Below, piece after piece: positions 1 to 48,195 of a stretch of DNA of 48,195 nt. The stretch comes from Candidatus Bathyarchaeota archaeon (GTDB lineage Archaea > Thermoproteota > Bathyarchaeia > Bathyarchaeales > Bathycorpusculaceae), in NCBI GenBank assembly GCA_016927895.1, contig JAFGLT010000083.1, positions 1-48,195 of the forward strand. Direction: 5' to 3'. The position numbers and the translations under genes were made by a program. The notes beneath the pieces were generated by a model that was given only the letters and a program-made list of their open reading frames with translations, did no database searches and was not told the origin of the DNA. Position 1 is the first letter of the stretch. Each line of letters begins with the position of its first letter.

Positions 1-825
1 ATCCAAGATTTCAGGCATCTCATCTATGTTGCTCTTGGTTGCCGTAGTGGCGATGCACGCGCACAAGTCCGCTTCCACACAAGTCTTCAACCCAGCAACC
101 GCCTTGTCAAACGCGCTTGGAACGCCCCTGAACGAGTCGTGGGTTTCGGATGTGGCACCATCGATGCTTACCTCCACGTAGTTAATTTTGGCTTCCTTGA
201 GCTTCTTGACGTTCTCTTTGGTAAGCAACGTGCCGTTGGTAGCAACCGAAACGTATAATCCGCGTTTTGCAGCGTAGCTTGCCACTTCAAAAAAATCCTT
301 CCTGGTTAACGGTTCTCCTCCTGAAAACGCGAGGGCAACCACGCCGGCGTCCGCAAGCTGATCAACCACTTTCAATGCTTCTTTTGTGGTGAGCTCCGTT
401 TCTCGTGTTGCGCCCGAGTTTGAGTAGCAGTGTTTGCAGCTTAAGTTGCAGTTGTGCGTGAAATCCCACACCACAAGGAATGGGGCGTAAATACTAAGCG
501 GCTTTTTTATGCCAAAGTGTCTTAACGACCGCACAAGAGTGATTATGGCTCTCCGCGCGTAAGGGTCTGCCAAAAGCTTCTCCACTTTCTCCCTTCTTAT
601 GGCTAAGCTGCGCCTGAGGAAATCTATCCAGAAGCCTATAATCCGCGAGTATAAGCCGCCGCACTTACACTTCTTATCCTTGTTGCCCACGTAATCGTCC
701 AATGCTGTTTCAAGGATTGTTCTATCACACGCGCCGCATTTCTTCAGGGATAACTGTAGCATTTTTTTCGTGGTGGGCAAGCTGATTACAGCGTTCCAGA
801 AGCTGTCATGGCTCAGTACACTCAT
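1..825 (-). CDS. Radical SAM protein (truncated by window edge at its 3' end)
   Basis: Open frame from ATG at 825 on minus strand, absent from ORF track because it is partial; reads MSVLSHDSFWNAVISLP... with CNLSCKHCYSNSG (CxxxCxxC), AFSGGEPLTRKDF and VATNGTLL motifs. Confidence 0.88.
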   Translation of the reverse strand, partial: MSVLSHDSFWNAVISLPTTKKMLQLSLKKCGACDRTILETALDDYVGNKDKKCKCGGLYSRIIGFWIDFLRRSLAIRREKVEKLLADPYARRAIITLVRSLRHFGIKKPLSIYAPFLVVWDFTHNCNLSCKHCYSNSGATRETELTTKEALKVVDQLADAGVVALAFSGGEPLTRKDFFEVASYAAKRGLYVSVATNGTLLTKENVKKLKEAKINYVEVSIDGATSETHDSFRGVPSAFDKAVAGLKTCVEADLCACIATTATKSNIDEMPEILD

Positions 826-956
826 CGGTTTTCCCCTGAAGCGGCAAACTTGTACTAGATTGGATGCGCCACGGTGTTAAAGATTTCTCTAAAAAAGCTA
901 AATTCAACTACTCACCTCAAAAAGCTGCCTCATGAACAACTTCACTGAACAGCAAG

Positions 957-997
957 CACCAAACCAGCATATTTGCTGCCTATTAGTATCCTATTAG
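957..997 (-). repeat. Dispersed intergenic motif, copy 1
   Basis: CTAATAGGATACTAATAGGCAGCAAATATGCTGGTTTGGT on minus strand. Confidence 0.7.
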
Positions 998-1013
998 AAA
1001 TTCATTGCAGAAA

Positions 1014-1649
1014 CTATAGAGGAGGACCTATCCCAACGCGCTTCTGCATTATTTTCTCAGATATTTCTAGGTCTTTAAGCGTGTTGATGTTCAGGAGAAC
1101 TTCTGTTTCTCCTGTTATTATGGCGCTTGTCTCGATTTTCCCCTCTTCCTGAATCTTCTCGCCATTCACGATGTTGACTCCGGAAACTGCGTGCCAAACA
1201 CCCTTGTACTCGTCTGTGGAAGAAATCGAAAGCCCCAGTTCCTCACGCTTTTCTATCGGAACGAAAACAGCCAAGAAATCTTTCCCGCAAACCTCAAACT
1301 CGCCTATCACCTTGTCCAAGAAACTTCCAGTTACAGCTGGCAAATCTGCTGGAATCGTTAACACCGCACCAGCCAACTCAGCATCGCGAACGGCCTGCTT
1401 CAAATCAGAATGGTAACCCTTCGCGTCAGTCCGAAGAAACTTCCATCCCTTGCTCTTGCAGCGCTTCTCAGTTTCAGGCGTATTCTCGCTCGTCACCACA
1501 TAAAACTCTGAAACCTTCTCAGCCGAAGCAACAGCCTCCGCCACCCAGTCAAGCAAAGGCTTGTCCAGAAATGGCAGTAATGGCTTCTCAACTGGCAACC
1601 CCATTCTCTTGCCTTTGCCGCCCGCCATTATCAACGCAGGAACCTTCAT
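1014..1649 (-). CDS. cobY: GTP:adenosylcobinamide-phosphate guanylyltransferase (CobY-like NTP transferase), copy 1
   Basis: N-term LIMAGGKGKRMGLPVEKPLLPF nucleotidyltransferase signature, VLLNINT C-terminal motif, overlaps upstream CobS. Confidence 0.8.
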   Translation of the reverse strand: MKVPALIMAGGKGKRMGLPVEKPLLPFLDKPLLDWVAEAVASAEKVSEFYVVTSENTPETEKRCKSKGWKFLRTDAKGYHSDLKQAVRDAELAGAVLTIPADLPAVTGSFLDKVIGEFEVCGKDFLAVFVPIEKREELGLSISSTDEYKGVWHAVSGVNIVNGEKIQEEGKIETSAIITGETEVLLNINTLKDLEISEKIMQKRVGIGPPL

Positions 1650-2440
1650 AACATTAACACACCCGCCAAAACCACCAATGTTACAGCCCTTGCGGTCTCG
1701 TTCGCAGCACCTATTGCGTCTCCAGACACTCCACCAAAAACGCTCTGCGCAACCCTCTCCATAACCGCACCCACCAAAACACTAAGTAAAACCACCCACA
1801 CGCCAGTCAAACCCAATAGTGGATAAACAATCAAAACCGCCAAAAAATAAGCCACAATATTACGATTCCGCTTTGCCATCCCAAGAAAAATAGATCCTAA
1901 CCCAGTGTGAGTAGGCTTCCCAAGCCACACAATCGTAACCATACCCAACTTAGCAGCAACCTCAGCCGCGATTATTGCCCCAACAGCAAAATCAGCATCT
2001 GCAAAAAACAACCCGGCAACCGCCAAAAACTCAACAAAAATCGCTAGAAACGCGCCCTTATGAGAAACCGTCCAAGCGTGCGCAGCTTCCCGTCTCTCCT
2101 TCAGGTTGCCAAGACCTATCGCGTTACCCAAATCTACAAGTCCGTCAAAATGCTGAAGCCCAGTTAAAACAAGCAGAAACGCAAGCGTCATCACAGCAGG
2201 CAAAAACCTCAACAAGAAATCAAATGGAATCTGAATAAACGAATCGACGAAAGTTAGAATATGCGACATCAAAAAGCTGCACCCCAGAAAGTACCCTGCT
2301 CCCAGCAACCCGATGAATCCGCCTATCACGGGGAAAAGAAAAAGAGCCTCAGCTGACGTCACCACAAAATCGTCCGTCTTTCCCAACGGAATTATTGTTA
2401 GGAAAGCCAGTAAATCCCTAAAAGTTTTTATAGGCTTCAT
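1646..2440 (-). CDS. cobS: Adenosylcobinamide-GDP ribazoletransferase (CobS), copy 1
   Basis: Multi-TM protein with GLQHFDGLVDLGNA and GDAIGAANE motifs typical of CobS; DxxDA motif has D->N. Confidence 0.85.
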   Translation of the reverse strand: MKPIKTFRDLLAFLTIIPLGKTDDFVVTSAEALFLFPVIGGFIGLLGAGYFLGCSFLMSHILTFVDSFIQIPFDFLLRFLPAVMTLAFLLVLTGLQHFDGLVDLGNAIGLGNLKERREAAHAWTVSHKGAFLAIFVEFLAVAGLFFADADFAVGAIIAAEVAAKLGMVTIVWLGKPTHTGLGSIFLGMAKRNRNIVAYFLAVLIVYPLLGLTGVWVVLLSVLVGAVMERVAQSVFGGVSGDAIGAANETARAVTLVVLAGVLML

Positions 2441-2488
2441 CTTCGAACATATAGCCTAACTCAACCAATTAAAGATATAGACTTTGTC

Positions 2489-3433
2489 GTGAATTTCATG
2501 GGTCAACTCAACGGGAAGAACATATTGGTTACTGGTGGCGCAGGCTTCATAGGCTCCCACCTCTGCAAAAAACTTTCCAGTTTAACCAGCAACCTGACAA
2601 TATACGACAACTTATCCAGCGGAAAAGTTGAAAACGTCAAACACCTGCCAAAAGTCCATTTTGTAAAAGCAGACATCCTCGACCTCAAAAAACTCCAATC
2701 CCAAGAAAAAACCGACCTACTCTGCCATCTAGCGGCTCAAGTTGTTGTCCCGTACTCGATGGAAAACCCCATAGAAGACTTCGAAACCAACGCAAGAGGA
2801 ACACTAAACGTCCTCGAAAAAGCACGCAAAGACGACGCAAGAGTAATTTTCGCCTCAAGCGCCGCAGTATACGGCAACACTACCCAGCTCCCCACACCCG
2901 AAACCCACGGTTTCAGCCCAGACTCCTGCTACGGCTTATCCAAAGTAGTCGGCGAACAATACTGCAACATGTACTCAAAACAATACGGACTAGACGTAAC
3001 CATAGTAAGGTTCGCTAACGTTTACGGGCCGAAATGCCACGGTGTCATAAGTGACTTTCTGGATAAAATCAGCAGAAACCCAGAACAACTGGAAATCATC
3101 GGAAGCGGAATGCAATCCCGCGATTTCGTTCACATTTACGACGTTGTAGATGCTTTACTTCTTTGTGCGACAAGTGACATTGCCATCGGAGAAACCTTTA
3201 ACATAGGATTCGGAAAAACAACAACCATTATAGACCTCGCAAAAATAATTCTGAAAATCCTCGGTTTATCCGAAAAAACCGTTTTAAAACCCACGAATGT
3301 TCCTTGGCACGGCGACATCAAAACCATCTGGTTTGACATAAGCAAAATTAAAAAAACCCTGAACTGGGCTCCTAAAATAACCCTTGAAGACACCCTGAAA
3401 GAACTAATCTTGGAGAGGAAAATGTTAAGATGA
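2489..3433 (+). CDS. NAD-dependent epimerase/dehydratase (UDP-glucose 4-epimerase-like SDR)
   Basis: NILVTGGAGFIGSHL Rossmann motif, YGLSK active site, FANVYGP. Confidence 0.9.
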   Translation: MNFMGQLNGKNILVTGGAGFIGSHLCKKLSSLTSNLTIYDNLSSGKVENVKHLPKVHFVKADILDLKKLQSQEKTDLLCHLAAQVVVPYSMENPIEDFETNARGTLNVLEKARKDDARVIFASSAAVYGNTTQLPTPETHGFSPDSCYGLSKVVGEQYCNMYSKQYGLDVTIVRFANVYGPKCHGVISDFLDKISRNPEQLEIIGSGMQSRDFVHIYDVVDALLLCATSDIAIGETFNIGFGKTTTIIDLAKIILKILGLSEKTVLKPTNVPWHGDIKTIWFDISKIKKTLNWAPKITLEDTLKELILERKMLR

Positions 3434-4287
3434 CGGTAACGCCTGCCAGAGGACTACTTGCGCTTTTACGGCTTCCCTACTGGATGATGACAGGCGGCTT
3501 ATCACTAATAACCGCGTTCGCAATCACCAAAGAACTCATAAGCTTCGACAGTATCTTGCTGATTTTCTTCTCGATGGCGTGCATAACGTCCGCAGGCTTT
3601 TCCATAAATGACTACTTCGACAAAGAAAGCGACGCCATAATCAAACCAAAACGGCCCATACCTTCTGGCGCCTTGTCCCTAAAACAGGTCATAGCAACAT
3701 CTGCTATGTTATTCACAGTAGGTCTAGCCCTAGCATTTCTAATTAACTGGCCAAGCTTCCTCATTCTGCTAATTGACTGCATTCTACTCGTAATTTACTC
3801 AGCATTTATCAAACGAAAGTCCGGTTTCGCCGCAAACGTTCTCGTCGGCCTACTAGTAGGCACAGCATTTCTTTACGGGGAAGCCACTGTTACCCAAAAC
3901 GTAAGTCTCATCTCGATAAGTCTATACCCCATATGCTTCGGAACAATCGGCGGCAACATTCTAAGGGATATTCTAAGCTTCGAAGGAGACTCCCAAATCG
4001 GGTATCCAACACTTCCCAAAAAAATCGGCAACAAGGGCTCCATACAAATCGCGGCTTTATTCTTCGTTGCAACTGCAATACTCGCACCGCTTCCCTTCTT
4101 TTTCCAGTTTTTCTCCATTTACTACCTATCTCTGATAACATTATGGGGAATTCTCCTCGTTTACTCTTCAATCCGTCTCCTAACTTCACAACCTACAATT
4201 GACAATGTAAAGAAGTATGAACGCCTAATCACCATGTCAATGATGCTGCTTATACTATCCCTAATCCTTGAGGCTGTTGTTGGATGA
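3430..4287 (+). CDS. UbiA-family prenyltransferase (geranylgeranylglycerol-phosphate geranylgeranyltransferase-like)
   Basis: SINDYFDKESDAIIKPKRPIPSG aspartate-rich motif and GGNILRDILSFEGD second motif; multi-TM; ATG overlaps upstream stop. Confidence 0.85.
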   Translation: MTVTPARGLLALLRLPYWMMTGGLSLITAFAITKELISFDSILLIFFSMACITSAGFSINDYFDKESDAIIKPKRPIPSGALSLKQVIATSAMLFTVGLALAFLINWPSFLILLIDCILLVIYSAFIKRKSGFAANVLVGLLVGTAFLYGEATVTQNVSLISISLYPICFGTIGGNILRDILSFEGDSQIGYPTLPKKIGNKGSIQIAALFFVATAILAPLPFFFQFFSIYYLSLITLWGILLVYSSIRLLTSQPTIDNVKKYERLITMSMMLLILSLILEAVVG

Positions 4288-5750
4288 AAAAAACTAAAAG
4301 CATCTGTCCAGTATGCCAGAAAAAAATAGACACAGAACTCACCGAGTTAGACGGTCGAATTCTGATTACCAAAACCTGCAAGGAACACGGTACTTTTTCA
4401 GCCACTCACTGGGAAAGCCCAAAAGTCTTCAAGTTCGCAGAGAAATTCGACTACTTCAAGTATTTCGGAGACGCGAACGCGCCGAAAAACCCTGAAGGTT
4501 GCCCCTACATCTGTGGTTCCTGCAAAAACCATGTTTCAAGCACAGTTATAGGCGTTATTGACGTGACGAAACGGTGCGATTTGAAGTGCAGTATATGCTT
4601 CGCTACTTTTGATGAGCATGAGGTTAACTATGAACCTAGCAGAGAAAAAATCGTGGAAATGTTGAAGTTTCTGAGTAAGCGCAACCCTAAACCTCCCGCG
4701 CTTTTGTTTTCTGGCGGAGAACCCTTGCAACGCGAGGACATGCCCGAGATCATAGGCGCCGCACATAAACTGCGGTTCATGACCATATTGGCAACTAACG
4801 GTGTTCGACTGGCTGAATCCCCTACACTTGCTGCCAAGCTGAAGAAGAACGGCTTAAACATCGTTTACCTGCAGTTTGACAGTTTCCATGATGAATTCTA
4901 CGAAAAAATACGCGGCAGAAAACTTCTGAAAACCAAAATGAAAGCCATAGAGAACTGCCGCAAGTATGACATAGAAATAATCCTGGTTAACACTTTGATG
5001 CGTGGATTAAACGATGACGAAGTTGGAGATATCATAAGGTTTGCAGCGGAGAACTCCTACATAATAAGAGGCGTAATTTTCCAGCCAATAGCATGCACTG
5101 GACGCGCAACTGCTAGTCCATCCAGAGAAGACTGGCGAGATTGGCATTTTGCAGAGGAAGTTGAAAATCAAAGCAACGGCGAGATAGAAACCACCGACCT
5201 CTTTCCGCTGTCAGTGATGACTTCACCCATAATGGTTATGAGTAGGTTCATGAAAAAGCCGTGGCCTCTGTTTTCCTGCAGTCCTCAATGTGGTCTCGTA
5301 AACTGGATTTACGTTTCAAAAAGCGGCAAGATTATTCCCATAAATCACTTTGTTAATTTTGAAAGGTTCTTCCGCATCCTCCAGAAAACGGCGAAATCTG
5401 TCGAGTCAAAAGGACGATTTTCTATTCTTTCATCGCTATTTTTAGCTTCAATGCAATCTTTAAACTGGCCTCTAGTCACTAAAGAAATCGGTATCTTCAC
5501 TCTGATGAAAACTATTCTGAAAATGCACATTTCCCCTTCCTATCAATCACTTGCCAATTTACGGCGTAGAATCTTCCTTCTCGGCTGCATGGCCTTTATG
5601 GATACTTACACCTTCGACGTGAACCGTGTTAGAAGATGCGTGGTACACTACGTTACTCCAGACTTGAAAATCATACCTTTCTGCGCCTACAACAACGTCC
5701 ACAGAATAGAAACCGAAGAGGAATATGCTGCGAGGCAGGTAAAAGCCTAA
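4284..5750 (+). CDS. Radical SAM protein, tetraether lipid synthase (Tes)-like
   Basis: N-terminal Cys-rich domain (CPVCQKKI...KTCKEHGTF), VTKRCDLKCSICFATFDEHE (CxxxCxxC), LLFSGGEPLQRED; overlaps UbiA stop by 4 nt. Confidence 0.75.
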   Translation: MKKTKSICPVCQKKIDTELTELDGRILITKTCKEHGTFSATHWESPKVFKFAEKFDYFKYFGDANAPKNPEGCPYICGSCKNHVSSTVIGVIDVTKRCDLKCSICFATFDEHEVNYEPSREKIVEMLKFLSKRNPKPPALLFSGGEPLQREDMPEIIGAAHKLRFMTILATNGVRLAESPTLAAKLKKNGLNIVYLQFDSFHDEFYEKIRGRKLLKTKMKAIENCRKYDIEIILVNTLMRGLNDDEVGDIIRFAAENSYIIRGVIFQPIACTGRATASPSREDWRDWHFAEEVENQSNGEIETTDLFPLSVMTSPIMVMSRFMKKPWPLFSCSPQCGLVNWIYVSKSGKIIPINHFVNFERFFRILQKTAKSVESKGRFSILSSLFLASMQSLNWPLVTKEIGIFTLMKTILKMHISPSYQSLANLRRRIFLLGCMAFMDTYTFDVNRVRRCVVHYVTPDLKIIPFCAYNNVHRIETEEEYAARQVKA

Positions 5751-5762
5751 ACCGATTCAGAT

Positions 5763-6287
5763 TTACTCTTCGACTTCTACGTTCAAAACGCAGTAGTTGT
5801 AAGAGAAGTCAAGTGCCCCTGTTTCATTATAAATCCAAAGCTCAAATATAACAGAGTAACTTCCAGGCTCATTTATTGTAACTGTAGCTAAGGTTTCCCA
5901 CGATTCTCCGTTTTCTATGGTTTGCGCGTAACTGCTCTCTACATCTGTATCAACTGGAAATGAAGGAATCATATCTCCAATCACTTTCTGCAGAACTTCA
6001 CAGGATTGTGTTGCACCAATTTTGTTTTCAACTACAACCCAAACGTTAAATGTGCTGTTTTCGTTTACGACTAACAGTTCAGGATAATCTATTGCCTTTT
6101 TGTGCTGGTAATCAAGCAGGTAAATTGTGCTATATCCCTCTGGCGGAAGTGTCGAAACAAAATAGTAACCTATAAGCAAGCTAGAAACAAATATGAGCGT
6201 AAACGCAATCGCGATTTTGTAACCCTTATTCTCGATTAAACTCGGGATATTCCCAAGTTTTCCATTTGTTTCCGAATGTATTTTCAC
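5763..6287 (-). CDS. DUF1616-like membrane protein
   Basis: One N-terminal TM then beta-rich exterior domain (YSTIYLLDYQHKKAIDYPELLVVNENSTFNVWVVVENK); coupled to glycosyltransferase. Confidence 0.55.
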   Translation of the reverse strand: MKIHSETNGKLGNIPSLIENKGYKIAIAFTLIFVSSLLIGYYFVSTLPPEGYSTIYLLDYQHKKAIDYPELLVVNENSTFNVWVVVENKIGATQSCEVLQKVIGDMIPSFPVDTDVESSYAQTIENGESWETLATVTINEPGSYSVIFELWIYNETGALDFSYNYCVLNVEVEE

Positions 6288-6967
6288 TTTAAAAATCCCT
6301 TAACCATAGTGGTAAATATTTCAATCCCTGACTTTATTCTCCGCATTTTCGGGTTTCCATATTTTCTCGGTCGGTAAGATGATGGAACTTCAACCATTTT
6401 AAAGTCTTTCTTGGCGAACTGCACCAGCATTTCGGTTGCGAACGCCATGTCATCCTCGTAGAACTCAACTTCTTCGAGTGCAGAACGGGATATCGCTCTA
6501 AAACCAGACTGCGTATCGCTGAGAAACTGACTGTAAAAGAAGTCGAAACAAAATGTTATAATTTTGTTAGCCACGAAATTCGTGAATCCCATAGCTTTTC
6601 TCAAGTCATACATTCGTGTTGCTTGACACAGTTCTGCATTGTTTTCTATCAGAGTTTCAATCAAAAGGTTGATGTGTCTTACTTCGTAGGTTCCATCGCC
6701 ATCAACCATGACGACAACATCGCCTTTCGCATTTTTAATTCCGGTTCTAAGAGCGAGACCATAACCGCGTCTAGGCTCTATAATAAGTCTGCAAAATCCC
6801 ATGTCTTCAACGATTTCTTGTGTTCCATCGGTTGAATTTCCATCTACAATAATTATTTCTTTAGGATACGCTAATTCCTTGTGAATCGTAGTCACTGTTT
6901 CACGAATGTTTCCTGCTTCGTTAAGTGTTGGAATTACCACTGAAACCATTTCTAGCTTTGATATCAT
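6284..6967 (-). CDS. Family 2 glycosyltransferase (dolichol-phosphate sugar transferase-like)
   Basis: VSVVIPTLNEAGNIRETV, IIVDGNSTDGT, MVDGDGTYE, QSGFRAISR motifs. Confidence 0.88.
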   Translation of the reverse strand: MISKLEMVSVVIPTLNEAGNIRETVTTIHKELAYPKEIIIVDGNSTDGTQEIVEDMGFCRLIIEPRRGYGLALRTGIKNAKGDVVVMVDGDGTYEVRHINLLIETLIENNAELCQATRMYDLRKAMGFTNFVANKIITFCFDFFYSQFLSDTQSGFRAISRSALEEVEFYEDDMAFATEMLVQFAKKDFKMVEVPSSYRPRKYGNPKMRRIKSGIEIFTTMVKGFLK

Positions 6968-7016
6968 CTCTTTGTGACTCTCGTTTTCTGAAAGCTATAT
7001 AGTTTCTAACAGCTTG

Positions 7017-8174
7017 TTAAATAAGCTCTTCGTATATTTCGCCCAGTTTTTCCACATTCTTGTCCCAACTATATTTCTGCTCCATCATAATCCGCAACTC
7101 CTTTTTTAGCGCTGCCAAGTCTTTGCGGGAAAACTCTACTATCGCTTCTGCAAGAGAATCAGGTGAGTTAGGCGGCACCAGTTTTCCGTAATCTTTACTC
7201 ATGACCTCTGATGTTCCTCCAACGTTTGTTGCTATCACGGGTAATCCGCAAGCCATGGCTTCAAGCGCAACCAAGGGCAAGCCTTCGCCAGACTTAGAAG
7301 GCAAAGCAAACAAGTCTGCAACATTATAGTAAAGTGGCAAGTCCTCGTCTGATACAAAACCTGTAAGCCTGAAGTTTCTCTGCATCCCTAGGTGCGCTAT
7401 TCTCTCTTTGACTTCCTCAAAATCTGGCCCTTTGCCCACAACAACAAAAACCAGTTTAGGGTTCTTTTTAACAGCAAGTTCTGCGCTTTCCAGTAACGTG
7501 TCGATACCGTTCTTGTACACCAGACGCCTTACCGTTAACACGACGCTTGCGTCTTCAGAGATGCCGAGCTTTTTACTCATTTCATCTTTGACTCCAGATA
7601 AAGGCTTGAAACGGTTCAGATCAACGCCGTTGTGAAGCACCTCTACTTTTTCAGGGTCTGCGCCCAAGCTCAGAACGTAATTCTTTGTTGCGTTGCTGAC
7701 AACAATTATTTTGTCTGCTTCTTCAAGCACCTGTTTTCCAATCGCAAGATCATTCAGCTTCTCCGCCGTGTCCCAAATGTTGTTGTATTCTATGAACGTG
7801 TTGTGCTGAGTTAGCACCAACGGTTTCGAGTATCTTTTTGCGATTTTAGCGGCAAGAAAAGACGACAGGTAAGGGTGGCCATGTACGTGTATGAGGTCGT
7901 TGGATTTAATGGTTTTCAGAAAAGTTTTGAGGCTACTTACGTGCGGAATGGCGTAAGGAATCCCAAGTCTAAACCCAATGTTCATCGAATCGTAGCATTG
8001 AACTCTTATTCCGTCAAAAACATAGTTACTATCCGTGTAGTTTCGATGCGTCAACACCATAGGTTCATACTGCTTCTGCATCAACCGCTTGCACTGTTCA
8101 TAAACAACCCTTTCTATGCCGCCGACGTGAGGCAGAAACGTGTGAGTGACAACACACAAGCTTGTTTGAACCAT
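7017..8174 (-). CDS. Family 4 (group 1) glycosyltransferase
   Basis: THTFLPHVGGIERVV, LPSKSGEGLPLVALEAMACGLPVIATNVGGTSEV (GT4 E-x7-E motif). Confidence 0.92.
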   Translation of the reverse strand: MVQTSLCVVTHTFLPHVGGIERVVYEQCKRLMQKQYEPMVLTHRNYTDSNYVFDGIRVQCYDSMNIGFRLGIPYAIPHVSSLKTFLKTIKSNDLIHVHGHPYLSSFLAAKIAKRYSKPLVLTQHNTFIEYNNIWDTAEKLNDLAIGKQVLEEADKIIVVSNATKNYVLSLGADPEKVEVLHNGVDLNRFKPLSGVKDEMSKKLGISEDASVVLTVRRLVYKNGIDTLLESAELAVKKNPKLVFVVVGKGPDFEEVKERIAHLGMQRNFRLTGFVSDEDLPLYYNVADLFALPSKSGEGLPLVALEAMACGLPVIATNVGGTSEVMSKDYGKLVPPNSPDSLAEAIVEFSRKDLAALKKELRIMMEQKYSWDKNVEKLGEIYEELI

Positions 8175-8327
8175 GACACTCCAACTGCTTAAATCTCCTC
8201 AATCAGCAAACTATTATAATCTTATGGTTCTTTGCTTTTCCCGTTTAAAAGCAGAGTTTTATAAGCTACGTTTAGATGACTTATCCATCTGCTCGCTCTT
8301 TCAGCAAGCTCTGCCGGAGGAAGAAAA

Positions 8328-8981
8328 ATGAACCTAATAGTTGGAGGCGGAAAATATGGTTGCTATGCAATTGAGTATCTGCGACAGAAGGGCAAAGATT
8401 TCTTGGTGGTAGATACCAACCCGAACTGTCTCGCTATCAAAAGGTTCAGCCTGAAAACCTTTGAACTCCCTGCCTCAAATAGAGAGAGTTTCGTTAACGG
8501 TGGGCTTCCGAAAGTGTTAGAGTTAATAGGTGAAATTAAACCTGAATATGTGTTTCCCACTGCGCCAGTCCACATAGCCGCAGATTTGGCTAAACTCAAA
8601 TTTAACCTCGTACCCTGGAGTGAAGCAATAACTGACATACTTCCCAGATTACCAGAAGTGGTTGTGCTGCACGCTGAAAACGAAAAACTTGTTGTAAGCT
8701 TCAACAAAGGCCACGAATGCATAGAAAAATGCTCAATGCCTGAAGTCTGTCCTTCTTCCGGAATAAAGAAACCCTGCACGATGACCAAGCTGATGAGGTT
8801 CGCCAGTCCCGAAGCCTTCATGTTGATAAGCTATTCGATGGCGCCGGGGTTGGGCGCGCTCAAGGGCAGTGAACTCTCAGAATTGTTCAAGTGGGCAGAA
8901 ACCAAGGAAAGGTTCATAGTTGCTACAGCTTGTGACTGCCACGGCGTTTTCTCAGCTTTTCAAAAGCGAGATAAGACCTAA
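8328..8981 (+). CDS. Conserved hypothetical: Rossmann-like N-terminus plus Cys-rich C-terminus
   Basis: LIVGGGKYGCYAIEYLR nucleotide-binding-like start; CIEKCSMPEVCPSSGIKKPC Cys cluster. Confidence 0.7.
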   Translation: MNLIVGGGKYGCYAIEYLRQKGKDFLVVDTNPNCLAIKRFSLKTFELPASNRESFVNGGLPKVLELIGEIKPEYVFPTAPVHIAADLAKLKFNLVPWSEAITDILPRLPEVVVLHAENEKLVVSFNKGHECIEKCSMPEVCPSSGIKKPCTMTKLMRFASPEAFMLISYSMAPGLGALKGSELSELFKWAETKERFIVATACDCHGVFSAFQKRDKT

Positions 8982-8988
8982 GCCTGGC

Positions 8989-9462
8989 TCATTTTGCGTT
9001 ACGAAAAGCCCGCGTGTACACGTTGGATGACACGCCTGCGACTAAACCGCCTATTGCATCGTTCGTGATTGGTCCAAGTTTTTTTAGGATTCCCGGCTTG
9101 GCTTGGTCGAACCTAGTGAATTCAAAGACCCCTCTTACTCCTGCAATGTAGTTAGCTATGGCTAATCCTAACAATTCGTCAGAAACCAGTCCTGGGCGTC
9201 CCATGAATCTTTCTTTGGACAGTCCGGGAATCAACCCGTTCTCGGCGTCTTCTTGAGCGCGGAAGCAGGCTACCACCAGAGTGGAGACATTCACGTCTGA
9301 TAAGGTGTCAAGGAATTCTTCTCGGAGCATTTCAGTGGCTTTTACTTCTGTTTCCAAGCCTGGATGGGGAACAAAAAGCTCAAGCGCCGTTTTTATGAGG
9401 TCTTCTAGTGTAATGCCTTTCTTTTCTAAATATTCCAGTAGAGGAGGCGTTTCGGTGCTCAT
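8989..9462 (-). CDS. cobZ: Archaeal alpha-ribazole phosphatase CobZ / PgpA-like protein
   Basis: PgpA-like features (ITNDAIGGLVAGV, SDELLGLAIANYIAG) and position in a B12 nucleotide-loop cluster. Confidence 0.6.
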   Translation of the reverse strand: MSTETPPLLEYLEKKGITLEDLIKTALELFVPHPGLETEVKATEMLREEFLDTLSDVNVSTLVVACFRAQEDAENGLIPGLSKERFMGRPGLVSDELLGLAIANYIAGVRGVFEFTRFDQAKPGILKKLGPITNDAIGGLVAGVSSNVYTRAFRNAK

Positions 9463-9569
9463 TTCGTATCAGCACCCTCTCTAATGGTGGAGTTTGTTTT
9501 AAATATTGTGTGTTTGGAGAAACATTTATTAACGTAGGATGGATAAACCGACCATTGAGGAGTGATTAA

Positions 9570-10526
9570 ATGAACACAAAATACACTATTGCAGCAGTTG
9601 TCATTATTGTTTTAATAGTTTCAGCAGCTTTCATTATCTACTATCAGGCTCAGGCTCCGGATGAGGGTTTAGAGGCTCTACAGAATTTGGTGGATGACGA
9701 CAACTACACGACTAGCCTAACCGCTTATCCTGAAAAGATCATATCTGTTGCGCCAAGTTGCACGGAGATATTGTTTGCCATCGATGCAGGTGATAAGGTA
9801 GTGGCTGTTACTGACTACTGTGACTATCCTTATGATTTCTCAGCGTGGGTAGCTGCAGGTAACATGACCAGCGTTGGTGATTTCACAACCCCGAACATGG
9901 AAGTGATCACTGCTCTTGACCCAGATTTGATACTTGCGAGCGGCGGCGTGCAAGATGACATCGTTAGCACATTACGCGATCGCGGTTACAAAGTGTTGGT
10001 GTTAGACCCGACGAGTGTCTCTGGTATTCTTTATAACATTGAGCTTGTGGGTAATGCAACTGGCAACCGTGATGAAGCAACGGCTCTTATAAACAATCTA
10101 ACCAGCCGGATTGATGCAGTAAGTGAAACAGTGGCGAATGCAGCTAAACCGAGAGTTTACTACGAGGTTTATTATGAACTCACGTCTTCATGGACAATTG
10201 GTTCATTGGCATGGCAAAACGAGCTCATAGAAAAAGCAGGTGGAACTAACATTTTCAACGACCAAGAAATAGACTATTACCAGTATCAGGTTGAAGCGCT
10301 TATCGACAGAAACCCTGATGTTATAGTGTTACCCGCTAGCGGCATGGGTACTGGGCAACTGGAAAGTTTGGACGCTGTCAAGGCACGACCTGGATGGGAT
10401 ACAACAAACGCTGTACAAGATGATAGGCTACACCAAATTGACTCCAACATTATAGAACGGTCAGGACCTAGAGTAGCAGATGCAATAGAGCAATTGGCAG
10501 AGTTCTTCCATCCTGAACTCTTTTAA
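9570..10526 (+). CDS. btuF: ABC transporter substrate-binding protein, corrinoid/vitamin B12 (BtuF-like)
   Basis: Signal/TM N-term; PEKIISVAPSCTEILFAIDAGDKVVAVTDYCDYP; followed by BtuC and BtuD. Confidence 0.88.
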   Translation: MNTKYTIAAVVIIVLIVSAAFIIYYQAQAPDEGLEALQNLVDDDNYTTSLTAYPEKIISVAPSCTEILFAIDAGDKVVAVTDYCDYPYDFSAWVAAGNMTSVGDFTTPNMEVITALDPDLILASGGVQDDIVSTLRDRGYKVLVLDPTSVSGILYNIELVGNATGNRDEATALINNLTSRIDAVSETVANAAKPRVYYEVYYELTSSWTIGSLAWQNELIEKAGGTNIFNDQEIDYYQYQVEALIDRNPDVIVLPASGMGTGQLESLDAVKARPGWDTTNAVQDDRLHQIDSNIIERSGPRVADAIEQLAEFFHPELF

Positions 10527-10542
10527 ACTCCCTCATCCTTTT

Positions 10543-11646
10543 TTGTGTGGAAAAAAAATGAGCACAGATGAAGTTGAAAGCACTTTTTTTCAGCGTACCT
10601 CAAGATGGAAATTTATCTTAATCCTTTTAGTTTTGGCTTTAATCATAACAGTTATAATATCTCTAGGCGTGGGTTCTACCCCCGTTCCGCTTTCAGACAT
10701 AGTTACCGTAATAGGCAAGAATATCCCATTTTTAGGTGGCCACATTGATTCTTCAGCGGTTACCCCTCAGAATGAGGCAATTATTCTTGAAGTACGTTTG
10801 CCGAGAATAATGGCCGGCGTTTTAATCGGCGCTGCCTTAGCAGCAGCAGGCGTCTTGTACCAAGGAGTATTCAAGAATCCTATGGCGGATTCATACGTGC
10901 TGGGCGTTTCAGCTGGCGCCGCGGTGGGAGCCTCTGTAGCTATACTTTCAGGTATAGGTTTTGTATTTCTTGAGTTGCGGCTTGTGCAGATTGCGGCTTT
11001 TCTCGGCGCTATATTCGCCATGTTTCTGGTTTACAACCTTTCGAGGGTCGGGTCTAGGGTTCCCGTGACAACGTTGTTACTCTGTGGAATCGCCGTCAAC
11101 TTCTTCTTGTTCGCAGTTGTCGGAATTTTGGAGATAGTAGCTGGCAACCAGCTTCCCGATATTGTGTTTTGGCTCATGGGGGGGTATTCAAACGTTTATT
11201 GGAAGGACATATTTGCAGTGCTGCCTTTCATAATAATAGGTATTATACTCGCGTATTTCTACGCCCGTGACCTTAACTTGCTTGCTATGGGTGAAGAAAC
11301 TGCTCATCACCTAGGTTTAAACGTTGAAAGAACTAAGCAGATTCTTCTGGTTTTGGCCTCTTTGATAACGGCGGCAGCGGTATCCATTTGTGGCCTCATA
11401 GGCTTCGTAGGTTTGATGATTCCTCACCTGACAAGACTTGTAATTGGACCTGACCATCGCATTCTCTTTCCAACCTCCACTATAATTGGTGCGATATTCT
11501 TAGTGATTTGCGATGATTTGGCTCGGGTTGTAGCGACTCCATTTGCATCAACCCTTGAAATACCCGTTGGAATCGTAACCATGCTTTTTGGTGCACCTTT
11601 TTTCATTTTCCTCCTAAAAAAGAAAAAACAGAGTTATTCAGCATGA
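10543..11646 (+). CDS. btuC: ABC transporter permease, FecCD/BtuC family (start may be 10558)
   Basis: LRLPRIMAGVLIGAALAAAGVLYQGVFKNPMADSYVLGVSAGAAVGA; GLIGFVGLMIPHLTRL. Confidence 0.92.
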   Translation: MCGKKMSTDEVESTFFQRTSRWKFILILLVLALIITVIISLGVGSTPVPLSDIVTVIGKNIPFLGGHIDSSAVTPQNEAIILEVRLPRIMAGVLIGAALAAAGVLYQGVFKNPMADSYVLGVSAGAAVGASVAILSGIGFVFLELRLVQIAAFLGAIFAMFLVYNLSRVGSRVPVTTLLLCGIAVNFFLFAVVGILEIVAGNQLPDIVFWLMGGYSNVYWKDIFAVLPFIIIGIILAYFYARDLNLLAMGEETAHHLGLNVERTKQILLVLASLITAAAVSICGLIGFVGLMIPHLTRLVIGPDHRILFPTSTIIGAIFLVICDDLARVVATPFASTLEIPVGIVTMLFGAPFFIFLLKKKKQSYSA

Positions 11647-11647
11647 G

Positions 11648-13015
11648 ATGGTGGTGGCAAAATTGGTGTTATTAAACGTTGATGGTGTCGAGTGTCGTTA
11701 TGGGTCTACAAAGGTTCTGGACGATGTGAGTCTTTCGGTTAAGGGCGGTGACTTCGTTGGTATTCTCGGTCCTAACGGGTCTGGAAAAACCACTTTGCTT
11801 AAAAGCATAAGTCGGAGCCTCAAACCTTACAAGGGCGCCATTCTACTTAACGAAAGTGACATATATTCTCTCAAGAATGTTGACGTAGCAAAACAAATGG
11901 CCGTAGTGCCACAGGAAACTAGCATCGGCTTCAACTTTTCCGCGTTGGATGTCGTTCTCATGGGACGCAATCCGCACATGAAACGGTTCCAAATGGAAAG
12001 CGCTAATGATATGGCTATTGCACGCAAAGTTATGAACCTCACCAACATCTGGCATTTGGCAGAAAGACCGATAAACGAGTTAAGTGGCGGCGAGAAACAA
12101 CGAGTAATAATTGCTCGCGCTCTGGCTCAGGAACCGAAGATTTTGCTGCTAGATGAACCCCTGACACATTTGGACATTGTGAATCAACTGGAAATCATGG
12201 ATCTCGTCAAAGACCTCTGCGTGAAAGAAAAACTGATTATTCTGGCTGTTTTTCACGACTTCAACTTAGCCGCACGTTACTGTAACTCAGCGATAATCAT
12301 TAAAAAAGGCAAGATTTTCGCCGCTGGAAGCTTACCTGCAGTTCTGACGAGCGAAACCATAAAGAGCGTTTTCAACGTCGACGCCATCGTGACAAAGCAT
12401 CTCGTCACAAACTCCGTATTCGTTATCCCATTATCACCCCAGAAGCCATCTCCGTGTAAAGAATGCTCCATACACCTCATTTGCGGCGCTGGCACCGGCA
12501 CTACTTTGATGAAAGTTCTTTTAGATGAAGGTTACAGCCTCACCGCAGGTGTTCTTAATGTGTTGGATACGGACTTTGAGACTGCGCAGTTTCTAAAAAT
12601 TCCAGTCACAACTGAGGCCCCGTTCTCGCCAATAACGGAGAAAACCCACAAGGCTAATTTGGAGATGATAAGCGAAGCCAGCACTGTAGTTTTGACTTCT
12701 GTTCCGTTCGGCGATGGTAACCTGCAGAATTTGGAGGCCGCTTTAGCCGCTGTGAAACGGGGAATTCCCACTTTCGTTATTGAGGAAGTACCCATCGAAA
12801 GACGGGACTTCACTGGCGGAAAAGCAAAGGCGCTACTCGCCGAGCTTAAAAGCAAGGGAGCCGAGTTTGTTAAGGACCAAAATGAGCTGTTATCCCTGCT
12901 AAACGTGTCTGTCGAAAAATTACAAATAGCTAAAGAAGAAAGAGACCGACTTCTTAATCACCTGAAACCGGGAGAAATTTCCAAAGAAACTACAATGAAA
13001 GATAAGGATGAGTGA
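11648..13015 (+). CDS. btuD: ABC transporter ATP-binding protein (BtuD) fused to an additional C-terminal domain
   Basis: Walker A GPNGSGKTT, LSGGEKQRVIIARAL, LLLDEPLTHLD; residues ~275-455 outside the ATPase (ICGAGTGTTLMKVLLDEGYSLTAGVLNVLDTD...). Confidence 0.92.
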   Translation: MVVAKLVLLNVDGVECRYGSTKVLDDVSLSVKGGDFVGILGPNGSGKTTLLKSISRSLKPYKGAILLNESDIYSLKNVDVAKQMAVVPQETSIGFNFSALDVVLMGRNPHMKRFQMESANDMAIARKVMNLTNIWHLAERPINELSGGEKQRVIIARALAQEPKILLLDEPLTHLDIVNQLEIMDLVKDLCVKEKLIILAVFHDFNLAARYCNSAIIIKKGKIFAAGSLPAVLTSETIKSVFNVDAIVTKHLVTNSVFVIPLSPQKPSPCKECSIHLICGAGTGTTLMKVLLDEGYSLTAGVLNVLDTDFETAQFLKIPVTTEAPFSPITEKTHKANLEMISEASTVVLTSVPFGDGNLQNLEAALAAVKRGIPTFVIEEVPIERRDFTGGKAKALLAELKSKGAEFVKDQNELLSLLNVSVEKLQIAKEERDRLLNHLKPGEISKETTMKDKDE

Positions 13016-13036
13016 AAGTAAGGAGGAAAAAATGGT

Positions 13037-13714
13037 ATGAAACTTGTTGCTGCGTGGAGTGGCGGCAAAGACAGTTGCTTTGCGTGCTACAAAGCTATTC
13101 AAGAAGGCCATGAAATTTCGAATCTTTTAATTATGATGTCCGACCCGAATGAGTCAAATTTCCACTTGATCCGCGCTGATATGCTGGATGCACAATCGCA
13201 AGCCATGGGGATTCCGATAGTGAAGCAGACTACTATCCCCAACACTTACGAGCAGGAATTCAAAAAGGCGTTGCTGAAAATGAAAGCTGAGGGTGTTGAA
13301 GGCATTGTGACGGGAGACGTCTTCGATGTTGCTTTGCATGAGGCAGGATGGCTAGATCGCATCTGCAAAGAAGTGGGCCTTACGCCTGTAAGGCCTCTGT
13401 GGCACCGTGACACACAGCAGATTCTAGAAGAATTCATAAACGAAGGTTTCAAAGCAACCTTGGTCAGAATAAAAACAGACGTGTTGGGCATGGATTGGCT
13501 TGGAAGAGAAATTAACACGAAATTTTTCGATGATTTACTCAAGCTTGGTACGGTAGACCCTTGCGGCGAAAACGGTGAATTCCACACGGTTGTAACTGAC
13601 GGTCCGCTATTCAAGAAGAACCGAATCGAAATTCTCGAAAGCGAAAAGGTAAAGCTTAACGGTAGTGGTCGTTTAGTAATAAAACGCTTCGAGGTTAAGC
13701 CTAAAGGGAGCTAA
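13037..13714 (+). CDS. DUF71/COG2102 ATP-pyrophosphatase (diphthine-ammonia-ligase fold), probably the B12-salvage-associated subgroup
   Basis: AAWSGGKDSCFACYKA PP-loop, GIVTGDV, CGENGEFHT; inside btu/cob operon. Confidence 0.85.
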   Translation: MKLVAAWSGGKDSCFACYKAIQEGHEISNLLIMMSDPNESNFHLIRADMLDAQSQAMGIPIVKQTTIPNTYEQEFKKALLKMKAEGVEGIVTGDVFDVALHEAGWLDRICKEVGLTPVRPLWHRDTQQILEEFINEGFKATLVRIKTDVLGMDWLGREINTKFFDDLLKLGTVDPCGENGEFHTVVTDGPLFKKNRIEILESEKVKLNGSGRLVIKRFEVKPKGS

Positions 13715-13723
13715 TTAAAACAA

Positions 13724-14824
13724 ATGAAAAAAGTATTCGACGTGCTGCTAGCTCACAACGAATTCAAAGCAGAAGCTTTCATCAAAGAGCTGGAAGGAAA
13801 GAAGCCACTGTTTGTCTGCACTATCGCCACGACAGAAACCGCCAAGATCCAAGGGATTTCTGCTGCTGGAGAAAATCCCGAGTTCACAGATTACACGCCG
13901 CCTGCTGACGCTGAGCTGCTTTTGCTTGGAAAATGCAAGTGCATAAAGGGTGTGCCTGTGACTCCCGACGGCATTCCTACGCCAGCTTTGATAACCATGT
14001 CCGCTTTGAGGCTTGCGGATGTCCCTGTGTTGGTTGCCAGTGGCGGATTGAAGGTGAAACCCCAAATTCCGTTCTTGGAGTTGGGTGGGAATCCTGGTAG
14101 GGACATCAAAACTGGAAATGCAGTTGACAATGTTGAAGAGGTGATTCAAAGAGCCATTTTGGCAGGTAAACACTTGGCGAAAACTGCGGATTACCTTGTA
14201 ATAGGCGAAAGCATACCTGGCGGCACCACAACAGCTTTGGGCGTCCTATCAGCTATGGGTATAAAAGCTGAAGGAAAAGTCAGTAGTAGCATGCCAGAAA
14301 ACCCGCACGGATTGAAAAATAAAACAGTTCAGACGGGATTAGCGGCTTCAGGTGAGAGTTTCGGCAGTTTGGCGAAAAACCCGGTTAAAGCTGTTGCATG
14401 TCAAGGTGACCCCATGATGCCTGCTTTTGCAGGGTTAGTTATTGGTGCTGCTGCGTATGTTCCTGTTTTGATGGCTGGAGGCACTCAGATGACCTCCGTA
14501 TTAGCGGTTGTAAACGCTTTGAACCCAGATGTCCTCTGTAACGTGGGGATTGGCACCACAAGATGGGTAGTGAACGATAGTTCATCCGATATTCGCGGTA
14601 TCGTTGCTCAGATTGCCGATGTACCTGTGCTGGCGGCTGACATAGACTTTTCGCAGTCTCGATTTTCAGGTTTGAAAGCTTACGAGAAAGGTATTGTTAA
14701 AGAAGGCGTGGGTGCTGGAGGCGCTTCTATAGTTGCGATGGCCAAATTAGGTGACGGTGTAACTAAGGACATATTACTTAAAGAGATTGAGAACAACTAT
14801 GTTGCGTTAATGGAAAAAAAGTGA
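13724..14824 (+). CDS. cobT: Archaeal nicotinate-nucleotide-dimethylbenzimidazole phosphoribosyltransferase (CobT) family
   Basis: IGESIPGGTTTALGVLSAMG; QGDPMMPAFAGLVIGAA; GVGAGGASIVAMAK; in cob operon. Confidence 0.85.
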   Translation: MKKVFDVLLAHNEFKAEAFIKELEGKKPLFVCTIATTETAKIQGISAAGENPEFTDYTPPADAELLLLGKCKCIKGVPVTPDGIPTPALITMSALRLADVPVLVASGGLKVKPQIPFLELGGNPGRDIKTGNAVDNVEEVIQRAILAGKHLAKTADYLVIGESIPGGTTTALGVLSAMGIKAEGKVSSSMPENPHGLKNKTVQTGLAASGESFGSLAKNPVKAVACQGDPMMPAFAGLVIGAAAYVPVLMAGGTQMTSVLAVVNALNPDVLCNVGIGTTRWVVNDSSSDIRGIVAQIADVPVLAADIDFSQSRFSGLKAYEKGIVKEGVGAGGASIVAMAKLGDGVTKDILLKEIENNYVALMEKK

Positions 14825-14833
14825 TGAGGCTGA

Positions 14834-15586
14834 ATGCTTAAAGAGATCAAGAACCTCTTTTCTTTTCTCACAACTATCCCAGTAAGCATGGACGAAGACA
14901 TTCTAACCGACACCGCGAAATGCATGTTTCTTTTTCCTTTGGTAGGCGCTTTTATCGGCTTACTAGCTGGGCTGTGCGGTTGGGCGACTTCCCACTTTCT
15001 CCCCAGCTTAATCGTCGGAGCGATAGTGCTGGGCTTTTTGCTGCTGATAACTGGACTCCATCACACTGATGGCTTGCTGGATTTCGGAGACGCAGTCATT
15101 GCTCATGGTTCACCAGAAAGAAAAATCGAGATTATGCATGACCAATTGACTGGTGCCGGTGGCTTATCTTTGGGAATCATAACCTTCTTGATTACAGCGT
15201 TCTCTATAGCTGAATTAGACACGGGTATAATCATTCAAGGTTTAGTGGTGGTGGAGGTTTCAGCAAAACTTTCCATGGTAGTTGGCGCTTGGGCTGGAAA
15301 AGCTGTTCACGAGGGGATGAGTTCCTCGTTCCTAGACGCGATGCACGGCAAGAAAGGTACTGCCCGCTTGATTATCGCCTTAGCTATCTCTTTCGGAATC
15401 GCCCTGCCCCTGCTATGGTTAACAGGTGGGGTAACCGTGTTGGCGGCTGTTATGGCCAGTCTCATTATGGTGGGAATTTCCCACAGCCACTTCAAGGGCG
15501 TAACAGGAGACGTTTTAGGCGCGACAAACGAGCTTACTCGAGTGGTTGCACTAATAACTTTGTTGGCGATGATAAGATGGCTGTAA
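14834..15586 (+). CDS. cobS: Adenosylcobinamide-GDP ribazoletransferase (CobS), copy 2
   Basis: GLHHTDGLLDFGDAV and GVTGDVLGATNELTR. Confidence 0.92.
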   Translation: MLKEIKNLFSFLTTIPVSMDEDILTDTAKCMFLFPLVGAFIGLLAGLCGWATSHFLPSLIVGAIVLGFLLLITGLHHTDGLLDFGDAVIAHGSPERKIEIMHDQLTGAGGLSLGIITFLITAFSIAELDTGIIIQGLVVVEVSAKLSMVVGAWAGKAVHEGMSSSFLDAMHGKKGTARLIIALAISFGIALPLLWLTGGVTVLAAVMASLIMVGISHSHFKGVTGDVLGATNELTRVVALITLLAMIRWL

Positions 15587-16197
15587 CCGCGCTTGTCATG
15601 GCTGGCGGAAAAGGCTCGCGCATGGCGCTTTCAGAAGAGAAACCTTTACTTCAGGTCAGAGGGAAACCCGTCATCGAACACGTCCTTGCCGCGTTGAAGA
15701 ACGCTAAAAAAATCGACTCTGTTGTGGTTGCGGTTAGCAATTATACGCCTAAAACCGCCAAGCTGCTGTCCAAGCTTCATGTTTCTGTCATCAAAACTCC
15801 TGGGAAAGAGTATGTTTCTGACATGGGGTACGCTGTTAGGGCTCTAAAGTTGCAGACCGTCTTAGCTATCGGCGCTGACTTTCCACTGATAACGGCTGAG
15901 GTCATCGATGCCATTGTGGGGCATTATGAACAGTGTGGAAAGCCTGCTTTGAGCGTAGCGGTTTATATGGAAACAAAAGCGAAGCTCGGATTAAGCGGAA
16001 AGTACGGGTTTGAATTAAATGGAAAGCATGTGGTTCCTGCTGGGATCAACGTGATTGATGGGCGAAGAATTAACGAGGACGAACTGGACGAGGAAATTTA
16101 TGTGTCAGACCGAAAAGAAGTTGCTGTTAACATCAATACTGTCCAAGAGTTGCGAATAGCTGAAGAACTTTTTTCAGAAAAACACTCACAAAGTTAG
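15577..16197 (+). CDS. cobY: CobY-like GTP:adenosylcobinamide-phosphate guanylyltransferase, copy 2
   Basis: MAVTALVMAGGKGSRMALSEEKPLLQVRGKP; real start at 15577 overlapping cobS stop, not the 15289 extension in the ORF track. Confidence 0.85.
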   Translation: MAVTALVMAGGKGSRMALSEEKPLLQVRGKPVIEHVLAALKNAKKIDSVVVAVSNYTPKTAKLLSKLHVSVIKTPGKEYVSDMGYAVRALKLQTVLAIGADFPLITAEVIDAIVGHYEQCGKPALSVAVYMETKAKLGLSGKYGFELNGKHVVPAGINVIDGRRINEDELDEEIYVSDRKEVAVNINTVQELRIAEELFSEKHSQS

Positions 16198-16227
16198 GCT
16201 CTCTTGCAGAGCAAGCCATAACAGAGT

Positions 16228-18513
16228 TTAGATTATTTCGTAGAGTTTTTTGCCGTCTTTGGCGTTTTTCGGTATTGTCATCGTGAATTGTGCGCCTTTT
16301 CCGTGTTCGCCCGTTTCCTGTATCTTCCATCCGTATCCTTCACATATTCTTTTTATCAAGTAAAGTCCAAAGCCTGTGCCTTTCCCGTATCCTTCTCGGA
16401 AAAGCTTGCTCTTTTCTTCATCAGGTATTCCCACTCCGTCATCTTCATAAATCAGTTTCAACTGGTCTTTCTCTTCCTTGTAATATACTCTGATTTTGCT
16501 GGTTTTCTCACTATACTTCAACGTATTATCCATCATATTGTAAAGTAGCTGTCTCAGCATCGAATCCGCAAGCACCGTCAACCCGTTGCAATCGTTGATG
16601 AGCTTTGCACCTTTCAAATCTGAGAAGAGCAAGGATGCTTCAGTAACGTACCTTCCCACATCGACGTTTTTCAGTTCTTCCGAACCAACTTGCACGTAGT
16701 TCTTTTCGAACTCCAGAATTCTCAGCATTTGATGTGAGGCTAACTCCATCTCTTTCAGGTGCGATAAGGCTTCAGTATTGCCGTTGAGCCGTTTCTTAAC
16801 CAGAAAAATTCTGCCATTCAATGCAGCCAGCTTATTTCGGATATCATGTCTGGTTAAGCTTTCAACCACGTGCAATTTTTCGTTAAGCTCTGCAACTTTT
16901 CCGATTGCTTCATTTAGCACTTCTAGCATCCATTTTTGCTCGCTAATATCTGTTGAAACACCGAGAATACCAACAGGCTCCCCCGCATCATTAGTAATAG
17001 GCGAAGTTGTTATTATGACTGGCAAAGCGGTGCCATCTCGACGTTTTAGGATGGCTTCACCTGTCCAAGATTTTTTGCCACTTATATGATTGAGAACCTC
17101 TTGCTTATCTTCTTGAACGATATCTTGAGGAAGGATTTCAATTATATTGCGCCCTAGAACTTCTTCCTTTTCCCATCCGTAAAGCTGTTCTGCCGATTTA
17201 TTCCAATGTATGATTTCTCCATTATTGCCGGCGGCTATAACGGCTTGTCCAATAGAGTTCAATAAGCGCGCTTGAAACCGAATTTTTTCTTCCACTTTTT
17301 TGCGTTCTGTTACATCTCTAAATATGCCCTGCAGTATTTTCTTGCCATTAACTTCGACTAGGCTGCCTTTTAATGCAACATCACGGATTTCGCCATTTTT
17401 TGTGATTATTTGTGTCTCGATCAAATGTCCTTCTTTATCCCCGAGGTGTTTCGCGAAAGTCTCACTAAATTTTCCTTTACGCTCCGATTCTGGATGAAGG
17501 AATCGTTGATGCAGACCAATTAATTCTGATTTTGCCTTACCCGTTAACTTCGTTGCTGCCTGGTTACAATCAATGAGAATTCCTGTTTCACCGTCAGCAA
17601 CAAAGATGGCGTCAATGGCTTCGTTAAACAGCTTTCGGTATTTTTCCTCAGAATCTCTTAAAATCTGTTCGATTTTTTTGCGTTCCGTAATGTCACGAGA
17701 AGTTAGCACTGCCCCAGTTACCTTACTCTTTTCATCAACTAAGAGTTTTCCGATGCCTTCTAAAAACACATATCTTCCGTCAGCACGCCTGACACGCGCT
17801 TCAAATCTTCCTACGGAATTCTCTTCGAACGCCTTTTTGGTGGTTTCAATTATTTTTGGCAAGTCATCTGGATGAACAAAATCGTATGCTTGCTTTCCAA
17901 CTATTTCACTTGCCGCAAAACCTGTAATCGATTTGTATGAAGCGCTTGCAAACTTTATCACCAAGTTCTCGTCAAGTAACAAGAGGAGGTCTTGCATGTT
18001 ATCCGTGATTTGGCGCAGACGTTTTTCAGCTGCCTGCAAAAGTTTTTCTGCCCTATGTCCTCTAACCGCGTCGCAGATGCTACGTTTCAACTCTTCGTAA
18101 GTTACTTCAGCTTTGCCCTCTTTACCAACGTAGCGATATACGCCAGAATTTAATGCTTCAATGACGATTTCTTCTTTACCTTTGCATGTGAACAATATGA
18201 AAGGCGTATCGTTTCCCTGCTGTCTTAACTCTCCTAAAAGTTCCAAACCGTTTTTCCCAGGTATTTGATAATCGCATATAATGGCATCATACTTTGATCG
18301 CTTAATTTTTTCGAGGGCTTCTTTAGCTGACAACGCCGTGTCAACTTGGATTTTACTCTGTTCTTCTAAACATTGTTTGGCAACAGCTAAAACTCCGGCT
18401 TCATCATCAATATGTAGAACTTTTATTCTTTCATCCTTACAGAGGTCAACATAAACTCCCTCTGTTGACTCAACCGAGACCTTAGCCATAAATATCAACT
18501 GCTTATTTTTCAC
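16228..18513 (-). CDS. Hybrid sensor histidine kinase: N-terminal receiver, three PAS domains, HATPase_c
   Basis: VLHIDDEAGVLAVA...IICDYQIPGKNGLELL receiver; repeated PAS/PAC (DITERKK, DVTERKKV, DISEQKW); H-box LTRHDIRNKLAAL; GVGIPDEEKSKLF...GTGFGLYLIKRI. Confidence 0.92.
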   Translation of the reverse strand: MKNKQLIFMAKVSVESTEGVYVDLCKDERIKVLHIDDEAGVLAVAKQCLEEQSKIQVDTALSAKEALEKIKRSKYDAIICDYQIPGKNGLELLGELRQQGNDTPFILFTCKGKEEIVIEALNSGVYRYVGKEGKAEVTYEELKRSICDAVRGHRAEKLLQAAEKRLRQITDNMQDLLLLLDENLVIKFASASYKSITGFAASEIVGKQAYDFVHPDDLPKIIETTKKAFEENSVGRFEARVRRADGRYVFLEGIGKLLVDEKSKVTGAVLTSRDITERKKIEQILRDSEEKYRKLFNEAIDAIFVADGETGILIDCNQAATKLTGKAKSELIGLHQRFLHPESERKGKFSETFAKHLGDKEGHLIETQIITKNGEIRDVALKGSLVEVNGKKILQGIFRDVTERKKVEEKIRFQARLLNSIGQAVIAAGNNGEIIHWNKSAEQLYGWEKEEVLGRNIIEILPQDIVQEDKQEVLNHISGKKSWTGEAILKRRDGTALPVIITTSPITNDAGEPVGILGVSTDISEQKWMLEVLNEAIGKVAELNEKLHVVESLTRHDIRNKLAALNGRIFLVKKRLNGNTEALSHLKEMELASHQMLRILEFEKNYVQVGSEELKNVDVGRYVTEASLLFSDLKGAKLINDCNGLTVLADSMLRQLLYNMMDNTLKYSEKTSKIRVYYKEEKDQLKLIYEDDGVGIPDEEKSKLFREGYGKGTGFGLYLIKRICEGYGWKIQETGEHGKGAQFTMTIPKNAKDGKKLYEII

Positions 18514-18671
18514 TGACTAAACAAAATGTTTTCACGATTAAGATTAAAATGGTTATGAATTAGTTGTATGAATTTAGATTTAACGAGTAAAACCTGAAAA
18601 TCAGAAGAGCCTGACTCTTTTTGCACATGTAAGATAGCTCTTTATATGACGCGTTATTAAACCTAAATTTA

Positions 18672-19220
18672 GTGACCGCAATGGCTGAACGAAGGCAGAT
18701 TCTGTTTTTTGAATTGGCTGGTATCGTTTTCATTATTATCTTTGGAAGCATATTGCATTTTACTTTTGAGTGGTCTGGTGGTCAGGCAGTTATCGGAGTG
18801 TTTTCAGCAGTTAACGAGAGTGTATGGGAGCATCTTAAACTAGGTTTCTGGCCTGCCCTAGTATTCGCCCTTATAGAATTCAAATATTTGAAGAAAACAA
18901 GCAATTTCCTGTTCGCCAAAGCCATCGGCATTTATCTAATTCCCATCATAATTACTGTTATCTTCTATTCGTACACAGTTATCCTTGGCGAAAGCATACT
19001 GGTTATAGACATTCTCTCATTCATCATTGCCGTTATTGTCGGGCAATTAGTAAGCTATAGGTTACTGACTGGCAAAACGTTGCCATACAATTTAGACATG
19101 GTTTCATTAATTGCTTTGATTCTGTTAGGTCTTGCCTTTGTGCTTTTCACTTTCTACCCCCCAGAACTGGCGCTCTTTCAGGACCCTCTAACGGGTGGGT
19201 ACGGAATCGCCGCTCATTAA
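18672..19220 (+). CDS. DUF6512-like integral membrane protein
   Basis: Multi-TM; SVWEHLKLGFWPAL motif. Confidence 0.6.
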   Translation: MTAMAERRQILFFELAGIVFIIIFGSILHFTFEWSGGQAVIGVFSAVNESVWEHLKLGFWPALVFALIEFKYLKKTSNFLFAKAIGIYLIPIIITVIFYSYTVILGESILVIDILSFIIAVIVGQLVSYRLLTGKTLPYNLDMVSLIALILLGLAFVLFTFYPPELALFQDPLTGGYGIAAH

Positions 19221-19369
19221 ATATGCTGAGTGTAGACGTGAAAGTGTGCACTCGTTCTTATTTGTGAGTTTTCAAACTTAACTAGAAACGGGTAATTGTT
19301 TAACTCTGATTCAGTTTCCGAGTTCATAATAGTTATTAGCGTGGTTAATGAAAAAAGACAGAGGCGTTA

Positions 19370-20095
19370 ATGTTGACACAAACAGTGAATGATGATAAAA
19401 TTGTTATCTCAGCGGAAGCTCCAATCATAAAAGAAAACATTGTTGACAGGAAAACTATTGTTTATGAAGCAAACATCGACCCAACAGTTATCAGGGTTTC
19501 GGGCGAAAAACTCAAACAGCAACTTTTCGCCAAATTTGGTTTATTCAAGCCCAAATCAGAAGAAATCCAGTTTATCTCATTGGATAAATATTATGAACCA
19601 TACATAGTGATAAGTGGAAAATACTTCCTTGACTATTACCGTAAATGCACTTATGTGTTCAAAGTTGATCAAGGCGTCAAAGAAGTTGTATTATTAGACC
19701 ATAAATTCATACCTGAGACTTCTAAGTCAACAAAAACCATCAAGCTGCACGGGGAAGAACGGCTCAACAAGGACGGCAAAGCTTTTCTAATCTTGGATAA
19801 GTATGGCAAGGATGCAATGGTGGATAATCTTCCATCTGCGCCTTCTGAGAAGAAACCGGAGAAAATAATTGCGGAATATAAGATAGAAGAGATCCCTGAA
19901 GACGCGGATGTGAATTACGTCAGGCGGAGAATAGGTGAACGCCCAAGAGACGTGAGCAGAGTTGTGGAAGAGGTCTTTGAAATAACTGACCGCTCAGTGA
20001 TTTACACCCCTAGATTTAAGCTCCTTTTCAGGAACTTAAAGACTGGCGACGAAAAAGTAATGATTATTGACGGCGTTACATCTGAAAAACTGTGA
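19370..20095 (+). CDS. Hypothetical protein
   Basis: Long ORF with coding-like composition; no recognised family. Confidence 0.65.
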   Translation: MLTQTVNDDKIVISAEAPIIKENIVDRKTIVYEANIDPTVIRVSGEKLKQQLFAKFGLFKPKSEEIQFISLDKYYEPYIVISGKYFLDYYRKCTYVFKVDQGVKEVVLLDHKFIPETSKSTKTIKLHGEERLNKDGKAFLILDKYGKDAMVDNLPSAPSEKKPEKIIAEYKIEEIPEDADVNYVRRRIGERPRDVSRVVEEVFEITDRSVIYTPRFKLLFRNLKTGDEKVMIIDGVTSEKL

Positions 20096-20272
20096 CCGCG
20101 TAAGCCTCTGTTTCAAAAATACCAAAATATTTAACCTTCTCTTTTTGAAAAAAGCACCAAAAGCAGTCTTGGAAAAAATAGACGTAACCGGAGACCAGTG
20201 CTTCAAATCCTTATTTTCTCTTCATAAACTATTATTTTTCCTTTCGGCTATCTTGGAACAAGTGAAGACGTA

Positions 20273-20626
20273 ATGAGCGAACCAGTCACGCTTAGCGAAT
20301 TGCAGATAAAACGCCGCGAATTGGAAAATGAGTTAGCTTCGTTGTCTCAAACTGAGAAAATGCTGCAAAGCGATTTGAAGACTCTTGAAGCAAGAATCAT
20401 CGAGAAGCTCAAAGCAGAGATTCAAGCGAAAAAGTCAGCTTTGCATGGTCTTGAAACCCGGAAAAGCGACTTGGAGAAAAAACTGAACCATATGCAAGAT
20501 AACACGGCAAGTTCGCAAACGGTTGAAGAACAAACTGTAACCGCTGAGGCTGAGGAACCTGTTCAGCAGAATGCCGTCGTAGAAAATGATGCTGAAGTAA
20601 CTGTTGTCAGGTATCAAGAAGAATAA
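20273..20626 (+). CDS. Coiled-coil hypothetical protein
   Basis: Heptad-rich sequence LQIKRRELENELASLSQTEKMLQSDLKTLEARI. Confidence 0.65.
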   Translation: MSEPVTLSELQIKRRELENELASLSQTEKMLQSDLKTLEARIIEKLKAEIQAKKSALHGLETRKSDLEKKLNHMQDNTASSQTVEEQTVTAEAEEPVQQNAVVENDAEVTVVRYQEE

Positions 20627-20784
20627 GTCGCATACTACCCGCCTTCGAGTTTTTCCTAAACGATAGGTTTGCTGTACCTCCAGAAGGGAATTACTTTAAC
20701 TTAACTCTCCACTGTGCTTAGCAGTCGGTGTAACACTTGCTTTTTTAGCGTTTTACCATAAAAACCATAAAAATGTGATTGCAT

Positions 20785-21009
20785 ATGACGAAAGCCGAGG
20801 TTTTAACCACCGAAGACGACCTCTCGGTCGATTTTACCTTGCACGATTTTTCGGCGACTTTACTCACTGAATTTGCCGAGAAAATTGTAAGACTTTACTA
20901 TTCGGGCAACATGAATAATGCTGTTAAAGACCTCATGCGCAAGGCCATCCGCGAAGAGCAACTCGTTCTTAACCATTTGAAATCTGGTAAAAACCTGCAA
21001 CGATGTTGA
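20785..21009 (+). CDS. Small hypothetical protein
   Basis: ATG at 20785, amphipathic helical sequence; ORF 74 aa. Confidence 0.5.
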   Translation: MTKAEVLTTEDDLSVDFTLHDFSATLLTEFAEKIVRLYYSGNMNNAVKDLMRKAIREEQLVLNHLKSGKNLQRC

Positions 21010-21062
21010 AAAATTCAAAAAGGGGCGTTATGTAGTGCCCATTCAGGTTCGGATGAGCTTGC

Positions 21063-21578
21063 TTAGACTCTTATCATCGAACGCAAAAGTAGATTGGTCT
21101 TGCTGTTTTCAGTTTGCAATGAACCGAATATCCTGGCTACGTGTACGCGTCCCCACATCCAGAAGTATCTTCCTGCTAGTTTTAGAGTAACCGACTCACC
21201 ATCTGGGCCCGTGCCTTGCGCTTGCAAGATAAAGACGTGTTTTTCGCGGATCACTGCGCCGTTTCCTTCTGTCATAGTGTAGTCTGTTCCGTTTATTCTG
21301 ACTATGCCATCTACAACATCGAATTTTATGACTGTAGCGTTAATCTCTGTGGCTTCTAAGGATAGGGCAAAACCTGTTTGGGTTATCACTATTTGGCTGC
21401 TGGCTTTATCCACGGCAATACCTTTTGCTAATAACATTCTTGTCTGACTTGAGTGTGTTTCATCTGTTTTAGTAGCTGGATTTGAAGCGGAAGCGTATGG
21501 GAGAGATACCATGAAGACAAGCGCTAATGCTGTTGTTGCCGTGAAAAGCAGTTTGTGTTTCTTTTTTAGGGTAAACAT
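21063..21578 (-). CDS. Secreted hypothetical protein
   Basis: Start at 21578 preceded by GGAGGTGA Shine-Dalgarno; signal peptide MFTLKKKHKLLFTATTALALVFMVSLPYASA. Confidence 0.7.
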   Translation of the reverse strand: MFTLKKKHKLLFTATTALALVFMVSLPYASASNPATKTDETHSSQTRMLLAKGIAVDKASSQIVITQTGFALSLEATEINATVIKFDVVDGIVRINGTDYTMTEGNGAVIREKHVFILQAQGTGPDGESVTLKLAGRYFWMWGRVHVARIFGSLQTENSKTNLLLRSMIRV

Positions 21579-21673
21579 TTCATTTTTCACCTCCGCGGTT
21601 ACTTCAATGTTTACCTTTTTGCTCAGGTGTTTAAAAAAGAAGCCGCACTTGTGATGTGCACCAAAGGTGTACA

Positions 21674-22057
21674 CTAAGACTGTGGTTCGTCGAGTTTTCC
21701 AGCGAGTATTTCTTCCTCAAGGTGGAGAAGCAGTCCTATTCGGCGCTCCCACTTGTTGAAGAACCGGTACTGGGAATACATTGCATATATGCTGTATCCG
21801 AGGAATATGCTTGCTACAGCTAAAAACAGGAGAGCACCGACTCCAAGGTCCGTTCGTCTTATGATTAGAATCAGCCACATGACAACTACAAACAAGAATC
21901 CTGAAGAAATTAGACCTATGAGCGTTCCGTTTCTGAATTTGCTCCATTCCATGTCTAGCTCGAACAGGAAGTCATGTAGAGACTTAACTGGATATGGCCT
22001 TTCGTTTTTTTCTTCACCCATTTCTTTTCCTTCCTTTTCTTTTTTCCCGTTGTTCAT
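21674..22057 (-). CDS. Two-TM membrane protein, hypothetical
   Basis: Charged N-terminus and two hydrophobic segments. Confidence 0.65.
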   Translation of the reverse strand: MNNGKKEKEGKEMGEEKNERPYPVKSLHDFLFELDMEWSKFRNGTLIGLISSGFLFVVVMWLILIIRRTDLGVGALLFLAVASIFLGYSIYAMYSQYRFFNKWERRIGLLLHLEEEILAGKLDEPQS

Positions 22058-22087
22058 ATAGATAGTGCACCAAAGGTGAATTCTGCT

Positions 22088-22360
22088 TTACAGGATGGCG
22101 GGTAATGATTTGCGTAACTCAAGGTAGAGGCTTCTTCCTCCCTCTGTTAACGCGCAGCCTCCTTCCTCGTTTTCTTTCACTAATTTTTTCTCTACGAGGA
22201 AAGCCAGATGCTTAAGAAAATCGTCGTAAGAGAGGTTTGTGGATTTTCGCCAAACTTTCGTGCGTAGCTGGGGCTTGGAGTTGAAGAAAAGGAACTCTAA
22301 GATTTCAAACCGAATCTGAGCAGCCCCTTTTCTCATTCGCCCCATCTGTAACTCCACCAT
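22088..22360 (-). CDS. Winged-helix transcriptional regulator-like protein
   Basis: LSYDDFLKHLAFLVEKKLVKENEEGGCALTEGGRSLYLELRK typical of archaeal wHTH. Confidence 0.75.
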   Translation of the reverse strand: MVELQMGRMRKGAAQIRFEILEFLFFNSKPQLRTKVWRKSTNLSYDDFLKHLAFLVEKKLVKENEEGGCALTEGGRSLYLELRKSLPAIL

Positions 22361-22434
22361 TCACCGTATAGCCATAGTTTGCTAAACGGAAATATATGAT
22401 TCGTTTTCTTAAAATCGACTGCAAACCGATGTAA

Positions 22435-23856
22435 CTATTTAAGCTCGCTGAGTATGTTTACTGCTAGAGGCACAAGCATTTCTTCCTCGTTTAGTCCTCC
22501 ATGCTGGCCGACGGGGTTGTATTTCATGTCTGGGAAATGTTCAAACCAGACTGTTTCGTTTCTATATGGCAAAATCAGCAGGTTTCCCGCTCGTTCAATG
22601 AACTCTTTGGTTATCTTGCCTCGTCCAAACAGTCCTTTGTTTAATGCGTCTTTGGTTTCAATGATTTTGGCTTTGTTGCCTATTTTTTCCGTCAGTATTT
22701 TCTGTGTTTCGGCGAGTTTTTTTTCTTTGACGTGGAGAAACACGTCTCTGGCGCTTCCTGTGGGTAGAATGGTTTTTCCTGTTTTGCCTTGTTTGAGGTT
22801 GTTTAGTACGTCGGTGAAATCGTTGAGGTATGTTGTGTCTTCGGGAGCTATGTGTACTCCTCCGTGGTCTGAGGTCATTAGAAGCAGGGTTTGTTTTGCG
22901 GTTTCCAAGCTGATCTTTTGTATTAATTCTTTATTTAGCAGGTATGAGATGGCTGATAGTTCGGCTGTGTATTCGTAGCTTTTTGGTCCGTACTCGTGCG
23001 ATATCATGTCGAGGTCGCTTAGGTGCACGAAGAAGTATGCTGGTCCTTTTTCCTGTTCCAGTTTTTTCTTTAAGTTAACGATGAGGTCTGACGACTTCAT
23101 AGAGGGTATGAATGTGCTGTCTGCAAAGAGTATTTTTGAGTAGTGGCTGTACGCGTATGAGGCAGAAATATGAGTGAATGACTTGACACCAGCCTCTTTT
23201 AACATGTTTTGAATGGTGTTTCCTCTGAACAAGATGTTTGGGTTATATCCTTTTTCTAAAAGTTCGTTTATTTTTTTGGATCCTATTGGCTTAAAACGTA
23301 GTGTGTTGACTATGCTGTCTACTTCTTTGAGGTAGATGTAGTACTCAAACAGCCCATGCTCTTGGGGCGTTAAACCTGTGTTCAAAGTTGTAAGGGCGTT
23401 AGTGGTTTGTGATGGAAAGATGCTTGTTAGGGGATAAACCTCGCTTTTTTCTGCTAGTGTGCTTAAAAACTTGTTGTTTTTGTATTGGCGTAAAAACTGG
23501 GTGTATCCGAAATCGTCTAAGACAAAAAGCACAACCTTCTCGACTTCACCGCCTACACTGGCGACTTCGATTGGAAGCCGGGGTCTTTTGTTTTTGACGC
23601 CGAACAAGTCAAGTATTGTTCCTGGAATGTTTGAAATGCAGTTATCTTCGTAGCACGGATAAAGAAAATCGCCGTCACCGCTTCGCCTTTTAATTGAAGC
23701 CCCTGCTTCTTCAAATATCATGAGACTCACCTTGGGATTTATGGAGGATAAAGGTGTAATCGACTTTCCACTCAAAAAGCTTCCCATAACCCTCAGTTTA
23801 ACGAATTTTTGCGGCGACACAGTTTCCACAACGCTCCTGAGCCGAAGCAGTTTCAT
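22435..23856 (-). CDS. Alkaline phosphatase superfamily / type I phosphodiesterase-nucleotide pyrophosphatase-like protein
   Basis: VVLFVLDDFGYTQF, SIFPSQTTNALTTLNTGLTPQEHG, LLMTSDHGGVH metal-binding motifs; start may be 23787. Confidence 0.8.
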   Translation of the reverse strand: MKLLRLRSVVETVSPQKFVKLRVMGSFLSGKSITPLSSINPKVSLMIFEEAGASIKRRSGDGDFLYPCYEDNCISNIPGTILDLFGVKNKRPRLPIEVASVGGEVEKVVLFVLDDFGYTQFLRQYKNNKFLSTLAEKSEVYPLTSIFPSQTTNALTTLNTGLTPQEHGLFEYYIYLKEVDSIVNTLRFKPIGSKKINELLEKGYNPNILFRGNTIQNMLKEAGVKSFTHISASYAYSHYSKILFADSTFIPSMKSSDLIVNLKKKLEQEKGPAYFFVHLSDLDMISHEYGPKSYEYTAELSAISYLLNKELIQKISLETAKQTLLLMTSDHGGVHIAPEDTTYLNDFTDVLNNLKQGKTGKTILPTGSARDVFLHVKEKKLAETQKILTEKIGNKAKIIETKDALNKGLFGRGKITKEFIERAGNLLILPYRNETVWFEHFPDMKYNPVGQHGGLNEEEMLVPLAVNILSELK

Positions 23857-23878
23857 CTGCAGATGCTAATTCATATTT

Positions 23879-23940
23879 GGAGCAGGGATGGGAATTGTGT
23901 CCACTTATTATGTGGAGGTATCTCCCTCAAAAACGCCTAT
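23879..23940 (-). repeat. tRNA-Cys 3'-end-like relic A plus adjacent conserved GGAGGTATCTCC segment
   Basis: GGAGCAGGGATGGGAATTG(TGT)CCA versus tRNA GGAGCTGGGGATGGGAATTG(AAC)CCA; also aligns with copy B including TGTGGAGRTATCTCCCTCA. Confidence 0.7.
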
Positions 23941-24018
23941 TTTTCTAAAATTTGTTGCGAAAAGATAAACCTGCAAAATGTCATTGTGCATTTATCATCT
24001 GTTCAAAAGTGAAAACCT

Positions 24019-24990
24019 TCAGGTGCCAAAAGCGTACACTTTGGCGTCGTTTGAGCCGATGTAGAGTACACCATTAGCAATTGAAGGAGTTGATTCTATC
24101 CAGTTTCCAGTTGTGTAACTCCATATTTTGGTGCCTGTTGTAGCGTCTAAAGCATAGACGTTGTTATCCTTTGAGCCGATGTAGACCATGTCGTTGGCGA
24201 CAGTGGGGCTTCCATTAATCTGGTTGTCGGTTGTGTAGTTCCAGATTTTGTTACCAGTTGCAGCATCGAAAGCATACAGGTTGTGATCATTTGACCCGAT
24301 GTACACCACGTTATTGGCAACCGCTGGAGAAGACTCCACACGATCTCCAGTAGTGTAATTCCATATTTTTTTACCGCTTGCAGCGTCCAAAGCATAAACT
24401 GTATTGCTTGCGCCAAAGTAGACTATGTCTTTAACAACAGCAGAAGAAGAGTAAATGGGACCCCAGGCAAAGAATTTCCATATTTCTTTTCCCGTTGCGG
24501 CATCTACCGCATAAGCTGTGTCATAAGAATTAACGTAGACCACCTTGTTAACGACTGCAGGAGAAGAATAAACCGAATTGCTGGTCGTGTAACTCCATAC
24601 TTCGTTTCCTGTTGACGCGTCTAAAGAGTACAACTTTTTGTCTCTTGAACCAACATACACCACGTTATCAACAACAGCAGGAGTAGAATAGACTTCACCT
24701 TTGGTGGTGAAATTCCATATTTTGTTTCCCGTTGCTGCATCTAAGGCGTACACGGTGTGGTCATGTGAGCCAAAATAGACGATGCCATCGGAAACGGTGC
24801 AAGAAGACTCCACTGAATTACCTGTAAGGAAGCTCCATATCATGTTTCCTGTTGACGCGTTCACAGCCCTAACTCTGTGGTCATTTGAACCAAAATAAGC
24901 TACGCCATCAACAACTGCAGGTGAAGAATACTCTATTTGCATTTGGGTTAAGTGGGTCCACATAGTTTGGTTTGTGAGCGGACCTGTCGA
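24019..24990 (-). repeat. Tandem ~120-nt coding repeats (PQQ/YVTN-type blades)
   Basis: Recurrent Y-G-S-x-D-x-x-V-Y-A-L-D-A-x-T-G-x-x-I-W units in translation and similar DNA. Confidence 0.85.
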
Positions 24991-25212
24991 AGTTGAGTAG
25001 CCTGTACGTGCCATGTCATGATGGAATGTGTATGACCAACCCGCAATAGACTGCTGGTTATTTCCATCTTGTTGCTGGTCGTTTTGAGGTTGTTGCTGAA
25101 AAATTGTGTAGACTCCGACTCCTAAGATAATTGTTAGAGTCAAAAGAATCGCGATTGTTATTACCAATGTTGATTTTTTTAGCATCTCGGACTTGATGGA
25201 TAATCCAACCAT
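24019..25212 (-). CDS. PQQ-like beta-propeller repeat protein, membrane anchored/secreted
   Basis: N-terminal TM; repeated units ..VVYIGSNDHNLYAFDAATGNKIWNYTT.. Confidence 0.92.
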   Translation of the reverse strand: MVGLSIKSEMLKKSTLVITIAILLTLTIILGVGVYTIFQQQPQNDQQQDGNNQQSIAGWSYTFHHDMARTGYSTSTGPLTNQTMWTHLTQMQIEYSSPAVVDGVAYFGSNDHRVRAVNASTGNMIWSFLTGNSVESSCTVSDGIVYFGSHDHTVYALDAATGNKIWNFTTKGEVYSTPAVVDNVVYVGSRDKKLYSLDASTGNEVWSYTTSNSVYSSPAVVNKVVYVNSYDTAYAVDAATGKEIWKFFAWGPIYSSSAVVKDIVYFGASNTVYALDAASGKKIWNYTTGDRVESSPAVANNVVYIGSNDHNLYAFDAATGNKIWNYTTDNQINGSPTVANDMVYIGSKDNNVYALDATTGTKIWSYTTGNWIESTPSIANGVLYIGSNDAKVYAFGT

Positions 25213-25314
25213 ATATAAAAATTTTTCCCGAAAATCACCAATTGCATCAATACCCTATCCCGTGCCTTCATCAGATAGCGCAAGAAAAATTAATGTTTAT
25301 TTAGTTAACTAAAA

Positions 25315-25372
25315 AGCTGGGGGAGGGAATTGCATCCATATAGTGTGGAGATATCTCCCTCATAACTCCCTT
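25315..25372 (-). repeat. tRNA-Cys 3'-end-like relic B plus GGAGATATCTCC palindrome
   Basis: 25315-25343 matches 26033-26061 of tRNA-Cys at about 25 of 29 positions, ungapped. Confidence 0.75.
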
Positions 25373-25423
25373 TTTTCCATAAAAGATAATGGGTGGTTTA
25401 ACGTATTATTTTTTGGTGCTGTA

Positions 25424-26011
25424 ATGAAAAGCACAGCTTCAGTAGTGATACTCATCTTGCTTTTAATCTCTATGGTAATTGGAGCGAAATTGGGCGGTTT
25501 GGCAGAGGTAAACGCTCAGGAAACCCAACCACAAATCATGAGTTTTACAGAAGCAATAGAAGCCGCAAAAACGGGCAATTATACTGGACACTATTTTACA
25601 AGTGGCTTCAACTTAACTATAGAGTTCAACGGTGACCTTTTTGTAGATGAGTGGTTTTCTGGTTTTTTGATGTGGCTTGCGCCGAACGGCACATTCTATG
25701 AAGCAGAGTATCCAAGTGGTAGAGTAATGGAGGAGATTGGGTATACGCTGGGGGAGTCTGATTGGAACCCTCCAGACGGATACTATCTTTGGAAGCTTAA
25801 CTATGAAGACGGAAGAGAATACTGGGTTCTTGCCAACAATGGAACATTATTCTTTTACAATCCTCCTCCCAGAAATGGGGTTATGCCGCCTCCTACTTCC
25901 CCACCTCCTTTTTTTGTTCCACAGGAGATGTTATTTTTTGGAATAGCTACATTGCTATGGGTTGTTGTTGGTGTTATTCTAATTTTCTACTTGCGGAAAA
26001 GAAAAGAATAA
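25424..26011 (+). CDS. Hypothetical exported protein with Pro-rich stalk and C-terminal TM
   Basis: Signal-like N-term MKSTASVVILILLLISMVIGAKLGGLA; PPPRNGVMPPPTSPPPFF; C-terminal TM plus RKRKE. Confidence 0.65.
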   Translation: MKSTASVVILILLLISMVIGAKLGGLAEVNAQETQPQIMSFTEAIEAAKTGNYTGHYFTSGFNLTIEFNGDLFVDEWFSGFLMWLAPNGTFYEAEYPSGRVMEEIGYTLGESDWNPPDGYYLWKLNYEDGREYWVLANNGTLFFYNPPPRNGVMPPPTSPPPFFVPQEMLFFGIATLLWVVVGVILIFYLRKRKE

Positions 26012-26032
26012 TGTAATTCTTTTAGACCGTGG

Positions 26033-26105
26033 AGCTGGGGATGGGAATTGAACCCATATAGAGCAGCTCTGCAGGCTACCGCCTGAACCATTCGGCCACC
26101 CCAGC
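26033..26105 (-). tRNA. tRNA-Cys (GCA)
   Basis: Cloverleaf by eye on minus strand: acceptor GCTGGGG/CCCCAGC, anticodon arm GTAGC-CTGCAGA-GCTGC, T-arm ATGGG-TTCAATT-CCCAT. Confidence 0.95.
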
Positions 26106-26265
26106 AAGTTGATTCTAGGTTGAGACTGAAATAAAAATATTGTTAGCTTCTAGTCCACAAAAAAGTAACGATAGGTTTGCGAGAGGCTATGTCTTATCTA
26201 GTAACGATTGAGGTTTAGGTTTTGAAGGCGCCACGATTAGACCTCCTATAGGTTTATGCATACAA

Positions 26266-26300
26266 TTACTATTAGGTTCCTAATAGGCTCCAAATATTAT
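26266..26300 (+). repeat. Dispersed intergenic motif, copy 2
   Basis: TTACTATTAGGTTCCTAATAGGCTCCAAATAT; perfect palindrome CTATTAGG-TT-CCTAATAG. Confidence 0.65.
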
Positions 26301-26619
26301 GGGCGTGATTTTTTGCAATGGGTCGCGGTGAATGATTTTGTGTGAAAGTTGTGGCTTTGTGTTTAGTTTTTGTGGTTTTCTCTGTGTTTTTGGTTGTTTT
26401 TTCTCGTTTGTGGTTTTTGGGTTTTGAATGTTTTTTCAGTGTGGGTGGGTTTTTGGGAGTGGTTGGTGAAGGGGTGTTTGTTTGCTCGTGTGTTTTTTGG
26501 ATGTTTGTCTATTTTTGAATGTTTTATCTCTATCTATGGATAGTTTTAAATAGTTGTTGTTAATAATTGCACAGAAAAGCGTAATCATTCAAAACATCTG
26601 TCAAAGAGGAAAATGAAAA

Positions 26620-27885
26620 ATGGCTTCAGGAGATGTATCATGGTTAATGACAGCAACCGCACTAGTCATGTTAATGACCCCCGCACTGGGGTTCTTCTAC
26701 GGCGGTCTAGTGCGAAAGAAAAACCTAGTATCCACAATCGTTCAATGCCTAATCATATTCGCAGTCGTAAGCATAATATGGGCAATCCTAGGCTACAGCC
26801 TCGTATTTGGAACAAGCACATACGGAATAATCGGCGACTTATCACTTGTCGGCTTAAACAACATAGGCGTGCACACCGTCAACCAAGTACTCGCACCAGA
26901 CATTCCCGAACTATTATTCTTCGCGTTTCAACTTAAATTCGCAGCCATCACACCAGCACTAATCATAGGAGCATGCGCAGAAAGAATAAAGTTCCGCTCA
27001 CTCCTAATCTTCATCGTTCTCTGGTCCACACTAATCTACGCCCCCATCGCACACTGGGTCTGGAACCCCGACGGATGGCTACACTCCTTAGGCGCAATCG
27101 ACTTCGCAGGCGGCATCGTCGTCCACGTATCAGCAGGCTTATCAGCACTAGCAGCTGCCCTCGTAATCGGCAGAAGAAAAGACTGCGGGGTCCCATGGAA
27201 AGACCACATGAACGCCGCCAAGAAAGAAAGCGCTGGCGAGTTCAAGCCAACAAACATACCCTACGTAATCCTCGGTGCAGGTCTACTATGGTTCGGATGG
27301 TTCGGCTTCAACGGAGGAAGCGCTCTAGCCGCAAATGACTTCGCAGTCTTAGCACTCGTTACCACAAACTTAGCCGCAGCTGCCTCTGCCGTAAGCTGGA
27401 TGCTACTAGACTGGATGATAAAAGGTAAACCGTCAGCAGTCGGCATATCAGTCGGCGCAGTAGTCGGTTTGGTCGCCATAACTCCAGCTGCAGGCTACGT
27501 CAGCGTGACTTCAGCATTAATCATAGGCTTAGCTGCTGGAATAATCTCAAACTTGGTTGCCAACTGGAGAGCAGGCAGGTGGAAAATCGACGATTCACTA
27601 GATGTCTTCGCATGCCACGGCGTCGGCGGAATTTGGGGATCAATAGCAACCGGCTTATTCGCCTCAGCAGCTGTTAACGGCGCAAACGGTTTACTCTTCG
27701 GAAACCCAGACCTAATAGTCGCTCAAGTGCTGGCAGTTGCAGTAGTAGGCGCCTTCGCCTTTTTCGGCTCATACCTGCTACTAAAACTAGTCAACGTATT
27801 CTCTCTCCTCAGAGTAACTCCACAAGCAGAAGACGCAGGTCTAGACCTCAGCGAACACGGAGAAGAAGCATACCAACTAGACTAA
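26620..27885 (+). CDS. amt: Ammonium transporter (Amt/Mep/Rh)
   Basis: ALGFFYGGLVRKKN; DFAGGIVVHVSAGLSALAAALVIG; CHGVGGIWGSIATGLFA. Confidence 0.97.
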   Translation: MASGDVSWLMTATALVMLMTPALGFFYGGLVRKKNLVSTIVQCLIIFAVVSIIWAILGYSLVFGTSTYGIIGDLSLVGLNNIGVHTVNQVLAPDIPELLFFAFQLKFAAITPALIIGACAERIKFRSLLIFIVLWSTLIYAPIAHWVWNPDGWLHSLGAIDFAGGIVVHVSAGLSALAAALVIGRRKDCGVPWKDHMNAAKKESAGEFKPTNIPYVILGAGLLWFGWFGFNGGSALAANDFAVLALVTTNLAAAASAVSWMLLDWMIKGKPSAVGISVGAVVGLVAITPAAGYVSVTSALIIGLAAGIISNLVANWRAGRWKIDDSLDVFACHGVGGIWGSIATGLFASAAVNGANGLLFGNPDLIVAQVLAVAVVGAFAFFGSYLLLKLVNVFSLLRVTPQAEDAGLDLSEHGEEAYQLD

Positions 27886-27917
27886 CCACACAAAAACAAA
27901 ACCGCACCCTTTCTTTT

Positions 27918-28964
27918 TTAATCTCGTTTTATGCCCATTTTCTTGAGAATCTCTCTGTGCGCCTTCAACGCCGCGGCTTCGTTCGGAACGTTTTTTATGA
28001 GCATGCGCCCGCCATTAAACAGGCTGACCTCCAAGTTCCCATAGTCGAAAATTATGGCAAGATGCGATTTCAAGCGAACCTTAAACTGCTGCCTAACTGT
28101 CTCATAAACCTCGTCAAGGTTCAAATTTAAAGCTTTTTCAGGGTTAACGTTAGCAGTGTTCTGTCCGCAAAGCCAAACAAGCTTTTCTCGCGGTTCTACC
28201 CGAGATAGCTTATCCATGCAAGCTGGGCAGTTCGAGGCTTTCGAGGTGTCAACTGTGGTGAAGTACATGTCGCTGAAGTCGCAAACCATGAGTTTGCCCT
28301 TCAACGGTGAACCCATGCCCGTCAGAACTTTGATGGCTTCCATAGCTTGCATCGCCCCGATTATTCCAGGCGTAGCCCCAACTACGCCGCGCGTGTCACA
28401 CTTCATCAAGTCGTTGTCTGACATGTTTGGCAGCAAGCATTCTAAACATCCGGTTTCAGGAGGCGCAAAGACTGAGAGGTTTCCCTCTATACCGATGGCT
28501 GCACCGAAAACGTACGGAACATCCGTTTTCACGCAGGCACGATTTATCAAATAGCGAGTGGACATGTTGTCCAAGCCGTCAACGACAAGGTCCACCCCAG
28601 CTAAAAGCTTCTCTACGTTGCCTGTGTTCATGTTCTCTGAGATAGGTTCAGTCGACAAAAGTGGATTAAGCTTCTCCAAGCGCTTGCCAGCAACCTCAGC
28701 CTTCGGGTAATGCAAGTCATCTAGGGTGTAAAGGATTTGGCGGTGAAGATTCGCAGTTTCCACCGTGTCTTGATCTATCAAACGTAGATGCCCAACTCCT
28801 GCCAACGCTAGATACAGCGAAGACACGGTGCCTAACCCGCCTACGCCGACCACTGCAACCTTCGATTTTGCCAGTTTCTGCTGGCCTTTCACGCCTAACT
28901 CTTTGAGGATTATCTGGCGACTGTAGAATTCAGAAGCAAACGCTTTTTTGTCCGCCGCATCCAT
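27918..28964 (-). CDS. ThiF/MoeB/HesA-family E1-like adenylyltransferase
   Basis: SRQIILKELGVKGQQKL; VVGVGGLGTVSSLYLALAGVG; CLECLLP; CPAC. Confidence 0.92.
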   Translation of the reverse strand: MDAADKKAFASEFYSRQIILKELGVKGQQKLAKSKVAVVGVGGLGTVSSLYLALAGVGHLRLIDQDTVETANLHRQILYTLDDLHYPKAEVAGKRLEKLNPLLSTEPISENMNTGNVEKLLAGVDLVVDGLDNMSTRYLINRACVKTDVPYVFGAAIGIEGNLSVFAPPETGCLECLLPNMSDNDLMKCDTRGVVGATPGIIGAMQAMEAIKVLTGMGSPLKGKLMVCDFSDMYFTTVDTSKASNCPACMDKLSRVEPREKLVWLCGQNTANVNPEKALNLNLDEVYETVRQQFKVRLKSHLAIIFDYGNLEVSLFNGGRMLIKNVPNEAAALKAHREILKKMGIKRD

Positions 28965-28993
28965 CTCTTTTCTCGCCTAAGAGAAAATGAGCG

Positions 28994-30688
28994 TTAGTAT
29001 GCTTTATATTTGCCTTTTTTGGCGAACTGCCTCTCATAGATTTCCCTGACCTTCTCGATAGTGTCCGCGTCCTCTGCGCTCTTGTCGGCGCGTATGCGGC
29101 TTATACGGGCAAAACGTAACGCCATCTCGCTCTTGTACTTGCGGCTTTTCTGGATTTCGTTGTACGCAACTTCAACCACTACTTTCGGAAGAACTACCAC
29201 GAGATTGTGTTCTTCACGCACGGCTAACTCTTTCAGCCGCTGGGTCATCTCAACCATTTCCGCGTCCGTCAAACCCTTAAACGTTTTACCCACGTTCAGG
29301 AACTCGCCAGTTGCTTGGTCAAGGGCAGCTAAATAATAGTCTGAAAGCCAACCATGCCTCCGTCCGTAACCGTACTCAGCAGCCGTGATAACCAAATCCA
29401 AAGGCTCCAAAACAGGTTTTATCTTTAACCAGCGTTTCCCACGGATTCCAGGCGTGTATGCTCCGTCAAGCTTCTTTGCCATCAACCCTTCATGCCCCGC
29501 GTCCATAGCTTCGTTAAGGAATTTTTTCGCCTGCTTCTTTTTGTTGGTGACAAGTTGCGTGGTCAACGGTATTTCTCCAGCGTTTTCAGCTAGAACTATC
29601 CTGCGTTGCAAGTACGGCAGCGCAATCAAGTTTTCTCCATTGAGAAAGAGAACGTCAAACAGGTAGAGCTTAACAGGGATTTTCTCAGCCATACCCCGCA
29701 CTTCGCGAATCCGCTTGAACCGGCGCATCAGGTGCTGAAACGGAATCGGGTGTCCCCTCTCATTTACGGCTATAACTTCACCCTCAACTATCGCCTCGTC
29801 TGCTTTGATGTTGACTTTCACTGCTTCAACCACTTCGGGCAGGCTCTGAGTCGCGTCTGTGAGCCTTTTGCTGAAAACGCGCACCTCATCTCCCTGCTTG
29901 TGGATTTGAACCCGAGCTCCATCATACTTGTACTCAAACGCTGTTCTATCCTCATGTGCCGTTAACGCTTCGCTGACAGTGTCGGCGGTCTGAGCGAGCA
30001 TGGGCTTAACGGGTCTAAAAACTTGGAAATCTATCTGCGACAAGCCCTTTTCGCCCTTAGTCTTAGCTATGGCGGCTACTTCGCCGATGTCACCCATGGC
30101 CATACTTGCTTTCTGCACTGTCGCCAGAGGAGCCTCAAAAGCTTTCGCCACTGCCTGCTCCATCAACCCTTCATGTAAACCCGTCCTCATTTCACCCACA
30201 AAAATCTTCATCAGATACTTGGCTTCCACAGGCGAAGCTTGACTCAGCAAGGCAGTTATTAACCGTTCTTTCTTTTCTCTTGAACCTGAACCAGCAGTCC
30301 CCGCTATGGCTTGCAGCAAGCGTCTAACTTCATTTATCGTCAACGTTTTCTCCAGCAGCAAAGCCTGCTTTTTCACGTTAGTTTTTTCAAAAACAGCCTT
30401 TACAGCAGCGCCTACATCACCAATGCCTGCGAAAGCTTCACGGAAAACATCCCAGTCAACTCCTGTTACCCGCTGCAGAACGCCGCTGAGAGTCACCCAG
30501 CTCACCTCCAAAGTTTTCTGGCTCCACTTCGGGAACGCCCGCCCAAGAACCATGGACACCGCAGGCTCCACCTCCTCTGCTTCTAAACGCTTCAAAAAGT
30601 CGGCGGTCATGCCTGTTATTTCCAGCCTTTTTTTGGTGGATTCTACTTTTTCGAGGAGCTCCGCCAGAGACTTGAAAAGCGTAGGCAT
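28994..30688 (-). CDS. lig: ATP-dependent DNA ligase
   Basis: Adenylation motif FEYKYDGARVQIHK; EGEVIAV; EGLMAKKLDGAYTPGIRGKRWLKIKP. Confidence 0.97.
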   Translation of the reverse strand: MPTLFKSLAELLEKVESTKKRLEITGMTADFLKRLEAEEVEPAVSMVLGRAFPKWSQKTLEVSWVTLSGVLQRVTGVDWDVFREAFAGIGDVGAAVKAVFEKTNVKKQALLLEKTLTINEVRRLLQAIAGTAGSGSREKKERLITALLSQASPVEAKYLMKIFVGEMRTGLHEGLMEQAVAKAFEAPLATVQKASMAMGDIGEVAAIAKTKGEKGLSQIDFQVFRPVKPMLAQTADTVSEALTAHEDRTAFEYKYDGARVQIHKQGDEVRVFSKRLTDATQSLPEVVEAVKVNIKADEAIVEGEVIAVNERGHPIPFQHLMRRFKRIREVRGMAEKIPVKLYLFDVLFLNGENLIALPYLQRRIVLAENAGEIPLTTQLVTNKKKQAKKFLNEAMDAGHEGLMAKKLDGAYTPGIRGKRWLKIKPVLEPLDLVITAAEYGYGRRHGWLSDYYLAALDQATGEFLNVGKTFKGLTDAEMVEMTQRLKELAVREEHNLVVVLPKVVVEVAYNEIQKSRKYKSEMALRFARISRIRADKSAEDADTIEKVREIYERQFAKKGKYKAY

Positions 30689-30811
30689 GACAATGACCTT
30701 AAAACTCTGCTACTAGAAAGGTGTTCCAGCTTTATTTATGGCTTCCAGCAAAAAAGAGCCAGCCGCTGAAGGGCTGAAAAAGGATGGTTTATTCTAAGTG
30801 GAAAGTGATGT

Positions 30812-31195
30812 TTAGAAGGAGCTTTCGAGTTTTTCTTTGACTTCTTTGATTTTCTTCGTTAACTCTTCAACTTCCTTAGTGTTTCCTAAGGCTTTGTGGC
30901 AGTCTCTCGCGTAGTCCAAAGCGCTGACGCCGAAGCGGTCGTACCCCTTATCAAAGGACAGCTCCGCAGACTGCGTGAAATACTCAATGCCTTTCTCGTA
31001 CTCTTTCAGGGCGAAGCTGCATTCCCCCGCTTTGTAAAGCATGGTTGTAGCGTCGAAATAGTTCTGTTTTTTCCGGTAAAGCTCAGCTGTCCTGAGGAAT
31101 AGCTCTCTTGCTTCCTCGTATTTTCCAGATTCCATGATGTTATTCGCGTCTTTATGCATCTTAATTGGATCTTCTTTTTCACTCATAACCGTCAA
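30812..31195 (-). CDS. TPR/SNAP-like small protein
   Basis: ESGKYEEARELFLRTAELYRKKQNYFDATTMLYKAGECSFALKEYEKGIEYF. Confidence 0.7.
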   Translation of the reverse strand: MTVMSEKEDPIKMHKDANNIMESGKYEEARELFLRTAELYRKKQNYFDATTMLYKAGECSFALKEYEKGIEYFTQSAELSFDKGYDRFGVSALDYARDCHKALGNTKEVEELTKKIKEVKEKLESSF

Positions 31196-31365
31196 CTCTT
31201 AACTTGCTATATCAAGAAGTGCACTCCCATTTAGATTTTCCCCTTCCAAAACAGCATGTGACCCCAAAGAATCCGTTTGCTCCCGTATGTGAAGGGTGAA
31301 ATTAGATAGTTATGATGCTTTTATATTGGAAAGCTGACTTAACTAAGCCTTGTAACTAAAATGCT

Positions 31366-31911
31366 GTGAAGTTTATGAATGAATACAGAAATTTTGGAGT
31401 CACAGTTAAATTAACTCTTGCGGCAGTATTCGCTGCGCTCGTGTTTATAGTCACTTCACAGATTCCACCCATACCCATACCTGCCACATCTGGCTACTTC
31501 AACGTTGGAGAAACAATCATCTATGTTGCAGCATTACTTTTTGGTTCCTTGGTTGGTGCTCTTTCAGGAGGAATCGGCGCAATGCTGGCGGATATGTACT
31601 TAGGCTTCAGTGTCTTCGCGCCAGGTACGCTGGTGATTAAAGGTGCAGAAGGCACAATCGTCGGCTTACTAAACCTGAAACTCAGAAAATACATACCAAA
31701 CCCTACAGTTTGCGCCGTTGTTTCCGTCACAGTTGGCGGATTAGAAATGGTTGCAGGCTATTTCCTTTACGAGCAGCTTGTGCTTGGTTACCCTTATGCT
31801 GTAGCACTGGCAGAAGTACCCTTCAACATCGTGCAGATGCTCGTAGGCTTAGCTATTGCAGTGCCAATAATGCATGCAGTGTTACGTGTTTTCCCACAAC
31901 TTAAAAGTTAG
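31366..31911 (+). CDS. ECF transporter S component
   Basis: LAAVFAALVFIVTSQIPPIPIPATSGYFNVGETIIYVAALLFGSLVGALSGGIGAMLADM. Confidence 0.85.
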   Translation: MKFMNEYRNFGVTVKLTLAAVFAALVFIVTSQIPPIPIPATSGYFNVGETIIYVAALLFGSLVGALSGGIGAMLADMYLGFSVFAPGTLVIKGAEGTIVGLLNLKLRKYIPNPTVCAVVSVTVGGLEMVAGYFLYEQLVLGYPYAVALAEVPFNIVQMLVGLAIAVPIMHAVLRVFPQLKS

Positions 31912-31931
31912 ACCTTACAAAGGAATAAGTT

Positions 31932-32939
31932 ATGAATCTGCCGCCTGGAAAAATCCCCGTGGACATCCTAAAAGAAGTTGTTTTCAAAAACCTAGGTTCT
32001 GAACGCAAAGAAGTCATTGTAGGTCCTTCAGCGGGCGTCGATGGCGCAGTTTTAGACTTGGGAGACAGGTCTCTAATTGTTTCCATGGACCCAATCACGG
32101 GTGCGGTTGAGCGGATTGGTTGGCTCGCGGTTAACGTTAACGCTAATGACGTAGCCACCTTCGGCGTTGAACCCGCCTTCCTGTTTTCGTGTATGATGCT
32201 TCCCGAAAACGCAGAGAGAACACTCGTTGAGACCATAAGCGTTCAAATGAACGCGGCAGCCAAAGAATTAGGTATAGCCATAGTTGGCGGACACTGCGAA
32301 TCCACACCAGGCTTGTCCAACCCAATAGTTGTGGGCTGCATTCTAGGCTTAACCGAAAAGGGATGCTACGTCACCGCGGCCGGAGCAAAACCCGGAGACA
32401 AGCTGATTTTAACAAAAAGCGCAGGGATAGAAGGCACCGCCATATTAGCCACCGACAGAGCGCAAGCGCTCAAAAAAATCATGACCAACACGATGTTGCA
32501 AGCGGCAAAGGACTTTTACAGTCAGATAAGCGTTGTTAAAGACGCTTTGACAGCGTCCAAAACAGGCGGCGTCCACGCCATGCATGACCCTACTGAAGGC
32601 GGCGTGGCGGGGGGAATCCACGAAATGGCAGACGCCTCGAACTTGGGCGTAAAAGTCATTGAAGAAGCAATTACCGTGCAGCCTGAAACCGCCCGCATCT
32701 GCAGCCACTTCCAGATTGACCCGCTACAGCTAATTGGATCAGGCGCACTGGTCATTTCAGCAGAAGCGAAAAGCGCAGACGGGATTGTTGGCAACTTGCA
32801 GAATGAAGGTGTTCCAGCTTCTGTTATCGGTGAGTTCACGGAAAACCCGGAACACCGGGTGCTGATTCGAAAAGACGGTAAAACAAAGGCTTTGCCGCGG
32901 CCTTTGTCAGATCATCTTTGGATTGCGCTGAGACGGTGA
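31932..32939 (+). CDS. AIR synthase-related / HypE-like protein
   Basis: SMDPITGAVERIGWLAVNVNANDVATFGVEPAFLF; VGGHCESTPGLSNPIVVG; AMHDPTEGGVAGGIHEMA. Confidence 0.85.
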   Translation: MNLPPGKIPVDILKEVVFKNLGSERKEVIVGPSAGVDGAVLDLGDRSLIVSMDPITGAVERIGWLAVNVNANDVATFGVEPAFLFSCMMLPENAERTLVETISVQMNAAAKELGIAIVGGHCESTPGLSNPIVVGCILGLTEKGCYVTAAGAKPGDKLILTKSAGIEGTAILATDRAQALKKIMTNTMLQAAKDFYSQISVVKDALTASKTGGVHAMHDPTEGGVAGGIHEMADASNLGVKVIEEAITVQPETARICSHFQIDPLQLIGSGALVISAEAKSADGIVGNLQNEGVPASVIGEFTENPEHRVLIRKDGKTKALPRPLSDHLWIALRR

Positions 32940-33695
32940 TACTCTTTTGGTGCCTTGAAGGGAGAGCTGGATGAACCAGTGGAACATGAAGATAGGGTAT
33001 AAGAACATGTATTCGTACATGTGGGAGTAGACAATCCCGCACTTGAATTCAACAATAGCTTGTGAAACCCCGTTTTGCATGTTCCAATTTGTTGGTGGCT
33101 TATAATGTAAACAGTAAACGTCGTCGCCGACCACCGTTTTGTACCCTTTATTTTCAATCCAGTTGATTATATATGCGTCTTCGTAAGCGTGTAGCTGTTC
33201 AGGGATTTTTATTCCCTCCACAGCCTCGCGGCGGATAAGAGTGTCATGCATGCCGCCTCGAAGACCAAAACATTGTCGGGCGATTAGGCTCTGCAATTTT
33301 AGAATACGTTTGTTTTTCACGTTAGGGACTACATCGATATTTACGCCCCAAACGGCTCCGACATTGTCCTTCACGTTTTTTTCGGCTTTTCTGAACCAGT
33401 CTCGTCCGAGTATGACGTCGCTGTCTACGAACATGAACCATTCCGTGCTTACTTGTTGTATGCCTTTCTCTCGTGCTGTAGCTCTTGAACCGTTAACCTT
33501 GAGGACTTTAACGTTCCCGTGGTCTTCGTTGGCTTTGTCTATGATCTTCAGAGTGCGGTCGGTTGAAAAGCCATCAACTACTATCAAGTTTTTAACGGGC
33601 ACATTTTTATAGACTGAGTCTAAGCATTTGTCAAGTAAGTGTTCACTGTTTTTTGTAAGCACTACGACATCTATCGGCTGCATTATTGTGCCCAT
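32907..33695 (-). CDS. Family 2 glycosyltransferase
   Basis: IDVVVLTKNSEHLLDKCLDSV, VVDGFSTDRT, MFVDSDV. Confidence 0.88.
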   Translation of the reverse strand: MGTIMQPIDVVVLTKNSEHLLDKCLDSVYKNVPVKNLIVVDGFSTDRTLKIIDKANEDHGNVKVLKVNGSRATAREKGIQQVSTEWFMFVDSDVILGRDWFRKAEKNVKDNVGAVWGVNIDVVPNVKNKRILKLQSLIARQCFGLRGGMHDTLIRREAVEGIKIPEQLHAYEDAYIINWIENKGYKTVVGDDVYCLHYKPPTNWNMQNGVSQAIVEFKCGIVYSHMYEYMFLYPIFMFHWFIQLSLQGTKRVSPSQRNPKMI

Positions 33696-33820
33696 TTCCT
33701 TTTTATTGTCTTGTCAAAGTTTTTTGCCTTGATAAGCTTTAATGTATTGACCCATTTGAAAATAAGAATTTACCCAATTCTCCAGCAGAATACGCCTTCT
33801 AGTAATGAACGGCATGGTGC

Positions 33821-34582
33821 CTAACTCGCTCCGCGTTTTATATTATTCGCTAGAAATTGATACACTGAGTATGCCGTGTAGAAACCATAGGCGACTGTTA
33901 ATCTAATAAACAAAGTTAGTCTGCCGGCCCTAATTGAATCAGCTATAATGTTTAAACTGCCCCGAATAGTCCAGACGCTTGCTGGTCTATAATGAATGCA
34001 GAAGGGGTCGTAACATGCAATCAGCTTGTACCCTTTCTGGGTTATCCAATCCTTTATGTAAGCATCCTCAAAAACATGGAGGACTTTCGGGATTTTTATG
34101 TCTCTGACCACGTCTGTGCGGATAAGCGTGTCATGAGTTCCACCCCGCAGGTCAAATATCTTCCGCGTTATCCACAAGAATAATTTCAGAATTGCTGGAT
34201 TCTTTATTGTAGACCATACTTCGATTCCCCATACAGCGCCTACGTCCTGACGCATATGTTTCTCAGCTTTCTTGAACCAGCCCTTACAAATAACCGCGTC
34301 GCTATCAACGAACATGAACCACTCGGTTTCCACTTGCTCTATGCCCTTTTGCCGTGCAGTGGCGCGAGTTCCGTTGTCTTGTATCACCAAAACGTTTCCA
34401 TGTTTCTTCTGAAACTCGTTCACTATTTCTAATGTTTTATCGGTTGAATATCCATCGACTAATATCAGGCGGTTGAGCGGAACGTTTTCATAAACAGCTC
34501 TGAGGCATTCCTTAAGCATGCGCTCACTGTTTTTTGTAATTATGATAACGTCCACTCGCATATTAACTATTGAACCACCCAT
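33821..34582 (-). CDS. Family 2 glycosyltransferase, paralogue of the preceding gene
   Basis: VDVIIITKNSERMLKECLRAVYENVP, LVDGYSTDKT, TEWFMFVDSDA. Confidence 0.88.
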   Translation of the reverse strand: MGGSIVNMRVDVIIITKNSERMLKECLRAVYENVPLNRLILVDGYSTDKTLEIVNEFQKKHGNVLVIQDNGTRATARQKGIEQVETEWFMFVDSDAVICKGWFKKAEKHMRQDVGAVWGIEVWSTIKNPAILKLFLWITRKIFDLRGGTHDTLIRTDVVRDIKIPKVLHVFEDAYIKDWITQKGYKLIACYDPFCIHYRPASVWTIRGSLNIIADSIRAGRLTLFIRLTVAYGFYTAYSVYQFLANNIKRGAS

Positions 34583-34751
34583 TTTCTTAATTAAGATTTT
34601 TAATGATACCTTATATAAAACTACAAGTCATCAGCCCCTAAACTGATAAACTCAAAAACACTGGAACCAGCCGCTGATTCTCCATAAAACAAAAATCTGC
34701 GTTTTTAGCGTTCCCAAAGTTACGCCCTTTTTTGCCTTATGACTTATATAA

Positions 34752-35843
34752 GTGTGTTTTAAGTCTATTAAAACAGCCACAATCGACATACACGGTGCTA
34801 AATATTTGACTATAAACTTCCGGAAAGCCTCCAGAATAGCAATCAGCGCGCTTACTCCTAACAAGCCTCATCATGCTCAGTGGATGATTACAAGGAAATG
34901 CAATTACCGTTGCAGAGGGTGCAATGTCTGGAAAGAACAAGATAAGCGAGAACTGTCCACTGAAGAGGTGAAACGAGGGCTAGACATACTAAAAGATCTT
35001 GGTATTGTAGAGCTTGTAATCTCTGGCGGAGACCCGCTTTTAAGAAAAGATGCTCCCGAAATAATCAAGCACGCTTCAAACCTTTTCGTAACCACAGTTT
35101 ACGACAACGGCAGCATGGCTAAACAGAATCTTGAGGCTTTACGAAACGTGGATTTCGTGGCAATCTCAATAGACAGTTTAGACCCCGAAAAAAACGATTA
35201 CATCAAAGCTGTTCCCGGCGCTTGGAAAAAAGCTGTGGACGCCGTTGAAACGCTGCACAACGAAGGAATAAACGTGAGCGTGACGCCTACAATTTCCCAG
35301 TTGAACCTTTACGAAATCGTGGACATCACAAATCACTTCACTCAAAAAGGAGTTCCCGTTTGGTACTGCCTTTATACTTTTGATCAAACCGGCGACGAGA
35401 ACCAGCTTTTCAGAATAGGCAAAGCTAACGACGAGTTCATCATAAAGGACAAGCAAGCGATGGTTAAGCTTTGTGACACTCTTATTGAGATGAAAAAGAA
35501 GAACCGGAACATTTTAATCACGACCAAACTGTTGCAGGCGCTTAGAGCTCTCTTTCTAGAGGGCAAGCGAACGTGGGAGTGTCGTGCACTTCAGAATTTT
35601 TTAGTTCTGGATCATTTAGGCAGAATCGCTGGTTGCCATAATCACAACTTTGTTGGGTCAGTGTTTGATTTGCCAGAAATTTGGCATAGCGAAAAATTCA
35701 ACGCGCTGCGAAAGACTTACAACGAATGCTCCCAGTGCTCCTACTTGTGCTACATTTTCTACTCTCTTTATGGAAGCCCTTATGGAAACTTGATGCTGGC
35801 TAAGGATCAGTGGAAAAATGCCCGTTTTCTTTTAGAGAGGTAA
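34752..35843 (+). CDS. Radical SAM protein
   Basis: HAQWMITRKCNYRCRGCNVWKE (CxxxCxxC), LVISGGDPLLRKDAPEI; C-terminal CSQCSYLC. Confidence 0.9.
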   Translation: MCFKSIKTATIDIHGAKYLTINFRKASRIAISALTPNKPHHAQWMITRKCNYRCRGCNVWKEQDKRELSTEEVKRGLDILKDLGIVELVISGGDPLLRKDAPEIIKHASNLFVTTVYDNGSMAKQNLEALRNVDFVAISIDSLDPEKNDYIKAVPGAWKKAVDAVETLHNEGINVSVTPTISQLNLYEIVDITNHFTQKGVPVWYCLYTFDQTGDENQLFRIGKANDEFIIKDKQAMVKLCDTLIEMKKKNRNILITTKLLQALRALFLEGKRTWECRALQNFLVLDHLGRIAGCHNHNFVGSVFDLPEIWHSEKFNALRKTYNECSQCSYLCYIFYSLYGSPYGNLMLAKDQWKNARFLLER

Positions 35844-35845
35844 CG

Positions 35846-36109
35846 CTAAACCTCCAAGCTTGGTAAAAAGTCAATAATTTTTAACATTGTCTGGATTAAT
35901 GAGTTATCGAATTTTTGGTGGTCTTCTATGTTTGTTATGGAACTGAAGGGCGTTATGCTGTTGTTTGCGTCATTTTTTTCCAAGGTTATTATTCGTGGGC
36001 CTTTGTCTTTTGGTTTTTTTAGTTCGATAAACGCTGGTAAGAACATGAGGAGAATAAGTATGGTGGTCGTTGTAATTATTATGATAATCTCATTCAGATT
36101 CGGAATCAT
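35846..36109 (-). CDS. Small TM protein, C-terminal motif shared with the 39192-39389 protein
   Basis: LPAFIELKKPKDKGPRII; NIEDHQKFDNSLIQTMLKIIDFL. Confidence 0.6.
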   Translation of the reverse strand: MIPNLNEIIIIITTTTILILLMFLPAFIELKKPKDKGPRIITLEKNDANNSITPFSSITNIEDHQKFDNSLIQTMLKIIDFLPSLEV

Positions 36110-36133
36110 CGGCGCTCTTCTGAGCAGTATTGT

Positions 36134-37417
36134 TTAATTTCTAATATAACTATTTCCATTACCGAGATGGGTGGTCTTCGCCCATTCACTCTGACTTTTC
36201 CTCAGTATTTTCGCAACCACAAGATCCAGAAGCGCTTTTGTACATATGAGAATAGTATACAAATACACAAAGAACAAGAGAGGAATCAACCATTGGATTC
36301 TTGTTCTGCCATCTAAATACGCGCCGATTCCGATTTCAAAGAACGGTGCAAAGTTGCCTACAAGACTGTAAAAAGACACTGGAACAAAAAACCAAAACGC
36401 GTTAATAACATATGAGGAATCAAATACGATGAGAAAGGCGCCCACAAAAAATGTGATCAGCGTTAGAACAGGCATGAAATAAACGTGTAGCAGAAGCAAT
36501 CCGTCAATTTTCTCTTTTACATTCAGCTTTTTACTTCTTAAGACGCGCGGTGCGTGCTTGAAACATACCTGCATATGTCCTTTAGCCCACCTGTGCCTTT
36601 GTCTCCAGTACGCTTTCCAGTTGTTCACGGCTTCTTCGTAGCATTCAGCGTCGCCTGCGTAGCGAACTTTGAAGCCTTCGAGATAAATTTGAAACGTCAA
36701 ATCAGTGTCTTCAGTCAACATTGACTCGTCAAAACCGCCTAGTTTTTCCAAAACGCTTCGTCTGAAGCCCCCAACTGTGCCGCCGAACTGGGGTATAAGG
36801 CCCAGATTATCCCGCGCCTCTTGGTCAATCCTGTAGCCGCCTATCCTTTCCAGGGTCACTAATCGCGTTACTATGTTTTGTGATTCATTCAGTACAACAG
36901 GACGCCCCTGCACGGCTCCAATTGAGGGGTGGGCGAATTCCTTTACAAGTTTTTCCACGATATTATTCTGGGGGTAATAGTCCGCGTCGAAGCAAAGTAC
37001 AATTTCACCTTTTGATCGGGCTAGGGCAGCGTTCAAGGCTGAGGGTTTACCTTTGCCGCCGGTTTTTTCGTCGCGATGCAATACTTCTATGAACGGGTAA
37101 CGGTTTGAGAACTCTTCGGCAATTTGCCTCGTGCGGTCGGATGAAGCGTCGTCGATTGCGATGACTTGTAGCTTGTTGCGCGGATAAGTTATTTTGGTCA
37201 TTTGCTGTAGCAGTTGTCCAATTACTTTTTCTTCGTCGCGCGCTGGGATTAGGATGGAAACGGTGGGCTCGTACTTCACTTCTGTGGTATCATCTTTTTC
37301 TCTGTTTTTCTGGGCTCTTTTCAAAACGGTTAATGTGAAGACGTAGTGCCTGACAAGATACGCTATCATAACCGCAGTAAACAAAAAGAATACAATTTCC
37401 AGCGTTTCAATAATCAA
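36134..37417 (-). CDS. Processive-type family 2 glycosyltransferase, membrane
   Basis: VSILIPARDEEKVIGQLLQQM, AIDDASSDRT, CFDADYYP, EDTDLTFQ, QRHRWAKGH (QxxRW). Confidence 0.93.
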   Translation of the reverse strand: MIIETLEIVFFLFTAVMIAYLVRHYVFTLTVLKRAQKNREKDDTTEVKYEPTVSILIPARDEEKVIGQLLQQMTKITYPRNKLQVIAIDDASSDRTRQIAEEFSNRYPFIEVLHRDEKTGGKGKPSALNAALARSKGEIVLCFDADYYPQNNIVEKLVKEFAHPSIGAVQGRPVVLNESQNIVTRLVTLERIGGYRIDQEARDNLGLIPQFGGTVGGFRRSVLEKLGGFDESMLTEDTDLTFQIYLEGFKVRYAGDAECYEEAVNNWKAYWRQRHRWAKGHMQVCFKHAPRVLRSKKLNVKEKIDGLLLLHVYFMPVLTLITFFVGAFLIVFDSSYVINAFWFFVPVSFYSLVGNFAPFFEIGIGAYLDGRTRIQWLIPLLFFVYLYTILICTKALLDLVVAKILRKSQSEWAKTTHLGNGNSYIRN

Positions 37418-37805
37418 TGTTTTTCATCTCTTCTTGGGTGTTTTTTAGCTTAGGGAAAAAGGCAAGGCTCAAGGACCAGAAGGATACGACCCAGATGAAG
37501 TTTAGAAAAGGGTACGAAACTGCGTATAAAAGGTCGAATGGTTCTCCGAAAAAAGCGGCTCCTGCGATGGCGAAGTAGTGGAGAACCACGTTCCAGAGTA
37601 AGCCTGTTATGTTGCCTATGGCCAATATGCCTATTTTCTTGCTGAGTGTTCCGTTAAAGTGGCTGATGAGGGAGAGAAAAAACAGGTTAAATATTAAGAG
37701 CGTGACGGCGGTGGGGATGTTGATGAGTCTTAACGTCAGGACCAAGCACAGCACGATTTCTTCAACGAAGAGTGCTGACACTAATAGACTTATCTTAGAT
37801 TCCAT
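37407..37805 (-). CDS. Multi-TM hypothetical protein
   Basis: Four hydrophobic segments; overlaps downstream glycosyltransferase start. Confidence 0.6.
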   Translation of the reverse strand: MESKISLLVSALFVEEIVLCLVLTLRLINIPTAVTLLIFNLFFLSLISHFNGTLSKKIGILAIGNITGLLWNVVLHYFAIAGAAFFGEPFDLLYAVSYPFLNFIWVVSFWSLSLAFFPKLKNTQEEMKNIDY

Positions 37806-37935
37806 CAGTTTGATACCCTTTCCGTCTCATAGAGCGATATACTTTAAGGTTAACTCTATAGAAAAGGTTTACTTTTTAAAACTTGTGGCTTCGCTTTGTT
37901 ATTGAAGAACTTCTATGGTTAAAAAATAGTAACTG

Positions 37936-38550
37936 CTATGGCTTTTGGCTTTTGAGGATGATGTTGTCCATTACTGTGCAGAGGGTCTGGAAGACTTCCC
38001 CTGCGTTCAAGTTGTCAGTGTCCAAAACCAAATCAAAGGAATGAAGGTCCTCGCCTAGAGTGAAGCCATAAAGCTTCTTGTAGATGGCTTTTGTTTTTTC
38101 TTCTTTTTCTTTTAGCACTTGTAAGGCTTCTTCTATGGAGAGTTTGTCTCTCTCAGCGATTCTTTCAGCTCTCTTTTCTACTGACGCAATTAACCATATT
38201 TTGAAGCCAGTTTTGAGCAGCCACGGCATTGTCCAGCTGTCTAAAAGAACCTGTCCCTGTTGCGCGTATTCCAAGAGTTTATTGTCAACTGCTTTGTCAA
38301 ATTCGTGGTTTTGTTCTCTCTTCTCTAAAAAGCTGAGGCCTTCGGGGCTTTCCCACCATCCGTTGCTGGATGAATCGTATCCTTCGGTTGCTGCTAGCTC
38401 TTTTAAGGCGTCGCCGCCTGAATAGTATTTTAAATCGTATTTTTCGGCGAGTTTCTTGGCTAGCGTGCTTTTTCCGGTTCCAGCCATTCCGGATATGCAG
38501 ACTACAATTTTTTTGGTTGTGGCGCTCTCCGTTTTTTTGTTTCTGGTCAT
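37936..38550 (-). CDS. cmk: Cytidylate kinase, archaeal type
   Basis: VVCISGMAGTGKSTLAKKLAEKYDLKYYSGG; next to DUF106 gene as in archaeal secY neighbourhoods. Confidence 0.88.
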   Translation of the reverse strand: MTRNKKTESATTKKIVVCISGMAGTGKSTLAKKLAEKYDLKYYSGGDALKELAATEGYDSSSNGWWESPEGLSFLEKREQNHEFDKAVDNKLLEYAQQGQVLLDSWTMPWLLKTGFKIWLIASVEKRAERIAERDKLSIEEALQVLKEKEEKTKAIYKKLYGFTLGEDLHSFDLVLDTDNLNAGEVFQTLCTVMDNIILKSQKP

Positions 38551-38569
38551 AGCGCTCAGCCATGCGTTT

Positions 38570-39052
38570 TTATGCTATAGGCGTTACGCCTACTATGCGA
38601 GAGGCTAGGGTTCCGAAGAAGAATGAGCATATCATGTACCAGTATATCACAGGTATGCCTGTTGGAGCGAGTCCCGGCACAACTGCCACAGCGTTTGCCC
38701 CATAGGTGGGAATTAGAAAGATGTACCAGATTATTATGTAGCTGAAGCTTATGGGGAGCAGTATCATTTGGGGCTTCATCATTTTGTTTTGCATGTTTCT
38801 TATTTGGGACTCTTTCTTTCTCAGTTTCTCAACGCGTTTCGTGTCGTTCGCGCGCATGGCCGCCATCAGCTGAGACTGGTATTCAGATGTCTCCTTCCGC
38901 ATTACTTTGTATTCTTCCCATCCGCATATGCGAGTAATCAAAAGGCGGTTGATGACCATGTTAAGAAACGAGACAGTAACCGCAATCAGCATTATCACTA
39001 ACGTTGCTACTGGAACAACTGTAATGTCTAGCATCTTTGTTTCACCTTGCAC
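38570..39052 (-). CDS. DUF106 / EMC3-TMCO1-like (Oxa1/YidC superfamily) membrane protein
   Basis: TM segments plus coiled-coil YQSQLMAAMRANDTKRVEKLRKKESQIRNMQNKMMKPQMILLPISF. Confidence 0.88.
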   Translation of the reverse strand: MQGETKMLDITVVPVATLVIMLIAVTVSFLNMVINRLLITRICGWEEYKVMRKETSEYQSQLMAAMRANDTKRVEKLRKKESQIRNMQNKMMKPQMILLPISFSYIIIWYIFLIPTYGANAVAVVPGLAPTGIPVIYWYMICSFFFGTLASRIVGVTPIA

Positions 39053-39191
39053 TGCCTATTTGTTTTCTTGTTAATAACCATTTTTACTCTTGGAAACTGA
39101 CAAGCTATAGTGGGGCTTCTCCTAAAATTGTTTGGCTAAGCTTTTCAGCAGAAATGGTGCATTGGTAGAATAAAATTGGAAGTGTTCAGTG

Positions 39192-39389
39192 TTAATCCTC
39201 TATATTTTGCAAAAACTCAATAATTTTCGCAAGCCGTTTCACTAATGCATAATCAACCTTTTGGTTATGTTCTATGTCCGCAAGCTGCACTGGCTTTCCC
39301 ATAATCGAATTCAATGCGCTGCCGAGTTTATAGCAATTGTCTTTGTTCAGGCTTCGAACTTCGAAGTAACGGAAGTGCTTTCCTCGCAT
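39192..39389 (-). CDS. Small hypothetical protein
   Basis: 65-aa ORF; C-term DIEHNQKVDYALVKRLAKIIEFL resembles the 35846-36109 protein. Confidence 0.6.
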   Translation of the reverse strand: MRGKHFRYFEVRSLNKDNCYKLGSALNSIMGKPVQLADIEHNQKVDYALVKRLAKIIEFLQNIED

Positions 39390-39453
39390 ATTTTAACATT
39401 TTAATTTAATTTTCTAACTATTGGTTACGAGAAAATTGATGTTTTTACGGCTC

Positions 39454-39579
39454 TCACATGGCAGAAACATCGTTTTTTAGTCTAATACAGGGCTTTAACT
39501 GGTTCGCTCTCTTACAGCAGCCTTTACGACTGTCGAACTCTGGACAGTTAAAGCAGGTTGTAACCTCTTGTTTCCCCAT
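39454..39579 (-). CDS. 41-aa Cys-rich miniprotein (not in ORF track)
   Basis: Manual translation: MGKQEVTTCFNCPEFDSRKGCCKRANQLKPCIRLKNDVSAM*; AAGGAAG upstream. Confidence 0.55.
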   Translation of the reverse strand: MGKQEVTTCFNCPEFDSRKGCCKRANQLKPCIRLKNDVSAM

Positions 39580-39865
39580 GAAATCTAACTTCCTTAAAGT
39601 GTGGATGCAATGCTCCACATAATGTCCTCTTGGAATAGTTATTTGAAAACGTTAATTTATTTTGTGCTTCTTTTAAGCCATACACTTTCAGCTTGGCTGG
39701 ATTGCGTTGTTTAATTTTTCTTCCTCGCGTTTCCAAGAATACTTGTAATATTGGAAATGAAATAAGTAGGTAGTGCAGTGGCATCACAGTTAATCTGAAG
39801 TGTTTATACTTGGCGAAAATGAAAAATATGGGTGGCAACATAGTTAACACTTTGGGAGGATAAGA

Positions 39866-40027
39866 GTGGTAGAGTATGTAAAGGGGTCTCCACCTGACAG
39901 ATGGCATTGGTGTAAGAACTGCACGCAATATCCCCTATACATTTATGAGAGACGCTCTAAGAAGCCGCAATCTGACCTCTGTGACCAGTGTAGAACAAAG
40001 GAAGAAAACTACAACTGCACAACCTGA
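39866..40027 (+). CDS. 53-aa zinc-ribbon-like protein with GTG start (not in ORF track)
   Basis: Manual translation: (M)VEYVKGSPPDRWHWCKNCTQYPLYIYERRSKKPQSDLCDQCRTKEENYNCTT*; two CxxC; GGGAGGA 5-6 nt upstream. Confidence 0.7.
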   Translation: MVEYVKGSPPDRWHWCKNCTQYPLYIYERRSKKPQSDLCDQCRTKEENYNCTT

Positions 40028-40139
40028 AAAACTATACAAAATTCGGTAGGAGTTCTCACCTGACTATGCTAAAGACTGCTTTTCTGGTTTTACATAACCT
40101 ATTTTAGGTTTATTGAACATTACTACCGTGTGATGTTTT

Positions 40140-40343
40140 ATGGGTTTTCTGAAGAAAGTTAAAGACAAAACAGAAGAATCAGTCAAGAAAGTCGGAGAAG
40201 ACGGGACAAAGCTGGGTAAGAAGGGTCTCAAAGGAACAAAAACGGTAGCTAAGAAAGGCGCTAAAGCAACTAAGACCTTTGCAAAGAAGGGCGTTAAGGA
40301 AACAAAGAAGGCCGCTAAGAAAGTAAAGAAGAAAGTTACGTAG
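40140..40343 (+). CDS. Lys/Ala/Thr-rich protein with 11-residue repeats
   Basis: GKKGLKGTKTV-AKKGAKATKTF-AKKGVKETKKA-AKKVKKKVT. Confidence 0.65.
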   Translation: MGFLKKVKDKTEESVKKVGEDGTKLGKKGLKGTKTVAKKGAKATKTFAKKGVKETKKAAKKVKKKVT

Positions 40344-40474
40344 CTTCTGTTCAAGATGCTGCGAGCTTTCCTTTTTTCTAAATTCCGCGGTTTCTAGGGA
40401 ACAGTCGCTTTTCCACAAAGTTATTAGAACTGAACCTTGCATACATTCATTAAATCTGCTATGGGGTTTCAAGA

Positions 40475-41203
40475 ATGGTTCCAGTTTTCAATTTGAAAGA
40501 CTCAATTGTTGAAGCATTAAACGCTTTAGGTGGTTCTGGCACAGCAACTCAGGTAAGAGATTACATAAAGTCAAATTATGGGAAAGACTGGCGAGACATT
40601 GAAAAAATAATGGACGACTTGTGTCAAGAAAGCGAGTCTTCCTTTTTCCTCCCCGCAGACAGGGTTCTAACGAAAATTGGAAAGGGAAAATACGCTCTGA
40701 AGGAAACAGCAGTTCCTGAACCGTTAGAAGCAAGTGCGGAAAGCAGAGAAGAATTGTCCGGCTTTGGATTAGAACGAAAGGTTTTCAGTTTCAAAGGCGC
40801 TGAAGAGCTTCTGCGGAGAAAAGGTCAGCTTTCAACTATTATGCAGGCTGCTTCTTTAACAGATCTTTCATCAACAGAGAATCACGACAGGATACAGCAT
40901 TTTCTTCACAAGAACATGTGGGACATAGAAGTATCGCTGTTTCCAGTGGCAACTTACAAGCTTGATGCTTTCAAAGAGAAAACAGCAATCGAAATTGAGC
41001 GGTCATTCATCGACGCGGTTCACAGGTCCCTCTTTAGATGCCTCTTAGCTTACACCAAAAACCAGTTGGACGTACTAGTTTTCATAGTTCCCACCTACAA
41101 GGAACCCAAATTTGAGCAGGTAAAACGGGATTTACTTGAATTCAAGGAAATAATTCCTTACCCAGTTTATTTGGTAGGCGTAACCCCTCTCAGCGCTAAT
41201 TAA
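40475..41203 (+). CDS. Winged-helix plus PD-(D/E)XK (BglII-like) nuclease-fold protein, putative
   Basis: N-term SIVEALNALGGSGTATQVRDYIKSNYGKDWRDIEKIMDDL; C-term YKLDAFKEKTAIEIERSFIDAVHRSLFRCLLAYTKNQLDVLVFIVP. Confidence 0.6.
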   Translation: MVPVFNLKDSIVEALNALGGSGTATQVRDYIKSNYGKDWRDIEKIMDDLCQESESSFFLPADRVLTKIGKGKYALKETAVPEPLEASAESREELSGFGLERKVFSFKGAEELLRRKGQLSTIMQAASLTDLSSTENHDRIQHFLHKNMWDIEVSLFPVATYKLDAFKEKTAIEIERSFIDAVHRSLFRCLLAYTKNQLDVLVFIVPTYKEPKFEQVKRDLLEFKEIIPYPVYLVGVTPLSAN

Positions 41204-41250
41204 GCTATATATAAGGCGGCTAAGTTTTTCCGCCTGATAGAGTTTCCCAG

Positions 41251-42663
41251 CTAGTCTCCTAAGATTCTTCTGAACGCAGGGAACATTTCTGCTGCGCGCT
41301 CACGCATCAACAGTTCGTAGTACTGGTAGATTATACCTACTGACAACAAGATGCCTGTTCCCGTTCCGAAAACGCCTAGGAAATCTGCAATTCCAGCGAT
41401 TAAGCCTACTATTATTCCACCGAGAACCGTAACCACCGGAATATACCGTTTAAGAATAGCCTGTATAGGTTTCCCAGAACGCCGATAACCTGGAATCTGC
41501 ATCCCTGAATCCATAAGTTGCTTCGCCACTTTATCAGGCCCAAGACCACCCACCTCAAGCCAAATAAGCGAGAAAACCGCACAAAACGCCACAAGAATAG
41601 CCAAGTACATCGCAGCCCTCACTGGCGCAGTAGCTACATCCGTGAGGCCATTGGGCGAAGTTACAAAGTAAGCAAGACCTCCAACAGGCGTAACGCTGCC
41701 ACTAGACGTGGTGTTATAGTCACCTATGATTTGGAAGAGCAGGTTCGTTCCGGGACTAGGTGCTCCCATCTGGCTCCAGAGCAGCTGAGAAAAGAAGTAG
41801 ACGTTAGCAAAAAGCGCAGACGCAAAGATAACTGGAAGGTTAGAAACATATAAAAGCTTAATCGGGTAACGGCTCCGGAAGCCCTTGTACCCAGCGTAAG
41901 TCATCGGCAACTCAACCCTGACACCTTCCAAGTAAATTATCACCAAGAAAGTTGCAACCGTTGCTAAGAACCCAATCAACGAGGGATAAGCTCCACCGCC
42001 AATCACCCAATCCGTTAACTGGTACGACGCATCACCTAATGAAAGCTGGTAAAGCCCACCTACGAACAAACCGGTTCCAGGATTAAACGTCTGCCAGAGA
42101 ATGTTCTGCGCAACTCCAGCCATAATGAAAAGGCTGATTCCGCTGCCCAAACCCCAACCTTTCTGAACCAGCTCATCCATCAGCATCACAATTATTCCAG
42201 CGCCAATAAGTTGCAGGAATATAATTATGGTCGTTGGTCCTGCAAGATCACCATACATGCCGCTTATTATGTATGCTGAAGCCTGAATTCCCGTAAGCAA
42301 TATGGAAAAGAATTTACTTGCAACCGTAAACAAGCCTCTGTCTTGAGAATCAGACATGTCAGCTTGTATGATAGCAGAACCAACTAGCAGCTGCAGTATT
42401 AAGCCTGCAGTAACTATGGGACCTATACCAAGTTCCATGAGCGTACCGCGGTTTGAAGCGAAAATTACTCTCAGGGAACCATAATATTCTTGCACGTCCC
42501 CGCTGATTCCATAAAGGGGGATTTCGGTCATAACCAAGTACACGATGAGAACGAGTGCTGTCCAGAAGATTTTTTCATTGAAGCTTACTTTGCGTTCAGG
42601 AACCTTGATTTCAGGAAGAACTCTTGCGAGTGGTTTGAAGAGGCTTAGAAATCTTCCGGCCAT
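41251..42663 (-). CDS. secY: Preprotein translocase subunit SecY
   Basis: Ten-TM archaeal SecY with GITTAGLILQLLVGS-like GPIVTAGLILQLLVGSAII; GWGLGSGISLFI; YAGYKGFRSRYPIKLLYVSNLPVI. Confidence 0.97.
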   Translation of the reverse strand: MAGRFLSLFKPLARVLPEIKVPERKVSFNEKIFWTALVLIVYLVMTEIPLYGISGDVQEYYGSLRVIFASNRGTLMELGIGPIVTAGLILQLLVGSAIIQADMSDSQDRGLFTVASKFFSILLTGIQASAYIISGMYGDLAGPTTIIIFLQLIGAGIIVMLMDELVQKGWGLGSGISLFIMAGVAQNILWQTFNPGTGLFVGGLYQLSLGDASYQLTDWVIGGGAYPSLIGFLATVATFLVIIYLEGVRVELPMTYAGYKGFRSRYPIKLLYVSNLPVIFASALFANVYFFSQLLWSQMGAPSPGTNLLFQIIGDYNTTSSGSVTPVGGLAYFVTSPNGLTDVATAPVRAAMYLAILVAFCAVFSLIWLEVGGLGPDKVAKQLMDSGMQIPGYRRSGKPIQAILKRYIPVVTVLGGIIVGLIAGIADFLGVFGTGTGILLSVGIIYQYYELLMRERAAEMFPAFRRILGD

Positions 42664-42672
42664 TGACTAAGG

Positions 42673-43110
42673 TTACTCTCCGTTTTCCTGCGACTGGGTT
42701 AAGACTTGTCCGCCAGCTTTCTTAATTTTGTCTTCTGCAGTTTTGGAGCAGGCAGAAACTGTTACGGTTAAGGGTTTTGTGATTCTGCCTGTGCCAAGGA
42801 GTTTAGTGTAGCCTAAGCTTGTTAGGTCTACGTGTGTTTTGCCTTGTTCTTTTTCAGTTGAGAGAACAGCTATTTCGTCAAGCTTGGCGATGTTGATGAC
42901 CTTTTCTTTGCGTTTGAGGCTTTGGGGTGAAGTAAAACCGTGTTTGCCGAAGTAGTTTGGCTCGTGTGCTGTAACGTAGCTCCAGAGGTGTTTGTGGCGT
43001 CCAACTTTTCGCTGGCCTTTTGAACCTGCATCTCTGTGCTGGCCGATCCTGCCATAGCCGTGAGTTCGGCTGCCGCGCATTTTTCTAGTTTTTCTTTCTT
43101 TATGGGGCAT
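42673..43110 (-). CDS. rpl15: Ribosomal protein uL15
   Basis: KMRGSRTHGYGRIGQHRDAGSKGQRKVGRHKHLWSYV; position upstream of secY. Confidence 0.95.
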   Translation of the reverse strand: MPHKERKTRKMRGSRTHGYGRIGQHRDAGSKGQRKVGRHKHLWSYVTAHEPNYFGKHGFTSPQSLKRKEKVINIAKLDEIAVLSTEKEQGKTHVDLTSLGYTKLLGTGRITKPLTVTVSACSKTAEDKIKKAGGQVLTQSQENGE

Positions 43111-43111
43111 T

Positions 43112-43585
43112 TTAATCAGCTTTTTTGTTTATTGTTTCTTTTTTTTGAAGTTTGATTTCTAGCACGCCGTTTTTGAAGGTGGTGCGGACGGCGTTTGGGA
43201 CAACTACTTTGGGTAGGTTTAAGCTTTTATAGTATCTGCGGTTTTTCGCTTTCGCTGACAGCGTTATTTTTTGGTCTTTCACATGTATTTTCAGGGTTTC
43301 CTTATTAAAGCCTGCGATTTCGGCGACTATAGTTATCCACTTTTTCTCTTGGAAAATGTCAATGAGCGGTTTAGGGTCCTTCCATTTCCGTCTGGCGTAG
43401 CTTTGGGTGGACCTGTAATGTTGAGGATAAAGTTTCCTTGAGGTGTGCATGTTTTCGATGCGCTGGATTTTAGGGTGGCTTTCAGCGTTATCTCTAATCT
43501 CGCTGTCTTCGTCAAGCCACTTCATGTGCTTCTTGCTTCTGCGCCACTTCGTACTCAAGTTTACTTCTCCTAAATACAAAGGCAT
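43112..43585 (-). CDS. Hsp20/alpha-crystallin-like protein
   Basis: VAEIAGFNKETLKIHVKDQKITLSAK...FKNGVLEIKL (ACD pattern); start at internal Met of ORF 43112..43657 is preferred. Confidence 0.7.
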   Translation of the reverse strand: MPLYLGEVNLSTKWRRSKKHMKWLDEDSEIRDNAESHPKIQRIENMHTSRKLYPQHYRSTQSYARRKWKDPKPLIDIFQEKKWITIVAEIAGFNKETLKIHVKDQKITLSAKAKNRRYYKSLNLPKVVVPNAVRTTFKNGVLEIKLQKKETINKKAD

Positions 43586-43789
43586 TTCCAACCTAACTAT
43601 AAAATGTATCGCACAAAAAAGAAAAGAAAACAAGACTGAACCGAACCTTGATTCCATGCAAAACCGCTTTTCTGTGGCGTTGATACTGTTATGCTTGGAA
43701 AAGACTATAGCCCCTTTTTATATAGAAACTATTTATAGAGGTGAACCGAGGCTGTGTGGGTGGACCCCCTGTAGCTTTCTGAAATGAAC

Positions 43790-43831
43790 TACTATTAGGC
43801 TCCTAATTAGCGGCAAATATGCTGGGTTGGT
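43790..43831 (+). repeat. Dispersed intergenic motif, copy 3
   Basis: CTATTAGGCTCCTAATTAGCGGCAAATATGCTGGGTTGGT. Confidence 0.7.
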
Positions 43832-43924
43832 CAGGTATTTTTTTATTCTATTTTAGACTGTAGAAATTTAGAAAATGAAAAATTAAACACGGGTTTACAT
43901 CCAAAGGCGAATAGAAAGTTTTAT

Positions 43925-44803
43925 ATGTTTGGTTGGATAATTTATCATGGAAGATTGCGTGAATTATACGAGGCGAAAAAACCTCATATAGCTACATCTG
44001 CGCTATTTTTGCTATGCTTCTTCTTAGCTATACAATTAATACCGATAAGCGATGTATCAGCATCCAACGATGTCGGCGCAGCTGTATTCTGCCCTAACAA
44101 TTTCGATCCAAGTGTCGATACCGCAAATGAAATTTCGCTTGCTAGAACAACTTACGCATATATAAAAAACATGCTTAGTGCCGAATATGGATATGTTTAC
44201 TTTGCTACCGATAGCTCTTGCACTGTTAACTACTATCTTGCAGCGCTCCAAAGTATAAAGACTATTTATGATCAGGCAGTAGTTTTTTCAAAAGGACACA
44301 GGGGCGTGCCGTTCTTATATTACAATCCACCTAATACCAATCACTTCTCGCTCTTAGATTATTATGGTTCCAATGTCATAGACGCCACAATTCATGGTAG
44401 GACATCAAGTGAAAACGTTTTCACGTTTATATGGCACTGTCAAACAGCTCAGCACTATCAATATGGTGTCATACCTCATGACAGTTACGGATATTATGGA
44501 ATGCCATACTGTTGGACACACAATGCATATATGTATTCGTGGGGCACTTCTGGAAGCCAAGTTTTCTTAGGATGGGTTGGTGGCTCGCCTCAATTTGAAA
44601 CCACGGCTGAAGGCTCTTACAACTATGCTCACGTTGCATACTTATTCTGGTACTGCGTGTGCAATGGTGCCCAAGTAGACGAAGCATTGAATACCATAGC
44701 TCAGACTGTTTTCGGAGACGCAAGCTACCTCCAATGTGCACAACTTAAGGACAAGTTAGTAGTATATGGAAATAGGGACTTGACCCTGCCCGCGGAGTGG
44801 TGA
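43925..44803 (+). CDS. Exported caspase/gingipain-like fold protein, putative Cys peptidase
   Basis: TIYDQAVVFSKGHRG (His), ENVFTFIWHCQTA (Cys), QVFLGWVGGSPQF, LVVYGNRDLTL; N-terminal TM. Confidence 0.6.
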   Translation: MFGWIIYHGRLRELYEAKKPHIATSALFLLCFFLAIQLIPISDVSASNDVGAAVFCPNNFDPSVDTANEISLARTTYAYIKNMLSAEYGYVYFATDSSCTVNYYLAALQSIKTIYDQAVVFSKGHRGVPFLYYNPPNTNHFSLLDYYGSNVIDATIHGRTSSENVFTFIWHCQTAQHYQYGVIPHDSYGYYGMPYCWTHNAYMYSWGTSGSQVFLGWVGGSPQFETTAEGSYNYAHVAYLFWYCVCNGAQVDEALNTIAQTVFGDASYLQCAQLKDKLVVYGNRDLTLPAEW

Positions 44804-45873
44804 ACTGTATGAAAAAACTATTGAAAAAAATCTGTGTGCTTCTGGTTATCACAATGATTGTAGCTTCTCTCGCAGTTTTTCCTGTTACGCATGCAGCGGA
44901 TACCGAGGCTCAAGTCCAAGCCAGAGCTTTAATGGAAAACGTGCTTCCTATGGATTTGTCAAAATACAATGCAACCCTCGAAAGCCAATCAAATGATGGA
45001 GAAGTAGATTTCTTGATATATAACTTGGATTCAGATGAAAGTACACTTCGTGTCTTTTGTCTTTTCAAAAATAATGCTCTTCTTTCTTGCAACATGTACG
45101 TGGATAAGGGGGAAGTTATCAACGACAAAAAGTACACTAACTTAATTGATGCTACAAAGAAGATACTTGAGGAGTACCAAACATACACTAAAATTGATTC
45201 AGCCGATATGATAGAGATGTTAGATGATGTTGATGTAACCAAGGATTCAAGCACGATGATAGGCAAAATCAATTTCACCAAAAACACCGTAAATGTCTAC
45301 GGGATTGAAGTTACAACGTTTAGGTGGGCATATACGGTAAATGGGGCGGAGTATACTAAATTAGAGGTCGAGTTTCAGAACGGAATCTTTTCTTGTCTCT
45401 ATGATACTCGAGGTGTCTACTCAATTGGCGATACCACCGTGAATATCTCAAGTGACCAAGCAATTGACATTGCGACGAAATACACAGAGACTTACTCATA
45501 CGCTTTGTCTGATGGTTCACGAGTTAGCGATTTCAATATAAATGAAGACAAAAGTGTAGCAAAGCTAGTCGCTTCTCCCATCAACTCTACGGAGCTTAGA
45601 CCTTACTGGCACGTTGAGTTGTATCTAGACCAAACTTACCCAGGTCATGTAGAGGGTTTAACAATCTACGTTTGGGCCAATTCCGGAGAAGTTTTCGCCT
45701 GCAGCAACATAGCTTACGGTGGGGAACTGCCTGATACGTCACCATCACCTTCATCCTCTCCCGAGAACAACACGGGATCAGTTGACATCAACACGATAGC
45801 TATAGTGGCAGCCATAGCTACAGTAGTTGTGATAGCAACAAGCGCATTATTAATTAAGAAAAGAAGCAAATAG
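44797..45873 (+). CDS. Exported protein with PepSY-like region, Pro/Ser stalk, C-terminal TM
   Basis: Signal peptide; SSDQAIDIATKYTETYSYAL...LRPYWHVELYLDQTYPGHVEGLTIYVWANSGEVFA; SPSPSSSPENN; C-term TM; overlaps upstream gene. Confidence 0.65.
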   Translation: MVNCMKKLLKKICVLLVITMIVASLAVFPVTHAADTEAQVQARALMENVLPMDLSKYNATLESQSNDGEVDFLIYNLDSDESTLRVFCLFKNNALLSCNMYVDKGEVINDKKYTNLIDATKKILEEYQTYTKIDSADMIEMLDDVDVTKDSSTMIGKINFTKNTVNVYGIEVTTFRWAYTVNGAEYTKLEVEFQNGIFSCLYDTRGVYSIGDTTVNISSDQAIDIATKYTETYSYALSDGSRVSDFNINEDKSVAKLVASPINSTELRPYWHVELYLDQTYPGHVEGLTIYVWANSGEVFACSNIAYGGELPDTSPSPSSSPENNTGSVDINTIAIVAAIATVVVIATSALLIKKRSK

Positions 45874-46356
45874 CAACCTCCCATTTTTCTTTCTTCTAAA
45901 TGCTAAAATCGCACTATGAAAAAATGAGTTATTAACTTTAAGCTGAGGGCTTTTGTTTCCATCGTTTACAACAGTTGCAAGGAACAGAGCGTGCGTAGTA
46001 GCATTGAATTTCAATCCAACCAAAGACTTGACGTATTTTCTAAATCAAGAATTATTTTAGAAATTCAGTTTTGCTCTAACGTTAAAAATTTAAGAATTAG
46101 AAAATCCAATTTAATCTTTGAATTTTTTCTTATATATCCTCCATATAAGAAAGTTTAAAAGATAGCACCCTCAGCTCTCCACAAGTCCAATCACCAAACA
46201 TATAACAAAGAAACGCCCATCGTATGCCCTTGGATGCGAATATAATGGGAACAAAACGCAACGTCATGTTGTATTTAGATAAAGAAATAGGTTGAAAAGT
46301 CGAAAGAACTAGGCTTTAATCTCTCAAAGACTTTTGAAACCCACTTAAAACAGTTA

Positions 46357-47295
46357 ATGACGCAGTTTTCAACGTGTAATTCCATAAACAAAGTTGATTC
46401 AGCGAATGAAAATGGTGAGTGGTGGGCCGGACCGGATTCGGACCGGCGACCTTCTGCACGTCAAGCACCTGGAATACCCATTGGAGAAACACTTTCTAAG
46501 TTCAGAGAATTCTTGATTGTTGATTTGAGGCGTTCAAAGAAGACAGCATACGAGCATACCTATTACATTAAGAGATTCCTGAAGGCTGTTAATGTTCCAT
46601 CAGAATTAGTGACTTCTGAGGCTGTCCGTGAGTATCTCAAGAGTTTGAATGTGAGTTCTGCGCAGTACAAGAATATCTTGATGGCTCTCAAAGTCTTCTT
46701 TAGAGATTTCATGAAGCATCCGGAAGTTGTTGAGAGTTTTAGATTTCCTCATCAAGTGTATAAGCCGAAGCATATTGTGAGCAAAGAAGATCTGAAAAGA
46801 TTTTATGATGCAATTGAGACGTCAAAAGAGAAAGCTTTGTTTCTGTTGTATGCTACTTCTGGATTGCGGAGACAAGAAATACTTTCGCTGAAGCCTGAAG
46901 ACGTTGATTTTGAGAAGCGGATGATTACTCCTAACAATCATTTGGGAGAGACGAAGAAGTCATGGTGCAGCTTCTATAATGAAGAAGCAGAAGAAGCTCT
47001 TAATGAGTACTTGGCTACGAAGAATCAGTCTAGAAGCAAGAGGATCTTCCCAATGCAGAGGCATGAAGTTGTGGAATTGTGGAAGTCTGCTAGAGAGAAG
47101 ACTGGATTGTATGTTACTCCTCAGAAGTTGAGGGAGTGGTTCTGTTCTGAAATGATGCATTTAGGAGTATCAGAAACATATATCGACGCTTTTTGTGGAA
47201 GAGTTCCAAAATCTGTTTTGGCTAGACATTATACTGATTTTTCGCCTGAGAAGCTAAAAGAAATCTACGTAGAGTCTGAATTGAGTGTTCTTTAA
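46357..47295 (+). CDS. Tyrosine recombinase/integrase
   Basis: SAM-like core-binding region plus R...KxxR...Y catalytic pattern; 312-aa ORF. Confidence 0.9.
   Translation: MTQFSTCNSINKVDSANENGEWWAGPDSDRRPSARQAPGIPIGETLSKFREFLIVDLRRSKKTAYEHTYYIKRFLKAVNVPSELVTSEAVREYLKSLNVSSAQYKNILMALKVFFRDFMKHPEVVESFRFPHQVYKPKHIVSKEDLKRFYDAIETSKEKALFLLYATSGLRRQEILSLKPEDVDFEKRMITPNNHLGETKKSWCSFYNEEAEEALNEYLATKNQSRSKRIFPMQRHEVVELWKSAREKTGLYVTPQKLREWFCSEMMHLGVSETYIDAFCGRVPKSVLARHYTDFSPEKLKEIYVESELSVL
46420..46467 (-). other. 3' half of tRNA-Val(GAC), including CCA, embedded in integrase coding sequence (att site)
   Basis: Reverse complement TGC-TTGACGT-GCA-GAAGGTC-GCCGG-TCCGAAT-CCGGT-CCGGCCC-A-CCA style: anticodon loop, T-arm, acceptor 3' strand; no matching 5' half. 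Confidence 0.8.
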
Positions 47296-47324
47296 CAAAA
47301 CGAGCACAAAATCTTCCAAAAAAC

Positions 47325-48179
47325 TTAGCCACCTTGATGTCTTTGATTCGTAGAAGGTAACTTTGCTGTAGATATAATTTCTCTTGATAACGTGCCATCT
47401 GTCCCTGGTCCAGAATACTTCGCGGACGGATGAAAGAAAGTTACGAATGCCTCTAACCCATTAAACTCCATTGTTTGTTTAAAGCCCGATGGAAAACCAA
47501 TTCTAATCACACCTGGCTTAATTTCACCGTATCCTTCAAAAAGTATGGCTGAAGGAGGCAGGCTATCTTTATCTGGAAGAAGTGGAATTTGCTTTGTCCA
47601 TCCGGAAAAGAGAATGTCACCATAAGATTGCACCTGAAACTCTTCTTTTTTCATTATCTGTATGTTCTTGGCAGCCGGAGTGTTAAAATAAACCTCACTT
47701 AACGCTTTGCGTCTTCCCAAGCCAATTGGAATGTCTTGTACATGAGCTACGGGTACGAAAGCATTGCCTTTTGCTGTCTCAAGCCACAAGGAAATTACCA
47801 ACCAATTTTCAGCTCCAAATGAGGATTTCTCATTCCATTTATACACCTCAACTATCATTTCCGGTAACTTAAGATGATTGAGTTGGCGAATAACAGCCGA
47901 TGCACGTTTACCATAAAATACAATAGCATCCAATGGTGATCTTACCGTATGTTTCGAGGCATTTCTCATTTTGCTCAAAACTTCCTTTTCAGTTACCATC
48001 TTTGGCTTTTCTTTATATGAAATAACACTTTTTCTGTAGGGGCTATCTGGCCTAGAATAAGTATAAGAGTTATCGACAAAGGCGCTTACTTCAGCAGGAG
48101 GAGATTCAAGAATGGATTCAAGAGTTGTTTTTGATGGAACCTGGGCATTCCTCCAAAGATCATCCATCATAACTTTCAT
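47325..48179 (-). CDS. Hypothetical protein
   Basis: 284-aa ORF next to integrase; no recognised family. Confidence 0.65.
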   Translation of the reverse strand: MKVMMDDLWRNAQVPSKTTLESILESPPAEVSAFVDNSYTYSRPDSPYRKSVISYKEKPKMVTEKEVLSKMRNASKHTVRSPLDAIVFYGKRASAVIRQLNHLKLPEMIVEVYKWNEKSSFGAENWLVISLWLETAKGNAFVPVAHVQDIPIGLGRRKALSEVYFNTPAAKNIQIMKKEEFQVQSYGDILFSGWTKQIPLLPDKDSLPPSAILFEGYGEIKPGVIRIGFPSGFKQTMEFNGLEAFVTFFHPSAKYSGPGTDGTLSREIISTAKLPSTNQRHQGG

Positions 48180-48195
48180 TTTGCCAACGTATTCC

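Follow-up and report, generated by a model that had tools for sequence, protein, structure and literature searches.

Background

Previous work has described self-splitting integrases that use tRNA genes, as well as the shuffling of their int(N) and int(C) halves by homologous recombination; how such integrases persist despite destroying their own gene is still an open question in the field of archaeal mobile elements (PMC8371274). Amongst the closest described systems, the suicidal (type I) integrase of the Thermococcus plasmid pT26-2 has a gene that splits on integration and many tRNA targets (PMC8371274); the protein combines an RHH-like N-terminus, an antisense tRNA-derived att stretch, and a catalytic domain. 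In the fuselloviruses SSV1 and SSV2, attP likewise lies inside int, and this tyrosine recombinase gene is split by integration.

The locus described here contains the same succession of parts. An earlier note, made from the DNA sequence, had read positions 46224-47295 as one integrase gene with an internal attP. The analysis indicates instead that this region is very probably the attR of an element that integrated in tRNA-Val(GAC) by means of a self-splitting, SSV-type tyrosine integrase, joined to an older int(N). The two halves recognized in the note stand, as a resident, decayed int(N)/RHH segment to the left of position 46420 and, to its right, the int(C) contributed by a newer element, but the single gene gives way to a junction that most likely involves two elements.

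The integrase locus in the window

The window, i.e., the whole stretch of 48,195 nucleotides that was analysed, is the entire contig C86 of a Bathyarchaeota MAG (G000). The relevant features are as follows.

41237..43738, no strand: host flank on the 3' side of tRNA-Val(GAC), 84% identical over 2.5 kb to contig C5 of genome G083 (L183 9103-11599)
43739..46418, no strand: probable remnant of an older insertion (2.7 kb), presumably a single element, with no counterpart in the empty site of G083
43925-44803 and 44797-45873, no strand: ORFs inside the 2.7-kb remnant, the probable older int(N) lying at the tRNA-side end of the remnant
46193..46244, plus strand: conserved int leader, with TATA-like ACCAAACATATAACA and with GGATGCGAATAT directly 5' of the start codon (25-copy alignment)
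46245..46419, plus strand: int(N) scar, probably resident, with its RHH (CcdA-like) segment and the linker; frameshift at 46290-46295 and TGA at 46293-46295
46420..46467, no strand: att core, the 3' half of tRNA-Val(GAC) in antisense, sharing 48 identical bp with the intact gene on contig C87 (L008 11062-11139)
46468..47295, plus strand: int(C) of the probable newer element, with SAM-like and catalytic domains (PF13495, PF00589, PF16795); callable as an ORF of 312 aa from 46357
47325..48179, minus strand: first gene inside the probable newer element, at the contig end, with no Pfam match

Translation of the window reproduced the coordinates and frames of the earlier note: the frame from ATG 46245 reads MGTKRNVMLYLDKEIG and then meets TGA 46293-46295, and dropping one base at GG 46290/46291 restores the frame (...DKEIVEKSKELGFNLSKTFETHLKQLMTQ...), which continues into the 312-aa ORF at 46357-47295. 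The break is a +1 shift within 46290-46295, where the identity of the extra base is ambiguous. Rejoined across the break, the RHH-type N-terminus matches CcdA (PF07362) with 25.5 bits, above the Pfam cut-off of 22.4, in line with the RHH/CcdA-like reading; only positions 1-37 of the 71 in the profile, the DNA-binding half, are matched. The downstream ORF matches Phage_integrase (PF00589; 52.4 bits, 7e-14), Phage_integr_3 (PF16795; 1.5e-10, above cut-off and weaker than PF00589), and the SAM-like domain PF13495, and all catalytic positions of a tyrosine recombinase (R, QxxR, R, Y) are filled. The peptide WWAGPDSDRRPSARQA is encoded antisense to the 3' half of tRNA-Val(GAC), as the note had proposed for the linker, and positions 46419-46467 agree with the tRNA-Val(GAC) region of a congener at 49 of 49 positions. 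ARAGORN calls no tRNA-Val within the window, and the att core pattern has one match there and none in 100 shuffles. The product of 47325-48179 is similar to the C-terminal portion of a TrmB-type protein encoded on C87 (33% over 275 aa, E 9e-50); no contig overlapping the end of C86 was found in a search of the other contigs of the genome.

The two ORFs of 43925-45873 encode 292 and 358 aa, lie between the host flank and the RHH scar, and are absent at the site of the congener. The 358-aa protein (44797-45873) has a hydrophobic N-terminal stretch and a membrane-anchor-like C-terminal end, gave no useful match in the Pfam search, and has relatives in several copies in G083. Elsewhere in the window, 48 bp at 26238-26285 are 85% identical to L183 8867-8914 (contig C5 of G083), outside the region of synteny, and are possibly a dispersed repeat.

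The other end of the element and the empty site

The earlier note had suggested looking for an intact tRNA-Val(GAC) elsewhere in the genome, and one is present on C87, where an intact RHH frame (ATG at L008 10888) runs antisense into the complete tRNA gene (11062-11139); no recombinase lies beside this RHH and tRNA. In G083, a genome of the same genus, a single contig carries a window-like flank, then 78 bp, the intact tRNA-Val(GAC), and then C87-like DNA, and no RHH segment is found at the tRNA-Val site. The left part of this arrangement is 84% identical to window 41237-43738, and the right part is 81% identical to C87 11062-16000 over 4.96 kb. Because their counterparts are neighbours in G083, the window and C87 are taken as the two flanks of one tRNA-Val insertion, a pairing that rests on this synteny since C86 and C87 are separate contigs and the middle of the element is unassembled. 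The RHH segments of the window and C87 have an identity of 0.79, and that of the window reaches up to 0.85 with copies in other genomes; the C87 copy is therefore not the nearer one.

A third RHH copy of the genome, on C119 (L009 1034-1292), adjoins tRNA-Pro(TGG), is frameshifted at a different codon, and is the scar of a separate old insertion. A 445-aa protein with no Pfam match is common to the element side of C87 (L008 3014-4351) and an element in genome G188 (L120 86-853), the proteins from C87 and from contig C25 of G188 being 34% identical (E 2e-47); judging from sequence, it is a candidate core gene of these elements, perhaps for replication.

Relatives with the same architecture

Unbroken homologues containing RHH, tRNA-derived linker, and recombinase, which the earlier note had proposed as a check, were found in two genomes, and the upstream frame is conserved. 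G002 encodes a 350-aa frame of this kind next to chromosomal-looking genes (contig C253), as well as an intact RHH with tRNA-Val on C30; a search for its empty site in G001 gave only fragmentary matches. Contig C25 of G188 encodes a 351-aa frame with a linker of tRNA-Gln type and, at a distance of 18 kb, carries another RHH copy oriented the same way. These frames, unbroken across the tRNA-derived linker, bear out an att site inside the integrase frame.

Complete elements display the integrated state. In the Bathyarchaeota MAG L005, a degraded RHH, the 48-bp core, and int(C) lie at 7.9-8.8 kb, and an intact RHH with tRNA-Val lies at the other end (15.0-15.2 kb), followed by tRNA-Ser as in C87. 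The complete 5.3-kb element of G049 is bounded by a divergent RHH-like frame with tRNA-Lys on one side and by int(C) on the other; the tRNA repeat is identical over 44 bp, and the RHH piece and int(C) share one reading frame through it. Its int(C) end lacks an RHH and represents the plain case, with no reinvasion. The SSV-type self-splitting layout proposed in the note is thus confirmed by int(N) and int(C) halves at the element ends with tRNA repeats of 44 bp (G049) and 48 bp (L005 and window/C87). The pattern of the window recurs at three other loci (L005, G002, and G188), and the four junctions comprise full-length ORFs in G002 and G188 and decayed ones in the window and L005. The two full-length ORFs would be chimeras produced by reinvasion and are presumably active.

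Several further loci depart from this pattern. A 27-kb candidate in G031 was dropped as support, its recombinase being of another class and its attR lacking an RHH. On contig C1 of that genome, this recombinase (L091 6024-6965) begins in a diverged tRNA-Val fragment, and an RHH with intact tRNA-Val lies 27 kb away (L092 19196-19273), an arrangement that represents either a 27-kb element in which an unrelated recombinase has been joined to an RHH or a set of nested insertions. In two species, an RHH with the 3' part of tRNA-Gln (L119 6641-6781 on contig C25 of G188; L125 9840-9971 on contig C32 of G189) has the same non-tRNA continuation, as if the 5' half of the tRNA had been lost or replaced. 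In L170 (contig C23 of G045), a recombinase frame starts with WGRWDLNPGSPTPQAG, a peptide that resembles a tRNA read in antisense; the tree places this enzyme apart from the present integrase group, and it is possibly another class of self-splitting integrase.

Distribution and conservation of the RHH module

At a threshold of E<=1e-8, the RHH profile matches in 45 of the 257 genomes of the class Bathyarchaeia, spread over 31 genera. At 29 of about 45 examined loci, the RHH lies antisense within 50 bp of the 3' end of an intact tRNA called by ARAGORN (Val(GAC), Val(TAC), Pro, Gln, and single cases of others). The alignment of 18 homologous segments spans 49 columns with a mean column identity of 78%, and codons 1-39 are under purifying selection (median dN/dS 0.147; 32 copies, 92 pairs limited to dS<1.5). 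The segment is preceded by a leader of ~60 nt, in which a TATA-like ACCAAACTTATAACA is followed by GGRTGCRAANGCAA before the ATG; in the alignment of 25 copies, the leader is kept across families and its conservation ends abruptly upstream. Examined for a palindromic operator, the leaders score higher for inverted repeats than shuffles do (mean 4.9 versus 3.9), with 26 of 32 above their own shuffled mean, for sequences that are related and mostly non-significant singly.

These results show that the RHH-like module with its own leader is a conserved N-terminal half common to elements aiming at different tRNAs; it is not peculiar to the window gene, being found repeatedly at the N-terminal end of integrases of this group within the class. 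Its identity was considered as a marker of tRNA specificity and gave no useful signal. In family f1, copies at the same tRNA (0.79) and at different tRNAs (0.76) hardly differ, so the RHH is unlikely to set tRNA specificity. It may bind DNA and thereby aid site recognition, multimerisation, or autoregulation. In the AlphaFold model of the G188 enzyme (mean pLDDT 85), the N-terminus has a pLDDT of about 77, helices at 13-21 and 26-40, and no strand in the monomer; the two predicted helices fit an RHH with modest confidence. No solved RHH structure matching the N-terminus by sequence was found.

Alternative readings and the frameshift

The contiguity of RHH, core, and recombinase in one direction, together with the existence of unbroken relatives, would also suit a free element whose single integrase gene (the attP form) had suffered an N-terminal frameshift or an assembly error. 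Such an element would carry no host flank, so this reading is contradicted by the 2.5 kb of left flank, which is chromosome syntenic with G083 leading to the same tRNA, and the matching right flank and intact tRNA on C87 also oppose it; it is considered very unlikely. That the RHH is a host gene lying downstream of tRNAs by chance, with an unrelated integrase, would accommodate the many copies that have no recombinase nearby. However, the leader-RHH unit recurs in antisense orientation at distances of 10-49 bp from Val, Pro, Gln, and other tRNAs, the tRNA-Val site of the congener lacks it, G002 and G188 have it fused in frame with recombinases, and the opposite ends of the G049 element carry the two halves, such that this reading is already contradicted and extremely improbable. 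The above-threshold CcdA match might alternatively mark the N-terminal half of an antitoxin, a relic of a toxin-antitoxin pair, but the toxin-binding half of the profile is unmatched, no small toxin-like partner (CcdB) occurs among the neighbouring ORFs, and the segment is tied to a tRNA and an integrase, leaving next to no likelihood for this origin.

The remaining alternative concerns the break itself. Programmed +1 recoding at GGT-TGA could regulate integrase synthesis, given a downstream frame that is open and conserved and a stop codon that immediately follows the shift. Against this, no other copy is broken at GGT-TGA and intact copies need no shift; the C119 copy is disrupted at another codon, and further copies contain stops or have lost their start codon. 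The RHH segment of the window is also probably a scar that was already in place, and not the int(N) belonging to the element itself; recoding is thus hardly credible. The frameshift is most likely decay of a scar, because intact RHH copies have no shift at this position, the stops, shifts, or missing start codons that disrupt other scars lie at different places, and the segment in the window is itself most likely a resident scar. The earlier note had likewise taken decay as the default, a choice that agrees with the lack of a break there in other copies. The single extra base may also be an assembly error. Judging from the reading frame, the in-frame ATG at 46357 might yield an RHH-less recombinase; truncated SSV integrases retain reduced activity in vitro (PMC8371274).

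Probable serial insertion by a self-splitting integrase

With both junctions, their shared core, and the empty site of the congener observed, the two-element attR can be set out as a sequence of events. The integrase gene of the free element would comprise a leader, the RHH domain, a linker with attP (the tRNA 3' half), a SAM-like domain, and the catalytic domain. On recombination within the tRNA, this gene would leave its int(N)/RHH half beside the repaired tRNA, as on C87, and have its int(C)/catalytic half at the opposite end of the element, as in the window. An older element of the same kind would have integrated earlier at tRNA-Val and left its own int(N), and the newer element would then have inserted into the tRNA of that insertion; because an int(N) was already there, the incoming int(C) would have been joined to the old RHH segment, which subsequently decayed by frameshift. 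The newer element's own int(N) would be the intact RHH beside tRNA-Val on C87. The simplest account of the 2.7 kb at 43739-46418 is a remnant of the older insertion with its int(N), the rest of that element presumably having been lost, and the RHH of the window most likely derives from it because the empty site of the congener has none. The int(C) end of the older element was not found, and no free circular form was seen. Searches of viral contigs gave no match to the RHH profile or the G188 integrase and one weak match to the integrase profile, and the window ORF had no match amongst phages.

It is most likely that tRNA sites of this kind are hit repeatedly and that integrase halves of different elements become joined. 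Since every insertion would deposit a full leader-RHH int(N) next to the tRNA, the int(C) of the following element would land behind an RHH. Serial integration at one tRNA might, as a tentative proposal, undo the suicide by producing a full-length, chimeric, excision-capable integrase in the integrated state, thereby reshuffling halves in the absence of homologous recombination, and the RHH left behind may act as a free-standing regulator between insertions. These loci offer a direct and testable route by which repeat hits on one tRNA rejoin the halves, sometimes into a complete gene, and they extend self-splitting integrases across the Bathyarchaeia.

Comparison with known systems

In the literature searched, which does not include the main 2020 paper in Mol Biol Evol, neither an RHH N-terminus of suicidal integrases nor the rejoining of halves through successive integrations at a single tRNA is mentioned. 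Phylogenetically, the Bathyarchaeia enzymes cluster together (SH-aLRT 89) next to SSV1, SSV2, and pT26-2, in a tree with long branches. An end-to-end alignment between the pT26-2 integrase and the G188 enzyme starts at residue 2 (26% identity, pairwise E 6e-15). The N-terminus of the pT26-2 protein, KTRVHLYLDAEVVGGLKAEGFSLSALANKLLKEHL, looks like the same RHH, with a CcdA match (E 0.026) below cut-off. This integrase differs in its hosts, in its separate tree branch, and in its best catalytic match, which is PF16795, whereas the Bathyarchaeia enzymes match PF00589 better. The SSV1 integrase differs in having another N-terminal domain (PF07935), and the HxxR motif begins with K in SSV and with Q in the window. 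The best solved relative of the G188 recombinase part is the archaeal XerA (PDB 4a8e; phmmer 2.6e-11, Foldseek 1.6e-11), which, unlike these enzymes, is a chromosomal resolvase with no RHH and no internal att. The described int(N)/int(C) exchange model (PMC8371274) likewise yields chimeric integrases from halves of different elements, but it uses homologous recombination between elements, whereas at the present loci the halves would be joined by repeated site-specific integration at one tRNA.
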